Assembly: GCF_000143085.1 (NCBI RefSeq)
Contig: NC_014315.1
Location: 1,580,001 to 1,644,000 of the forward strand
Reading direction: 5' to 3'
Length of the DNA: 64,000 bases
Source of the DNA: Nitrosococcus watsonii C-113
Lineage (GTDB): Bacteria > Pseudomonadota > Gammaproteobacteria > Nitrosococcales > Nitrosococcaceae
Shown: piece by piece, positions 1 to 64,000 of the stretch
Layout: the number at the start of each line of letters is the position of its first letter
Position numbering within the stretch: the stretch's first letter is position 1
Notes under the pieces: model-generated
Told to the model about the DNA's origin: nothing
The model's input: the letters and a program-made list of their open reading frames with translations, nothing else
The model's database searches: none
Made by a program: the position numbers and the translations under genes

Positions 1-2595
<2,595 letters not shown>

Positions 2596-2646
2596 ATATA
2601 ACACCCAAGCGAGTTGGGCGTGTTGCCTAGAGAGACTTCTCTTTTT

Positions 2647-2763
2647 TGCCTGGTGGCCATAGCGAGTAGGTCCCACCCGATCCCATTCCGAACTCGGAAG
2701 TGAAACTGCTCAGCGCCGATGATAGTGTGGGATTACCCATGTGAAAGTAGGTCACTGCCAGGC
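2647..2763 (+). rRNA. 5S ribosomal RNA
   Basis: About 117 nt beginning TGCCTGGTGGCC and ending CACTGCCAGGC; the two ends pair as helix I. The conserved CCGAACTCGGAAGTGAAAC loop lies in the middle. It follows 23S after about 50 bases, the normal 23S-5S order, and no tRNA follows it. Confidence 0.97.
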
Positions 2764-2775
2764 GCCTTAAATAGA

Positions 2776-2815
2776 AGCCCCCAGCGGGATAACTCCCGCT
2801 GGGGGCTTTCCTTTT
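2776..2815 (+). terminator. Rho-independent terminator of the rRNA operon
   Basis: A 15-bp perfect stem (arms read AAGCCCCCAGCGGGA and its complement) with a 4-nt loop, followed by TTTCCTTTTT. It lies 13 bases after 5S rRNA and closes the rRNA operon. Confidence 0.93.
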
Positions 2816-2914
2816 TCGCTTTGTTAATCTTTAGAATGTGCTAATGTGCTATAGAATTAAAAACCCTTGCCTGCGCTGCTAATAAAGTTAAAATTACAGT
2901 AATATTCGAACCAT

Positions 2915-4336
2915 ATGCTTGGTGGGTTTATTGTTCTTTTTTTCCATTTTATTGCGGCGCCGTTCGCAGTCGTACATGCTTTATTATTTAAACGCGACCA
3001 TCGCGCTGCACTAGGCTGGGTTAGTGTTTCGATTTTATTCCCCATTGCGGGTCCTGTGCTGTATTTTTTTTTTGGTGTTAACCGCATTCGCCATAATGCT
3101 CGAGAGGTTACCGGCTGGAAATCCAGGTTGCCTTATTTTGGTTACGAGCGAGGCGATGTATTTTTACCGCAAGCCCCCCCCCCGGAGGTAGATGCTTATC
3201 CGCTAGTGCATGTGGGTTGGCGTACGACAGCGACTCCACTAATAGCAGGAAATGCCGTAAGTTTTCTTAGGAATGGCGACGCTTTTTATCCACGGCTGAT
3301 CGAAGCTATTAAGTCTGCGCAGGTACGAATTTGGATTTCCAGTTATATTTTTTCTGGTGATGGTATTGGTATGGAGATTGTCGCCGCTCTTACAGACGCT
3401 GCAGAAAGAAATGTGGATACACGCGTCTTGGTGGACGGTGTTGGTGCCTGGTATTCGTTACATAGTTTACGGCGATCTCTGAAGTGTACAGGTATCCGAT
3501 ACGCTGAATTTTTGCCGCCACGGCTACTGCCGCCATCACTTCACATTAACTTGCGTAACCATCGCAAGATTGCAATTATCGATACTGAATATGCCTTTTT
3601 CGGAGGGCTTAATATTGATAATCGTCATTTTGTTACCTCTCCTCGAATTGATAATCCACATGAGGATGTACATTTTGAATTATATGGTCCAGCAGCAACT
3701 AGTTTAGCCAAAGTTTTCTCCCATGATTGGTATGCCGCCACGCGTGAAATGCTTGTAGTAACGGCTGGTAATGGAGATAAACGGGGTAGCTCATTTGCCC
3801 GGGTAATTGAAGATGGTCCAGATGAGGGATTAGACCGGTTAGCTATGACTCTCCTCGGCTTGGTGGGTGGAGCATGTCGGCGAATCCGTATTATGACACC
3901 TTATTTTCTCCCCCATCGTGAATTGGTAGGTGCTCTTCAAGGTGCTGCTGTACGTGGCGTCACTGTGGAAGTCTTGCTTCCGCAACAGTCTAATCTACGT
4001 TATGTGGATTGGGCAACCCAGCATTCATTATGGGAGTTGTTGCAGTGGGGTGTACATATCAGTTTGAAGCCCTTACCCTTTGCCCATAGTAAACTTTTTA
4101 TAGTGGATGATGACTATGTGCTTGCTGGTTCATCTAATCTAGATCCGCGCAGTTTGAGACTAAATTTCGAAGTGGGCGTAGAATTGTTTGATACTAGACT
4201 GGCAAAGATTGTTAATAATTATTTCGATGATGCTTGGAAAGATGCACGAGTGCTACAATTAGAAGATTTAGATCAGCGCTCCGTACCAACTCGGTTGCGG
4301 GATGGTTTTTTTTGGTTGTTTTCAGCCTATCTATAA
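2915..4336 (+). CDS. cls: Cardiolipin synthase (phospholipase D family)
   Basis: 473 aa. Joins two phosphatidylglycerol molecules into cardiolipin and glycerol at the inner membrane. Two N-terminal membrane segments (about residues 3-24 and 33-54) are followed by two phospholipase D domains. Both HKD motifs are intact: His216-x-Lys218-x4-Asp223 with downstream GG, and His391-x-Lys393-x4-Asp398 with downstream GSSN. Length matches the ClsA type (about 480 aa). The ATG at 2915 is used because membrane segment 1 begins right after it; there is no strong ribosome site. The aldehyde dehydrogenase follows after 59 bases on the same strand. Confidence 0.93.
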   Translation: MLGGFIVLFFHFIAAPFAVVHALLFKRDHRAALGWVSVSILFPIAGPVLYFFFGVNRIRHNAREVTGWKSRLPYFGYERGDVFLPQAPPPEVDAYPLVHVGWRTTATPLIAGNAVSFLRNGDAFYPRLIEAIKSAQVRIWISSYIFSGDGIGMEIVAALTDAAERNVDTRVLVDGVGAWYSLHSLRRSLKCTGIRYAEFLPPRLLPPSLHINLRNHRKIAIIDTEYAFFGGLNIDNRHFVTSPRIDNPHEDVHFELYGPAATSLAKVFSHDWYAATREMLVVTAGNGDKRGSSFARVIEDGPDEGLDRLAMTLLGLVGGACRRIRIMTPYFLPHRELVGALQGAAVRGVTVEVLLPQQSNLRYVDWATQHSLWELLQWGVHISLKPLPFAHSKLFIVDDDYVLAGSSNLDPRSLRLNFEVGVELFDTRLAKIVNNYFDDAWKDARVLQLEDLDQRSVPTRLRDGFFWLFSAYL

Positions 4337-4395
4337 TTACGAAATTAAAGCTGCTATCCTATTCTGAGTCTTAAAGTGGTTTTTATTTTATACAA

Positions 4396-5766
4396 ATGAC
4401 TGATTTTAGGCCTCTAATGCGCGCTTTTTTCTCTGCTGGTAATACCCGTAATTATGCGTTTCGCAGGCAACAACTGCAAAGCTTGCACCGATTAATTTTC
4501 GAACATGAAGAAGAAATCATTCGAGTACTAGCCGCTGACTTTGGTAAGCCAACAGCAGAGACTTATGCTAGTGAAATTGCTTTTCTATACCAAGAAATCA
4601 ACCATACCCTCAAACATCTTCGTAACTGGATGCGACCAAAGAAAGTATCCACGCCCCTGGTTCTTCAACCCAGCAAAAGCCGTATATATTTCGAACCCAA
4701 GGGAGTAGTTTTGGTTGTTGGTCCTTGGAATTATCCTTTTCAATTGACGTTAGCCCCAGTAGTTGCTGCCATGGCGGCTGGTAATTGTGTGGTAATTAAA
4801 CCTTCAGAACTTACTCCCCAAACTTCAGCTTTGATAAAGCACTTAATTAACAATTATTTTTCGCCAGAATATCTGGTTGTGGTAGAAGGAGAAGGCGCCC
4901 AGATTGTTCCGGAGTTAATTGATAAATATCACTTTGATCATATTTTCTTCACGGGTTCGACCCGGGTGGGTGCTATGATTGCTGAACAAGCCGGACGTCA
5001 TCTAATTTCTACTACCTTGGAACTAGGAGGGAAAAGCCCCGCAATTGTAGAGCGTTCTGCTACCTTTGAAGTAGCCGCTAGGCGCTTGTTATGGGGTAAG
5101 TTTTTTAATAGCGGGCAAACCTGCGTTGCACCTGACTATCTTCTCTTAGATGAAGAGATAGCTGATTCATTCATAGAAATTCTTAAAAACAACTTATTAA
5201 AATTTTATGATGATCCCTCCCAAGCTAGCCGTCATCTTGCTCGAATTGTAGGTAAAGAGCGCTGGAAAACACTAGTAGGTTACCTGGAACAGGGAAAAAT
5301 ATTGTATGGTGGGCAATATAATGAAGAGAGGCTCTACATTGCTCCGACCTTATTACAAGTTACAGATTTGTCCCAATCCGTGATGCAAGAAGAAATTTTT
5401 GGCCCTATCTTGCCTATTATTACCTATCAGAACTGCTCTGAAGCATTAGAAATTATTGAAAGAAATCCTTACCCGCTTGCTTTTTATCTTTTTACTCGTG
5501 AAAAGAAAAAGCAGAACTGGTACTTAGAGCATGTTCAGTTTGGTGGAGGTGCTATTAATAATGCCATGGTGCATCTCAGTAACCCAAACCTGCCTTTTGG
5601 CGGAATTAACCAATCGGGGCATGGACGATACCATGGCTATGAAGGATTTTCCGCATTTAGTAACCATAAGAGCGTACTCCATAGCGATACCTGGTTTGAT
5701 CCTGATTTCAAATACCCTCCTTATTCTAAAACCACTTTAAAGTGGTTTCGCCGTTTGTTGGGATAA
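4396..5766 (+). CDS. Aldehyde dehydrogenase, class 3-like
   Basis: 456 aa NAD(P)-dependent aldehyde dehydrogenase of the short class-3 type (fatty or aromatic aldehydes; coniferyl-aldehyde dehydrogenase-like). The oxyanion Asn112 lies in PWNYPF, the cofactor loop FTGSTRVG at 185-192, general base Glu209 in LELGGKSP and nucleophile Cys243 in SGQTCVAPD. The substrate cannot be told from sequence. It is co-directional with cls; whether they share a transcript is unknown. The C-terminus is not clearly membrane-anchored. Confidence 0.92.
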   Translation: MTDFRPLMRAFFSAGNTRNYAFRRQQLQSLHRLIFEHEEEIIRVLAADFGKPTAETYASEIAFLYQEINHTLKHLRNWMRPKKVSTPLVLQPSKSRIYFEPKGVVLVVGPWNYPFQLTLAPVVAAMAAGNCVVIKPSELTPQTSALIKHLINNYFSPEYLVVVEGEGAQIVPELIDKYHFDHIFFTGSTRVGAMIAEQAGRHLISTTLELGGKSPAIVERSATFEVAARRLLWGKFFNSGQTCVAPDYLLLDEEIADSFIEILKNNLLKFYDDPSQASRHLARIVGKERWKTLVGYLEQGKILYGGQYNEERLYIAPTLLQVTDLSQSVMQEEIFGPILPIITYQNCSEALEIIERNPYPLAFYLFTREKKKQNWYLEHVQFGGGAINNAMVHLSNPNLPFGGINQSGHGRYHGYEGFSAFSNHKSVLHSDTWFDPDFKYPPYSKTTLKWFRRLLG

Positions 5767-5767
5767 T

Positions 5768-5953
5768 CTATTTTCGGTAGTCCTGCATTGTGAGTGATAA
5801 TCGGGATCGGGTTGTTGGGCAAAGGGTCGCATTATAATGGTGGACAAAATACCCAATAGCGCCGACATGGTTTTCTAATTTCTTAGAGGATGTCCCTACC
5901 CCGTTACTCCCATTTTTAATAATATCAGTACCACCGCATTGGGGACAGTTCAT
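5768..5953 (-). pseudogene. IS1-type transposase remnant with the middle deleted
   Basis: The frame starts with a zinc-ribbon head, MNCPQCGGTDIIKNG, as in IS1-family transposases, preceded by an AAGGAG ribosome site (a longer start at 5980 is possible). After about 25 residues it passes straight into SSKKLENHVGAIGYFVHHYN, which resembles the extreme C-terminus of the same family. The whole catalytic DDE core (about 150 residues) is missing while the frame stays open, so it looks like an internal deletion derivative that cannot transpose. Terminal inverted repeats could not be defined by eye. Confidence 0.7.
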
Positions 5954-6170
5954 GGCTATCTCCTTGAGAAATCTATACAAATAGATAGAGCATAACCACT
6001 CAATATCAATGCCCGCTTAATAATTCCACTTCAGCCCTTTCCCCTATTATCCAGAAAAAATACGCTTAGATTCAATGGCCCCCATAGATAACTCGCGATA
6101 AGTGATATTATCGTGGGTTAAGATCGCGGGACAACTTTAGAATATATTGTTTGTACTATTATGTGAAATA

Positions 6171-6181
6171 ACATATTATGT
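6171..6181. promoter_or_regulatory. Candidate operator before the kfrA-like gene
   Basis: The 11-mer ACATATTATGT, palindromic about its central base, lies about 45 bp before the kfrA-like start in a very AT-rich stretch (about 6110-6210). KfrA proteins usually repress their own promoter at AT-rich operators, so this is a plausible binding site. The same 11-mer in reverse orientation lies at the centre of the palindrome at 9477-9503. Low complexity makes chance a serious alternative. Confidence 0.25.
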
Positions 6182-6222
6182 AATATTTTATTTTAAACAT
6201 TATTCGGCTAAGGAGACTCCAC

Positions 6223-7209
6223 ATGGGACGTCCCGGCGTGACTTATAGAGAAGTAGCCGAAGCCGCCACGCAGCTAACCCAACAAGGCCATATTCCCACC
6301 GTAGATGGGGTGCGGGCGCGGCTGGGCACCGGCAGTAAAAGTACGATTGGCCCCTTGCTCAAGCAATGGAAGGCCCAGCATGCGGCGCGGGTAAGTGAAT
6401 CCGAAACGGGTTTGCCGGTGGAATTGGTGGCGGCGGTGAAAGGGCTCTATGAGAGTCTGCAGCAGCAGGCCCAGAGCCAAATGGACACCGTAAAGGAAGA
6501 GACCCAGACCCAGGTGGAAGCGGCCCGGGAGGCACAAGCCGCGGCGGAGGCGCGTCAGCGGGAATTAGAAAGGGCCTTGGAAGCCAAAGAGGCGGCGTGT
6601 GCTCAATTAGACGCTGAAAAAGCCACCCTGAAAGTCGCTTTGGAGGACACCCAGCGGGTCCAGCTCACGGTGCAGGCGGAGGCAGCGGGCTTGCGGGAGC
6701 GCCTTGAAGACCGCACCCAAGTCGTGCAGGACCTTAAGCATCAGTGGGCCCAAGCCCAGGCCAATCTGGAGCATTATCGGGAATCGATCCGAGCGCAGCG
6801 ACTACAGGAGCGAGCCGATGCTAGGCGACAGCTTCAGCAGCTCGAGCAAGCCTTAAAGGAAAGTCGGGCGGAAAATCAGGCGTTTCAGGCAACCTACGGT
6901 CGGCTGGAGAAGGAGCAGATCCGGCTCCAGGCGGAGTGGGATCAGTTGCATACGGAGAAGACCTCTCTAAGCGAGCAAGTGGAGCAACTCAACCAGAAGC
7001 TTGAACAAACCCAGCAGCAGTGGGCAGAAAGGGAAGGGCGATATCAGACTTTAGGCCAGGCTTATCAAGAAGCAATTGCCAAGGTGGAGACTCATAAAAA
7101 AAACCTCCTTGAAGTGGAAAAGCAAAAGGCGAGGACACAGGAGAAGATGGAAACATTGATTGCTGCCCTCCAAAAAGCGGAGGATAAAATCGATGGGCTG
7201 CAAAGCTAA
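6223..7209 (+). CDS. KfrA-like DNA-binding coiled-coil protein
   Basis: 328 aa. Residues 1-60 resemble the KfrA N-terminal DNA-binding domain (GRPGVTYREVAEAATQL, then a KSTIGPLLKQWK helix); residues about 70-328 are an almost unbroken Gln/Glu/Ala-rich coiled coil. KfrA proteins were first known from plasmids as autorepressors linked to partition. Ribosome site AAGGAG lies 7 bases before the ATG. The gene is much more GC-rich than its AT-rich upstream region. Reading past the TAA, the same frame stays open to about 7265 with typical coiled-coil residues, so this copy is probably C-terminally shortened. Confidence 0.8.
   Translation: MGRPGVTYREVAEAATQLTQQGHIPTVDGVRARLGTGSKSTIGPLLKQWKAQHAARVSESETGLPVELVAAVKGLYESLQQQAQSQMDTVKEETQTQVEAAREAQAAAEARQRELERALEAKEAACAQLDAEKATLKVALEDTQRVQLTVQAEAAGLRERLEDRTQVVQDLKHQWAQAQANLEHYRESIRAQRLQERADARRQLQQLEQALKESRAENQAFQATYGRLEKEQIRLQAEWDQLHTEKTSLSEQVEQLNQKLEQTQQQWAEREGRYQTLGQAYQEAIAKVETHKKNLLEVEKQKARTQEKMETLIAALQKAEDKIDGLQS
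6930..7030 (+). repeat. Direct repeat, copy A (inside kfrA-like gene)
   Basis: About 100 bp in the kfrA-like coiled coil, repeated at 7506-7605 with scattered substitutions and a one-base indel. The central block encoding HTEKTSLSEQV is identical in both. Confidence 0.85.
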
Positions 7210-7289
7210 AAGCAGGTCTTGGCCCAGGAGAAAGCCGCTATCGAGGGGCAGTTTAAACGAAGTTAGGCTGGGTCACCGCATCACTTTTT

Positions 7290-7505
7290 GTGCAAAAACT
7301 GCAGGAATTTCCACAACAAAACAAGCTCACGCAGGCATTGCAAGAATATGGACGCCTACTCCGTACATTTCACATTCTACGCTGGTATGCCGATGAAGCC
7401 GAACGCCGGCGCATTAATCTTCCGCTCAATAAAGGCGAAGCGCTGCACTCTCTACGCGCGGTTATTACCGTCGCTAATAAAGGCGTGCTCCGACGCAAAC
7501 AAGAA
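7290..7505 (+). pseudogene. Tn3-family transposase fragment
   Basis: About 70 codons matching the C-terminal region of Tn3-family TnpA: an LQEYGRLLRTFHILRWYADE stretch, then RRRIN, then LNKGEALHSLR and a KGVLRRKQ end. Intact Tn3 transposases are nearly 1000 aa, so only a small 3' piece survives. It sits between the end of the kfrA-like gene and a second partial copy of that gene and then fuses in frame to the second copy. It is a relic; the 118-aa frame it forms (to 7646) is probably not a functional gene. Confidence 0.72.
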
Positions 7506-7605
7506 GGCGGAGTGGGATCATTGCATACGGAGAAGACCTCTCTAAGCGAGCAAGTGGGGCAGTTAAACGAAGCTTTAACGCACACTCAGCAGCAGCGGGC
7601 AGAAA
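7506..7605 (+). repeat. Direct repeat, copy B (kfrA-like fragment)
   Basis: Second, diverged copy of 6930-7030, downstream of the Tn3 relic and ending exactly where a terminator hairpin begins. It may be the true 3' end of an ancestral, longer kfrA-like gene cut by the insertion, or a paralogous fragment. Confidence 0.8.
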
Positions 7606-7632
7606 AGGCCCCGGTATTTTCGGGGCCTTTTC
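7603..7632 (+). terminator. Rho-independent terminator after the kfrA-like region
   Basis: Stem AAAAGGCCCCG / CGGGGCCTTTT with a 7-nt loop. The T-rich arm serves one strand and the A-rich arm gives T residues on the other, so it may act for both this region and the convergent Bax-inhibitor gene. Confidence 0.8.
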
Positions 7633-7662
7633 TTGAGATAATTTAATAATTTAATTGAGTGA

Positions 7663-8334
7663 CTACTCATCACCACCAAAAATTCCTAAAAGCTGCAGCA
7701 GGCTTAGGAATAAATTATAAATCGCCACATACAGACTAACCGCAGCCATGATATAGTTAGTTTCACCCCCATTAACAAGCAAGCTAGTTTGAAACAAAAT
7801 AAAGCCTGACATTAACAGGATAAACATGGCAGAAACGGCCAAAGATAGGGCAGGAATTTGGAATAACATGGCGGCTAACCCAGCAAGAAAGGCTACTAAA
7901 ATACCTACCATTAGAAAACCGCCAATAAAGCTAAAATCTTTACGGGTCGTTAGGGCATAGCCTGAAAGGCCAAGGAAAATAACGCCAGTACCCCCTAATG
8001 CGAGCATAACGGTTTCATGACCATTGGGTAGACCCAGGTAGAAATTAAGAATAGGTCCTAATGTATAGCCCATAAATCCGGTGAGAGCAAAGATAGCCGC
8101 TAATCCCCACGCGCTATTGCGTAGCGCATTAGTTAGAAATAATAAACCAAAATAGCCTATCAATGTAATTATCCAATGCACAGGGGGGGCATTAACCGCC
8201 ATAGCAACCCCTGCAGTGACAGCGCTAAAAAGCAGAGTTGCAGCAAGAAGAGTATAGGTATTACGCACCAGTTTATTAGTTGCGGGTACCGAAGAGGTTT
8301 TCTGTAAAACTACTTGATCGTTGTAACGCATCAC
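7663..8334 (-). CDS. Bax inhibitor-1 (YccA/BI-1) family membrane protein
   Basis: 223 aa with about seven hydrophobic helices covering nearly all residues after 25, the usual length and layout of bacterial YccA/YbhL proteins. Members are inner-membrane proteins; E. coli YccA interacts with and protects against the FtsH protease, others are pH-gated calcium leak channels. The start MMRYNDQVVL resembles the family N-terminus. It stands alone, convergent with the kfrA-like region and divergent from tRNA-Ser. Confidence 0.9.
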   Translation of the reverse strand: MMRYNDQVVLQKTSSVPATNKLVRNTYTLLAATLLFSAVTAGVAMAVNAPPVHWIITLIGYFGLLFLTNALRNSAWGLAAIFALTGFMGYTLGPILNFYLGLPNGHETVMLALGGTGVIFLGLSGYALTTRKDFSFIGGFLMVGILVAFLAGLAAMLFQIPALSLAVSAMFILLMSGFILFQTSLLVNGGETNYIMAAVSLYVAIYNLFLSLLQLLGIFGGDE

Positions 8335-8467
8335 ATCTCATCCTTACTCTAAAAATGTAGGAGTTTCGCTAAGGCTAGCAACCGCTTAGCGATTTAGTTC
8401 TTAGCTTACTTAGTTTTATCGAAAATAGCAATAGTTGAATTTCTTTGTTATCTTTATGATGATCAAT

Positions 8468-8558
8468 GGAGGGCTGGCCGAGAGGTTGAAGGCGCTGGTC
8501 TTGAAAACCAGAAGGGGTAAAAAACCCCTCCAGGGTTCGAATCCCTGGCCCTCCGCCA
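8468..8558 (+). tRNA. tRNA-Ser (anticodon TGA)
   Basis: 91 nt with 7-bp acceptor GGAGGGC/GCCCTCC, anticodon loop CTTGAAA (TGA), the long variable arm of a class II tRNA (AAGGGG...CCCCTC), TTCGAAT T-loop and encoded CCA. Confidence 0.97.
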
Positions 8559-8574
8559 TAAATAGTAGATTTTA

Positions 8575-9465
8575 CTATGCGAAAGACATATAACGATGGG
8601 CTCGTATTGTTAAGAGAAAAGGGGTAGTTTCAATGGTGGCATCATTACGCCTTAGCCGCAAACCTGGTAACGGTGGCTCTTCTGGAAGAGGCCGAAGACG
8701 AGGAAGACGATCATAACGGGTTGCTGGATAAAAGATAGGCAATACCGCCCGTTTTTGTGCTCGCCGTGTTCTTTTCTCTTCTATAATTCTCCAGGCAATA
8801 TTAGCACGAGGATGGATATGAGGAGGGTTAACAATAGCTAAACGCTCATTAAAGGCAAGTCGATCTAAGCGAGATAAATCAGCTTTAATTAATAAAGGGT
8901 TACTTTGGGCCTTTTCAAGGCGTACTTCTAAACGGCGTCGGGCTTCTTCTATATCAATACTTTCAATTTTTGGTAAACGACTCCAAATAAAACTTACTGA
9001 CTCCGGCACTTGTTCTAAAATCACAAATTTTCGTGTTGCCTGCCGTCTGTGTAAGCGAGCATGTCCTAAAGATGCGAGAGCAATTTTAATTAAAGGCCGT
9101 AATAGGGAGGTACCCATTTCTTGATTTTGTTCTTCAATTTTAATTCCATCTATACTTTTTAAAGCTTCTTGTAAATCAGCTTTAGCTTGATTAACGTGAT
9201 GGATGGTTTCTAAAGTAGTATAAGAAACACCAACTAAGGCAGGGCAGATACAGGTAGAAATTGGATCCTGACCATCACGATAATCGATTGCAGTAACTAT
9301 TTGACGAACTTGTACGCGGGCTTTAAAAGGATCTTTTTCATGCCAGACCCATAAAGGATAACTTTCTTCTTCTCTTAAGAGCCGATCGAGTATCCTTAAT
9401 TGAATCTCTAAATGATGCATTGCGGTAGCAAGAGTAGCACGGAGTTGGCTATTTATATTATTCAT
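8575..9465 (-). CDS. Tus-like DNA replication terminus site-binding protein (candidate)
   Basis: 296 aa, close to E. coli Tus (309 aa), with no membrane segment and a basic C-terminal third. From memory of Tus, blocks line up in the same order: an N-terminal amphipathic helix pair then a PLNRIEVKQ-like stretch (here DPFKARVQVRQ, about 45-55); a PGVLCYQ...HIQHINKLK-like stretch (here CPALVGVSYTTLETIHHVNQ); an NAKLKIKRP...PIARVWYK-like stretch (here NERLAIVNPPHIHPRANIAW); and an end PLRLIIPRLHLYVA-like (here PFLLTIRAHRYMSFA). I infer the Ter-binding family, not proven function. It follows tRNA-Ser convergently and is divergent from the next gene across a large palindrome. Confidence 0.6.
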   Translation of the reverse strand: MNNINSQLRATLATAMHHLEIQLRILDRLLREEESYPLWVWHEKDPFKARVQVRQIVTAIDYRDGQDPISTCICPALVGVSYTTLETIHHVNQAKADLQEALKSIDGIKIEEQNQEMGTSLLRPLIKIALASLGHARLHRRQATRKFVILEQVPESVSFIWSRLPKIESIDIEEARRRLEVRLEKAQSNPLLIKADLSRLDRLAFNERLAIVNPPHIHPRANIAWRIIEEKRTRRAQKRAVLPIFYPATRYDRLPRLRPLPEEPPLPGLRLRRNDATIETTPFLLTIRAHRYMSFA

Positions 9466-9476
9466 AATAGCATTAT

Positions 9477-9503
9477 CGTATTTAACATAATATGTATTAT
9501 ACG
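9477..9503. promoter_or_regulatory. 27-bp palindrome between divergent genes
   Basis: Ten of 13 base pairs match around a central A: outer arms CGTAT/ATACG and inner arms AACATA/TATGT, separated by three mismatched pairs. It lies 12 bp before the tus-like start and 33 bp before the divergent aminotransferase start. Likely an operator; since tus in E. coli is preceded by its own Ter site, autoregulation by the tus-like product is one idea. Confidence 0.5.
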
Positions 9504-9535
9504 AACATTAATTAATCATCATCAGAGCAATATCT

Positions 9536-10669
9536 GTGAAAAAAGATTACTCAAACCAATTTCCCCAAAAAAAAGGAATTATATATCTTAATCATGCGGC
9601 TGTTGCACCTTGGCCTCGTCAAACGGCTGAGGCGGTTAAGCGTTTCGCTGAAGAGAATGTCACCATAGGGGCTTGGCGTTACCCCCACTGGTTGGAGACG
9701 GAAAAACAGCTACGGGAATTAGCTTGCCGCCTAATTAATGCCCCCTCAACAGATGATATTGCCTTAATTAAAAATACCTCAGAAGGTTTATCTATCGTCG
9801 CTAGCGGCTTAGACTGGCAAGCTGGTGATAACATCGTAACGAGCAATCAAGAATTTCCCTCTAATCTTATTCCTTGGCAGGTATTAACAAAACGGGGTGT
9901 CCAATTACGTGAAACAAATTTATCAGCGGAACCTACCCCCGAAGACTCATTATTAGCTCAAATAGACGAGAAAACCCGCCTACTGACTATCAGTTCTGTC
10001 CAATACGCATCAGGTCTAAAGATGGATCTGGAGAAAATAGGCCAGTTTTGCCGACAGCGAAATATATTATTTTGTGTCGATGCCATTCAAAGCTTAGGAT
10101 CGCTAAATTTTGAATGCCAAACTATTCATGCTGATTTTGTAATTGCCGATGGCCATAAATGGATGCTAGGTCCAGAAGGCATGGGCATATTCTATTGTCG
10201 ACCCGAAGCAAAAGAAAAATTACAGCTTCATCAATTCGGATGGCATATGGTGGAAGAAATGGGGGATTACGATAACAAAGTTTGGAGTATCGCCCGATCA
10301 GCACGCCGATTTGAATGCGGTAGTCTTAATATGATAGGAATTTTCGCGCTCAAAGAAAGCTTAGATTTATTAATTAATAAGGTTGGCATAGACCAAGTGG
10401 AACAGGCAGTTCTCGCAAACACGGCTTATCTTGTTGAAAGAATTCAAGCTGAACCAAAACTCCAATTACTCTCTCCCAGTTCTCCAAATCAATATTCTGG
10501 TATTGTCACCTTTAAACATCAAAGAGTAAACTCATCTATTCTCTATCGCCACCTAATAGAGCAAGGAATAATATGTGCTCTACGTGGAGGTGGTATTCGC
10601 TTTTCTCCCCATTTTTATACACCCAAGACAGAGCTTGTACAAGCCTTAAACGTATGCCTAAACGTTTAA
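9536..10669 (+). CDS. Aminotransferase class V enzyme (NifS/CsdA-like)
   Basis: 377 aa PLP fold-type I protein. The N-terminus IIYLNHAAVAPWP is the typical class V opening, and the Schiff-base lysine lies in ADGHKWMLGPEGMG (about residue 207), after the PLP-binding Asp in FCVDAIQSLG. No clear catalytic cysteine in an SGSAC-type motif near the C-terminus, which instead reads CALRGGGIRFSPHFY; this favours the epimerase/kynureninase/cysteine-lyase-like branch over a true Fe-S cysteine desulfurase. The start is GTG at 9536 with a weak ribosome site. It is monocistronic and divergent from the tus-like gene. Confidence 0.85.
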   Translation: MKKDYSNQFPQKKGIIYLNHAAVAPWPRQTAEAVKRFAEENVTIGAWRYPHWLETEKQLRELACRLINAPSTDDIALIKNTSEGLSIVASGLDWQAGDNIVTSNQEFPSNLIPWQVLTKRGVQLRETNLSAEPTPEDSLLAQIDEKTRLLTISSVQYASGLKMDLEKIGQFCRQRNILFCVDAIQSLGSLNFECQTIHADFVIADGHKWMLGPEGMGIFYCRPEAKEKLQLHQFGWHMVEEMGDYDNKVWSIARSARRFECGSLNMIGIFALKESLDLLINKVGIDQVEQAVLANTAYLVERIQAEPKLQLLSPSSPNQYSGIVTFKHQRVNSSILYRHLIEQGIICALRGGGIRFSPHFYTPKTELVQALNVCLNV

Positions 10670-10740
10670 GGTATTATTAACAAAAATAATACAAGGCCAA
10701 AAATACTATTGGGTTAGTACTCTTGGCTTAAACTTGTCGC

Positions 10741-10896
10741 CTAATTATCTTTTGCTTTATCAATTTCAAGTTTTAACAACTCTGGATTAACGATTTGAGA
10801 TTTACTTCCACCTCCTGTTTCCATGAAACCCACGCCAACCATTAGAAGAATAAATGCAGCCACACCTATAGCAATATAAATTAACTGTTTATCCAT
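10741..10896 (-). CDS. 51-aa single-span membrane protein
   Basis: Small gene of unknown function: MDKQLIYIAIGVAAFILLMV..., one membrane helix at residues 5-24, then a Gly-rich turn and a charged soluble tail ending LEIDKAKDN. A purine-rich AAGAGGT ribosome site lies 6 bases before the ATG. It follows tatD on the same strand (tatD stop at 10937, 40 bases away) and could be the last cistron of that operon. I do not recognise a family. Confidence 0.6.
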   Translation of the reverse strand: MDKQLIYIAIGVAAFILLMVGVGFMETGGGSKSQIVNPELLKLEIDKAKDN

Positions 10897-10936
10897 TATA
10901 ACCTCTTATTTATCAAATATATTTGATTACTAACCC

Positions 10937-11722
10937 TCAAGCAGGCGCTACTACTTCGGAAAATAAGGAGAAAAAATTTTCTGCTGTTAAATCCTCAAGA
11001 TTTGCTAACGATGTTTTCCGCAGATCTGCCATGCATTGGGCAACATAACGAACATAAGCGGGTCTGTTGGGTGTACCCCGATGAGGTACTGGCGCTAAGT
11101 AAGGAGAATCGGTTTCTATCAGCAAACGATTAGATGGGACTTGGGTAGCCACTTTACGTAAATCTCCTGCATTACGAAAAGTAATAATTCCCGAGAAGGA
11201 AATATAAAACCCCAAATCTAAACCCTCCTTTGCTGTTTCCCAATCTTCTGTAAAACAATGAAGGACACCTCCTACTTCATCTGCGCCTTCTTCTTTCAGG
11301 ATACGCACCGTATCTTTTTTAGCTTGCCTAGTATGTATAATAAGTGGTTTTCTGCATTCTTTTGCTGCTGCAATGTGAACCCGCAAACGCTCACGCTGCC
11401 ATGCCAAGTCCCCTTCACTGCGAAAATAGTCTAAGCCGGTTTCTCCAATAGCCACCACCTTTGGAGTAGCCGCTAATTTTAGTAATTCTCCCGCACTAAT
11501 CTTAGCGTCTTTATTGGCATTAGGATGTATGCCAATGGAAGCCGACACCTCAGCGTATTCCTGCGCTAATGCACAAATGTCAGGAAAGGTTTCTAAGTCC
11601 ACTGACACACATAGCATATGGCCAATTCCTGCTTTTCGCGCTTCCTGCATTACAGGATGCACTGAACCATCAAACGGAGTCAAATCAAGCAAGTTCAAAT
11701 GGCAGTGAGAATCGATCAACAT
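10937..11722 (-). CDS. tatD: TatD-family metal-dependent hydrolase / DNase
   Basis: 261 aa TIM-barrel amidohydrolase-superfamily protein. Metal ligands are all visible: His6 and His8 (DSHCHL), Glu94 (GETGLDY), His130 (IIHTR), His155 (LHCF) and Asp205 (ETDSPYL). Members are 3'-5' DNases/RNases of the YcfH type. It is the last large gene of the pabC-mltG-tmk-holB-pilZ series, the same order as in Pseudomonas. Confidence 0.93.
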   Translation of the reverse strand: MLIDSHCHLNLLDLTPFDGSVHPVMQEARKAGIGHMLCVSVDLETFPDICALAQEYAEVSASIGIHPNANKDAKISAGELLKLAATPKVVAIGETGLDYFRSEGDLAWQRERLRVHIAAAKECRKPLIIHTRQAKKDTVRILKEEGADEVGGVLHCFTEDWETAKEGLDLGFYISFSGIITFRNAGDLRKVATQVPSNRLLIETDSPYLAPVPHRGTPNRPAYVRYVAQCMADLRKTSLANLEDLTAENFFSLFSEVVAPA

Positions 11723-11772
11723 AAAAATCTATACATCATATTTATGAAAAATAGTATAATAATACCATTTAC

Positions 11773-12144
11773 TTACATCGTATGAGTTGATTTTTCAGAT
11801 TTAAGCATACCGGCTAAATATGTCTCTATTTTATCCCGAGCTGCACCACCATTGATATCATTAAATTGAATACCAATTCCCGCAGCTCGATTACTTTGAG
11901 CCCCTCTCGGAGTAATCCAAACTACCTTACCTGCAACGGGAATCTTCTCTACCTCCCCCATTAAAGTAAGCAGCATAAAAACCTCATCTCCAATATGATA
12001 ATTTCTATTAGTAGGTATAAATAATCCTCCATTTTTAGTAAAAGGGATATAAGCATGGTAGAGAGCATTGGTATCTTTAATACTCAAAGATAATATACCT
12101 TGCCGAGGAGGTAAAGAAGAATCGGATCGATTAGGTATGCTCAT
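11773..12144 (-). CDS. pilZ: PilZ domain protein (type IV pilus type)
   Basis: 123 aa beta-barrel PilZ domain over almost the whole length (GILSLSIKD..., GGLFIPTN, GKVVWITPRG, AGIGIQF). It lacks an RxxxR motif and resembles the founding PilZ of Pseudomonas, which does not bind c-di-GMP and works with the pilus ATPase and FimX. Its place between holB and tatD is the same as in Pseudomonas. It overlaps holB by 14 bp, suggesting translational coupling. Confidence 0.87.
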   Translation of the reverse strand: MSIPNRSDSSLPPRQGILSLSIKDTNALYHAYIPFTKNGGLFIPTNRNYHIGDEVFMLLTLMGEVEKIPVAGKVVWITPRGAQSNRAAGIGIQFNDINGGAARDKIETYLAGMLKSEKSTHTM

Positions 12145-13144
12145 GGTGAGACTCGCTAAAACACATTAACCATTGAATGAGTATCCCTTCTAGTAGGAGC
12201 TGAGAATTAATATTAATTTGTCCTTTCCACATTTCCCGGTTGCAAGTAGCCTTCTTTTGCAAGGTAAAGAGCATTTCAAAAGTTGCCCTTCGTACAAGCA
12301 ACTGAAGCGAATCAGCAACATCGCGATTTACCAAAAACCTTTTGGAAACCCCGCTTCTGAGACGAAGCATATCTCCTGCTAGCGTAGACATCCAATATAG
12401 CGGTTCTCCCAAGTCATTCTTAAGGCAATTTTTTACCATCTCAAAAAGATCCAATTCACCTTGAGCTAAAGAAAAAAGGTTATTGAGGAAATCCTTACGG
12501 TAAGATAAAAAGTCCTGTTCCGCATACTCTAAAGCACGCAAAGGCCCCCCTCCGGATAACATTAGCAAAGTCATCGGATCTAGATCCATAGAAGATGAGA
12601 GGCGCTGCTGTAGCCATACTTGTGCCTCTTGGGATTTAAGTGGCGCAAAAAAGAACTGTTGACAACGGCTACGAATAGTGATGGGCAACTGTAAAAATGC
12701 AGAGGTAATAAGAACTAAGACTGTTTTACTAGGAGGTTCTTCTAAGATCTTAAGTAAACTATTAGCAGCATTCAAAGTCATTTCTTCAGCAGGAAAAATG
12801 GCAACTGTCTTAAATAATGATTGCCGCGCCTTAAGTGCTAGGTGGGACTGGAGCTGCCGAATCTGATTCACTGAGATCGTTTGCTTTCCTTCCTTAGGGG
12901 AAAGAGTCATGTTGTCAGGGTGACTGCCAGCGCACTGCAAGCGGCATCCAGAACAAGAACCGCAACCATAGCCTCCTTTTTGTGGATATTCACAGGAGAG
13001 AGCCTGAATCAAATTAGACGCAAAAGCCCGTTTTCCCATCCCCACTGGACCCGCTAACAATATAGCGTGGGGCATACGTTTTACAATTTGGGATGCCATA
13101 AGTCTATTCCAATGCGGCTGATGCCAAGGATAAAACTCAGACAT
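12131..13144 (-). CDS. holB: DNA polymerase III subunit delta-prime
   Basis: 337 aa clamp-loader subunit. A P-loop-like GPVGMGKR is at 32-39; a zinc-binding cluster of four cysteines follows (CEYP...CGSCSGC near 50-68), then the AAA+ sensor region with SLLKILEEPP and the SRC motif (TIRSRCQQ). It overlaps tmk by 8 bp and pilZ by 14 bp, so the three are surely co-translated. Confidence 0.94.
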   Translation of the reverse strand: MSEFYPWHQPHWNRLMASQIVKRMPHAILLAGPVGMGKRAFASNLIQALSCEYPQKGGYGCGSCSGCRLQCAGSHPDNMTLSPKEGKQTISVNQIRQLQSHLALKARQSLFKTVAIFPAEEMTLNAANSLLKILEEPPSKTVLVLITSAFLQLPITIRSRCQQFFFAPLKSQEAQVWLQQRLSSSMDLDPMTLLMLSGGGPLRALEYAEQDFLSYRKDFLNNLFSLAQGELDLFEMVKNCLKNDLGEPLYWMSTLAGDMLRLRSGVSKRFLVNRDVADSLQLLVRRATFEMLFTLQKKATCNREMWKGQININSQLLLEGILIQWLMCFSESHHEHT

Positions 13145-13769
13145 CCTGATTTACTTCTAAGAATGCTATCATTACTTTCTGAATAGCTTCCTGCACTTTT
13201 AATAAAGGTAGCGAAGAATCAATTAGGCAATATTGGGCTGGATATCTTTTAGCCAAGGAAAGGTAGGTCATACGAACACGATCAAAAAAATCAATCTTTT
13301 CCTGTTCAAAGCGATCTAGCTGCTGGCAGCGAGTCGCAGCCCTTTGTAATCCAAGCCTCGCAGGGACATCAAATAAAAGAATTAAATCCGGGCGTAAGCC
13401 ATTAAGTGCCCAACTTTCAAGTGTCGCAATACGTGATAAAGGGAGTTTCCGCCCTCCTCCTTGATAAGCATAGCTAGCGCTTGTAAAGCGATCGCAGAGA
13501 ATCCACTTTCCCGCTGCTAGAGCAGGAAGAATCACCTGTTGCACATGTTCTACACGAGCCGCAAACATCAATAGAAGTTCCGTATCGGCAGACATGCTTT
13601 CTAGCCTCGGCGACAATAATAATTCTCGAATCTGTTCCCCCAATAAAGTACCACCAGGCTCACGAGTAACAACGACATTTTTCCCTGCACTCTGAAGCAA
13701 CTGCTGAATAAATGTAAGCTGAGTACTTTTTCCAGCTCCCTCAATACCTTCAAGCGCTATAAAAGGCAT
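13137..13769 (-). CDS. tmk: Thymidylate kinase
   Basis: 210 aa; phosphorylates dTMP to dTDP. P-loop EGIEGAGKST at 7-16, DR(Y/F) motif in CDRFTSASYAYQG, REPGG at 37-41. The Gln/Arg-rich LID lacks nothing obvious. It begins two bases after the mltG stop and overlaps holB. Confidence 0.96.
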   Translation of the reverse strand: MPFIALEGIEGAGKSTQLTFIQQLLQSAGKNVVVTREPGGTLLGEQIRELLLSPRLESMSADTELLLMFAARVEHVQQVILPALAAGKWILCDRFTSASYAYQGGGRKLPLSRIATLESWALNGLRPDLILLFDVPARLGLQRAATRCQQLDRFEQEKIDFFDRVRMTYLSLAKRYPAQYCLIDSSLPLLKVQEAIQKVMIAFLEVNQDV

Positions 13770-13771
13770 GA

Positions 13772-14797
13772 TTAATTATTATTCTGCCTACCTAATTGAT
13801 AGTTTCGTACTGCTTCCTTATGTTCTTTAAAGGTAGCCGAGAAATGATGGCTGCCATCACCACGAGAAACAAAATAGAGTGATTTTTCTCCTGCTGGGTG
13901 AAGTGCTGCTTGTAATGCTCCAAGACTAGGCATACAAATAGGTGTTGGAGGAAGTCCAGAACGGGTATAGGTATTATAAAGTGTATCTTTTTTTAAATCC
14001 TGGCGCCGTAAATTTCCATCAAAATGATTTCCTAGACCATAGATAACCGTTGGATCAGTTTGTAAGCGCATTCCTCTTTGAAGACGCCGCACGAATACGC
14101 CAGCAATCAAAGGCCGCTCTTTGGTCAGTGCGCTCTCCCGTTCAATGATGGAGGCTAGTATCAAAGCATCGTAGGGATTTCGGTAAGGAAGCTCAGGTTC
14201 ACGATTTTCCCATTCTTGAGCTAGGTGATTTTCCATAAGTTGATAGGCGCGTTGCAAAAAATCCAAGTCAGTGGTATTAGCAGGGAAAAAATAAGTATCA
14301 GGGAAAAATCGGCCTTCTGGATGTTCACGAGGATAACCAAGACGTATCATGATCTCAGAATCTAATAATTGTCGATTCAAGGTTTGTTGAAGATAAGGAC
14401 TATTTTGGACAGCTTTTCTCACTTGCGGAAAAGTCCATCCTTCCACCAAGGTTAAGCTATATTGCTTTACCTTACCTATTACAATTTGGCGCAGAAAAGC
14501 CAACGGTGTTATTGCTGCCTGAATATGGTACTCACCGGCTTTAATGTCCTTGGCGACCCCCTGCCAACGAGCTAATAATACTAAATACAGAGGATGCTGT
14601 GCTAAAACTTCTCGTTGATGTAGTTCATTAGCAACGGAATATATTGTAGCACCGCTGGGAATTACCAAATGCAGACCTTGCTGGCCTATCTGAAGTGGTA
14701 TATGAATGAAGCGATCATACTCAAATTTTAACCATAATATTCCTGATCCTACCGCGAATCCTAACAGCGCTAATAAAAAGAAAAATTTTTTACCCAT
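13772..14797 (-). CDS. mltG: Endolytic murein transglycosylase MltG
   Basis: 341 aa YceG-family protein that cleaves nascent peptidoglycan and sets glycan length. One N-terminal membrane anchor (5-24), a LysM-like part near 45-110, then the catalytic YceG domain with the ASIIERES motif (217-223) holding the catalytic Glu, and GMRLQTDPTVIYG. It lies between pabC and tmk as in E. coli. Confidence 0.95.
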   Translation of the reverse strand: MGKKFFFLLALLGFAVGSGILWLKFEYDRFIHIPLQIGQQGLHLVIPSGATIYSVANELHQREVLAQHPLYLVLLARWQGVAKDIKAGEYHIQAAITPLAFLRQIVIGKVKQYSLTLVEGWTFPQVRKAVQNSPYLQQTLNRQLLDSEIMIRLGYPREHPEGRFFPDTYFFPANTTDLDFLQRAYQLMENHLAQEWENREPELPYRNPYDALILASIIERESALTKERPLIAGVFVRRLQRGMRLQTDPTVIYGLGNHFDGNLRRQDLKKDTLYNTYTRSGLPPTPICMPSLGALQAALHPAGEKSLYFVSRGDGSHHFSATFKEHKEAVRNYQLGRQNNN

Positions 14798-14834
14798 GAT
14801 ATTACCTAACTGTTGCTCAATTAGAGTGAACGAG

Positions 14835-15638
14835 CTAGGATTGCATTAAATGCTGTAGGTGCCGCGTTACCGGGCCTAAGGGATATTGACTTTCTCCAAG
14901 ACGGCGTACCGGCCATATCCCTATTAAACTGTTACAAATAAAAAGCTCTTCCGCTCTTTTGAGATCTGCCAGCATTAATGGGCGCACTACCGTTTTTAAC
15001 CCCAAATTAAAAGCCTGCTTTAATATAAACTCTCGCATGACTCCAGCTACACCGCAGCCGCTTAAATCGGGGGTTTGTAAGTGGGCGTCTTGAACAATGA
15101 ACAGGTTGCTCATAGTCCCTTCAATGACGTGCCCTTGGCTGTCTAGCATCAATCCTTCAGGAATCATTGGATTTTTCCATTCACTTCTAGCTAGCACTTG
15201 TTCTAAACGACTAAGGTGCTTTATACCTGCTAAGGAGGGGTTATAGCCTAGTGAAGTGCGGCAAACTCGAAGGGTAATCCCATACTCCATAAAAATGGAT
15301 GGATAATTTGGCCAAGGATACACTGAAAGAATGCGAGTAGGTTGAGGTTGCGATGGCGGTTGATAACCGCGGCCCCCGCTGCCCCGAGTCACCATAATTT
15401 TCAATACCCCTCGAGAAATCCCCTGACAAACCTTAACTACCTCTTCGTCTAGAATTTCCCGCGCTATTGGCGGTATCAATAAACGACGACAACCCTCTTC
15501 TAACCGTTTTAAGTGAGATGAATAAAGTATAGCTCGTTCATCATGAATGGCGATTGTCTCGAATAAGCCATCACCATATTGTAAACCTCTATCGGTAACC
15601 TCAATGTCAGAGGCAACCTTGCCATTTACAAGGATCAT
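14835..15638 (-). CDS. pabC: Aminodeoxychorismate lyase
   Basis: 267 aa PLP fold-type IV enzyme that makes p-aminobenzoate for folate. DRGLQYGDGLFET and the Schiff-base lysine in GIKHLSRLEQVLAR are present, as is the GVLKIMVTRGSGGRGY block shared with E. coli PabC. I place the start at ATG 15638 because MILVNGK aligns with the E. coli start; an in-frame TTG at 15653 would add five residues, and neither has a good ribosome site. Confidence 0.9.
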   Translation of the reverse strand: MILVNGKVASDIEVTDRGLQYGDGLFETIAIHDERAILYSSHLKRLEEGCRRLLIPPIAREILDEEVVKVCQGISRGVLKIMVTRGSGGRGYQPPSQPQPTRILSVYPWPNYPSIFMEYGITLRVCRTSLGYNPSLAGIKHLSRLEQVLARSEWKNPMIPEGLMLDSQGHVIEGTMSNLFIVQDAHLQTPDLSGCGVAGVMREFILKQAFNLGLKTVVRPLMLADLKRAEELFICNSLIGIWPVRRLGESQYPLGPVTRHLQHLMQS

Positions 15639-15678
15639 TAAGGGTAAAACCAAAGCTCGATACTACCAAGCTATGGAC

Positions 15679-16926
15679 TCATTCCAATTGGCGAAAAATT
15701 AAAGATCCATTGGTACCGCCAAATCCGAAGGAATTAGAAACAACAGTTTTAATTTTCATTTCCCGAGCGGTATTCGGCACATAATCTAAACCTTCGCATT
15801 CCGGATCAAGATTGAAAATATTAATCGTGGGAGGAGCAATTTGATCACGGATAGCGAGTACAGAAAATATAGCCTCTATTCCTCCCGCGGCACCTAGCAG
15901 ATGCCCCGTCATAGACTTGGTAGAACTCACGGCGGTTTTTTGAGCATGACTTTTCAAAACTGCCTTAATCGCAAGAGCTTCCGCACGATCACCGGCAAGC
16001 GTAGAAGTACCATGGGCATTAATATAATCAATGTCTTCGCTATTGAGATGAGCGTCTTTTAGCGCATTTATCATACAACGAGCTGCCCCTTCTCCATCTC
16101 TTGGCGGCTGGGTCATATGGTAGGCGTCAGCGCTCATTCCAAAACCTACCACCTCGGCATAGATTCGAGCTCCACGCCGCTTAGCATGTTCCAACTCTTC
16201 TAGAACTACAATGCCGGCACCATCGCCTAGAACAAAACCATCCCGATCTTTATCCCAAGGCCGGCTTGCTGTTTCCGGTTCCTCATTACGAGTAGATAAA
16301 GCACGGGCGGATGCAAAACCACCTAGACCCGTGGGAGAAGTCGCCATTTCTGCACCCCCGGCTATCATTACCTTTGCCTCGCCACGCTGGATGATACGTG
16401 TTGCCTCACCGATATTATGAGTCCCGGTGGTGCAAGCTGTTACAATAGCGATATTAGGACCCTTCATGCCATAAAGGATAGATAGATTCCCGGCAATCAT
16501 ATTGATAATATTGCTCGGCACAAAGAAAGGAGAAATCTTACGTGGTCCCCCTTGGAGGTATGCACTGTGCCCAATTTCGATCCCATGCAGCCCACCAATA
16601 CCCGAGCCAATAGCAACACCCACTTGAGTCGCGTTCGCTTCGTTAACTTCTAATCCCGAATCCTCAACAGCTTGCCTTGCCGCAGCGATGCCATAATGGA
16701 TAAAGGGATCCATTTTACGGGCATCTTTTAAGGGGAGATAATGTTCAATATCAAATCCCTTTACTGCCCCTCCAAAGCGAACAGGAAAATTTGTAACATC
16801 AAAATTGGTAATAGATCCAATGCCACTCTTACCTGCTAATAAATTGGCCCAAGATTCCTTAACATCCAACCCCATTGGACAAACTGTACCAAGGCCCGTA
16901 ACGGCAACCCGTTTATCAGACAACAA
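15679..16926 (-). CDS. fabF: 3-oxoacyl-ACP synthase II (KAS II)
   Basis: 415 aa elongating condensing enzyme. Catalytic Cys165 (TACTTGTHN), His305 (NAHGTST) and His342 ([10 protein letters not shown]) are all present. The start is TTG (two adjacent TTG codons at 16926 and 16923), with an AGGGAG ribosome site just upstream; no ATG is available near the conserved N-terminus VAVTGLG. It follows acpP after 91 bases as in most proteobacteria. Confidence 0.95.
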
Positions 16927-17017
16927 TTCACTCCCTTTTAAATAAAGAAACGCGGCCGCATTATGGTATTTCCATGATACGGCCTGGCCTCTTGCTTTGG
17001 ATCAATAAGCAGTATGC

Positions 17018-17254
17018 TTATCCTTGGCGTTCTTTAATATAATTAATAGCTTCTTGAACGGTAGAAATATTTTCCGCTTCTTCATCAGGAATCTCACACT
17101 CGAAGGCTTCTTCCAGTGCCATAACGAGTTCTACGGTATCTAATGAATCAGCTCCCAGATCATCCACAAAGGACGACTCATTAGCTACCTCTTCAGGATT
17201 TACGCCTAATTGTTCAACCACGATTTCTTTAACTCGTGTTTCTATATCACTCAT
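17018..17254 (-). CDS. acpP: Acyl carrier protein
   Basis: 78 aa, very acidic. The phosphopantetheine serine is Ser37 in [12 protein letters not shown]. Carries the growing acyl chain for FabD/H/G/F, whose genes flank it. Intergenic gaps of 119 bases before and 91 after fabG/fabF allow a separate promoter for its high expression. Confidence 0.98.
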
Positions 17255-17373
17255 AATAGTTTATTCCTCTAAAAAACAGCTTCACAGATTCATCTGCGGA
17301 TGCTAGTTTATCGGTAACCCCCTAAAGCAACAAGACAATAAAAATAATATGCTTTTAAAGCTCTTAATAATAA

Positions 17374-18117
17374 CTAGGCCATATAGAGTCCGCCGTTAAC
17401 ATGTAAAGTTTCTCCCGTAATATAACTCGCCTCTAAACTTGCAAGAAAAGCGACTGCAGCAGCAACTTCCTGGGCTTTGCCCAATCTGTTTAAGGGGATT
17501 TGCGCCAGCAATACTTTCCGTTGAGTATCAGCTAGATCGCGAGTCATATCGGTGTCTATAAAGCCTGGAGCTACAGTATTAACGGTAACCCCACGAGTTC
17601 CTACCTCCCGTGCAAGCGCTTTGGTAAAGCCTATCATGCCTGCCTTTGCAGCAGCATAGTTAGTTTGTCCTGCATTTCCCATCACACCGGTTACCGAAGC
17701 AATATTAATAATGCGTCCCCAACGAGTTTTTATCATACCCCGAAGGCATCCTTTTGAGAGACGATAAATAGCTGTTAGATTGGTATTAAGAATAGTTTCC
17801 CATTCCTCATCTTTCATACGCATTAGCAGATTATCATGGGTAATACCTGCATTATTGATCAAAACTGTGGGAGCACCGAGTTGCTCTGAAGTAACCGTAA
17901 GCGCTGAATCAATTGAAGCAGGATCAGAGACATCCAATACTATCCCCATACCTGGCCATTCCCGTTCAGCAAGGAAAGCACTAATTCCTTCAGCACCCGC
18001 CTTTGAGGTAGCCGTTCCAACTACCGTCGCTCCTTGAAGAGCAATTCCCTCGATAATAGCCCGACCGATTCCCCTACTCGCTCCAGTAATTAAAGCAATC
18101 TTACCTTCCAATTTCAT
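17374..18117 (-). CDS. fabG: 3-oxoacyl-ACP reductase
   Basis: 247 aa short-chain dehydrogenase, NADPH-dependent. TGASRGIGRA at 11-20, NNAG at 88-91, catalytic Ser141, Tyr154 and Lys158 (YAAAK), and a C-terminal TGETLHVNGGLYM end. It overlaps fabD by 4 bp (ATGA type). Confidence 0.97.
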   Translation of the reverse strand: MKLEGKIALITGASRGIGRAIIEGIALQGATVVGTATSKAGAEGISAFLAEREWPGMGIVLDVSDPASIDSALTVTSEQLGAPTVLINNAGITHDNLLMRMKDEEWETILNTNLTAIYRLSKGCLRGMIKTRWGRIINIASVTGVMGNAGQTNYAAAKAGMIGFTKALAREVGTRGVTVNTVAPGFIDTDMTRDLADTQRKVLLAQIPLNRLGKAQEVAAAVAFLASLEASYITGETLHVNGGLYMA

Positions 18118-19061
18118 GAACCATCTCCTGCCGTAATATTGAGCGCCTTCTCAAGGCCAGCCGGATCAGAAATAGGCAGTACCGTCATACTCTTATCAAT
18201 TCGTCTGATGAGTCCCGTCAACACTTTTCCAGGTCCGCATTCAATCAATACATCCACCCCCTGAGATTTTAGCCAGGTTATCGTTTCCACCCAGCGTACA
18301 GGGTGATTCACTTGCCGAGCTAAAGCATCGCAAATAGTATGGGGATCTTCATTAACGGTCACATCTACATTATTTACTACTGGAATAGATGGCGTTTCAA
18401 TCATATATTCTGATAAACGCTGGCGAAGCTGCTTTGCTGCTGGTCCCATAAGCTGGCAGTGAGAAGGAACGCTCACAGGAAGAAACACAGCCCGCTTTGC
18501 CCCCATTTCTTTAGCTTTACTCACCGCTCTGTGAATAGCATCAGTATGACCAGCAATCACCACCTGTCCCGGTGCATTGAAATTGACTGCTTCCACTATT
18601 TGGCCCTCAGAAGATTGCTCACAAATGCTTTTAACGACATCATCGGGGAGACCAAGGATAGCGGCCATTGCACCTTCTGGCTCTGATACCGCCTCAAGCA
18701 TATAGCGCCCTCGATCTGCAACTAAGCCTATCGCCGATACAAATTCTAGAGCTCCAGCACAGACCAATGCTGTATATTCTCCTAGGCTGTGTCCAGCCAT
18801 AAAATCTGGACTCCGCCCTTCCGCAGCGCACCAAATCCGCCAAACAGCCACCCCCGCTGCTAACATAGCTGGTTGGGTATAATCGGTACGGTTTAATTTC
18901 TCCTCTGGCCCTTCCTGCACCAACTTCCAAAGATCATATCTCACAGCGGCAGAAGCCTGGTCGAAAGTCTCTCGTACTTGGGGATAGGGTTCGTAAAAAT
19001 CGGCTAACATCCCTATAGTTTGAGAGCCTTGCCCTGGAAACACAAATGCTAATTTATTCAT
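18114..19061 (-). CDS. fabD: Malonyl-CoA:ACP transacylase
   Basis: 315 aa. Opens with the FVFPGQGSQ motif; nucleophile Ser92 in GHSLGEY, partner His201 in SVPSHCQLM. Loads malonate on ACP for the FabH/FabF condensations. Tightly packed between fabH (4-base gap) and fabG (4-bp overlap). Confidence 0.97.
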   Translation of the reverse strand: MNKLAFVFPGQGSQTIGMLADFYEPYPQVRETFDQASAAVRYDLWKLVQEGPEEKLNRTDYTQPAMLAAGVAVWRIWCAAEGRSPDFMAGHSLGEYTALVCAGALEFVSAIGLVADRGRYMLEAVSEPEGAMAAILGLPDDVVKSICEQSSEGQIVEAVNFNAPGQVVIAGHTDAIHRAVSKAKEMGAKRAVFLPVSVPSHCQLMGPAAKQLRQRLSEYMIETPSIPVVNNVDVTVNEDPHTICDALARQVNHPVRWVETITWLKSQGVDVLIECGPGKVLTGLIRRIDKSMTVLPISDPAGLEKALNITAGDGS

Positions 19062-19065
19062 TAAA

Positions 19066-20034
19066 TCAGTATATTAACAGAGCTGAACCCCAGGTAAAGC
19101 CGCCACCAAAGGCTTCAAGTAAAAGGGTATCTCCTCGCTTGATTCGGCCATCACGGACCCCTATATCCAGCGCTAATGGGACTGAAGCGGCAGAAGTATT
19201 GCCATGAGTATCAACGGTAACAATCACTCGTTCCATAGAAAGATTTAACTTCTTAGCAGTAGCAGCAATGATCCGGATATTAGCTTGGTGGGGAATAAGC
19301 CAATCAATTTCCTGCTGAGTCATCCCATTAGCTGCCAACGTCTCCTCAACCATGTACTCCAGAGTGCGAACCGCTATCTTGAAAACTTCATTTCCTTTCA
19401 TTTGAATGAAAGCTTCTCCCTGCTTCACTCGTTCATAAGCCTCAGAAATACCCGCAGGCACCGTCAATAGCTCTTGGTAACTGCCATCCGCATGAAGGTG
19501 AGTTGAAAGCACTCCTGGTTCCGAACTAGCCTGAAGTACTACCGCCCCAGCCCCATCACCAAATAGCACACAGGTGGAGCGATCACTCCAATCGATAATG
19601 CGAGATAAGGTTTCGGTACCCACAACTAAGGCGGTTTGGGCGCTACCAGTGCGAATAAACTTCTCGGCTATGCTCAAGGCATAAACAAAGCCGGTACAAA
19701 CAGCTTGAATATCAAAAGCAGCAGAATCATGAATATCTAACCGCTGTTGAAGTAGGCAGGCCGTGCTGGGAAAAATTCGATCAGGCGTAGTAGTCGCCAC
19801 GATGATAAGATCAATCTCTTGGGGTGCGATGGCTGCTGCTTCAATAGCCTTCCAAGCAGCTAATTCGGCAAGATCGCAAGCGGTTTGATCAGGTTCAGCC
19901 ACATGTCGCTCTTTAATTCCCGTTCGTTCCCTGATCCATTGATCAGAAGTATCCACCAAGCGCTCTAAATCAGCGTTGGTGAGTACTCTTTTGGGAAGAA
20001 ACCCTCCGGTTCCTATAATACGGGTATAGCTCAA
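19066..20034 (-). CDS. fabH: 3-oxoacyl-ACP synthase III
   Basis: Initiates fatty-acid synthesis from acetyl-CoA and malonyl-ACP. Catalytic Cys113 ([11 protein letters not shown]), the His of IPHQANIRI and Asn of HGNTSAAS are intact. I place the start at TTG 20034 (322 aa): it overlaps the plsX stop as TTGA, has GGAAGG 9 bases upstream, and gives the family N-terminus [12 protein letters not shown]. An in-frame ATG at 20058 would add eight residues and overlap plsX by 28 bp. Confidence 0.94.
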
Positions 20035-21053
20035 ACCACTTGTCCTTCCGATAACCACGGCTCCAAATGGGCACTGATATGTTTAGGTACATCTTTACGG
20101 GCTTCAATTACAGCAATATGAATTGCATGGGCAAAAGCTGTTATATCTGCTCCACCATGGCTTTTAATAACTACCCCATTAAGCCCTAGCAAATTAGCTC
20201 CATTATAACGTCGAGGATCCATCCGCTGGCGGAAGGCTTTAAGCACCGGGAAAACAAGGAAGCCCGCAAAGCGGGTAAGGTAGTTACGTTGAAACGACTC
20301 CTGGAGGTAATGGCGTACCATTCGAGCGACTCCTTCACTGGATTTTAATGCTACGTTGCCCACGAAGCCATCACAGACAACCACATCAACTCGGCCTTCG
20401 TAGACATCGTCCCCTTCTATAAACCCCGCATAGTTTAAATGACTCTGGGAAAGCATGCGGCCTGCCTGCTTGATTCGCTCATTCCCTTTTATAATTTCCG
20501 AGCCGATATTTAGCAGCCCTACCGAAGGTTCTTTAATGCTATCAATAGCACTGGCCAGCACCGATCCCATCAAGGCAAATTGGTACAAATTCTGAGCGCT
20601 TGAATCTACATTAGCGCCTAAGTCTAGCATATAGCAGTGTCCCCGAATTGTAGGCAAAGCTGAAACAATTGCTGGACGATCAATCCCCGGTAAAGTCTTG
20701 AGTACAAAGCGAGCAATGGCCATCAAGGCACCAGTATTACCAGCGCTTACACAAGCATCAGCCTTTCTGCTTTTAACTAGATTAATAGCTATTCGCATGG
20801 AAGAATCCTTTTTAGCCCGTAAAGCTTGTGAAGGCGTTTCGTCCATTTCAACTTTCTGTGAGGCATGCTGGATAGTCAAGCGTGTTCCCAATTCCCCCCG
20901 ATGTGCTGCCACTAAATTATTTAACAGATCTTGATCTCCGATTAGGATTAACTTTACATTAATCATTTCAGAGAGCACTTTAAGTGCGGCAGGAACAACT
21001 ACTTGGGGACCGTAATCGCCCCCCATTGCATCTAGCGCGATGGTAACATTCAA
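20031..21053 (-). CDS. plsX: Phosphate acyltransferase
   Basis: 340 aa; converts acyl-ACP to acyl-phosphate, feeding phospholipid synthesis through PlsY. N-terminal [12 protein letters not shown] and GNTGALMA blocks are diagnostic, and the length is typical. It lies between rpmF and fabH, the conserved rpmF-plsX-fab order, with only 13 bases after rpmF. Confidence 0.96.
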
Positions 21054-21066
21054 TCCTAAAATGCCC

Positions 21067-21264
21067 TTATTCGTTTTCGTCTTCGCTTTCTTCTTTACTG
21101 AAGATTACCTTTTTCCCACGGTAGTAACCGTCCGTTGTAATATGGTGCCGACGATGAGTTTCTCCCGAGGAAAAATCCACAGAAAGTGTCGGCTTTTTTA
21201 GCCTATCGTGGGCGCGGCGCATACCCCTCTTAGATGGGGTTTTTCTATTTTGCTGAACAGCCAT
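21067..21264 (-). CDS. rpmF: 50S ribosomal protein L32
   Basis: 65 aa, strongly basic: [20 protein letters not shown] is the standard L32 start. The zinc-ribbon cysteines of some L32 forms are absent (cysteine-free type). Lies between yceD and plsX as usual. Confidence 0.97.
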
Positions 21265-21331
21265 GTTAAAACTCCTTAAATTTACGAAGGGGATTCAATT
21301 TATACGAGTATTGGACGCCTTGTCCCTCTTT

Positions 21332-21787
21332 TTATTCAATCAGATCTGGAATTTCTGCTTCAGAACATTCACCCAATGGATGACTAACCGCGATCGGAAG
21401 TGCCAAAAGCAGCTCTTCTCTTACCAAGCGCCATAGAGATGCAGTTTCCTCTGGTTTTACGATCCACTGCTCACAGCTATCAGGCCAATGATAAATTTCC
21501 GTTTCATTTACCACCAGTTCAAGTCCAATTTGGGTATCAACAACAATATCTACAGGTTGCAAACACCGCTGACAGGCCAATCGTAATCGTGCTTTGACAT
21601 GTCCTCGAACAAAACAGCGGCCTTCCTTATTGCAATTAAATGATAGTTCAGCCTCAGCGAACCCTTCTTTATCTAAAAGATCTAATTCCAGTCCCGGTAT
21701 ACATATAAGCGGTACCCGTCCTTGAATCCGCTGACCGGATTGAGCTAGTTTCCAAGGTAATACGTGATCCGATAAATTCGTTGGCAT
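21332..21787 (-). CDS. yceD: YceD/DUF177 family protein (23S rRNA accumulation)
   Basis: 151 aa. The central CQRCLQPVDI block and acidic C-terminus mark the DUF177 family, in E. coli linked to 23S rRNA accumulation and always just upstream of rpmF, as here (67-base gap). Mechanism unknown. Confidence 0.9.
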   Translation of the reverse strand: MPTNLSDHVLPWKLAQSGQRIQGRVPLICIPGLELDLLDKEGFAEAELSFNCNKEGRCFVRGHVKARLRLACQRCLQPVDIVVDTQIGLELVVNETEIYHWPDSCEQWIVKPEETASLWRLVREELLLALPIAVSHPLGECSEAEIPDLIE

Positions 21788-21855
21788 AAGCGAAACGCAG
21801 GGATTGTAACGGGCGATGCTATTACTGTCAAAATTTGGATAAATTAATGATTTAA

Positions 21856-23367
21856 CTACGCAGTATTATAGAGTTCAATAATGTTCATATCACGCTCTTC
21901 CCGAGTTAGCTTAGCATTATCCGAGCGTTGGTTTTCTAATTTTTTTAGATATTCGGTATTAACATCACCCGTAACATAATCGCCCGTAAAACAAGAAACA
22001 TCAAAACACGTTAGGGCAGGATTACGTTTCCGGACTGCATCGATAAGATCGGACAAATCTTGGTAGATTAGCCAATCTGCTCCTAGAATATCGGCGATTT
22101 CTTGCTCGGTACGGTTATGGGCAACCAGTTCACTTGCCGCCGGCATATCAATCCCATAGACATTAGGATAGCGTACAGGAGGTGAAGCCGAAGCAAAATA
22201 CACTTTGTGGGCGCCCGCATCTCGTGCCATCTGGATAATTTGCCGAGAGGTTGTTCCACGCACGATAGAGTCGTCTATAAGCAGTACATTTTTACCCTTA
22301 AATTCTAAATCGATAGGATTAAGCTTCTGCCGAACTGACTTTTTCCGCTGCTTCTGCCCCGGCATAATAAACGTTCGGCCAATGTAACGATTCTTAATAA
22401 AACCTTCTCGATATACAATTCCCAGCACGTAGGCTAATTGTAAGGCTGCGCTACGACTAGTATCAGGGATCGGAATTACGACATCAATATCGTGATCTGG
22501 ACGCTCCCGCAGTATTTTCTGAGCAAGCTTTTCCCCCATCCGCATTCGAGATTTATGCACTGAAACATCATCAATCATCGAATCAGGCCGGGCGAGATAA
22601 ACATACTCAAAGATGCAGGGTGAATACATCGAACCATCAATACACTGCTGGATGTGAAGATCACCTTTCATATCAATAAAGATGGCTTCCCCTGGTGCTA
22701 CATCGCGAACCAATTCATATCCTAATGCGTCAATTGCAACACTCTCAGAAGCAACAATGTATTCGGTCTTAGGAATTTTTTCACGTCTACCAAAAACTAG
22801 AGGACGAATTCCATAAGGATCCCGAAACGCCAATATACCATAGCCTGCGATCATTGCTACAACCGCGTATGCTCCGTGACAACGTTGATGCACCTGACTA
22901 ACCGCAGTAAATAAATCGCTGGGGGTCATTCTCATTTTATTTAGCCGCTGCAATTCATGGGCAAGTACATTAAGCAGCACTTCCGAATCAGAATTGGTAT
23001 TAATATGCCTCCTGTCCGCCCGAAAAAGAGCCCTTTTCAACTCTTCCGAATTTGTTAAATTACCGTTGTGGGCAAAAGTAATACCATAGGGGGAATTTAC
23101 ATAAAAAGGCTGGGCTTCAGCCGAGGAGGAGCAACCCGCAGTGGGATAACGAACATGACCCATTCCCATTCTGCCTTTAAGCATCAACATGTGGCGGGTA
23201 TGAAAAACATCTTTTACTAAACCATTATCCTTACGCAAGTATAACCGGCCCTTATCGTAGGTTACGATTCCGGCGGCGTCTTGTCCTCGATGCTGCAATA
23301 CCGTCAAACCATCATACAAAGATTGGTTGACTTCTTCGTTGGCCACAATGCCGATAATGCCGCACAT
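21856..23367 (-). CDS. purF: Amidophosphoribosyltransferase
   Basis: 503 aa; first step of purine synthesis, glutamine + PRPP to phosphoribosylamine. It begins MCGIIG, so Cys2 is the glutaminase nucleophile with no long propeptide (E. coli type). The PRPP loop [14 protein letters not shown] is intact. Follows cvpA after 26 bases. Confidence 0.97.
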
Positions 23368-23393
23368 CTTGCCTATCCTCTTGTATGGATCAT

Positions 23394-23885
23394 TTAAAAC
23401 TGAATATGTCCAGCAATATCAGGAGGCATAAAGCTACGTACCCAAAGAGCGAGTCCTTGAAAATAATTAAGCAATCGTGAATTTTGCCACCATGATTCCT
23501 GGGGTATAGGGGTCATTCCCGCTAAAATTACCAACACTGTGGTAATAGCCACACCGCGTGTAATACCAAAGGCAAGTCCGAGAATTCTATCCGTACCCGT
23601 TAGTCCCGTTGTTTGCACCAACTTGACAATGAAATGGTTTACAATTGCAGAAAACAACAAAGTAGCTAGCAAGAGCATAAGAAAGGCTATTACTAATCGT
23701 AGCGAAGGTGAAATTGAGATTAAATCGGCAAGCCATTCAGCTATTTGGGGTGAGAAATTTAGTCCGATCCAAAAAGCCGCTACCCAAGCAATTAAAGATA
23801 AAGCTTCCTTGACGAATCCTCTTGCTAAGCTGAAAAACCCCGATAGAAAAATAATTCCGATAATGGCATAATCTATCCAAATCAA
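23394..23885 (-). CDS. cvpA: CvpA family membrane protein
   Basis: 163 aa with four hydrophobic helices and the conserved [20 protein letters not shown] start. CvpA is needed for colicin V export and envelope stress resistance in E. coli and is nearly always just upstream of purF, as here. Confidence 0.93.
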
Positions 23886-23922
23886 TAGCCTATCCTTATT
23901 ATAGGGAATTAATATATCTACT

Positions 23923-24429
23923 TTAACTATCAGAGGGTGAAATAACGAAAGCTTTGGTTTGCAACCGACGTTCTAACTCCTTCCTAATCTCCTTGGCGCG
24001 TATTCTATTTTTTTCTGGACCTACTCGAACCTTATAAATTGTTTTTTCCCCTTTTTTTGCTGTCTCTATAAACGCTTTATAACCAGAGGAAGTCACATCG
24101 CGATGCATCTGCAGCGCGTTTTTCTGATGACTGAAGCTACCTATTTGAACAAACCATTTTGCCGCTTTCGACGACGATACAGAAGATTTTTCTTTACTCA
24201 AAGGAACAAAGTTTGGCAACTTTTGCTCACCTTGCGCTGGCAGTTTTTTAACGGTAGAGACAAAAGTCGATTTTTCCGGTTCCGGCAAAGGCTTATTGAC
24301 GACCTCAAGCGCTTTATATTCAGGGAGCATCTCGGTAGGCTCACCAAGCAATAAAGGAATTACAATTATTCCTACGCTAATTAGCACCGCTGCCCCGATC
24401 AGTCGTTGCTTTAGATTTTTATCTAGCAC
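23923..24429 (-). CDS. SPOR-domain protein (DedD-like)
   Basis: 168 aa: N-terminal membrane helix (12-30), a Pro/Lys-rich linker, then a SPOR domain (about 88-165; WFVQIGSFSHQKNALQMH, ...YKVRVGPE). SPOR domains bind denuded septal peptidoglycan, so a role in division is likely. The dedD-cvpA-purF order matches E. coli; sequence identity with DedD cannot be judged by eye. Confidence 0.88.
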   Translation of the reverse strand: MLDKNLKQRLIGAAVLISVGIIVIPLLLGEPTEMLPEYKALEVVNKPLPEPEKSTFVSTVKKLPAQGEQKLPNFVPLSKEKSSVSSSKAAKWFVQIGSFSHQKNALQMHRDVTSSGYKAFIETAKKGEKTIYKVRVGPEKNRIRAKEIRKELERRLQTKAFVISPSDS

Positions 24430-24439
24430 CGCTTAATAT

Positions 24440-26875
24440 CTAGTGAGTTCTTACTAATGCTGCTTTTCCTTGGGGTCCAATAGTTTCACCTTCTTTAATT
24501 GGGCCATCATTACTCTTTTTTCCCTCAGGCATACGCTGCAAGGCAACAGCAAAGACGTCCTCAACCCATTTAACAGGGCGAATATCAAGATTCTGGGTGA
24601 TATTTTTCGGGGTTTCAGCCAAATCTTTACAGTTTTCTTCTGGAATAAGCACAATTTCAATGCCCCCCCGTAAGGCCGCGAGCAACTTTTCCTTTACTCC
24701 GCCAATAGGCAGCACCTCTCCGCGTAGGGTAATCTCTCCTGTCATTGCTACATTGGCTCGTACAGGAACATTAGTTAAGGCTGAAACTAACGCTGTGCAC
24801 ATACCGATTCCTGCACTTGGACCATCCTTGGGAATAGCGCCTTCTGGTACATGGACATGAATGTCATAACTTTGATAGAAACTTGGATCAATGCCTAGCC
24901 ATTCAGCTCTATGGCGCACCACGGTAGTTGCCGCTTGAATCGATTCTTGCATAATATCACCTAATTGCCCCGTATAAGTTGCCTTCCCCTTGCCAGGCAT
25001 TACTGCAGACTCGATCGTAAGCAAATCTCCTCCTACTTCCGTCCAGGCCAATCCCGTTACTTGGCCTACTCGATCTTGTTCATCAGCCCGCCCAAAGCGG
25101 TATTGTTTTACTCCTAAAAAAGTATCTAAATTTCTAGCGTTTACGGTAACTTTTTTAACAGCTGGCTTTAATTGAATCCGCTTAACTACTTTACGGCAAA
25201 TCTTAGAAATTTCTCGTTCTAAGTTACGGACGCCAGCTTCCCTTGTATAGTAACGAATAATATCCTTTACCGCTCCTTCAGAGAGAGTAAGCTCTCCCTT
25301 CCTAAGGCCATTGTCCTTAGTTGACTTCGGAGCAAGATAACGGGTAGCAATATTGATTTTCTCATCTTCCGTATAACCTGATATCCGAATAACTTCCATC
25401 CTATCAAGCAAAGGTCCCGGAATATTTAAAGTATTCGCGGTAGTCACAAACATGATTTCTGAGAGATCATAATCTACTTCTAAATAATGATCATTAAAGG
25501 TATTATTTTGCTCAGGGTCTAGGACTTCTAATAATGCTGACGCAGGATCGCCACGAAAATCCATTGCCATTTTGTCAACTTCATCCAGCAAAAATAAGGG
25601 GTTACGAGTACCATTTTTAGCTAAGTTTTGGATAATTTTGCCAGGCATCGAGCCAATATAAGTGCGGCGATGTCCTCGTATTTCAGCTTCGTCACGGACT
25701 CCTCCTAAAGACATACGAACAAATTTTCGATTAGTCGCACGAGCAATAGAGCGGGCGATAGAAGTTTTTCCTACCCCGGGAGGACCCACCAAGCATAATA
25801 TAGGCCCTTTAGACTGCTTTACCCGTTGTTGTACAGCTAGGTGTTCAAGGATTCTCTCCTTCACCTTTTCTAAGCCATAATGATCCGCTTCAAGCACCTC
25901 TTCTGCCTTAACTAAATCCAAACGAACTCGATTCCTTTTTTTCCAAGGCACACTTACCAACCAATCAATGTAGTTGCGTACAACAGTCGCTTCAGCGGAC
26001 ATGGGTGACATCAACTGCAACTTATTTAGCTCCACCATGGCTTTAGCCTTGGCTTCCTTCGGCATACCTGCTTTTTCAATTTTATTAGTGAGTTCTTCGA
26101 TTTCATTAGGGACATCTTCAAGCTCACTTAATTCCTTTTGGATAGCCTTTGCTTGCTCATTTAAATAATATTCGCGCTGGCTTTTCTCCATTTGCCGCTT
26201 AACACGCCCACGAATGCGCTTTTCTACCTGAAGAATATCAATTTCTGATTCCAAAAGACCTAATAAATGTTCTAAGCGTTCTCGAACATCATTAATTTCC
26301 AGAACAATCTGCTTTTCCTCGATTTTAAGCGCCATATGGGCAGCAATGGTATCCGCCAGTCGGCCTGAATCATCGATACTTGAAAGTGAGGATAGGATTT
26401 CGGGTGGTACTTTTTTGTTAAGCTTAACGTATTGCTCAAACTGGTTAAGCAAAGAGCGGGTAAGTATTTCTGTTTCTCGATTATCCTCTCCAATATTTTT
26501 ATAATGAAACAGCTGTGCACAAAAATAATTTTCCGCACTGATATACTGACTTATCTGAGCCCGCTCACTGCCTTCCACGAGCACTTTTACCGTTCCATCA
26601 GGAAGTTTAAGCAGCTGCAATATATTAGCTAATGTTCCGATACCATAAATATCCTCAAGCTGAGGATCATCTTGGACAGGATTCTTCTGAGCCACCAGCA
26701 ATATTTGTTGATTGGCTTCAATTGCCGCCTCAAGCGCTCTAATAGATTTTTCACGTCCCACGAAGAGAGGAATAACCATATAGGGGTAAACAACGACATC
26801 GCGTAGCGGTAGCACCGGGGTAGAAACCCCTCCTTTAACTATAACTGTATCGGTCTTCGTGCCATCTTTCTTCAT
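24440..26875 (-). CDS. lon: ATP-dependent protease Lon
   Basis: 811 aa in three parts: N-terminal substrate domain (25-220), AAA+ domain with GPPGVGKTS and the Walker B LLDEVDK, and the protease domain with catalytic Ser in PKDGPSAG and Lys in GGVKEKLLAALRG. Degrades misfolded and regulatory proteins. A heat-shock-type promoter lies upstream (26996-27024). The hupB gene that often follows lon is absent; the SPOR gene follows after 10 bases. Confidence 0.97.
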   Translation of the reverse strand: MKKDGTKTDTVIVKGGVSTPVLPLRDVVVYPYMVIPLFVGREKSIRALEAAIEANQQILLVAQKNPVQDDPQLEDIYGIGTLANILQLLKLPDGTVKVLVEGSERAQISQYISAENYFCAQLFHYKNIGEDNRETEILTRSLLNQFEQYVKLNKKVPPEILSSLSSIDDSGRLADTIAAHMALKIEEKQIVLEINDVRERLEHLLGLLESEIDILQVEKRIRGRVKRQMEKSQREYYLNEQAKAIQKELSELEDVPNEIEELTNKIEKAGMPKEAKAKAMVELNKLQLMSPMSAEATVVRNYIDWLVSVPWKKRNRVRLDLVKAEEVLEADHYGLEKVKERILEHLAVQQRVKQSKGPILCLVGPPGVGKTSIARSIARATNRKFVRMSLGGVRDEAEIRGHRRTYIGSMPGKIIQNLAKNGTRNPLFLLDEVDKMAMDFRGDPASALLEVLDPEQNNTFNDHYLEVDYDLSEIMFVTTANTLNIPGPLLDRMEVIRISGYTEDEKINIATRYLAPKSTKDNGLRKGELTLSEGAVKDIIRYYTREAGVRNLEREISKICRKVVKRIQLKPAVKKVTVNARNLDTFLGVKQYRFGRADEQDRVGQVTGLAWTEVGGDLLTIESAVMPGKGKATYTGQLGDIMQESIQAATTVVRHRAEWLGIDPSFYQSYDIHVHVPEGAIPKDGPSAGIGMCTALVSALTNVPVRANVAMTGEITLRGEVLPIGGVKEKLLAALRGGIEIVLIPEENCKDLAETPKNITQNLDIRPVKWVEDVFAVALQRMPEGKKSNDGPIKEGETIGPQGKAALVRTH

Positions 26876-26995
26876 GCTGGAAAACCTCCATATATTGGAA
26901 AGTAGGCTAAATCTAGCTGCTTCATCTTATGGTATCAAGAAATGAACTTCAGCCAATGGTAGGGCTTACCCACACAGGAAGGGACTCCTTCGCTT

Positions 26996-27024
26996 ATATG
27001 GGGATGTAACGCATCAAAATCAAC
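26996..27024 (-). promoter_or_regulatory. Sigma-32-type promoter for lon
   Basis: On the minus strand, GTTGAT (27024-27019) and a perfect CCCCATAT -10 (27003-26996) are separated by 15 bases, within the heat-shock consensus (CTTGAA, 13-15 bp, CCCCATNT). Transcription would start about 110 bases before the lon ATG. E. coli lon also has a sigma-32 promoter. Confidence 0.6.
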
Positions 27025-27078
27025 TGGCTAGCGAAGGCATCATGAAATATTCCAAAATTTTTATACAAGGTTATTTTA

Positions 27079-28353
27079 TTAATCCGAAGCCGCTTTGGTT
27101 TCCTGATGTTCATAGATTAATAATGGCTCCGCCTCTCTTTTAACGACACTTTCATCAATTACCACTTTACTCACATGGTCCATTGATGGCAGATCGTACA
27201 TCGTATCGAGTAGGACATTCTCAAGGATGGAACGTAATCCTCGAGCACCGGTTTTAAGTTCCATTGCCTTAGTCGCAACTGCCCGTAACGCATCTTCGCG
27301 AAACTCAACCTTGCAGTTTTCCATTTCAAACAAGCGGGCAAATTGCTTAGTAAGCGCGTTCTTGGGTTCTCTTAGAATACGGATAAGCGCAGCCTCATCT
27401 AGCTCATCCAAAGTTGCAACTACTGGCATACGCCCTACAAATTCAGGGATCAGGCCATACTTAATAAGATCTTCTGGCTCAACGGCCTGCAAAACTTCTC
27501 CCATACTCCGCTTATCTTCCACACTTTTAACCTCAGCGGAAAAACCGATACCTCCCTTCTTGGAGCGATCTCGGATAATTTTTTCAAGTCCGGCAAAAGC
27601 ACCTCCACAGATAAAAAGAATATTAGCTGTATTGACCTGCAGGAATTCTTGCTGTGGATGTTTCCGCCCTCCCTGAGGAGGCACTGAGGCTATGGTTCCT
27701 TCGATCAATTTAAGTAAGGCTTGTTGTACCCCTTCACCAGAGACATCGCGAGTAATAGACGGATTATCTGATTTACGAGAAATCTTATCTATTTCATCAA
27801 CATACACAATACCTGTTTGGGCTTTCTCAACATCATAATCGCATTTCTGCAACAATTTTTGGATGATATTCTCTACATCCTCGCCAACGTAGCCTGCTTC
27901 CGTCAAAGTGGTAGCATCGGCAATAGTAAATGGAACATCTAACAAGCGTGCTAGTGTCTCTGCAAGCAGGGTCTTACCGCTACCCGTAGGACCTATAAGT
28001 AAAATGTTACTTTTTGACAACTCAACGTCATCATTCTTTTTACCTAACTGAAGACGCTTGTAGTGATTGTAAACAGCTACCGATAGTACTTTTTTGGCAT
28101 GGCTTTGGCCAATAACATACTGATTAAGGATATCCCTGATTTCATGGGGTGTAGGTAGATGACTGCTCTTGCCGGAAGAGAGCCTATCCTGCATTTCCTC
28201 ACGAATGATGTCATTGCAAAGCTCAACACATTCATCGCATATGAAAACAGAGGGACCTGCAATAAGCTTTCGCACTTCATGCTGGCTTTTGCCGCAAAAA
28301 GAGCAGTAAAGCAGTCTATCGTCGTCACCTCTACGGGGCTTGTCGTTATTCAT
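27079..28353 (-). CDS. clpX: ClpXP unfoldase subunit ClpX
   Basis: 424 aa AAA+ unfoldase. The N-terminal zinc domain has the four cysteines CSFCGK...CDECVELC; P-loop [12 protein letters not shown]; Walker [10 protein letters not shown]; pore loop GYVGEDVE; and the ClpP-binding IGF-type loop GGIGFSAE. It hands tagged proteins to ClpP, encoded just upstream. Confidence 0.97.
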
Positions 28354-28456
28354 GACTTATCTTTCCTGCAAAATTCTCAGGTAAACAAGTGGCTTCAACC
28401 TAATTATATCTTTAGAGAGCCAGTTAAATTCCGCGGTTCCCTTGCAACTAAATTTC

Positions 28457-29068
28457 CTAAAGCGATATCTCGGTACGTTGTTTAAGCACTGAGTCAACTA
28501 ACCCATAGGCCAATGATTCGGTTGCGCTCATAAAATAGTCACGATCAGTATCATGTTGGATTTTTTCAATAGGCTGGCCGGTATGCTTAGCGAGAATATG
28601 ATTTAGACGCTCCCGAACCAACAAAATCTCCCTCGCATGAATATCAATGTCCGTGGCTTGCCCTTGGAAGCCTCCCAAAGGCTGGTGAATGAGAAGCCGT
28701 GAATGGGGCAAGCAATGGCGTTTCCCCGGCGCTCCCCCTGCTAATAACACTGCCCCCATACTGGCTGCTTGACCAACGCAAAGAGTGCTTACATCAGGTT
28801 TAATAAATTGCATCGTATCATAGATGGATAGTCCAGCGGTTACCGATCCCCCCGGAGAATTAATATAAAGATGAATATCTTTATCAGGGTTTTCAGATTC
28901 CAAAAAGAGCAGTTGGGCAACAACCAAATTCGCCATATGATCTTCAACTGGCCCCACCAAAAATACTACCCGCTCCTTAAGTAGTCGAGAATAGATATCG
29001 TAAGCGCGTTCCCCGCGAGCTGTTTGCTCTACGACCATCGGAACTAACGTATTGAGGCTATCGATCAT
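28457..29068 (-). CDS. clpP: ClpP protease subunit
   Basis: 203 aa serine peptidase forming the proteolytic double ring. Ser103 (GQAASMGA) and His128 (LIHQPLGG) are present, with the Asp near 177. Order tig-clpP-clpX-lon is the canonical one. Confidence 0.97.
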
Positions 29069-29104
29069 GCATTTTCTACCTTTAAGTTTTCATTAACCAC
29101 TTTG

Positions 29105-30436
29105 TTAATCCTGAATCTTCTCCTTTGCTAGGGAAATCTGAGGATTTACTACCTCTTCGAAACTCATCGCTTCATCTGAAACCTCAACCTGACCCAGTAC
29201 CCAATCTACGATCTGAGTTTCCATAACGTCTCTTTCAATTTCTGAAAGGCGTTCTTGATCGCCAAATATCCATCGAGAAAACTCCTCCGGGTCCTCGTAA
29301 CTCGCTGCAAGCTCCGTGACTCTTTGCTTTACTTTATCTTGACCCGCCTTAATTTCTTGCTTTTCTAAGATCGTACTAAAAATTAACCTTAAAGCCACCC
29401 GTTTACGCGCCTGTTCTACAAATGGAGATTCACCCAAAGAGATTGCTTGTGGGTTAATACCTTGTTTAATCAAGTTATTCTTGGCTTGCTCATGCAAAAT
29501 TTTCATTTCCTCCTTCACCAACGATATTGGTAAAGTGATAGGATTAGCAGCCAGTAAGCTATCCATAATTTGCTCTCGTACGCGATCACGAGTGGCTTGT
29601 TCCAAGTTTCGCGTCATCGAAACCTTAATTTCCTGGCGTAGGGTCTCCACTCCTCCTTCCTTAATACCGAGCTTCTCCGCAAAATCTTCATTAATCTCAG
29701 GTAACCGTGGCGCCGTCACGGAAATAACTTTCACTGTAAAGCTTGCCTGCTTACCTGCCAATTCCTGATTGCCGTAATCTTCTGGAAAAGTGATATCAAA
29801 AGTAAGCTCTTGGCCCGTATGGGCGCCTATTAAGTGTTCTTCGAATTCCTTAAGAGTCGTTCCTTTACCCAAAATAACAAAAAAATCCTCTTTGCTCCCA
29901 CCTGGGAAAGATTTTTCTTCAATACTGCCATGATAATTAATAGTCACTCCATCCGCCTCTTGAGCTGGACGTTCCACGGGTTCCCATTCTATATGCTGTT
30001 CCCGTAGCTTTTCTAAAACCTCTTGGATATCCTTATCGGTGATTTCAGCCCGTGGCTGTTTGATCTTAATTCCGTCAAGCTTAACAGACTCAATATCTGG
30101 TAATACTTCGAAAGTTACCGTATAGGCAAAAGGTTTGCCAGCTTCCAACTGAGGTGGCTCAACCCGCGGCATACTAGCAGGTCGCAAGGATTTTTCTTTG
30201 ATCGCATCACGAAAACTATCCCGTACAAATTCATCCGATACCTCTTGGCGTACAGCTGAGCCGTACCGACGTTCTACCACCTTGTAAGGGACTTTGCCAG
30301 GACGAAAACCATCCATTTTTATTCTCGGAACCATGGAACGCAGACGCTCTTGCACCCTGTTTTCAAAATTACCCTCCGGTAATGTGATGGTCAAGCGCCG
30401 TTCTAGTTCGCCGGTCGCTTCTACCGTGACCTGCAT
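29105..30436 (-). CDS. tig: Trigger factor
   Basis: 443 aa ribosome-bound chaperone. The ribosome-binding tail has GFRPGKVP (44-51), then the FKBP-type prolyl isomerase domain (about 155-245, with FDITFPEDYGN) and the long helical C-terminal domain. First gene of the tig-clpPX-lon block. Confidence 0.97.
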   Translation of the reverse strand: MQVTVEATGELERRLTITLPEGNFENRVQERLRSMVPRIKMDGFRPGKVPYKVVERRYGSAVRQEVSDEFVRDSFRDAIKEKSLRPASMPRVEPPQLEAGKPFAYTVTFEVLPDIESVKLDGIKIKQPRAEITDKDIQEVLEKLREQHIEWEPVERPAQEADGVTINYHGSIEEKSFPGGSKEDFFVILGKGTTLKEFEEHLIGAHTGQELTFDITFPEDYGNQELAGKQASFTVKVISVTAPRLPEINEDFAEKLGIKEGGVETLRQEIKVSMTRNLEQATRDRVREQIMDSLLAANPITLPISLVKEEMKILHEQAKNNLIKQGINPQAISLGESPFVEQARKRVALRLIFSTILEKQEIKAGQDKVKQRVTELAASYEDPEEFSRWIFGDQERLSEIERDVMETQIVDWVLGQVEVSDEAMSFEEVVNPQISLAKEKIQD

Positions 30437-30497
30437 AAATATATTACCTCAATCTATTTAGTGTTTTAATATAGAAAAACCTAGCAAAGCTGTTAAT

Positions 30498-30583
30498 TGG
30501 TGCGAAAGGAGAGACTCGAACTCTCACGGGATTTCCCCACTGGTACCTAAAACCAGCGCGTCTACCGATTCCGCCACTTTCGC
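30498..30583 (-). tRNA. tRNA-Leu (anticodon TAG)
   Basis: 86 nt on the minus strand: acceptor GCGAAAG/CTTTCGC, anticodon loop TTTAGGT (TAG), class II variable arm (GTGGGGAAATCCC), TTCGAGT loop, encoded CCA. Lies upstream of tig, as a tRNA-Leu often does in gammaproteobacteria. Confidence 0.96.
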
Positions 30584-30701
30584 GTAATACTAATCATAAA
30601 TAGGTATTATTAGCACATATATAGCATATTTTTTAAAAAGTAGCCTATATATACTCTAATTTTTTGAAAGCTCTATGCTAAACTCAATAGGAGATACGGC
30701 T

Positions 30702-31139
30702 TCAAAGAGAAGGTGGTATCTGCGTAAAATTTGGCAACTTCTCTAAAAACCAATGCTGTGATTGTTCTTCATACCACCAATTCTGCTGATCATTAAGTGT
30801 ACGTACAACGTTATCGTCCGGATAATAGTAATTAAACTTAATAGTGACTTTAGCTGTTAACCCGTCTTCCGATAGCTGCCGCCTAAGAACCTCATACCTA
30901 GTTATCCGAGCGTTATTCAAAAAATCCCGGGAAACAAGTTTAGATGGCCCATTTCGAGGTCGTACTAAAGTATCTAAAATCTCATAATGCTGCCAACGTA
31001 TGCTGGAAGCATAAGACTGAATTGCATCTTCCAGGATAATAAGGCGATCCTTCGTGAGCCCGCTGCTGGCACACCCGGCCAAGAAACCTATTCCTAAAAA
31101 CAAAATTTTCAGCCCTGGAAAAAAGAAAGCCTCTCCCAA
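30702..31139 (-). CDS. Putative lipoprotein
   Basis: About 145 aa. A hydrophobic signal (LKILFLGIGFLAGC) ends in the lipobox LAGC, so the mature protein is predicted to be lipid-anchored. The mature part has aromatic C-terminal residues (WWYEEQSQHWFLEKLP), as in small envelope proteins with a conserved tail. I choose TTG 31139 because it follows an AGAGAGGG ribosome site and gives a normal-length signal; an in-frame ATG at 31184 would overlap the upstream gene by 76 bp. No named family recognised. Confidence 0.7.
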   Translation of the reverse strand: MGEAFFFPGLKILFLGIGFLAGCASSGLTKDRLIILEDAIQSYASSIRWQHYEILDTLVRPRNGPSKLVSRDFLNNARITRYEVLRRQLSEDGLTAKVTIKFNYYYPDDNVVRTLNDQQNWWYEEQSQHWFLEKLPNFTQIPPSL

Positions 31140-31642
31140 AACCCTCTCTTCCTGGTTTCGGTATAAAGAATTGTATATTCCCATTGTATATGCCCCCGTG
31201 CATGTAGTTCCCTAAGATACAGACGCTTTTTAAACTTACGCTTTTCTTTGGGCGGGGCAAATAGCGATAAATGTGCCCGAGTTTCTTCTAAGACGCTGCA
31301 GATCTCTTGAGATTCCTCGCTATTTTTAATACAGTCCTTAATGATTAATTGGATTCCAAGCCCAGTGAGTGCATAAGAAGAATGATTTAAAATTTCTCCA
31401 ACCAACTCTTGGCCAACGCCAGGTCTGGGTTGAAATTCAACCGTAATGAATTCGATCTGCTCGATAGGAATAATATTTCTAACTTCTTTGGCACCTTCTT
31501 CCTCAGGTTGAGATATAAAAAAGCCGATTAAAGTCAATAAGATAATGCCTCCTAATGTCTGGAGGCGAAATTTAGCCGGAACGATGAAAATAAGAAAAAG
31601 AGCGAGCAGAAATAACCAAACCATTAGCGGTCTCACAAACAT
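31109..31642 (-). CDS. Membrane-anchored protein of unknown function
   Basis: 177 aa. Two hydrophobic helices at the start (about 6-22 and 28-44), then a soluble domain predicted outside with a beta-sandwich look (EFITVEFQPRPG...LNHSSYALTGLGIQL). Its 3' end overlaps the lipoprotein gene, so the pair is probably translationally coupled. The domain resembles FxLYD-type sandwiches only loosely; function unknown. Confidence 0.7.
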   Translation of the reverse strand: MFVRPLMVWLFLLALFLIFIVPAKFRLQTLGGIILLTLIGFFISQPEEEGAKEVRNIIPIEQIEFITVEFQPRPGVGQELVGEILNHSSYALTGLGIQLIIKDCIKNSEESQEICSVLEETRAHLSLFAPPKEKRKFKKRLYLRELHARGHIQWEYTILYTETRKRGFWERLSFFQG

Positions 31643-31736
31643 AATAAACCGATGCGCTTCTCAGCTAAAGGTAAAAATTAATAAATAAAATAAATGAGCC
31701 TGACTTTAAAATCGGTTATAGAATAAAATTCTAAAA

Positions 31737-34643
31737 TTATTTAAGGCCAAAAAGCAGTGACACGGAAAAATTTTTAAATAGTTTATGAGCAGGAATATAG
31801 TTTTTCCCCTTATTCCGCACTATTGTTATTATTTCGTCAGTCAACACATTAGTGAATTTTTCGTATCCATTGACTTCCGGTATTTCCACCCAGGTTCCTT
31901 TCCACAGCGACTCACCAAGGGGCAGTCCATCCCCGTTGTCGCCTAAAAGCGCAAACCACCTGGGAACAACAGAAAGTACTAGCTTATTTTGATGTCTTCT
32001 TGCGAATGCACAAATATGCTTTGCTTTAGCTCCATGAACAGATAGAGCGGTATAATCCCCTTTCTCAAAAAGGAAGGGCAACCTCGCACGAAAAGATAGG
32101 ACTTTCCAAGTCAGATAAAGTTTTACCAGGCTATTTTCTTTATTTCTCAGCAGTTCGTAGGTATGGAATGCCAAAGGCTGCCCTGAATGAATCAGCAGCA
32201 TTAAATGCTGGAGCATTCGTTGCCTTAACGCAAAATCCACGGGATGACGGTTATCGGGATCAACAAGTTGGAATTCCCAAAGTTCATTACCCTGGTAAAT
32301 ATCTGGCACACCAGGAACAGTCAATTTTAATAAAAGTTGAGATAATCCATTTAGTAAGCCAAATCTTGCCACTCGCTTCTGAAAGGGTATAAAATCCACT
32401 AAAAAAGGATTTTTTTCCAGATTACCCAAAGCATTACGCACAAAATGGACCACTGCCGTTTCGTACTCTATATTAGGATTTATCCAAGAAGTATGAACTT
32501 TAGCTTCTTTAATTGCTTTTAGCATATAGGCCTCAATGCGGCCTTGAAAGTTGATTAACCTCTCCTCGCTCATTTCAAGCAGAGGCCAAGCACCAAGCAC
32601 TGTTTGGTAAAATAAATACTCGTCATTCCGGCTTGGGGCACGAAATCCATTTAGCCTGCGTACTTTAGAACGGTTGATGCGTGTCCATCGACTTAAGCGC
32701 TTACGCCATTCTTCTGGTATTTCAGAAAGCACATTGAGGCGAGCACGTACATCCTCGCTGCGCTTGCTGTCATGAGTTGAAGAAGTTATCATACCATGGG
32801 GCCAGTGTTGGACCCTTTCTTGGTTAGCTCGATGAAAAGAGGGAAGAGAAACTCCAAAGTTTCTCGGATCACTGCCGACATCATTGAGGGAAACCAAATA
32901 ATTGTATATATATAATGCAGTATCCTCAAGAGCTTTAGCCATAACTGGCCCCGTATATTGTTGGAATCGCATAACGAAGGGAATAACCCCCTCGGGGAAT
33001 TCGCTCCTTAATGAAGCTTCCAACAAGAGAATAGCTTGGATAAAGTCAAAAATACTGATGTCGGCAGCGGGACTCCTCTTCTTTGCTTGGACCACGGCCC
33101 ACTGGACAAAGCGCTTATCTTCTTCCGAAACCTGATTCGTAGCTACGTAGGTACGATAAACAGGGAAACAAGCAACCACTTCCGTTAATGCCTCACGCAG
33201 TCCATTTAAAGTAAAATCCCGGGTATGTCGATCCCTTTGAGCAATGCTATTAAGCCTATTGGCAAGTACTGTAAGCTCACTAGAAAGCTGGACCCGAATG
33301 ATGATTTTTTTACGCTCATAAAGTAATTGATCGAAATCCCATGAACGACCGATAAAACGACTATAGAGTTGTTCAAACTCTTTTTGGGAAGAGGGATATA
33401 TAAATAATCCGTTATTGAGGGAGGCAAATTCATAACCGGTGGTACCACAAACAGGCCAGTTTTCAGGGAGATGTTCATAACTAGCCAAGATTTTCTCAAT
33501 TACTATATAATAGTTGGGTTTAGAAATTGGATGGGAAAAATGATTCCTCTCGCCCTCACCCTGTATGTCTATGATTTTTTTATTGAGGTGCTGATAATAG
33601 CTAAGAGGATCGTAAAGTCCATCAGGGTGATCGATCCGCAACCCGTCTACCTCCCCTTTCTTCACTAACTCTAAAATAAACCGATGAGTGGTTTCAAATA
33701 CCGCTTGATTTTCCATCCGTAGACCGGCTAAATCATTGATATCAAAGAAGCGGCGATAGTTAATTTCGTCGGCAGCGACTCGCCAATAAGCAAGTCGGTA
33801 AGCCTGCCGCTCTAATAAATAGTGCAGCTGATTAAAACTCTCCGGTTGCTCAACCACACCGTTGAGGACTGCCACAGTATCTAGTACGAAGGCCCCAATG
33901 GCAGGATATTTTCGACACGATTCCGCCAAGCGTCGTTTGTAAATAGCGCAGTCTCGAAGGCGTTCAGCTCTCTTCTCATCACTAGTGTCATGGCGGGAGG
34001 GAAGGTGCTGAAAAGCTGTGATAAGGCTTTGATATTCTAGAAAAGATACTTCTTCTTCTGGGAAGTGATCTGCTAATCGCTCCATTCGATATCCCAAAAT
34101 ATCTGGATAAGTGTTTGGATCAATAGGAAACCGATGATGATAAAAGCAAAGACTAAATTGCCCCCGCTCAAGATCAAAGGTGAGTTCCAGCTCTCCTTTT
34201 TCGAGTACCGTGCCATAATGATCTCCAAGCAGGGGCAATAGCACCTTCCCTCGTAATTCTTCTTTTATGGGACGCCAATCAATATCAAAGTAACCAGCAT
34301 ATTCGGAAGCAGGTCCGTGTTCCAGCACATCGAGCCACCAGCCATTATCATCGCCACCCACCCCCATATGATTAGGCACAATATCAAGTATTTGCCCCAT
34401 TTCATGGCGTCGCAAAGCTAAGATCCAAGAAGAGAACGTTTCTTCATCGCCGATCTCCGGATTAAGCGCATTATGATCCACGATATCATAACCGTGAGGG
34501 CTTCCTGAACGAGCCTTAAGGTAAGGGGACGCATAACAGTGACTCACGCCTAATTCATGGAGATAGGGAACAATCGCCTCAGCATCAGCAAAGGTAAACT
34601 GGCTGTTAAATTGGAGCCGGTATGTAGCACGAGGAATTTTGAT
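31737..34643 (-). CDS. treY: Malto-oligosyltrehalose synthase, non-canonical ATC start
   Basis: 968 aa GH13 enzyme that rearranges the reducing end of a glucan to trehalose. Signatures include GSPHGYDIVDHN, DIVPNHMG, EVDGLRIDHPDGLYDP and PGVPDIYQGNELW. No ATG, GTG or TTG precedes GTG 34547, which would delete the first 32 residues (ATYRLQFNSQFTFADAEA, a strongly conserved first barrel strand). These residues are in frame and preceded by AAGGGAG, 7 bases before ATC 34643, which would give M-K-I-P-R-A-T-Y-R, the family start. So an ATC start is inferred; a mutated ATG is the alternative. Confidence 0.85.
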   Translation of the reverse strand: MKIPRATYRLQFNSQFTFADAEAIVPYLHELGVSHCYASPYLKARSGSPHGYDIVDHNALNPEIGDEETFSSWILALRRHEMGQILDIVPNHMGVGGDDNGWWLDVLEHGPASEYAGYFDIDWRPIKEELRGKVLLPLLGDHYGTVLEKGELELTFDLERGQFSLCFYHHRFPIDPNTYPDILGYRMERLADHFPEEEVSFLEYQSLITAFQHLPSRHDTSDEKRAERLRDCAIYKRRLAESCRKYPAIGAFVLDTVAVLNGVVEQPESFNQLHYLLERQAYRLAYWRVAADEINYRRFFDINDLAGLRMENQAVFETTHRFILELVKKGEVDGLRIDHPDGLYDPLSYYQHLNKKIIDIQGEGERNHFSHPISKPNYYIVIEKILASYEHLPENWPVCGTTGYEFASLNNGLFIYPSSQKEFEQLYSRFIGRSWDFDQLLYERKKIIIRVQLSSELTVLANRLNSIAQRDRHTRDFTLNGLREALTEVVACFPVYRTYVATNQVSEEDKRFVQWAVVQAKKRSPAADISIFDFIQAILLLEASLRSEFPEGVIPFVMRFQQYTGPVMAKALEDTALYIYNYLVSLNDVGSDPRNFGVSLPSFHRANQERVQHWPHGMITSSTHDSKRSEDVRARLNVLSEIPEEWRKRLSRWTRINRSKVRRLNGFRAPSRNDEYLFYQTVLGAWPLLEMSEERLINFQGRIEAYMLKAIKEAKVHTSWINPNIEYETAVVHFVRNALGNLEKNPFLVDFIPFQKRVARFGLLNGLSQLLLKLTVPGVPDIYQGNELWEFQLVDPDNRHPVDFALRQRMLQHLMLLIHSGQPLAFHTYELLRNKENSLVKLYLTWKVLSFRARLPFLFEKGDYTALSVHGAKAKHICAFARRHQNKLVLSVVPRWFALLGDNGDGLPLGESLWKGTWVEIPEVNGYEKFTNVLTDEIITIVRNKGKNYIPAHKLFKNFSVSLLFGLK

Positions 34644-34702
34644 GATCTTACTCCCTTGGATATAATAGATTTTTCACTTCATGTGATGATAAAATAGTCA
34701 TC

Positions 34703-36562
34703 TCAGCTATGGGGATTCTCCTTAAAAAACCAAATTACCATCTCAGGAGGCAATTTTTTGTGAATAAGTATTTCATCTAAATTTGAGGAGGTCGTAAAAA
34801 GTGTTCTTCCGGAAAGGAGAGATGGTAAAGGAACAGAAATTTTTCCTAAGTTAGCTAATAGCGTTAATTGCGCTCCATCACCTAATTGCCAGCGAACTTG
34901 TAATGCTTGCTTGCCTAAGGGTATATAATAACCGTTGTTTTTCCTCATAGTAGCTAGCCTAGGTACAATCCATTGACGCCTGAGGTTTAGCAGATTTTGA
35001 TGCAGATCAAGCCATTCTTTTCCTTTTGTATTGGTTGCGTGCGCCCAGTTTAAAACAGCGCTGTCAAAGGTCACCTGAACTGTAGGATCCGGAATCTGCT
35101 TTTGGGCCGCAGGACTATTAAACTCAGGAAAATGGGCGAATTCCCTTCGCCGACCCTCCCGAACACTGGCAGTTAAATCCTCACTAAAATCACAAAAAAA
35201 AGGAAAAGGCTGAGTTGATCCCCACTCCTGCCCCATAAATAAAAGGGGTGGGAAAGGAGAAAGTAATAGCAGTGCCGTTAATGCCTTTACTTGTTCAGGT
35301 GTTGTTAAAATTGTTATTCGCTCACCGAAAGCCCGGTTACCCACTTGATCGTGGTTTTGAAAGAAGGCTACAAAGGCGCTTGGTGGTAAAGCTTTACTAG
35401 GCTCACCGCGAGGTTTTCCTTCCCTGTAAGGAGAATTTTGTCCTTGATAATCAAAGCCCTCGCTTAAACAGCGGCCTAGATGAGCAATGGGCTGATCAGC
35501 ATAGTCTAGGTAGTAGCCTGTAGTTTCCTGAGTAGTGAGCACATGCAAGGCATGGTGGATATCGTCATTCCATTGTGCAGTATACCAACGGGGTTGCCCG
35601 TTAGATGTACGGGTAAGATAATGAGCTATATTACTATCATTTTCTAGCACCAGATGTATACGTCGTTTGGAATCCAACTGGGAGAAGACCGTCTCTGCTA
35701 ACTCTTCCAGAATATGGGGTTTAGAATCGTCTTGAATTGTATGAACCGCATCTAACCGAAGGCCGTCGAATCGATATTCCTCTAGCCAAAAAAGAGCATT
35801 ATGAATAAAAAATTGCCGAACCCAATGGGCATCCTTACCATCAAAATTGATAGCTGCTCCCCATGGGGTGTGGTGACGCTCCGTAAAAAAGTCTGGGGCA
35901 TATTGATGGAGGTAATTGCCTTCTGGACCAAAATGATTGTACACCACGTCTAAAAACACCATTAAACCGCATGCATGGGCAGCTTGCACAAGGGATTTGA
36001 GATCGTGGGGTTGGCCATAACGGCTATCGGGTGCAAACAAGGAAACACCATCATATCCCCAATTCCAACGACCTGGGAAATCGGCAACTGGCATCAGTTC
36101 CAATGCGGTTACCCCTAATTTTACCAGATGCTCCAGGCGGTTCTCTAAACCTTGAAAAGTGCCCTCTGGGGTAAAAGTTCCTACATGGACCTCATAAATA
36201 ACGGTCTCTTCCCAGGGCCGTCCACTCCAGCCGCCTTCCTCCCATTTAAAAGTAGCTGGATCAACTACCTCGCTGGGACCGTGGATATCTCGGGGCTGGA
36301 ATCGAGAAGCGGGATCAGGAACCCGCTCCCCACCGTTGATCTGATAGCGGTATAAACTGCCCGGTCCAGCCCGCTTGGTTTCTAGCTCAAACCAACCCTC
36401 CTCTTTAAGAGTCATAGCTAAGGGGGCTGCTTCTGGCGTACCTTCCAAGCATAAATCCACTTGTTTAGCGGCAGGCGCCCATAACCGGAAACGTACAGTA
36501 CCTCTTTCCGTCAATTCAGCGCCAAAGGGCATATCATGGCGGTGCTGCATCGTTTGTAACAC
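34703..36562 (-). CDS. treZ: Malto-oligosyltrehalose trehalohydrolase
   Basis: 619 aa GH13 enzyme that releases trehalose from the TreY product. N-terminal CBM48-like domain (10-100, RFRLWAPAAK), barrel with VYNHFGPEGNYL, catalytic Asp in FDGLRLDAVH, Glu in HLVLENDSN, and FFQNHDQVGNRAFGER. treZ precedes treY by 59 bases on the same strand, so both act on glycogen-type glucans; trehalose is a compatible solute, fitting a saline habitat. Confidence 0.94.
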   Translation of the reverse strand: MLQTMQHRHDMPFGAELTERGTVRFRLWAPAAKQVDLCLEGTPEAAPLAMTLKEEGWFELETKRAGPGSLYRYQINGGERVPDPASRFQPRDIHGPSEVVDPATFKWEEGGWSGRPWEETVIYEVHVGTFTPEGTFQGLENRLEHLVKLGVTALELMPVADFPGRWNWGYDGVSLFAPDSRYGQPHDLKSLVQAAHACGLMVFLDVVYNHFGPEGNYLHQYAPDFFTERHHTPWGAAINFDGKDAHWVRQFFIHNALFWLEEYRFDGLRLDAVHTIQDDSKPHILEELAETVFSQLDSKRRIHLVLENDSNIAHYLTRTSNGQPRWYTAQWNDDIHHALHVLTTQETTGYYLDYADQPIAHLGRCLSEGFDYQGQNSPYREGKPRGEPSKALPPSAFVAFFQNHDQVGNRAFGERITILTTPEQVKALTALLLLSPFPPLLFMGQEWGSTQPFPFFCDFSEDLTASVREGRRREFAHFPEFNSPAAQKQIPDPTVQVTFDSAVLNWAHATNTKGKEWLDLHQNLLNLRRQWIVPRLATMRKNNGYYIPLGKQALQVRWQLGDGAQLTLLANLGKISVPLPSLLSGRTLFTTSSNLDEILIHKKLPPEMVIWFFKENPHS

Positions 36563-36668
36563 CTTTCTTGAAATTCTACTCAGTTAAACTATAGCTTATA
36601 AAAAACATAGTGGATAATTGTTTATTTTTATAAATAGGCGCAAACCTGCTCGGTTTTCATTTGAAGTC

Positions 36669-37673
36669 TTATAAAGTCTTTCTAGTAGTAGCTTGGGCTA
36701 AGGTTTGGAAGATCACTGGCCCTGCTAGTGCAGCAAATACCGGTGCGCCAGCAATGAGATACCAATAAAACGTAGCAAAACGCCAGAGAACAAGGGCAGT
36801 TGCCAATGTGGCGCTATCAAGGAAAGGTCCTAGCATTACCCCAAATCCCAATTCAACCCCCCCGCTCCCACCCGGCAAAAAGGTAAAATGCCCTAAAGTT
36901 AGTATTAATACCTGGGTAATAAATAGATAAGGCCAGGGAACATTTTCGCCTAGAGCTAAAAGGAGAACATAAAGAACACTAAAGCGTAACAGCCAATGAG
37001 CGATACAGAAGAGATAAGCGGCATATAAATATCGTCGAGGAAGCCCTAAAAGCAGCGTTAAACCGTGGCGAAGGCGTAGCATCCAGCGTGCTGCTCGCTT
37101 TCGACGAGGGGTAGAGACTCTGAATAATTTTAATAGATAGCCGAATGCTCGCAACAATTTTCGATATTGCCGAGCGAGAACCCACATAACTCCCATCCCG
37201 CCGGTAAGTAATACCACCACCAAAATAAACCCAAGGTGTATATCATAAGCCGCGTTGGTTGCCAGCTTTATCACTACGATGATGGAAGCAGTAATAAAAA
37301 ATAATAAGTCTATTCCCATCTCCATGGTAAAGATAGCTGCTGCATGAGCCGTTTTTACACCATATCTATTTAAAAGATAGATATAGCTAACAATTCCGCC
37401 GCTCCCGGCAGGGGTAGCGGAAAAAGCGAATTCCCATGCCATAACCGTTCCGAGCGCGCTTCGATGTGAGAGCTTGGTATCTACCGCAGAGATTAAAATT
37501 CGCAGTTTAGCGGCATTAAAATTCCAACCAAGCACAATCATTCCCAAGGTAAGCAGAGGCAGCCAAGGAGGCACTTGGCTGAGGCGCTCAAAGATTGCCA
37601 GTCCGCCATAGCCGAATGGGATCGCCAAACCTAAGCCCATGGCTAGCAGGGCTAAAATCCAGTAACGTCTCAC
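36669..37673 (-). CDS. Lysylphosphatidylglycerol synthetase-like membrane protein (UPF0104)
   Basis: 334 aa, about eight membrane helices throughout. The motifs EFAFSATPAGSGG and FLPGGSGGVELG are typical of the flippase half of MprF-like proteins (YbhN/UPF0104). No soluble aminoacyl-transferase domain is present, so it may be a lipid transporter of unknown substrate. Direction matches treZ, but a 106-base gap separates them. Confidence 0.85.
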   Translation of the reverse strand: MRRYWILALLAMGLGLAIPFGYGGLAIFERLSQVPPWLPLLTLGMIVLGWNFNAAKLRILISAVDTKLSHRSALGTVMAWEFAFSATPAGSGGIVSYIYLLNRYGVKTAHAAAIFTMEMGIDLLFFITASIIVVIKLATNAAYDIHLGFILVVVLLTGGMGVMWVLARQYRKLLRAFGYLLKLFRVSTPRRKRAARWMLRLRHGLTLLLGLPRRYLYAAYLFCIAHWLLRFSVLYVLLLALGENVPWPYLFITQVLILTLGHFTFLPGGSGGVELGFGVMLGPFLDSATLATALVLWRFATFYWYLIAGAPVFAALAGPVIFQTLAQATTRKTL

Positions 37674-37952
37674 GGATTTAGATTAAAACGGTTGAAGATA
37701 AAAAGTTCGGCAAACTGAGCGGGTTTATCGTTGCCATAGAATATGGGTTACTTCACTTGGAAGGAAGGTCAGTAATAGCGTGAGATATCTTAAAGAGGTA
37801 CAATTTATGGTTCCGCTGCAAAAGTTTGCGTATCTATGTAAGCCTTTCCGGGGATCGTATCCTTTTCTTAATTCTTCGACTTACATAGGAGACAGTTGTT
37901 TAGTTTCGATATTTGACCATTACCCAATGGGTACTATTTTACAGGGGGAAAG
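37674..37952. other. Intergenic region without a supported gene
   Basis: 279 bases between the UPF0104 gene start and the iscA stop. The only structure seen is a 9-bp inverted repeat, CTATGTAAG at 37834-37842 and CTTACATAG at 37880-37888, 37 bases apart. It may hold the UPF0104 promoter; nothing else is convincing. Confidence 0.5.
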
Positions 37953-38276
37953 TTACATGCTGAAACTTTCTCCGCAACCGCAAGTTCCGGTAACATTTGG
38001 ATTTTGAAATTTAAAGCTCTCGTTCAAACCTTCACGCCGGTAATCCAATTCGGTACCGTCAATAAAATTTAAACTTTGCTTATCAACTAGGATCTTAACT
38101 CCATCATGATTAAAAACAGTATCCTCCGATTTTACCTGCTTTGCGAAATCAAGCACATAAGCATATCCTGAGCAACCACTTTTTTTAACACCTACCCGCA
38201 AACCTTCTACATTTTCCTGCTGGGAGAGAACTTTTTTAATTTGCTTTAATGCAGAAGCCGTAACTGTAATTGCCAT
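37953..38276 (-). CDS. iscA: Iron-sulfur assembly protein IscA
   Basis: 107 aa A-type carrier. The three cluster/iron ligands are Cys35 (SGCSGYAY), Cys99 and Cys101 (CGCGESF), at the same numbers as in E. coli IscA. It follows iscS directly; iscU, which normally lies between them, is not there. Confidence 0.94.
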   Translation of the reverse strand: MAITVTASALKQIKKVLSQQENVEGLRVGVKKSGCSGYAYVLDFAKQVKSEDTVFNHDGVKILVDKQSLNFIDGTELDYRREGLNESFKFQNPNVTGTCGCGESFSM

Positions 38277-38289
38277 CTTTTACTCTCTC

Positions 38290-39447
38290 CTATCTGCCAT
38301 AACCAACATCACACAATAACATCCTCTGAAATTTACTTATTTGACTTTCTAGTACCGTAATCAGTTCATCTATTTGAGATAAATTATTCTCCACCCCGAT
38401 ACTGACACGAACAGCCCCTTGCGCTAGTTCTGGTGCTACCCCCATGGCTAGCAATACGTGGCTGGGTTGGTGATGGTTGCTATCACAAGCGGAGCCGCTA
38501 GAAACGCCTATTCCCGCCTTATCCAAGGCCATCAGCAAAGTCTCTCCTTCTATTCCAGGTACAGTAAAAAAGAGAGTATTAGGTAAGCGCTCAGCTTTTT
38601 CTCCAAAGATAACAATCCCTGGTAATCGCTGTAAGGATTGCTCTAGATATCCCCGCAATTGGGACCATTCACGAGCACGTTGCTCCATCTCTAGGCTTGC
38701 AAGTTCGGCGGCTTTACCAAATCCCGCAATAGCAGCCACATTTTCGGTACCACTACGGCGACCTTTTTCTTGGCCGCCTCCTTGTAGAAGCGGATAAATA
38801 TCTACGCTACTGTCCACAATTAGCGCTCCTACTCCCTTAGGGCCTCCCATTTTATGGGCTGAAAGACTCATAAGATGAACACCACTGTGGCGAAAATCCA
38901 GGGGTACTTTCCCTACCGCCTGGACCGCATCAGTATGAAATAAGCTTTCTTGGACGCGCACCCTCTCACTTAAAGCAGCAATATCTTGTATAACTCCAGT
39001 TTCATTATTCGCCCACATAATAGAAACTAAACGAGTATCAGGACGTAATGCTGTCTCTAAAGCTAAGGGACTCACTCTTCCTTCGGAATCCACTTCAATT
39101 TCAGTTATTTCAACTCCCTGGGTCTGTAAGGCTAGTCCAGGCTCTCTAAGAGAAGGGTGTTCTACGGCGCTGATTGCGAGGTGGCCTTGAGGACGGGGAC
39201 CCATTGCTCCAAATATTGCTAAATTATTGGCTTCGGTACCACCGCTTGTAAAAATCACCTGAGAGGGCGTTGCCTGAACCAAGTCAGCTACCTGGGTGCG
39301 AGCCTGCTCTATGGCCTCTCGAGCAATACGACCATAACGGTGTACGCTAGAAGGATTTCCTTGCTGTTCCCGAAGATAAGGGAGCATGGTATTCAATACC
39401 CGTTTATCCAACGGAGCTCCTGCATTGTGGTCAAGGTAAATTGCCAT
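38290..39447 (-). CDS. iscS: Cysteine desulfurase (IscS/NifS group I)
   Basis: 385 aa PLP enzyme supplying sulfur. Schiff-base Lys199 (SAHKMGGPKG) and catalytic Cys321 in SSGSACDSNHHQPSHVL. It lacks the final IscU-contact tail of E. coli IscS and opens IYLDHNAGAPLD, somewhat NifS-like. Only one base separates it from iscR, so it belongs to the IscR-controlled operon. Confidence 0.93.
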   Translation of the reverse strand: MAIYLDHNAGAPLDKRVLNTMLPYLREQQGNPSSVHRYGRIAREAIEQARTQVADLVQATPSQVIFTSGGTEANNLAIFGAMGPRPQGHLAISAVEHPSLREPGLALQTQGVEITEIEVDSEGRVSPLALETALRPDTRLVSIMWANNETGVIQDIAALSERVRVQESLFHTDAVQAVGKVPLDFRHSGVHLMSLSAHKMGGPKGVGALIVDSSVDIYPLLQGGGQEKGRRSGTENVAAIAGFGKAAELASLEMEQRAREWSQLRGYLEQSLQRLPGIVIFGEKAERLPNTLFFTVPGIEGETLLMALDKAGIGVSSGSACDSNHHQPSHVLLAMGVAPELAQGAVRVSIGVENNLSQIDELITVLESQISKFQRMLLCDVGYGR

Positions 39448-39448
39448 T

Positions 39449-39949
39449 TTAAGAAACGCGATTCGTACCTACCATAACAGTGGATGCGGTGCAATCAGCA
39501 CAGCTTACCGAAACAGCATCATCTAGCCGTGTCGCAACTTCTTGGATGTCATCACGCTGAATTAGCTCACCCAAGGTAATGTGGGCAAGAAATTTATAAA
39601 TCTGCCGACTGAGATCTTCCCATAGCTCATGGGTAAGACAGCGTTGGTTTTCTTGACAGTTTTTTAATCCCCCACAGCGTGTAGCGTCCATGTTTTCATC
39701 AACTGCGGTGATAACATCAATGATACTGATTTTCCCCGCTTCACGACTTAGACGATAACCACCACCTGGACCTCGAGCACTGCCCACTAGACCTTTCTTA
39801 CGCAGCCGAGCAAAGAGTTGTTCTAAGTAAGAGAGGGAAATCCCTTGGCGGCGTGAAATATCAGCTAGGCTAATCGGACCTTGCTCGTAATGTAAAGCCA
39901 AGTCCAGCATTGCGGTTACCGCGTAACGACCCTTGGTTGTTAGCCGCAT
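39449..39949 (-). CDS. iscR: Iron-sulfur cluster regulator IscR
   Basis: 166 aa Rrf2-family repressor. Winged HTH 1-70; [2Fe-2S] ligands Cys92, Cys98 and Cys104 (C-x5-C-x5-C) and His107, exactly the E. coli spacing. In cluster-bound form it represses isc genes; a type 1 site lies upstream. Confidence 0.96.
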
Positions 39950-39989
39950 GTAATTAAGCGTTCCCTAGTTCAGTTAGCAAAAGAATTAC

Positions 39990-40014
39990 ATAACTGACTA
40001 TATGAGTCAACTAT
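39990..40014 (-). promoter_or_regulatory. IscR type 1 binding site and iscR promoter
   Basis: A 25-bp sequence matching the IscR type 1 consensus except for two positions; the half-sites read ACTGACT and AGTCAACTAT on the + strand. It lies about 41-65 bp before the iscR ATG and contains TTGACT, a likely -35 on the minus strand with TAATTC 16 bases on, as in the autorepressed E. coli iscR promoter. It overlaps the cysE stop codon. Confidence 0.8.
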
Positions 40015-40820
40015 TTGGCCACTGCTGATTTATCCTCGCCAACTTGTCGTTCTTGTTCCTCCTCATTATTATTATTTATAGATAACTCGCTGGTTTTTAA
40101 ATTAGGTAGGCTTGCTTTAGGAAGCTCTCCTCCTAAGTGCTGAATCTCGGCCGTTATTTGCTCAATACGCTCATCTAAACGCTGAATATGCTTAGTCAAA
40201 CCATGGATAGTTCGTTCAATAGGATCGGGGGCATCTTGAGGGGTACCGTAGGCATCAAATTCAATATGTTTAGTTATTGCCGGATGTTTGGCCTTCCCAT
40301 ATTGATCTTTTGATTGAACCATGTGTCCCGGAACTCCAATCACAGTGGTATTCACTGGAACATTCTTAACTACTACCGAATTAGACCCTATCCGTGCCCC
40401 ATTGCCTATGTGAACAGGTCCAAGAACTTTAGCGCCAGCCCCTACCACTACATTATTTCCCAAGGTAGGATGCCGTTTTCCTTTTCGCCAGCTGGTCCCT
40501 CCCAAGGTTACCCCGTGATAAAGCGTACAGTCATTCCCAATCTCCGCGGTTTCGCCGATGACTACGCCCATCCCGTGGTCGATAAAAAAACGCTGTCCAA
40601 TCCGAGCCCCTGGATGAATTTCGATCCCGGTTAGCCAGCGACTCAAAGTAGAAATAACTCGTGCCAGCCATTTAGCCCCTAAATTCCACAGCCGATGACT
40701 CAGTCGATGCCATAAAATAGCATGGAATCCTGGATAAGTAGTAATGACTTCGAAGGTATTACGTGCTGCGGGATCCCGTTCGAATACGCACCTTATTTCT
40801 TCTCGCAAGCGTTTAAACAT
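40011..40820 (-). CDS. cysE: Serine O-acetyltransferase
   Basis: 269 aa; makes O-acetylserine for cysteine synthesis. Left-handed beta-helix hexapeptide repeats ([41 protein letters not shown]) are clear, with the catalytic DH pair in FIDHG. The C-terminus is long, with an extra coiled-coil and a charged [11 protein letters not shown] tail. It is upstream of iscR, so cysteine supply and its use are adjacent, as in many Bacteria. Confidence 0.92.
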
Positions 40821-40908
40821 AATAAAGGTACCTCTTCCCCTGACTAATCTAGCTCATAGCTGTTGCTCAGATTCCTGTTATTCTCTTTTGCAACTGTATA
40901 GAAATCCA

Positions 40909-41655
40909 TTATTTCTTCATCATAGCCTCAGGGATCTGTGCTTTCTTTTGGGCAGCAGTTAGAATTCCCCGCAAGATATTGATCTCAGGAGTATTGAGGT
41001 GGGCGCGAAAAAACAAGCGGCGTAAGCGGCGCATTAAAAATTTGGGATTACTTGAATTAAGAAAGTCAATTTTTATTAAAGTCTGTTCTAAGTGGCTAAA
41101 AAAGCCTTCTATTTCATCTATAGAGGCTGATGATGATTCTCCAGAATGCCGAAAGTCATCCGTCATGGAAGCCATCCGGATCTCATAGGCCATCACTTGT
41201 ACCGCCGCCGCTAAATTTAGGGAGCTATATGTTGGATTACTTGGAATATGGACCCAATAATTACAATGATCTAGCTCGAAGTTAGAAAGCCCTGAATTTT
41301 CTCGACCGAATACAATTGCCACTTCTCCTTTTAGGGCTTCCTGAACAACAAGGGCGCCAGAGGCCCGGGTATTTAATACTGGCCAGGAAATATTTCTAGA
41401 CCGAGCACTCAGCCCAAATACTTTCTGACAACCAGCTATTGCTTGGGCCAAGCTGGTGCAAACCTTTGCTTGGACCAATAACTCATCTGCACCAGAAGCC
41501 ATGGCTGTAGCTTCAGCGCAGGGAAAACGTCTTGGATTAACTAAGTATAAGCGGTGTAACCCCATGGTACGCATGGCCCGCGCTGCTGCTCCAATATTGC
41601 CGGGATGGGTGGTTTCCACCAATACGATGCGTACTTTTGCTAATTTCATAGTCAA
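40909..41655 (-). CDS. trmJ: tRNA (cytidine/uridine-2'-O-)-methyltransferase TrmJ
   Basis: 248 aa SPOUT methyltransferase acting on position 32 of several tRNAs. Motifs: VETTHPGNIGAAARAM at the start, VFGRENSGLSNFELD, and PSNPTYSSLNLAAAVQVMAYE knot region. Overlaps queA by 4 bp; its neighbours cysE-iscR match the E. coli trmJ-iscR order. Confidence 0.93.
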   Translation of the reverse strand: MTMKLAKVRIVLVETTHPGNIGAAARAMRTMGLHRLYLVNPRRFPCAEATAMASGADELLVQAKVCTSLAQAIAGCQKVFGLSARSRNISWPVLNTRASGALVVQEALKGEVAIVFGRENSGLSNFELDHCNYWVHIPSNPTYSSLNLAAAVQVMAYEIRMASMTDDFRHSGESSSASIDEIEGFFSHLEQTLIKIDFLNSSNPKFLMRRLRRLFFRAHLNTPEINILRGILTAAQKKAQIPEAMMKK

Positions 41656-42686
41656 TCTATTTTAGATTCAGTAATAAACATAGCGTCGCCATAGCTGAAA
41701 AAACGGTAACCTTTTTTTACTGCATGGCGATAAGCAGTTAATACCTGTTTACTGCCTGCAAAAGCGCACACCAGCATAAGTAAGGTGGTCTCAGGCAAAT
41801 GAAAGTTAGTGATTAAAGCGTTTACAGTGCGAAATCGATAACCAGGGAAGATAAAAATCTCCGTTTCCCCTTGGTAAGGTGCGATAATCCCTTTTGCAGA
41901 AGCAGCCTCCAGTGCTCGTACAGTGGTTGTCCCTACTGCCACTATCCGCCCTCCCGCCTGTTGGGTGTCCCGTATTTGAGTACAAATTTGTTCAGACACT
42001 TCCACGTATTCTGAGTGCATTTGATGCTGGGTGATGTTTTTAACCCGTACTGGCTGAAAGGTGCCTGCTCCTACATGGAGAGTAATATAACCTGATTGTA
42101 TTCCTTGGGCTTGTAATCGTTTTAGCAGTAACTTATCAAAATGCAGGCCCGCGGTAGGTGCTGCGATAGCACCCGGACGAGAGGCATAAACAGTTTGATA
42201 ACGCTCTTTATCAACAGATGTTGTTTTCCGCTGAATATAGGGTGGTAAGGGTATTTGGCCTATTGCTTCAAGGAGTTGTGGTAAGGGGCGAGGATCTAGA
42301 AAGCGCAGTTCAAATAGCCCCTTAATCCGCTTCCTTACTTCTACTTCTACTGATTGTTCCATCACCAGACTCTGCCCTGCCCGGGGCGGGTTGTTTGCCC
42401 ATACATGAGCTAGCGCTCGGTGTTGATCTAGGAATCGTTCTATTAATACTTCTATCTTACCTCCACTATCTTTAACCCCTTGAATTTTAGCTGGTATTAC
42501 CTTAGTGTTATTGAATACCAATAAGTCCCCCGTTGACAATAATTCAGGAAGCTCGATGAATTGCTGGTCTTTAACGATTCCAGAACTGCCCTCCAGAGAT
42601 AATAAACGACTCCCTCCACGCCGTTTGGGAGGATATTGAGCAATTAATTGCTTGGGGAGGTTATAAGTAAAATCACTTAGCTGCAT
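41652..42686 (-). CDS. queA: S-adenosylmethionine:tRNA ribosyltransferase-isomerase
   Basis: 344 aa; forms epoxyqueuosine in tRNA. Signatures: FTYNLPKQLIAQYP at the start, GDLLVFNNTKVIPA, and APTAGLHF plus ITLHVGAGTFQPV. Full length. The ATG at 42686 follows no strong ribosome site. Divergent from the tRNA-Leu(CAA) gene. Confidence 0.96.
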   Translation of the reverse strand: MQLSDFTYNLPKQLIAQYPPKRRGGSRLLSLEGSSGIVKDQQFIELPELLSTGDLLVFNNTKVIPAKIQGVKDSGGKIEVLIERFLDQHRALAHVWANNPPRAGQSLVMEQSVEVEVRKRIKGLFELRFLDPRPLPQLLEAIGQIPLPPYIQRKTTSVDKERYQTVYASRPGAIAAPTAGLHFDKLLLKRLQAQGIQSGYITLHVGAGTFQPVRVKNITQHQMHSEYVEVSEQICTQIRDTQQAGGRIVAVGTTTVRALEAASAKGIIAPYQGETEIFIFPGYRFRTVNALITNFHLPETTLLMLVCAFAGSKQVLTAYRHAVKKGYRFFSYGDAMFITESKID

Positions 42687-42771
42687 AATCTATAATTTTA
42701 GCATCATCAGCTAAAATTATAGGTTTATTTCTTTTCGGACATCAAAATTCGTATATAATAGTATATTATGT

Positions 42772-42858
42772 GCCGGGGTGGCGAAATTGGTAGACGCGCC
42801 AGACTCAAAATCTGGTGGTGGTGACACCGTGCGAGTTCGAGTCTCGCCCTCGGCACCA
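42772..42858 (+). tRNA. tRNA-Leu (anticodon CAA)
   Basis: 87 nt: acceptor GCCGGGG/CCTCGGC, anticodon loop CTCAAAA (CAA), class II variable arm (GGTGGTGACACC), TTCGAGT loop and encoded CCA. A TATAAT-like stretch lies about 20 bases upstream. Confidence 0.96.
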
Positions 42859-43008
42859 TTTTTAAAGACTGATTGTACGGTATATTTTTGCGCTAAGTAT
42901 CCTTGGTTTAATTTCAATCATTATCTTTAAATACTCTTCAGTCCTATATCTATCTCTTCTGGCATTCCCTATGGTAGTGGCATCGCCTGTAGTGCTAATA
43001 TACTGAAG

Positions 43009-43307
43009 TTACTGGGAATGGACATTAGTAATCGTTCTAAGCTCCTCTCCCACAAAGAACTCCATTTTACCCACGCACGTCTTCTTCGGTTTGATTTTTA
43101 TAGAGCGTATCTCTAGCGAGATAGGAGGGAGGGGTTGCCCATTAACACTAAGAAATGCCTTCCCTCCTACATCGCTAAAGGGTGCTGCTCCGAAGGCTAC
43201 ATGGGTTCCACTTTCCGAGAGAATCCACCTCCCAGCTAAAAAAAATTCATAAGCATCAACAGCAAACCAGCAGAAATTAGAAAGATCTTAAACCATGAAA
43301 ACCTCAT
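43009..43307 (-). pseudogene. Small exported-protein gene frameshifted in a T8 run
   Basis: ATG at 43307 follows GGAGG and encodes a signal-like N-terminus (MRFSWFKIFLISAGLLLML) that stops at TAG in a run of eight T (minus strand). Adding one T restores a continuous 99-codon frame running to TAA at 43009, with a plausible soluble domain (AGRWILSESGTHVAFGAAPF, ..VNGQPLPPISLEIR). Either a recent frameshift, a sequencing error or a slippage/phase-variable site. Product unknown. It fills most of the gap 42860-43349. Confidence 0.55.
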
Positions 43308-43349
43308 TATTTTTATCCTCCTATTGTAAATAAAATAACTGCTGGAAAC

Positions 43350-45149
43350 ATGGCAAATTTCGATATTGATGATTTTCTAAAGAATTTAACTGCTTGCCCA
43401 GGCGTTTACCGTATGTTAGACGCCAAAGGGAAAGTGCTCTATGTTGGTAAAGCAAAAAACCTAAAAAGGCGAGTAGGTAGTTATTTTAGAAATTCAAAAC
43501 TAGCACCTAAAATCCGCATCCTAGTCAACCAGATTTACAATATCAAAATTACTGTAACTCATACAGAGAATGAGGCACTGATTCTAGAAAATAATCTTAT
43601 TAAAGCTCTACAGCCTCGCTATAATGTATTATTAAAAGACGATAAGAGTTATCCTTATATTTTTCTCTCTGCTGACGATTTTCCCCATTTAGGGTTTCAT
43701 CGAGGAGCCAAGCAAGCCCCTGGACAATACTTCGGGCCTTATCCAAGCGTTAGCTCGGTATGGCAAACGCTGAAATTACTTCAGGGGGTTTTTCCTGTAC
43801 GTCAGTGCGAAGATAATTTTTACCGCAACCGCTCTCGTCCTTGCTTACAATATCAGATCAAACGTTGTACTGCTCCTTGTGTGGGTTTAATTAGCAAGGA
43901 AGATTATAATCAAGATATTCAACACGTGGTGATGTTTTTAAAAGGGCGGGATCAGCAGGTTATTAATGAGCTGGTAATACGCATGGAAGAAGCCTCCCAG
44001 CAACTTGCTTTTGAACAAGCGGCCTACTATCGGGATCGAGTTGCTAGTTTACGGCGCATCCAGGCGCGTCAGTATATCAGTGGTAAAAAAATGGATATTG
44101 ATGTGCTTGGGGTTATCCTTGCGGAGAGAATGGCCTGTGTGGAAGTTTTTTTTATTCGCGGTGGGTATAATTTAGGCAATAAGACCTTCTTACCTAAACT
44201 TGAAGGGAACCTAACGCCGCAAGAGTTGCTTTCTGCTTTTATAGCACAATATTACTTAAATAGAGAGATTCCACCTGTCCTTGTACTCAGCCATCAACCT
44301 AAAGATATGAATCTGCTCACCGAAGTACTCAGTGAGCAGGCGGGAAGGAAGATCACCTTGATAAAGCCAGATCGGGGTCCTAAGGTACAATGGGTAAAAA
44401 TGGCTTTAACCAACGCTAAGATTAACTTAGATCAATGTCTCGCAAAAAAATCGAGTATTGCTGCGCGCTTTAAAAGCTTACAACGATTACTAAATTTAGT
44501 GAATTCCCCCCAGCGGATTGAGTGTTTTGATATTAGTCATATTCAAGGGACATCTACAGTGGCTTCCTGCATAGTATTTGATAGAGAGGGCCCCCGTAAC
44601 GCTGATTATCGCCGCTTTAATATTAAAGGGATCATTCCAGGGGACGACTATGGCGCCTTGCGCCAAGCATTAACCCGACGTTTTAAAAAAAAAGAGGGAA
44701 TATTTCCAGATTTACTTGTGATTGATGGAGGTAAAGGACAGATAAATCAGGCACTTACCGTGCTTGAAGAAATAGGAGTTATAGAAACCACCGTACTGGG
44801 AATAGCGAAAGGTCCCGAACGTAAAGCAGGGAAGGAAACCCTATTTTTGGCAGGGTATGAAAATCCGATAATGGTAACACCCGATTCGCCAGCTTTACAT
44901 CTATTGCAGCATATCCGTGATGAGGCTCACCGTTTTGCTATTATCAACCACCGCAAGCGCCGTGCTAGGGGGGGTAAGCTTTCTCGTTTAGAGGAGATAC
45001 CTGGGTTAGGCCCTAAACGGCGTCGGAAACTCTTGATCCAATTAGGAGGATTGCAAGAGATAATGCGGGCCGGAGTTGAAGACTTAGCCCAAATAAAGGG
45101 AATTAACCTGGTATTAGCTCAACGTATTTATGATATTCTTCATAGATGA
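43350..45149 (+). CDS. uvrC: Excinuclease ABC subunit C
   Basis: 599 aa; cuts DNA on both sides of a UvrAB-marked lesion. N-terminal GIY-YIG nuclease (PGVYRM...VLYVGKAKNLKRRV), UVR motif near 200-235, RNase H-like half (ECFDISHIQGT), and C-terminal helix-hairpin-helix pair (IPGLGPKRRRKLL). Starts the conserved uvrC-pgsA-tRNA series. Confidence 0.97.
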   Translation: MANFDIDDFLKNLTACPGVYRMLDAKGKVLYVGKAKNLKRRVGSYFRNSKLAPKIRILVNQIYNIKITVTHTENEALILENNLIKALQPRYNVLLKDDKSYPYIFLSADDFPHLGFHRGAKQAPGQYFGPYPSVSSVWQTLKLLQGVFPVRQCEDNFYRNRSRPCLQYQIKRCTAPCVGLISKEDYNQDIQHVVMFLKGRDQQVINELVIRMEEASQQLAFEQAAYYRDRVASLRRIQARQYISGKKMDIDVLGVILAERMACVEVFFIRGGYNLGNKTFLPKLEGNLTPQELLSAFIAQYYLNREIPPVLVLSHQPKDMNLLTEVLSEQAGRKITLIKPDRGPKVQWVKMALTNAKINLDQCLAKKSSIAARFKSLQRLLNLVNSPQRIECFDISHIQGTSTVASCIVFDREGPRNADYRRFNIKGIIPGDDYGALRQALTRRFKKKEGIFPDLLVIDGGKGQINQALTVLEEIGVIETTVLGIAKGPERKAGKETLFLAGYENPIMVTPDSPALHLLQHIRDEAHRFAIINHRKRRARGGKLSRLEEIPGLGPKRRRKLLIQLGGLQEIMRAGVEDLAQIKGINLVLAQRIYDILHR

Positions 45150-45239
45150 TAGTTAAAAATAAGTCTAATGGAGAATAGGGACTGTGGCAGAGTAAAAGTA
45201 AAGATTCCGCGGTTTTTTAAGCGGAAAAGGGCTCAATTC

Positions 45240-45809
45240 ATGCCCATTTATACCATTCCCAATGTAATAACAATTTTGCGCATTGTAGCTATCCCCGTTT
45301 TGGCGACAGTGTTTTATCTTCCTCTACCCCATGCTCGTGAAATTTGTGCGGCATTATTTGGTATAGCGGCTGTTACTGACTGGCTGGATGGCTATCTAGC
45401 AAGGCGTTGGCAGCAAACTTCACCGTTTGGGGCCTTTTTAGATCCGGTTGCCGATAAGCTAATGGTCGTTATTGCCTTGATATTACTCTTACAAAGCCAT
45501 CCTTCCGTGCCGATGGCTCTTTCAGTAGCAGTTATCGTCGGTCGGGAGCTAACGGTATCGGCACTGAGAGAATGGATGGCAGAGATTGGACTACGTGCTA
45601 GTATCGCTGTTTCTATGTTAGGAAAATTTAAGACCACGTTCCAGATGATTGCTGTCTTTCTACTACTTTATCAACATCCTATTGGTCCTATTCCTATATG
45701 GGATATTGGTTTAATCCTTCTTTATATTGCGGTTGCTTTAACCCTAGCATCAATGATTGTCTACCTCAATGCCGCTTGGCTAGCATTAGTGGGACGTGTA
45801 GAAAATTAG
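45240..45809 (+). CDS. pgsA: CDP-diacylglycerol-glycerol-3-phosphate phosphatidyltransferase
   Basis: 189 aa membrane enzyme making phosphatidylglycerol-phosphate, precursor of the cardiolipin substrate. CDP-alcohol motif D-G-x2-A-R-x8-G-x3-D-x3-D is complete (DGYLARRWQQTSPFGAFLDP then VAD). I choose ATG 45240, which gives the family start MPIYTIPNVITILRI and has AAGGG 8 bases before; an upstream ATG at 45168 would add 24 basic residues. Confidence 0.93.
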   Translation: MPIYTIPNVITILRIVAIPVLATVFYLPLPHAREICAALFGIAAVTDWLDGYLARRWQQTSPFGAFLDPVADKLMVVIALILLLQSHPSVPMALSVAVIVGRELTVSALREWMAEIGLRASIAVSMLGKFKTTFQMIAVFLLLYQHPIGPIPIWDIGLILLYIAVALTLASMIVYLNAAWLALVGRVEN

Positions 45810-45857
45810 GCTTAACTTGACATAGAACGGTTCACTGCTACAATGACTATCGCTTGA

Positions 45858-45933
<76 letters not shown>

Positions 45934-45976
45934 AATAGCATGATAAAACTCCTTTGATGTTAGCTAACTTGCTTCA

Positions 45977-46050
45977 GGCTGGGTGGCAGAGTGGTTATGC
46001 AGCGGCCTGCAAAGCCGTGAACGCCGGTTCGATTCCGACCCCAGCCTCCA
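45977..46050 (+). tRNA. tRNA-Cys (anticodon GCA)
   Basis: 74 nt: acceptor GGCTGGG/CCCAGCC, anticodon loop CTGCAAA, T-loop TTCGATT, encoded CCA. Only one cysteine tRNA is seen in this window. Confidence 0.97.
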
Positions 46051-46196
46051 TCATTTGGTCTAGTTTCTCGTGATTTTATTGAAGGATCTTTTCCTATTCA
46101 AAGTCTAAGTGTGGGTAAAGCCTTGCTTCATTATTGAATCCGCGTTACAGTTCTTTAAAGATAACATTAAGCGCTCCCTCTAACTAACTAAAAAAA

Positions 46197-46518
46197 GCCC
46201 GGGTGGCGAAATAGGTAGACGCAAGGGACTTAGTAATTTGAGCACCTAGGTGGGAAACCCCTAGAGTGAATGGAGTCAGATTCGGGGGAACCTCAGCAAG
46301 TTTTCAGGATGGTGGCAATCCCGAGCTAAGCCTTAAGGGGAAAGTGTAGAGACTTAACGGCTCCTACCTAAATCATTTTGATTAGTGATAAGGTAAAGAT
46401 AAAGTCCAGACCACAAATGTACTTGTTTTATTAGCAAGTGCAGCAGCGAAAGCTGTAGCGGGTAAGAAAATCCCTTGGGGGAAACCCCGTGCCGGTTCGA
46501 TTCCGGCCCCGGGCACCA
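46197..46518 (+). tRNA. tRNA-Leu (anticodon TAA), split by a group I intron
   Basis: Exon 1 is 46197-46231 and exon 2 is 46467-46518. Joined, they form an 87-nt tRNA: acceptor GCCCGGG/CCCGGGC, anticodon stem AGGGA/TCCCT with loop CTTAAAA (TAA), class II variable arm (TTGGGGGAAACCCC), TTCGATT and encoded CCA. The break is between bases 34 and 35 of the anticodon. This is the position of E. coli leuZ after glyW and cysT. Confidence 0.93.
46232..46466 (+). other. Group I intron in tRNA-Leu(UAA)
   Basis: 235 nt, no open frame inside. It starts after U34 and ends in G (the omega-G), as group I introns do. The exon end CTT can pair with GAG at 46240-46242 to form P1, with a U-G pair at the splice site. 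Core elements resemble the cyanobacterial tRNA-Leu intron: a Q-like GGCAATCCCGAGC at 46314-46326, an R-like GTGTAGAGACTTAACGG at 46344-46360 and an S-like AAAGTCCAGA at 46401-46410, whose GACT/AGTC can form P7. Self-splicing is inferred. Confidence 0.9.
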
Positions 46519-46638
46519 TATATGATATGGTAGTATATATTTTTATTTGGGAGAGATATAATATATATGACTATCTCATGACGAAGAAGTAGATAACTGT
46601 TAAAATCTAGCAATTTTTACAAATTTGCCAGAAATTTT

Positions 46639-49600
46639 ATGCCCTCCGCTTTAACCTTTGCTTCTCTAATACCCGCCTTACCCCACCGGGCTGGCGATCA
46701 TCACCATTTTGGGCAACTCTACGGAAGCAGTTTCGGCCTGGTATTAGCGGCCTCCGCCTACCATCATCCGGGTCCCATTTTGATTATTACGCCAGATACG
46801 ATCACAGCGAACCGGTTGGAGGATGAACTCCGCTTTTATCGCAGTAACCAGGAAGATAGCCCCATCCTCCATTTTCCGGACTGGGAAACTCTACCCTACG
46901 ACACCTTCTCTCCCCATCAAGATATTCTCTCCGAACGATTAGCCACTCTTTATCAATTACCTCGCTTAGAACGCGGCATATTGATTGTTCCAGTATCCAC
47001 CTTGATGCAACGGCTTGCACCTCAAGAATATCTAGAAACCCATAGCTTGCTACTGGCAATTGGTGATCGCCTTCATCTAGAAAATTGGCGTAAGCAGCTA
47101 GAAAAGGGAGGATATCGTTGCGTCTCCCAGGTAATGGAGCACGGTGAGTTTACCATTCGGGGCTCCCTCATCGACTTGTTCCCCATGGGTAGCACAGTAC
47201 CCTATCGAATCGATCTCCTTGACGATGAAGTGGATAGTCTCCGCAGTTTCGATCCGGAAACCCAGCGCTCTCTGCAATCGGTAGCGCAGATCCAGCTATT
47301 GCCTGCCCGCGAATTTCCCCTGGTAGAAGAGGCGATTGCCCGATTCCGAAAGAACTATCGAGGCACTTTTAACGGCGATCCCCAACGTAGCTTGATTTAC
47401 CGAGAGGTAAGCGAAGGGCACCCTCTTCCAGGAATAGAATATTACCTGCCGCTTTTTTTTGACCATACTGATACTCTATTCGACTACCTTCCTGAAAATA
47501 CACTGGCTGTCACTTTGGAGGGCGTCAACACCGCAGCTGACAGTTTTTGGAGAGAGATTAATGATCGCTATGAACAGTACTGCCACGATATAGAACGCCC
47601 TCTCCTACCCCCCCCAAAACTCTATCTCCAAGCTGGAGAGGTCTTTGGAGCTCTTAAACACCTACCCCGAATCAGTCTACGATCCTCAAAATTAGAGGAA
47701 AAACCCGGTTATCAGAATTTTGCTACTGAAACTCCGCCCCCGCTTATGCTCAATGCCCGTACTCCCCAGCCACTGGAAACTCTTAACCAATTTATAGAAA
47801 GCTTTACAGGACGAATTTTATTTACCGCCGAAACCGCTGGGCGCCGGGAAACTTTGCGAGATTTGTTCAAAGATAACGGAATTTGGCCTCATTTTTTTGA
47901 CAACTGGGAGACTTTTCTGCAGGCTGAGGAACGCCTTGGTATTACCGTAGCACCCTTACAACATGGCTTGCTGCTCGGCGAACCGCGGATCGCCGTGGTT
48001 GCCGAGTCTCAATTATTTGGTCAACAAGCCATGCAGTACCGCCGCCGCCAGGAGCGTACTCGTGATGCGGATGCGGTAGTCCGGGATTTAGTAGAACTCT
48101 CCATGGGTGCTCCAGTAGTCCATGAGGAACACGGCGTAGGCCGCTATTTAGGTCTGCAAACCCTAGAAGTTGGAAAAGTTCGCACCGAATTTATGGCGTT
48201 GGAGTACGCAGAAGGGGATAAACTCTATGTCCCCGTCTCTTCCCTCCACCTAATTAGCCGCTATACCGGCGCCACTCCTGAGGCGGCACCTCTGCATAAA
48301 CTTGGCTCCAGCCATTGGGAACGAGCTAAGCATAAGGCCCGGGAACGAGTTCGAGATGTGGCCGCCGAACTGCTAGCTATCTATGCTCAGCGGGCAGCTC
48401 GAAAAAAACCGCCCCTGCCGACCCCAGACTCTCACTATGCTGCCTTCGCTCGCGCCTTTCCCTTTGAGGAAACGCCAGACCAAGCGGATGCTATCCAAGC
48501 GGTGATTGCCGATCTGACTTCAGATCAACCCATGGACCGTCTCGTCTGCGGAGATGTAGGTTTTGGCAAAACTGAGGTGGCGATGCGAGCGGCCTTCATC
48601 GTTTCTCAAGCAGGCAAGCAGGTGGCGGTGCTAGTACCTACCACACTTTTGGCTCAGCAGCATTATCAAAGCTTTAAAGACCGGTTTGCTGATTGGCCAG
48701 CGCGGGTAGAAGTGATATCTCGATTTAGCTCCCGTAAGGAACAAGAAGCTGTGATCAATCGTATTGCGGATGGCCGAGCAGATATCGTGATCGGCACCCA
48801 TAAGCTGCTGCAGGAAAACATCCATTTTAAGAATCTTGGACTAGTGATCATCGATGAAGAACACCGCTTTGGAGTCCGGCAGAAAGAGCGCATGAAGGCT
48901 CTGCGAGCTGAAGTAGACATTCTCACCCTAACTGCAACCCCCATTCCTCGAACGCTCCATATGTCTCTGTCCAATCTCAGGGATCTTTCCATTATTGCCA
49001 CGCCACCGGCGCGGCGTCTAGCCATTAAAACTTTTGTACGACAATGGAATGACAACCTTCTCCGGGAAGCGTTATTGCGGGAAATCAAACGAGGGGGGCA
49101 AGTCTATTTTCTTCATAATGAAGTAGAAAGCATTAATAAAATGGCTCAACGGATTCAAGCCCTTTTCCCTGAAGCCAAAGTGGGCATTGCCCATGGCCAG
49201 ATGCGGGAGCGGGAACTAGAACAGACGATGCTAAATTTTTATCACCGGCGTTTTAATATCCTGGTTTGCACTACTATTATCGAAACTGGGATTGATATTC
49301 CTAGCGCCAATACTATTATTATCCACCGAGCCGATAAACTGGGATTAGCTCAACTGTATCAACTCCGGGGACGGGTGGGACGCTCTCACCATCGAGCTTA
49401 TGCCTATCTGATTGTCCCTCCCCGCTCGGTCATGACCGCAGATGCGGTCAAACGCCTAGAGGCCATCGAGTCCTTAGAAGAACTAGGCGCTGGTTTTACC
49501 TTAGCCAGCCATGATATGGAAATCCGGGGGGCGGGAGAACTGTTGGGTAAAGATCAAAGTGGGCAAATGCAAGAAATCGGCTTTGATCTTTACAACGATC

Positions 49601-50115
49601 TGCTAGAGCGGGCGGTCAATAGCTTGAAATCCGGGCAAGCCTTGGATTTAGAGCAACCACCGGCACAGGGTCCAGAAGTCGATCTCCATGCTCCTGCTCT
49701 GATCCCAGAAGATTACCTCCCCGATGTCCATACCCGGTTAGTGCTCTATAAGCGGATCGCCGCCGCTAAGGACCATCAAGCACTGAGAGAACTTCAGGTA
49801 GAGATGATTGATCGCTTCGGCCTATTGCCAGAAGCCACTAAGACGCTATTTGCTACCCACAAACTTCGCTTAAACGCAAATGAAATGGGCATTCGCAAGA
49901 TCGAAGCAAGTTCCCAAGGCGGTCGGATTCACTTTCAACCAGAACCTAAGGTGGATCCTATGGTTATCATTGATTTAATTCAAAAACAGCCTAGCATTTA
50001 CAAACTAGATGGCCAGGAAAAATTCCGCTTTATCCAAAAACTACCTGATACCCAAGCACGCTTAGAGGCCCTAGAAAAATTACTCAAGCTATTACTCATG
50101 AAAAAAGCGGCCTAG
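46639..50115 (+). CDS. mfd: Transcription-repair coupling factor
   Basis: 1158 aa; removes RNA polymerase stalled at lesions and recruits UvrA. N-terminal UvrB-like part, RNA-polymerase interaction domain near 480-550 (VHEEHGVGRYLGL), then a superfamily 2 helicase core with CGDVGFGKTEVAMRAAF, DEEH (IIDEEHRFGV), TATPIPRTLHM and RGRVGRS, and the C-terminal TRCF domain. Full length; acts in the same pathway as uvrC upstream. Confidence 0.97.
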   Translation: MPSALTFASLIPALPHRAGDHHHFGQLYGSSFGLVLAASAYHHPGPILIITPDTITANRLEDELRFYRSNQEDSPILHFPDWETLPYDTFSPHQDILSERLATLYQLPRLERGILIVPVSTLMQRLAPQEYLETHSLLLAIGDRLHLENWRKQLEKGGYRCVSQVMEHGEFTIRGSLIDLFPMGSTVPYRIDLLDDEVDSLRSFDPETQRSLQSVAQIQLLPAREFPLVEEAIARFRKNYRGTFNGDPQRSLIYREVSEGHPLPGIEYYLPLFFDHTDTLFDYLPENTLAVTLEGVNTAADSFWREINDRYEQYCHDIERPLLPPPKLYLQAGEVFGALKHLPRISLRSSKLEEKPGYQNFATETPPPLMLNARTPQPLETLNQFIESFTGRILFTAETAGRRETLRDLFKDNGIWPHFFDNWETFLQAEERLGITVAPLQHGLLLGEPRIAVVAESQLFGQQAMQYRRRQERTRDADAVVRDLVELSMGAPVVHEEHGVGRYLGLQTLEVGKVRTEFMALEYAEGDKLYVPVSSLHLISRYTGATPEAAPLHKLGSSHWERAKHKARERVRDVAAELLAIYAQRAARKKPPLPTPDSHYAAFARAFPFEETPDQADAIQAVIADLTSDQPMDRLVCGDVGFGKTEVAMRAAFIVSQAGKQVAVLVPTTLLAQQHYQSFKDRFADWPARVEVISRFSSRKEQEAVINRIADGRADIVIGTHKLLQENIHFKNLGLVIIDEEHRFGVRQKERMKALRAEVDILTLTATPIPRTLHMSLSNLRDLSIIATPPARRLAIKTFVRQWNDNLLREALLREIKRGGQVYFLHNEVESINKMAQRIQALFPEAKVGIAHGQMRERELEQTMLNFYHRRFNILVCTTIIETGIDIPSANTIIIHRADKLGLAQLYQLRGRVGRSHHRAYAYLIVPPRSVMTADAVKRLEAIESLEELGAGFTLASHDMEIRGAGELLGKDQSGQMQEIGFDLYNDLLERAVNSLKSGQALDLEQPPAQGPEVDLHAPALIPEDYLPDVHTRLVLYKRIAAAKDHQALRELQVEMIDRFGLLPEATKTLFATHKLRLNANEMGIRKIEASSQGGRIHFQPEPKVDPMVIIDLIQKQPSIYKLDGQEKFRFIQKLPDTQARLEALEKLLKLLLMKKAA

Positions 50116-50139
50116 AAATACTAAAACGAGGCTCTCTAG

Positions 50140-50529
50140 TTGAACCATACAACAATGATGCTTGTTATTTGCGCCAACATTTTAATCATTGGCTGTACCT
50201 ACCCATTGTCTCCCAAGTCTACTGGACAGCTTGCTTATGTGGCTGGAAGCTTGGACTTCCGAAATGTAATGTTCAGTAACGTCTTTATCATTGCTGTTGA
50301 TGGCCAACGCTTAAAGTTTTGGCAAAATAAAGTAGCTGTCCCCCCTGGCTCTCATCGTTTTACAGTGGGATACCGCTACCGAGATCCAGGCGATCATCCC
50401 ACTCAAAAAACCACGGTTGCTTTTGCTGCCGTAGCCGGTAACAATTATCGGCTGGAGTACTATTATGGAAAAATCCTAGTCAGAAATATGGATAATTATA
50501 ACATTATTGCCCAACAGCAACTTCCCTAA
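50140..50529 (+). CDS. Putative lipoprotein
   Basis: 129 aa. Hydrophobic N-terminus with a lipobox-like LIIGC (15-19), then a beta-rich soluble domain containing VPPGSHRFTVGYRYRD and YRLEYYYGK, reminiscent of PEGA-like or DUF2846-type envelope domains. The start is probably TTG 50140 (GAGG upstream); ATG 50155 is an alternative. It is 24 bases after mfd. Family uncertain. Confidence 0.7.
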   Translation: MNHTTMMLVICANILIIGCTYPLSPKSTGQLAYVAGSLDFRNVMFSNVFIIAVDGQRLKFWQNKVAVPPGSHRFTVGYRYRDPGDHPTQKTTVAFAAVAGNNYRLEYYYGKILVRNMDNYNIIAQQQLP

Positions 50530-50539
50530 TTCTAAACAT

Positions 50540-50953
50540 CTAGGAAATTGATTGCCGCCGCTGCGGAGTCCAACGCTCTTCCAATTTGGCTAGATTCTGC
50601 CGATGCATGATAATCACTACTTCATCCTTAGCTTTCAATTGAGTCTCAGCGTCGGGAATAAGAAATTCGTTGTTTCTATACACACAAATCACTCGGCTTT
50701 TTTCAGGCAAATCGAGTGCTTCAATAGCGCCTTCATCCTCCTCTCCAACGGCAAATGAAAATACCCGAGCCACATCCCGGATCATGGTAGAAAGTTCCAA
50801 GGGATTCCTGCCATCAAACCTATCTGCCAAATAGCGTCCAATGGTTCGATCCGGGATAATCGTATCATCCAACCCCAATTCAATGCACAGGTGCTCCAGT
50901 TCCGGATCTTCTATCTTGGTGACTACCCGGCGGAAACCCAATGACCGCCCCAT
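50540..50953 (-). pseudogene. TrkA-like protein, C-terminal half only
   Basis: 137 codons. It begins inside the TrkA NAD-binding domain (residues like KIEDPELEHLCIELGLDDTI match the second half of a Rossmann fold) and runs through a complete RCK_C domain (ALDLPEKSRVICVYRNN, DEVVIIMHR). The GxGxxG nucleotide-binding start is missing and the frame opens 13 bases after the trkH fragment, so a deletion has removed the end of trkH and the start of this gene. Probably non-functional. Confidence 0.75.
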
Positions 50954-50966
50954 TAAATTCGCCTGA

Positions 50967-51347
50967 TCATTTTTCCTCTGCCTGCAAAATTCTTCCTGCT
51001 AGCTTGGGCTTATGTACGGCTTGAGGAGGAAGAGCAGAGCGCTGTATAAGCAATTGCACCAAACGCAGAAAAATCAATAGCCGCAATATCTTGATACCAC
51101 CAGCAGTAGAGCCGACTCCCCCGCCTATACCCATCATACCTATTAACAGTAATTTCGAACTAGAATCAAGTTCAGCAACTTCCAGCGAGCTAAAACCGGC
51201 TGTGGTCTGGGCAGAAAATCCCAACAACAATCCCTGGGAAGCACTCTCCATCCACGGTAAAACTAGCGATGAATAAAGAAGCCATGCAAGCACCCCACTG
51301 AAGGCTCGTAACTCCGTATCAAAAATATATAATTCCCGTTTTCCCAA
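50967..51347 (-). pseudogene. TrkH potassium transporter, C-terminal fragment
   Basis: 126 codons holding one TrkH pore loop (SAQTTAGFSSLEV) and the following GIGGGVGSTAGGIKILRLL segment. Frame opens at TTG 51347 exactly at the edge of the 84-bp inverted repeat. Missing are the first half (found inverted at 51432-52051) and the last helices. Confidence 0.8.
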
Positions 51348-51431
51348 TAGCTTGGCAGGATAGAATTGGGTATCATTGAAAGATCTGCTTACTTTTGGCT
51401 TTTACCCCGCATCTACCAGCAGTGTTTCTTA
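51348..51431 (+). repeat. 84-bp inverted repeat, left copy
   Basis: Perfect inverted copy of 52052-52135. It is the last codons (SLAG, stop) and downstream spacer of the Yip1-like gene, carried along with the inverted trkH segment that follows it. Confidence 0.93.
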
Positions 51432-52051
51432 TGAAATGGAAGACAACTATTGAGTAGGAGGTACATCCCTGGATGAAGGAACTTCGGCCCTCAGCTACGC
51501 TGTCCATGGCCGTGTAGTTGCCAAGTACTTGGGTCAGTTACTCGCTATGGTTGCGATTCTGACCTTGGCTCCTTTGGGGGCATCGATTGTCTTTTATGAA
51601 TACGATCTAAGCATTCGTTACCTTGCCGTTGTCTTTGTTTTAAGTTTTTTTGCTATTCCTTTGGCGCGATTATCCGTGCCTGTCCAAGTGCAGATCAACG
51701 AAGCTTTAGTAGTCTCGTTGCCCTTGCTTTTATCCTAGCACCGTTAGCGATGAACTTTGCCCTCATGGGCGAGGACCTCTTTTTTTTGGATGCTTTTTTT
51801 GAAGCTGTGTCCGCGATTACGACCACAGGGTTATCCACTTTAGCAAGCGTTGAGGATAAATCCCAAACTTTTCTGTGGCTCTAAATTATGCACTCTCTGC
51901 CATTTCCACGGGTGGATTTTCTCCTTCAGATAAGAGTTTGCTGGGTTTGAGTACCGGTTTTGCCCCTTGGGCAATCATCTTACTGGCGTTGGCTGGGGCC
52001 ATTCCCTTGCCGCTTTACTATCTTATTTACCACTTCGGCTGGCGCCAAGCC
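51432..52051 (+). pseudogene. TrkH N-terminal half, inverted and broken
   Basis: Plus-strand TrkH reading in three pieces: DEGTSALSYAVHGRVVAKYL...SVPVQVQINEAL to about 51720; after a frameshift, AFILAPLAMNF...AFFEAVSAITTTGLSTL (first pore loop); then, after a deletion that removes several helices, LNYALSAISTGGFSPSDKSL (second pore loop) ending GWRQA at 52050. Re-inverting this piece would place it directly upstream of the minus-strand fragment at 50967-51347. Confidence 0.8.
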
Positions 52052-52135
52052 TAAGAAACACTGCTGGTAGATGCGGGGTAAAAGCCAAAAGTAAGCAGAT
52101 CTTTCAATGATACCCAATTCTATCCTGCCAAGCTA
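52052..52135 (-). repeat. 84-bp inverted repeat, right copy
   Basis: Original copy of the repeat, containing the final codons and stop of the Yip1-like gene. Identical to the reverse complement of 51348-51431. Confidence 0.93.
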
Positions 52136-52659
52136 GAGGCCAACTTCCCTCCCAGAAAACCCACAACCGCTAAATGCCCTGCCGCTAACGCGAAGGCACT
52201 CATGAAGCCCCAGGATAAAGCATACCTCAGTAAGGTAGTATTCATAAGTAACCTCCACAGCAGAACTGGAAAGGTCAAAAAACTAAGCAACCCATCCATA
52301 CGCTCCTCAGAAACAGGAAGCGGTAAATCACTTAGAAGAAACAACAGAAATAAATCAACAAGACTCACCGCAATACCGGCACAGGCCAATGCCGTCACAG
52401 TTCTCAGTATTCGATCACCACGTTTAAGCAATAGCAAGGGCACACTTGCCATTAAAACCAGTAAAACGGCATCGAATACCCCCAAAAATCCCGCGGCTAC
52501 TACTGAATAGTCAAAGGTTGCTACCCATAGCCGACACAAAACATAAAAAATTAAACTACCCACTAAGAGCGGCAGCGAAGAAGGCAATTTTTGCGGTCCA
52601 GCCTCTAGCTGGAATATGGCATATAATGTCTTGGTAAAGTTAATCACATTTGAGAACAT
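52120..52659 (-). CDS. Yip1-like membrane protein
   Basis: 179 aa with five hydrophobic helices; layout and length resemble YIP1-domain proteins (cytoplasmic start NFTKTLYAIFQLEAGP, then helices). Function unknown. Its stop codon lies in the 84-bp repeat. It was probably upstream of trkH in one operon, since the inverted segment keeps its 3' end joined to the start of trkH. Confidence 0.75.
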   Translation of the reverse strand: MFSNVINFTKTLYAIFQLEAGPQKLPSSLPLLVGSLIFYVLCRLWVATFDYSVVAAGFLGVFDAVLLVLMASVPLLLLKRGDRILRTVTALACAGIAVSLVDLFLLFLLSDLPLPVSEERMDGLLSFLTFPVLLWRLLMNTTLLRYALSWGFMSAFALAAGHLAVVGFLGGKLASSLAG

Positions 52660-53044
52660 CTGCAGCCTACCTTTAGAGGCACCCCAAGGTGCAATTTGTT
52701 ACTTTTCGAGGCGGCAATAGCGCTTTTCCGCCAATTACCCAGCTCCTAGCAGCTATAGAACAATACCTATTAAGCTTAATTTCGCCACCACAAAACTAAT
52801 ACAAACTATAGCGCAATAACCGCCTCCCTTCCACACCACCTCGCTAACAATATTGACCTTAAATATCAGAAATAATAGCTAGTTGGTCACTATCCAATCC
52901 ACGCCGAAGAAACCAACCATGAGTACTGCTCATCAACGAGCTTATGGAATGCCAAATCCAAAGTCCGTATTGGTTCCATCATTAAATTAGCCGTATACTG
53001 TCTTCACCAAGAACTGCCTAAAAGTGTTGCTAAAGACAGCTAAT
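52660..53044. other. Intergenic region, possible gene remnant
   Basis: 385 bases with no supported gene. On the + strand the frame from 52879 to the TAA at 53041-53043 is open for 54 codons without a usable start, ending WNAKSKVRIGSIIKLAVYCL..., which looks protein-like and may be the 3' end of a lost gene. Nothing else seen. Confidence 0.35.
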
Positions 53045-53335
53045 ATGTCCCTTACTAAACATCAAACGCGATATTTACGCACGCTAGCCCACTCTCTAAA
53101 GCCCGTAGTCATCGTCGGCCAAAGCGGAGTAACAACAGCTGTGCTAGATGAAATTGCAAGCTCATTAGAACACCATGAACTGATTAAAATAAAAATGCAC
53201 GACGCAGAGCGAGAAGAGAGGCCAGCAATGGTGAAGTCTATTCTCCAGGTCACGCAAGCAGAGCTAGTGCAAGTTATCGGTAGGATAGGCATATTTTACC
53301 GACGCGGGGAGAAAGCCCGAATAACTCTACCCTGA
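53045..53335 (+). CDS. yhbY: Ribosome assembly RNA-binding protein YhbY
   Basis: 96 aa CRM-domain protein that binds pre-50S particles. The LKPVVIVGQSG and ALEHHELIKIK-type blocks (here SLEHHELIKIKM) match E. coli YhbY, and the C-terminal YRRGEKARITLP end is typical. I take ATG 53045 (MSLTKHQ), the family start; TTG 53024 would add seven residues. Confidence 0.92.
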   Translation: MSLTKHQTRYLRTLAHSLKPVVIVGQSGVTTAVLDEIASSLEHHELIKIKMHDAEREERPAMVKSILQVTQAELVQVIGRIGIFYRRGEKARITLP

Positions 53336-53411
53336 AGCTATTATACTTCGCTAAATTGACCCATCGTATCCACAAATATACCTGCAATAGCCTCCTGGAA
53401 AGCGCCACTTA

Positions 53412-54782
53412 TTAGATAAAATCAGCGCTGGACTCCGTGCTAGCCTCCCGTTTATCCCCTATTAAATCTTTTAAGGTAGCCCCTTTCATCGCTTGATCTA
53501 AAGCCTGCTCAATTTTTTCCATTATCCCATCCACCGCAGGCGATTTAAGGGAAATCGATTCAAGGGGAAATTTTTGTTCTTCGGCCTGCCGAATGATAGC
53601 TAGCACTTTTCGTACGGTAACGGTAGCCGGATCTTTGCTCAGCAAATAACCTGGAGGTTCAGCACCAGTTGCTGTTACAAGGCGAGCGCGCTTCAAAGAT
53701 TCTATAATGTCCTCGATTAAATAACTAGGCAGGCTAAAATGCTTAGCTAAATTCTCTAGCGTAGGCGGAGGGCAGCCTTGATGGAATGCTTCTCCTACCC
53801 GCGCGAGGATAAGTAACCCTACCCGCTCTTTAAGGCGATTGCTTAAGAGCAGGGGATCTTGCTGCGCCAAGCCTATCATGCGAGGATTTTGGTGATAATA
53901 AGCCACCTGGGCCCCCACTAAAAGAACAAGCCAACTAATATAAAGCCAAATCATAAAGAGAATCACGATGGCAAAACTGGAATAAATGGCATCGTATTTA
54001 GTCGAAGTGGTGACAAAAAAAGCGAAAAGAATTCCGATGGTCTCCCATAATATTCCGGCCACCGCTCCCCCTACCAAAGCGCTTCCTAGTCTCACTTTAG
54101 TATTAGGGAGAAAGAGATAAATAAAGGTAAAGCCAGCAATCACTAATAGGTAAGGCAGTAATTTGCTCATCACCACCAGCGTTTTACCCAAAAGCTCAAA
54201 ATCCAAGAGAGTCTGAATAAAACTGGTTTGCATCACCGAGGCAGTCGCTCCCACTGCCGAAAAGACCAGCACGGGTCCAATTAGGAGTACACTTAGGTAA
54301 TCGCTAAAACGGCGTGCAAAGGGACGCTCCGCCTTAATCCGCCAGACATGATTAAAAGCGCCTTCAACTTTCTGGATAAGAGAAATAACTGTATAAAAAA
54401 GCAGCCCTACACCCACCGATCCCAACACCCCCACCTTTAAGTTTTCTACATACTGGATAATTTTAGTGGTAATTTCTTCGCCCCGTGGTCCTAAAGGCAG
54501 TAAAAAATGATGTAACACTGGCTCTATTTCATTGTGGATACCAAAAGCCTTGAGTACGGAAAAACTGACCGCCAGTAACGGTGCTAGAGAAAGCAGCGTC
54601 GTATAAACTAAGCTGGTTGCCTGCAAAGTGAGATCACCCTTAAAAAATTCCCGCGACACCGCATATACAAACTTCGCTTTTTGCCGTAAAAAAGCTCGCC
54701 AACGATCTTCCCCTCTCCTTTCAGGAGATCGCAACGCCTGCTTCAGGCGCACTTTGGTTTTTTGCCACAAAGTTGCCATCAA
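53412..54782 (-). CDS. YihY/virulence factor BrkB family membrane protein
   Basis: 456 aa. Residues about 40-300 are the six-helix YihY domain (formerly called RNase BN), with TSLVYTTLLSLAPLLAV and the YDAIYSSFA loop. Residues about 310-450 form an extra cytoplasmic, winged-helix-like domain (LAKHFSLPSYLIEDIIESLKRA) seen in the longer family members, a hint of regulation. Function unclear; some relatives affect envelope integrity. Convergent with yhbY. Confidence 0.87.
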   Translation of the reverse strand: MMATLWQKTKVRLKQALRSPERRGEDRWRAFLRQKAKFVYAVSREFFKGDLTLQATSLVYTTLLSLAPLLAVSFSVLKAFGIHNEIEPVLHHFLLPLGPRGEEITTKIIQYVENLKVGVLGSVGVGLLFYTVISLIQKVEGAFNHVWRIKAERPFARRFSDYLSVLLIGPVLVFSAVGATASVMQTSFIQTLLDFELLGKTLVVMSKLLPYLLVIAGFTFIYLFLPNTKVRLGSALVGGAVAGILWETIGILFAFFVTTSTKYDAIYSSFAIVILFMIWLYISWLVLLVGAQVAYYHQNPRMIGLAQQDPLLLSNRLKERVGLLILARVGEAFHQGCPPPTLENLAKHFSLPSYLIEDIIESLKRARLVTATGAEPPGYLLSKDPATVTVRKVLAIIRQAEEQKFPLESISLKSPAVDGIMEKIEQALDQAMKGATLKDLIGDKREASTESSADFI

Positions 54783-54797
54783 TAATCTCTTTTACAC

Positions 54798-55568
54798 TTA
54801 TTCTCCCGTTGTATGTTGCCGTTTAGCAACAGCTTCCAGTAACGGCGTAATCAGTTCAAGAGGTAGAGGAAAAACAATGGTGGAACTTTGTTGGTTAGAA
54901 ATATCTTTAAGAGTCTGTAGATAGCGTAGCTGGATTGCCCTTGGATCCGCCGATAAAATTTGAGCAGCTTCCAGCAACCTGCCGGCGGCTTGTTTCTCTC
55001 CCTCCGCATTGATAACCTTGGCCCGCCGAGAACGCTCGGCTTCAGCCTGCTGAGCGATAGCGCGAATCATGCTTTCATCCAGATCCACGTGCTTGATTTC
55101 CACATTGGAAACCTTGACTCCCCAGACATCCGTTTGTTCATCCAAAATTTCCTGGATATCGTTATTGAGCTTATCCCGCTCCGTCAGCATTTCATCTAAA
55201 TCATGCTGACCTAATACCGAACGTAATGTAGTCTGGGCTAATTGGCTAATAGCCTGATGATAATCTTCTACCTGGATAATAGATTTCTCGGGATCCACTG
55301 CGCGAAAGTAAACGACTGCGTTAACTTTCACGGACACGTTGTCTTTGGAGATTACATCTTGGCTAGGAACATCCAATACCACAATTCGTAAAGATACCTT
55401 GACCATCTGCTGAATACCGGGAATAAGAAGAATAAGACCGGGACCCTTAACCTTCCAAAACCGCCCTAGCATAAAAACCACACCCCGTTCATATTCCCGG
55501 AGAATGCGGATAGATAGGACCAGAAAAGCGACGGTAATCGCCAGCACATATAAAAACGTCTCAATCAT
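54798..55568 (-). CDS. Slipin / SPFH-domain membrane protein
   Basis: 256 aa stomatin-like protein: an N-terminal hairpin helix (3-22), then SPFH/band 7 ([13 protein letters not shown] through [11 protein letters not shown]). Forms membrane microdomain scaffolds. It overlaps nfeD by 8 bp; slipin and NfeD are standard operon partners, the NfeD protease possibly acting on the slipin. Confidence 0.93.
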
Positions 55569-56958
55569 GAAGATCCTCCTCCAACTCTGGCTTGACCGTT
55601 AACGTTAATCCCTCCAATTCCGTCACCCGTACCCGCTGTCCCAATGTAGTCGGCTCCCTTGCCTGAGCCGACCACAATTCACCATGGATGCGCACGGTCA
55701 TTTTATCTCTCGCTACAGCCGTCACTTTTCCCACCGCACCCAGCATTTGTTCCCGGCCACTCACTACCGGCCGTTGCTGGGAACGGGCCGCCAAGAGCAA
55801 AACCATATAGAGAAAACCGGCACTGCTTACCGCAGCGGCTACGATTAAGGACCAGGAAATCTGATAACCTGGCGCTTCGACATCCAATAAAATGACCGAA
55901 CCCATCACAAAAGCAATACCTCCCCCTATTCCCAAGGCGCCAAAGCTAGGTACAAATACTTCAGCAGCCATAAACGTAATTCCCAATAACATCAGCGCCA
56001 GGCCCGCTGAGCTGATAGGTAAAACCTGAAAGGCATAAAGCGCCAGCAACAAAGAAATCGTTCCTACTACTCCCGGCAAAATAAAACCTGGATTAGCCAT
56101 CTCGAAAATTAACCCATAGATACCCACTAACATTAAAATATAGGCTATATTAGGGTGAGCTATCATCGCTAATAAGCGATCCCGCCAGTTAGGCTCAACC
56201 GGGATAATCGTCATATCGGTAGTTTGCAAGGTTATTTCGCCGCCTACCACCTTGACGTTACGTCCGTCGAGACGCTTAAGTAAAGTAGGAATATCTTGAG
56301 CTATGAGATCAATAACTTCCATCTCTAACGCTTCTTGAGCCGATAAGCTAGCAGCCTCCCGCACCGCTTTCTCTGCCCATCGCTCATTACGGCCTCGCTG
56401 CACGGCCAACCCTTTGATATAAGCCACCGCATCATTAATCGCCTTACGGGCTAAGGTATCTTTAGGGGGAGTGCCGGCTTCCTCACCCTCCCCTGGGGGG
56501 GTTGCTTCTCCCGGCGGCTGGCTGCCCATAGGGAGATGCACGGGAGTTGCCGCTCCTAGGTTGGTAGCAGGCGCCATGGCAGCAATATGACTGGCATACA
56601 TAATATAAGTACCCGCACTGGCTGCCCGGGCCCCGCTGGGGGCTACATAACCTACCACGGGTACTGGCGAGGCCAAAACATCCTGGATAATCTCTCGCAT
56701 GGCCGTATCTAACCCGCCTGGAGTATCCATCCGCAAAATAATCAGCGCCGCTCCTTCAGTGTTGCTTTTTGCCATGGTTCGCTGGATATAATCGCTGGTT
56801 GCTGGCCCGATAACGCCTCGAACATCCAACAGGAGAGCAGTTCCCGCCAGGTTCTGATTTTGCTGTGCTGGAACCGCCCCCCCCAAAAAGAGGCAAACGA
56901 GAGATCCTAATATCCAAAAATACCACTTACTAGTAAACACAAAAAAGAAGGGCTCCAT
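55561..56958 (-). CDS. nfeD: NfeD-family membrane serine protease (long form)
   Basis: 465 aa. Signal peptide 1-32, ClpP-like protease domain 40-240 with the oxyanion TPGGLD and nucleophile-region SAGTYIM, then four or more membrane helices (265-390) and the C-terminal OB-fold NfeD domain (about 395-455). The protease half is predicted periplasmic. A Gly/Pro/Glu-rich insert ([18 protein letters not shown]) interrupts the protease domain. Confidence 0.9.
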
Positions 56959-57012
56959 TAAGAAATAAATGAATGACTATGTTTTAATAGTAGACAACCT
57001 TAGTCCTTAGTT

Positions 57013-58068
57013 ATGTCACGCACAATGGAAATTTTATTAAACGGTAAAATTCATCAAGTACCAGAAAACTGCTTGATATCAGACCTCATCGCTCTACTGG
57101 AACTCCAGGGAAAACGGCTTGCCGTGGAAGTCAATCAGGAAATCGTATCCCGCAGCGAATATACGCAACAGCCACTTCAATCTGGCGATAAAGTGGAGAT
57201 CGTCTACGCTATCGGTGGCGGTTCAGATCTTGGCGCTACCGCTAATCCCTTAACACAAAATGCTAAAATGGAAGAGATAATGAGCGCATTGGATACTCCC
57301 TTAATGGTTGCGGGCAAAACCTACCATTCCCGACTCCTGGTAGGCACGGGTAAATACCGGGATCTGGAAGAAACTCAGAACGCTATCCAGGCTAGCGGTG
57401 CGAAGATCGTCACCATTGCTATTCGCCGAAGTAATATTGGGCAAAATCCGGGAGAACCTAACCTACTCGATGTTATACCGCCAGATCGTTATACACTTTT
57501 GCCCAATACCGCCGGCTGCTACAATGCCAAAGAAGCGGTACGCACCTGCCGCTTGGCCCGAGAACTGCTAGATGGCCACAACTTGGTAAAGCTGGAAGTC
57601 CTAGGAGATGAAAAAACCCTATTCCCCGATCTGGTAGAAACCTATCAAGCCACTGAAGTGCTTATCAAGGAAGACTTTCAAGTGATGGTCTATACCAACG
57701 ACGATCCCATTGCCGCTAAACGCCTGGAAGAGATGGGCTGTGTTGCGGTCATGCCCCTAGCGGCACCCATTGGCTCCGGGCTAGGCATTCGAAATCCCTA
57801 TAATATCCTTGAAATTGTCCAAAACGCCACCGTGCCTATCCTAGTGGATGCGGGCGTTGGCACTGCTTCCGATGCGGCGGCAGCCATGGAGCTAGGCTGC
57901 GATGGAGTACTCATGAATACCGCTATTGCCGGGGCTCAAAATCCTATTTTGATGGCTTCGGCAATGAAAAAAGCCGTGGAGGCGGGCCGTAGCGCCTACC
58001 TAGCCGGGCGTATCCCTCGGAAACGCTATGCTAGCGCCTCTTCTCCCCTTGAGGGCACCTTCTTTTAG
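57013..58068 (+). CDS. thiG: ThiS-ThiG fusion: sulfur carrier plus thiazole synthase
   Basis: 351 aa. Residues 1-70 form ThiS, a ubiquitin-like sulfur carrier ending in the Gly-Gly needed for thiocarboxylate (AIGGG at 66-70); residues about 95-351 are ThiG, whose Schiff-base lysine is Lys193 (LVKLEVLGD), with [15 protein letters not shown]. Both make the thiazole of thiamine. In the fusion the Gly-Gly is internal, so ThiS would have to be cut or act by another route; the 71-95 linker ([13 protein letters not shown]) is a candidate cleavage site. Single-gene start ATG; no THI-box riboswitch fits the 54-base leader. Confidence 0.93.
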
Positions 58069-58073
58069 TCCCC

Positions 58074-58113
58074 TTCCCCTCTGCAATCTATGTTATTGTT
58101 AAGCAGAGGGGAA
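58074..58113. terminator. Hairpin between convergent thiSG and response regulator
   Basis: 11-bp perfect stem TTCCCCTCTGC/GCAGAGGGGAA with an 18-nt loop. There is no strong T tract on either side, so termination is possible but weak. Confidence 0.45.
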
Positions 58114-58138
58114 TAAGTATCCTGATATGCCGAGAAGT

Positions 58139-58801
58139 TTAGGTTGCTAGAGTAGCTGCTCCAGGAGACTGGAGATAGTAGTAAACCCCCCTACGATCAG
58201 CCATCCTTACTAAGTCTATGAGTTCAGGTAAGTTTTTTACCTTGAGTTTTTGCATTATGCTATGACGGTGAGCTTCCACCGTCTTCATGCTGATCTCAAG
58301 ATCAAAGGCAATCACCTTATTAAGCCTCCCCTCAAGCACTAAATCAAGAATCTGCTTCTCTCGGAGTGTTAAGCTTGTTAAGCACCTGTGCGCGGTTTCA
58401 ACTTGTTTTTGCTGTCTCCAAAGAGCAAGCGCCTGGTTCGCTGCTTTATAAATAGTATTCAATATTATTTGCTCTTTAGCTGGTTTTTCCAAAACATCGA
58501 TAGCCCCCTGCTTAAGGGCCTGTACCGCATAAGTAATTTCGCCTGCCTCCACCATCAGAATTATGGGTATCCTGGAACCCAGTGCTTGCAACCGCCGTTG
58601 TAGAGCCAATCCATTTATTCCCTGAAGAGAAAATTCTAATAGCACACACCCCAGTTTTTTCCAGCAATTGCTATCTAAAAAGGATTTAGCCGACTCAAAT
58701 TTTTCTATCGCTAGCCCTGTGGAATAAACTGGATTAACTAGTTTGTTATACAGGCTTTTGTTGATTCCTACCATAAATACTGCTGGTTTTTCCGACTGCA
58801 T
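58139..58801 (-). CDS. Response regulator with degenerate receiver and LuxR-type DNA-binding domain
   Basis: 220 aa. Receiver-like fold at 6-115, LuxR/FixJ helix-turn-helix at about 148-200 (LTLREKQILDLV...KTVEAHRHSIMQKL). The phospho-acceptor position carries Glu56 (CVLLEFSLQG) instead of Asp; the acidic pair after strand 1 is absent (FMVGIN) and the switch Thr is Val84, while Lys106 (LEKPAK) is kept. Glu in place of Asp often mimics the phosphorylated state, so it may be constitutively active or bind DNA independently of a kinase; no histidine kinase gene is nearby. A perfect FNR box lies upstream. Confidence 0.85.
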   Translation of the reverse strand: MQSEKPAVFMVGINKSLYNKLVNPVYSTGLAIEKFESAKSFLDSNCWKKLGCVLLEFSLQGINGLALQRRLQALGSRIPIILMVEAGEITYAVQALKQGAIDVLEKPAKEQIILNTIYKAANQALALWRQQKQVETAHRCLTSLTLREKQILDLVLEGRLNKVIAFDLEISMKTVEAHRHSIMQKLKVKNLPELIDLVRMADRRGVYYYLQSPGAATLAT

Positions 58802-58861
58802 GATCAGCTAGCATTTCCTTCAGTAAAAAGAACATGCTATCAGGCTGGTAGCAGCTTAACA

Positions 58862-58875
58862 TTGATCGTTATCAA
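58862..58875 (-). promoter_or_regulatory. FNR box controlling the response regulator
   Basis: TTGATCGTTATCAA is a perfect match to the FNR consensus TTGAT-N4-ATCAA. Its centre is 67 bp before the response-regulator ATG. Placed at -41.5, it puts the -10 at TAGCAT (4/6 match, 22 bases on), giving a start near 58827, so the site has the geometry of a class II activated promoter. Confidence 0.75.
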
Positions 58876-58963
58876 TTCATGAATCGTGATAGATTAGGTG
58901 GGTTTGCTATATGGCAGAGATATAATATATATGTTAAATAAAAAATCCAAGAATTTAAGTATA

Positions 58964-59719
58964 TTACAAGGAAGCTTCAGCTAGCCGCCGCAATTGCGTT
59001 TTATCAAATCGATAGGTTTCCGCACCTATTTCTGGCAGCCGCTGGAGGAGGTTCTGACGCTTCCATTGGGCCATCACCCGGCTGATACTTTCCGGAGTAA
59101 CGCCTAGGACAGCCGCCAATTCCCGTCCAGGCAATAGTCGCGCTGTATTGATTTCCTCTCCCGAATTCCACACCGAAAGATAAATAACCAATCGCGCTAG
59201 TCGGCTACGAACAGTACCTGTTGAAAATTGCACAATCCACGTCTCCGCCTGACGAAGTTGATCATGCCATTCTTCCATCAGGGGTGTGCAGAGGTCGGGT
59301 ACTTTCTCCTCTACTGTTCTAATCACGGATAATGGAATCTGGCATACCTCAGCGGGCTCTATAGCAACCACTGAATGATCGAAATGGGGGTTGGTTAGCA
59401 ACTCAAGACCAAAACTCTCCCCATTCCTAAAAAGTTGCACGATTCGATACTCTCCCCCTTGGCTATAGCGTACAGCTTTAAATATTCCCGCACGGACCGA
59501 AAAAATATGCTGTCCTTTATCACCCGCCCTACAAGCAGTCTCTCCAGCATCAAATCGACAAATTTCAATAGGTGACAATACCTGTGCCAACCAGGCGATC
59601 ATCTCCGGGTCGGTTTGGGATTTAACAAGTTTATAGATGGGACAAGCAAGGCAGCGCTCCCGTCCCGGCCAATTTTCGTCGGTACACCGGGACGGCTCCC
59701 TTTTTGAGGTTTTAGGCAT
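58964..59719 (-). CDS. FNR-like oxygen-responsive transcription regulator
   Basis: 251 aa Crp/Fnr family. Four candidate [4Fe-4S] cysteines: Cys12, Cys23, Cys26 (RCLACPIY) and Cys126 (EPAEVCQIPL), the last at the place of FNR Cys122; the N-terminal spacing C-x10-C-x2-C differs from FNR's C-x2-C-x5-C. The recognition helix TPESISRVM has E-x-x-S-R, the FNR specificity triple for TTGAT. It precedes the response-regulator gene, which has an FNR box, so the two likely form a cascade. DNA-binding specificity is inferred. Confidence 0.85.
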   Translation of the reverse strand: MPKTSKREPSRCTDENWPGRERCLACPIYKLVKSQTDPEMIAWLAQVLSPIEICRFDAGETACRAGDKGQHIFSVRAGIFKAVRYSQGGEYRIVQLFRNGESFGLELLTNPHFDHSVVAIEPAEVCQIPLSVIRTVEEKVPDLCTPLMEEWHDQLRQAETWIVQFSTGTVRSRLARLVIYLSVWNSGEEINTARLLPGRELAAVLGVTPESISRVMAQWKRQNLLQRLPEIGAETYRFDKTQLRRLAEASL

Positions 59720-59822
59720 TATGATTCCTGAATCCAGAGAAACCCATCAAGCTAGATAACAGCTTATTACTTATTATTAAGGTTCAATTATAAAATACGG
59801 CGTAAAAAGCCCGTCATTTCTT

Positions 59823-60411
59823 TTATTTTGCTATGGTAATCGGAAGCGTTGACATCTTGGTAAGATCCGTTACGGTCATCTGATAAAGCTGAGATAGAAT
59901 GCGAAAAGCCTCTAAATCCCAATTCCTTGCCTGCTCACCCTTCTCTACTATTCCTAAAATAGAATACCAGTAATTCTGGAATTTAATAGTGAATGCCCCA
60001 TTGGGTGGGCGCTCCAAAGACTCCACTATTGCTAATGTTTGGGTGGGATACGGTGGGATTCTCCGCAATACTCGTACCGAGACTGAGGGTATATAAATTA
60101 GCTTGCTCGGCGAGCGCGGTGGGGTTTGAAAAAAACTGCGTTCCAATCCCAGCATTGGAACGGAAATCAAAAGTAGCAGCCACATTAGTAACGCTTGTAA
60201 AATGAGATGCTAGATGGTGGCGGGCTCTGGCAATGTTTAAAAGCAAAAGCTCCGCTTCGAGTCTGCTCACCGTTTGGTCATACTCCATAACTGCCCGGTG
60301 CATAGCGACAGGCGACAAACAGCTTGTTAAACCAAAACTAAGACTCATTGCGAAACCTATTCGCTTTTTACGTAAAAGTGGCTGAAGTACTTTAATACGA
60401 TGATGATTCAT
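59823..60411 (-). pseudogene. Broken lipoprotein gene of unknown family
   Basis: The start reads MNHHRIK... with a lipobox-like LTSC (28-31), then MHRAVMEYDQTVSRLEAELLLLNIARARHHLASHF, which I recognise as an uncharacterised envelope family. The frame is lost near ENPTVSHPN at about 60000, while the other frame 59823-60000 ends NWDLEAFRILSQLYQMTVTD...ITIAK, which looks like the tail of the same family. So a deletion plus frameshift has removed the middle. Two overlapping open frames here are pieces of one gene. Confidence 0.65.
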
Positions 60412-60576
60412 AACTCCTTCATTCTTCCTTTTCCCGGCATATACTAACCCCCGTAAGCTGTTCTACTAATAACAGCACCCATTGTTCTAACATGACACTC
60501 ATTACCCCTTTTTAACGGTAGCCCCTTATATTTTTTACCAACTAGAGAACATAGGACAATCCTCAAGGAGCATCCC

Positions 60577-61983
60577 ATGAACACAACCCAACCCAACCAA
60601 CGTATTGAAACCGATAGCATGGGCGAAATCGAGGTACCCGCCGATCGCTACTGGGGCGCTCAAACCCAGCGCTCGCTAATCTATTTTTCCATTGGCCAAG
60701 ATCTTATCCCTCAGGAAGTCATAGAAGCCTTTGGGCACCTTAAAAAGGCTGCTGCCCTCGCCAATTCGGAGCTAGGTAAACTGCCGGAAGAAAAGGCTCA
60801 ACTCATCGCCCAAGCCGCCACGGAAGTTGCGGACGGCAAGCTCAACGATCATTTTCCACTGCGGGTTTGGATGACGGGAAGCGGTACCCAAGCCAACATG
60901 AATATCAATGAAGTTATCGCTAACCGGGCCATTGAACTTGCTGGCGGAGTTAAGGGCAGCAAGGATCCTATCCATCCCAACGATCACGTTAACTTATCCC
61001 AATCCTCCAATGACACTTTTCCTTCGGCAATGCATATTGCCTCGGCCAAAGCCATTCAAACCCGGTTACTTCCTGAGGTGCAAAAGCTGCGCGATGCCCT
61101 TCACATAAAAGCGGAGGAATTTAAAGAAATCGTTAAAATTGGGCGCACCCACCTACAAGATGCCGTTCCCTTAACGCTGGGGCAAGAGTTCTCCGGCTAC
61201 GTAGCTCAGCTCGATGACGGCTGCAAGCGAATCGAAACTGCCCTACCTGGACTCTACGAACTAGCTATCGGTGGAACCGCGGTAGGCACCGGCCTTAATG
61301 CGCCGCCTCAATTTTCTGAACGGGTGAGCGCTTATCTCAATAAATTTACTGGACTTCCTTTTATTCCCGCAGCTAATAAGTTTGCTGCCCTAGCGGCCCA
61401 CGATGGCATGGTAATGGCCAGCGGAACTCTGCGGGTACTAGCCTGCTCCCTCATGAAAATCGCCAATGATATCCGCTGGTTGGGGTCAGGGCCTCGCTGT
61501 GGATTGGGCGAGCTGCTATTACCGGCCAACGAGCCTGGTTCTTCCATCATGCCTGGAAAAGTCAACCCCACCCAGTGCGAAGCCATGACCATGGTTGCCG
61601 CGCAAGTCATGGGTAATGACACCGCCATCGGGATCGCTGGCTCCCAGGGTAATTTTGAACTTAATGTGTTTAAACCCATGCTGGTCTTCAACCTGCTCCA
61701 TTCGGTCACGCTGCTAGCGGACAGTTGCCATAACTTTACCTGCTTCTTGGTAGAAGGGCTCCAAGCAAACCGAAGCCGGATTGCCCACTACGTGGAACAA
61801 TCTCTTATGTTAGTGACGGCTTTAACGCCAGAGCTCGGCTATGACCAAGCAGCCAAAGTCGCCCATTACGCCCTAGAAAAAGACATGTCCCTTAAACAAG
61901 CCTGCTTAGAGTTAAAAGTGCTATCAGCCGAGAAGTTTGACGCCATTGTACAACCCAGCAAGCTAGCCCATCCCTTTAGGTAG
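60577..61983 (+). CDS. fumC: Fumarate hydratase class II
   Basis: 468 aa iron-free fumarase of the TCA cycle. Signature [28 protein letters not shown], catalytic His in [10 protein letters not shown] and the [10 protein letters not shown] block. Full length. AAGGAG lies 8 bases before the ATG. Beside an FNR-like regulator, but no FNR box is seen before it. Confidence 0.96.
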
Positions 61984-61993
61984 GCGTTTCTGA

Positions 61994-62030
61994 TTAAATG
62001 GTTTAAATCCACCGCTTAAATGGTTTAAAT
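61994..62030. repeat. Tandem AT-rich 15-bp repeat after fumC
   Basis: TTAAATGGTTTAAAT occurs twice, at 61994-62008 and 62016-62030, in the 339-base space between fumC and sulP. No gene is seen in this space; it must hold the sulP promoter. Possibly an operator pair. Confidence 0.5.
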
Positions 62031-62322
62031 AAACTAATTTTATAACTTTATAGCTATTAGTAATCCGGTTTTATCACCTTATTTCTTTTAAGTATTTAAT
62101 AGGTTATCTCCTCTCTCGTGTAGATGGCACAGAAATCGCATTAAGGGTAGAGGTTTTCGTAGCACTAGGATAACAATTTGCTTTTACAGACCCTGGTACT
62201 GGCTTTTTCCATTACGTTTTTATCCAGGGAGCAAAGACAGCAAGGGCATAAAAAGCAGTCCACACCCATGCTAAGTATTACTTAAACAAACACCTTAAAA
62301 AAAGACGAGGGATCATAAGAAA

Positions 62323-63993
62323 ATGGCACAGCACGCTGACACCCTTGGGGCTCCCAAAAAAGGCTTTGCCGGCTTGAAGGAAAATTTTGCTGCCGATTTA
62401 AGGGCGGGGCTAAGTATTTCTCTCATTGCCTTGCCCTTGAGTCTGGGAATCGCCTTAGCTTCTGGCTTTCCAGCCTTTGCCGGCCTCATCGCAGCTATTG
62501 TAGGCGGCATGCTCGTTTCCCGCATCAGTGGCTCTTATGTCACCATTAATGGGCCAGCAGCCGGGCTAATTGTAGCCAATCTGGCAGCTATCCAAAGCCT
62601 CGGCCAAGGGGATATTCACGCTGGCTACCTTTATGCTATCGCCGCGGTCTTTGTAGCCGGCATCATGGTTTTTATTATTGGCGCCGCCGGGGCAGGAAAA
62701 CTTGTGGATGTCTCCCCCAGTTCGGTGATTCATGGCATGTTAACCTACATTGGGGTGGTTATCATGGCCAAAATGTTTTTCCCAATGGTGGGGGTCATTC
62801 CTGAAGTCCATCCAATTCTAGGCTCCAACGTGGTTGGCACAATAGCTGCCATTCCTCAAGGTTTTACCGATATGCTGCCCCCCGTGGCCATTATAGGATT
62901 TGTTTCCTTGCTCATCATGGCCCTCCACCCCTTGATCAAGATCAAATGGGTGCAATTAATCCCAAGCCCGGTATGGGTGCTGATATTTGCCATCCCCGCA
63001 GGCGCGCTCTTTGATCTGGAAACATTGCAGCAACAGCTCAACCGTCCAGAAGGAAAAGAGCTGCTGCTAGCCTTACCGAGCAACCCCTTGGATGCCATTG
63101 CCTGGATCGGCCCAATTACCCCGGACTTCGGTAAAATCCTAACCTGGGCTTTTTGGTACGCTGCTCTCACCATCGCCCTTATCACAGCCATTGAATCCGG
63201 TCTTAGCGCCAAAGCGGTGGATCAACTCGACCCCTATCATCGGCACTCGGATATCGGCAAGGACATCCGCGCAGTGGGTATAGGGAGCGCCGTTTCCGGC
63301 ATTCTCGGCGGCTTGCCTATGATCGCTGAAATTGTTCGTAGCAAAGCCAACGTCCTGATGGGGGCAAGAACAGGCTGGGCCAATTTCTTCCATGGCACCT
63401 TTATCCTGATTTTTGTTTTTGCATTGTCTCCAGTCATGCAAATGATCCCAGTCGCCTCGCTCTCCGCAATGATGGTCTTCGTGGGATATAAGCTGGCTGC
63501 TCCTAGCGAATTTGCTGGTATCTTTAAAATTGGTCGGGATCAGTTTCTCTATTTCATACTCACTTTGCTTGTTTGCATTTTCACTAACCTGCTTGTGGGC
63601 GTTTTTGCGGGCATCATTTTCAAATTCATTTACCAAGCCGTGGTAATGAGAGCGCCAACTTCCACCCTTTTCAAAGCGGATTTAACTATCGACCATAGAG
63701 ATGAAAGTGTCGAAGGCGAAGGTGAGGGTGAAGGCGAATACCAAATCAAAGTAAAAAAAGGCGCGACCTTCACCAATTTTCTCTCCTTTAAACGCCGGCT
63801 CAATCAACTACCAAAGGGGAAGAAAATCATTGTTGACTTTTCTGATGCTAAAGTAGTGGATTTCACCACGCAAACGGCGCTCCAGCACCACGCTAAACTC
63901 TACCAGGAGACCGGGGGATCCATTGAGGTTGTGGGGCTTGAAAAACTCAAGGCCTACTCGAAACATCCTCAATCAACCCGCTATCGGCGCTAG
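62323..63993 (+). CDS. SulP-family anion transporter with STAS domain
   Basis: 556 aa. Ten to twelve membrane helices in 25-440 (start ADLRAGLSISLIALPLSLGIA, core GSYVTINGPAAGLIV), then a cytoplasmic STAS domain (about 478-550, IIVDFSDAKVVDFTTQTAL). The family carries bicarbonate or sulfate; the substrate is not decided by sequence. The linker before STAS has an EGEGEGEGE acidic repeat (DNA 63713-63740). It ends 7 bases before the window edge. Confidence 0.93.
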   Translation: MAQHADTLGAPKKGFAGLKENFAADLRAGLSISLIALPLSLGIALASGFPAFAGLIAAIVGGMLVSRISGSYVTINGPAAGLIVANLAAIQSLGQGDIHAGYLYAIAAVFVAGIMVFIIGAAGAGKLVDVSPSSVIHGMLTYIGVVIMAKMFFPMVGVIPEVHPILGSNVVGTIAAIPQGFTDMLPPVAIIGFVSLLIMALHPLIKIKWVQLIPSPVWVLIFAIPAGALFDLETLQQQLNRPEGKELLLALPSNPLDAIAWIGPITPDFGKILTWAFWYAALTIALITAIESGLSAKAVDQLDPYHRHSDIGKDIRAVGIGSAVSGILGGLPMIAEIVRSKANVLMGARTGWANFFHGTFILIFVFALSPVMQMIPVASLSAMMVFVGYKLAAPSEFAGIFKIGRDQFLYFILTLLVCIFTNLLVGVFAGIIFKFIYQAVVMRAPTSTLFKADLTIDHRDESVEGEGEGEGEYQIKVKKGATFTNFLSFKRRLNQLPKGKKIIVDFSDAKVVDFTTQTALQHHAKLYQETGGSIEVVGLEKLKAYSKHPQSTRYRR

Positions 63994-64000
63994 ACTGCTA

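Follow-up and report, generated by a model that had tools for sequence, protein, structure and literature searches.

The window analyzed here is a stretch of 64,000 nucleotides from Nitrosococcus watsonii C-113 (NC_014315.1, positions 1,580,001 to 1,644,000 of the forward strand), in which a forward-strand tRNA array follows two open reading frames that we take to be uvrC (43350-45149) and pgsA (45168-45809), both on the forward strand and with homologues found by tblastn in the loci of relatives. ARAGORN places tRNA-Gly(GCC) at 45858-45933 and tRNA-Cys(GCA) at 45977-46050 of the array, and these are followed by a split tRNA-Leu(UAA) gene (46197-46518) with an encoded CCA end. The 35-nt 5′ exon (46197-46231, last bases C32, U33 and U34) and the 52-nt 3′ exon (46467-46518, first bases A35, A36, A37 and A38) are separated by 235 nt (46232-46466), so that the insertion point lies within the anticodon, between U34 and A35, and the insert ends in G46466. 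With default settings, ARAGORN reported five tRNAs in the window and missed this gene; with introns allowed, tRNA-Leu(taa) was returned at 46197-46518 with an intron at position 36 and a length of 235, and the joined exons were read as a normal 87-nt tRNA-Leu(taa). The split gene is thus overlooked by a default tRNA search. The gene order in E. coli is uvrC-pgsA-glyW-cysT-leuZ, and the leuZ position that an earlier note, made from the sequence alone, had given to the split gene agrees with the four genes upstream. The same four genes precede the intron-bearing tRNA-Leu gene in all six Nitrosococcaceae genomes, and uvrC/pgsA lie near the intron in many further gammaproteobacterial loci; uvrC-pgsA-tRNAGly-tRNACys-tRNALeu is the ancestral locus of the intron-split gene in Nitrosococcaceae.

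The insert has the sequence and structure of a group I intron. The Rfam model Intron_gpI (RF00028), a search that the earlier note had proposed, matched 46221-46428 with 72.6 bits (E = 1.7e-16), above the curated cut-off (gathering score) of 50 bits; the note's 235-nt intron between bases 34 and 35, with exons joining to a perfect tRNA, proved exact to the base. Placement in subgroup IC3 is suggested by likeness to known tRNA introns, a single Rfam group I model having been used. Covariation was evaluated in an alignment of 51 introns of the same type, by counting the P1-P9 group I structure with its P3/P7 pseudoknot. Standard pairs filled 97.7% of cells; shuffled controls reached 86.7% and controls with the partners shifted 28-47%, and a structure drawn on the window's own sequence has some advantage over the latter. 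Both sides changed at 24 of the 38 pairs, and in each of the five measures the alignment lay above every one of the 500 shuffles and above all shifted registers. That advantage does not account for double changes, for example in P3 from GGAGUC/GGCUCC to CCCGUC/GGCGGG.

The core helices, including the P3/P7 pseudoknot, are conserved, and covariation was observed in P2-P9, all on the forward strand. P1 (46229-46242) pairs exon C32-U33-U34 (46229-46231) with intron GAG (46240-46242) as CG, UA and UG in 51/51 introns, which bears out the wobble pair (U-G) that had been noticed at the 5′ splice site, together with the terminal G. The P2 hairpin (46243-46268) shows double-sided change in 7/8 pairs. 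The 5′ strand of P3 (GGAGUC, 46272-46277) is paired with 46359-46364 (GGCUCC) in 100% of cells, with double-sided change in three pairs, and that of P4 (UUCGGG, 46281-46286) is paired with 46320-46325 in 97.7% of cells, with two such pairs. In the P5 region (46291-46315), 46291-46292 pair with 46314-46315 in 100% of cells, with double-sided change in 2/2 pairs; P6 (46331-46340), supported by covariation, pairs 46331-46332 with 46339-46340, and its loop is the site of an antisense HNH ORF in relatives. P7, which forms the pseudoknot with P3, pairs GACUU (46351-46355) with AAGUC (46402-46406) in 97.6% of cells, with double-sided change in three pairs. P8 (46367-46393) was placed from the covariation alignment, and a P9-region hairpin with a GAAA loop (46444-46455) shows double-sided change in 4/4 pairs. 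P7 is the guanosine-binding helix of group I introns, and P7 of the window's intron is expected to have this role. As the note had stated, the intron encodes no homing endonuclease: the translated frame contains stops and the whole intron is 235 nt long. No match to a free-standing copy of the relatives' HNH was found in the N. watsonii genome.

The intron is present in the tRNA-Leu(UAA) gene of all six Nitrosococcaceae genomes, and the few group I hits in the 57 genomes of the other Nitrosococcales family lie at other sites. Such introns are fairly common in the class: when it was sampled evenly, the exon-intron pattern matched 19 of 370 gammaproteobacterial genomes (approximately 5%), a lower bound because only exact matches to the pattern were counted. 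Named genomes gave at least 118 stretches, mostly from Gammaproteobacteria and Cyanobacteria; the matches listed also include a few from Betaproteobacteria and Alphaproteobacteria, and two MAGs of Acidobacteriota. Plastid-like introns in Lactobacillus (L144) and Clostridia (L146) MAGs were set aside as likely plastid contamination, as was a contig of a 'Phycisphaerales' MAG (L168) as probable misbinning, its uvrC/pgsA grouping with Gammaproteobacteria. Many further group I intron matches lie outside tRNA-Leu in gammaproteobacterial genomes (e.g., L002, L010, L011; three in G014, contig C4).

Several related systems are known. Small group I introns occur in the anticodon loops of Azoarcus tRNA-Ile and alphaproteobacterial tRNA-Arg, which differ from the window's intron in both tRNA and site. 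A Pseudomonas-like deep-subsurface isolate, reportedly described by Vepritskiy and colleagues in the Journal of Bacteriology in 2002, is said to have a 231-nt tRNA-Leu(UAA) intron, similar in gene, size and gammaproteobacterial host class but in a different host. The interrupted tRNA-Leu-TAA of Beggiatoa and Thiomargarita, also Gammaproteobacteria, has been attributed to group I introns (PMC4853749); the Thiotrichaceae loci that we found have the same site and intron type, although in the intron tree their introns form a subgroup of their own. A 2014 tRNA review names Cyanobacteria, Alphaproteobacteria and Betaproteobacteria only (PMC4033280). The note was right about the gammaproteobacterial host, but its suggestion that such introns are mostly known from cyanobacteria, which would make the host an odd one, does not hold in light of the family-wide occurrence, the share of sampled gammaproteobacterial species and the published cases.

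Some relatives of the intron carry endonucleases. An antisense HNH ORF occupies the P6 loop of ten same-site introns (681-734 nt), nine from Gammaproteobacteria, of which two are named Muproteobacteria (L077, L079, L088, L099, L110, L113, L160, L181 and L193), and one from an Acidobacteriota MAG (L109). The ORF is broken in L193; the nine aligned proteins retain the HNH and zinc-ligand residues, with 62-90% identity to the first member. This set matches PHROG 10822, a phage HNH family (E = 3e-49), and a sequence search found no solved structure for it. In an Acidobacteria MAG (L174), a tRNA-Leu intron has a different HNH, encoded on the sense strand in the P5 loop.

Same-site introns were also found in phages and on plasmids. 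In a 735-kb phage (LR756501.1; L225:1096-1386), tRNA-Leu(UAA) is split at U34/A35 by a 205-nt intron that is 75% identical to the window's over approximately 109 nt; because RF00028 gave no match at E 0.01, its class rests on the alignment and common motifs. On Bradyrhizobium conjugative plasmids, the gene is split at the same point by a 204-nt intron (e.g., NZ_CP094524.1; L227:1289-1578), which scored 45 bits against RF00028, under the curated cut-off. On a Tritonibacter mobilis plasmid (L226:1108-1435), a related group I intron interrupts the anticodon loop of a different tRNA, which is Ile(tat) according to ARAGORN and by its sequence may be Thr(UGU). Scanning IMG/VR with the exon-intron pattern yielded 31 contigs (L228-L258), with a complete intron delimited in 26, most of which have tRNA-Leu(taa) as host gene according to ARAGORN; one contig (L244) appears to be a chance match. 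Several contigs encode phage-type proteins or long tRNA arrays, and the viral status of the others, including L228, rests mostly on IMG/VR's own classification. HNH ORFs are present in the introns of L228, L237 and L238 and a LAGLIDADG ORF in that of L239; the antisense HNH of L228 is 55% identical to the acidobacterial HNH, and the endonucleases of the other three are a second HNH in antisense orientation, an HNH on the sense strand and the LAGLIDADG protein. In a combined tree, whose backbone is weak, most virus introns fell between the cyanobacterial and proteobacterial groups. A 2014 review placed all phage introns then known in protein-coding genes (PMC3984707), and later reports are possible.

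We consider it very probable that the genome's only tRNA-Leu(UAA) gene is interrupted in the window by a small group I ribozyme that has no endonuclease, was probably inherited within the family and belongs to a proteobacterial lineage, and that the wider intron family has moved elsewhere at the same site. The intron would have been passed down vertically within Nitrosococcaceae, and other members of the wider family have probably moved from host to host at U34/A35, presumably through endonuclease-driven homing of phage or plasmid copies. The six Nitrosococcaceae introns form one group in approximately 65% of bootstrap trees, and holding them together was not rejected (AU p = 0.45); resolution of the intron tree is weak because the intron is too short, and repeated re-acquisition within the family is conceivable. 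The window's intron is thus probably a vertically inherited, endonuclease-free member of a family able to move.

How the intron reached Gammaproteobacteria in the first place is a separate question, and we give roughly even chances to several independent homing insertions from phage or plasmid copies into different gammaproteobacterial lineages, the ancestor of Nitrosococcaceae included. Because it concerns the deep origin, this possibility is compatible with the explanation preferred for the window. The patchy spread (19/370), the same-site copies in phages and on plasmids and the antisense HNH in common all speak for it, as does one case in which the intron disagrees with the genes beside it: uvrC/pgsA make L076 and L181 sisters (100/100), yet the introns of the two stand apart, and that of L181 has the HNH ORF. 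The supported conflict at L076/L181/L171 suggests intron replacement. However, the distances of introns and flanking uvrC/pgsA correlate across 25 hosts (Mantel rho = 0.31, p = 0.009; without the family 0.34, p = 0.03), and shallow pairs are concordant between the intron tree and the uvrC/pgsA tree; moreover, a single ancestral intron with many losses would also be patchy, and the homing that independent insertions call for is presumed.

Another source to be considered is a recent horizontal acquisition from a cyanobacterium or plastid, which we regard as very unlikely. The cyanobacterial tRNA-Leu(UAA) intron does resemble the window's in gene, U34/A35 site (as the note had pointed out), size, P1 U-G pair at the splice site and P3-P9 core, and at least one apparent exchange between cyanobacteria and proteobacteria is known to us. 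Between the cyanobacterial tRNA-Leu exons of Myxacorys almedinensis (L100) and an Oscillatoriaceae MAG (L114) lies an intron of proteobacterial type, a combination that suggests transfer at the same site; placing both with the other cyanobacteria was not rejected (AU p = 0.32), although the deepest branch leaves both together with the proteobacterial introns. In the tree of 130 introns, a long branch (100/100) separates 40 of the 42 cyanobacterial introns and the two plastid-like contaminants from all proteobacterial introns, and the window's intron does not group with the cyanobacterial/plastid lineage. Its core identity is 87% within the family and 75% to other gammaproteobacteria, whereas the mean to cyanobacteria is 60% (best 63%). 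The core identity of only approximately 60% to the main cyanobacterial type therefore gives no support to a recent transfer from cyanobacteria, and the presence of the intron throughout the family also argues against it. Judged by sequence comparison, the window's intron belongs to a proteobacterial tRNA-Leu(UAA) lineage distinct from the main cyanobacterial/plastid lineage. The note's question of horizontal transfer versus deep ancestry can be answered in part: the data fit inheritance within the family and do not fit an import in recent times from the main lineage of cyanobacterial introns, and same-site transfers elsewhere in the wider family are probable.

A search of the N. watsonii genome with a tRNA-Leu(UAA) pattern allowing up to three mismatches, on which the claim of no second copy relies, found no intact tRNA-Leu(UAA) gene, the sole match being tRNA-Leu(CAA). 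The same pattern search found no intact copy in any of the six Nitrosococcaceae genomes and found one in most sister-family genomes. It is scarcely credible that the insert is a decayed one with no functional intron, the tRNA being supplied otherwise, since the core helices have been maintained throughout the family and, through compensatory changes, in its relatives, and no intact gene was found in the genome.

As a functional intron, the insert would be expected to splice by the group I pathway: an external guanosine bound in P7 would attack after U34, positioned by the P1 U-G pair, and the freed U34 would then attack after the terminal G (46466) and join A35, thereby restoring the anticodon. 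No intact copy having been found, splicing is probably needed to read UUA codons, and the splicing of the sole tRNA-Leu(UAA) is probably essential to N. watsonii, as far as can be judged from its genome.

The window's intron is itself a further case of a known type, and the lead worth pursuing is its endonuclease-bearing phage and plasmid relatives. In N. watsonii, an ammonia oxidizer, an essential tRNA appears to depend on RNA catalysis. More generally, the tRNA-Leu(UAA) anticodon intron serves as a textbook example of an ancient, vertically inherited intron. Its same-site relatives in phages, plasmids, Acidobacteriota and, as the proteobacterial type, two cyanobacteria, some of which share an endonuclease, make the question 'ancient or mobile' testable. 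We tentatively suggest, at somewhat less than even odds, that phages, and to a lesser extent conjugative plasmids, are a diverse pool of same-site split tRNA-Leu(UAA) genes, some with an HNH or LAGLIDADG endonuclease, that may have seeded and reseeded the bacterial introns of the proteobacterial lineage and perhaps of the cyanobacterial/plastid one. If this is true, the tRNA intron classically regarded as 'ancient' would be a mobile element that phages carried and that then settled.
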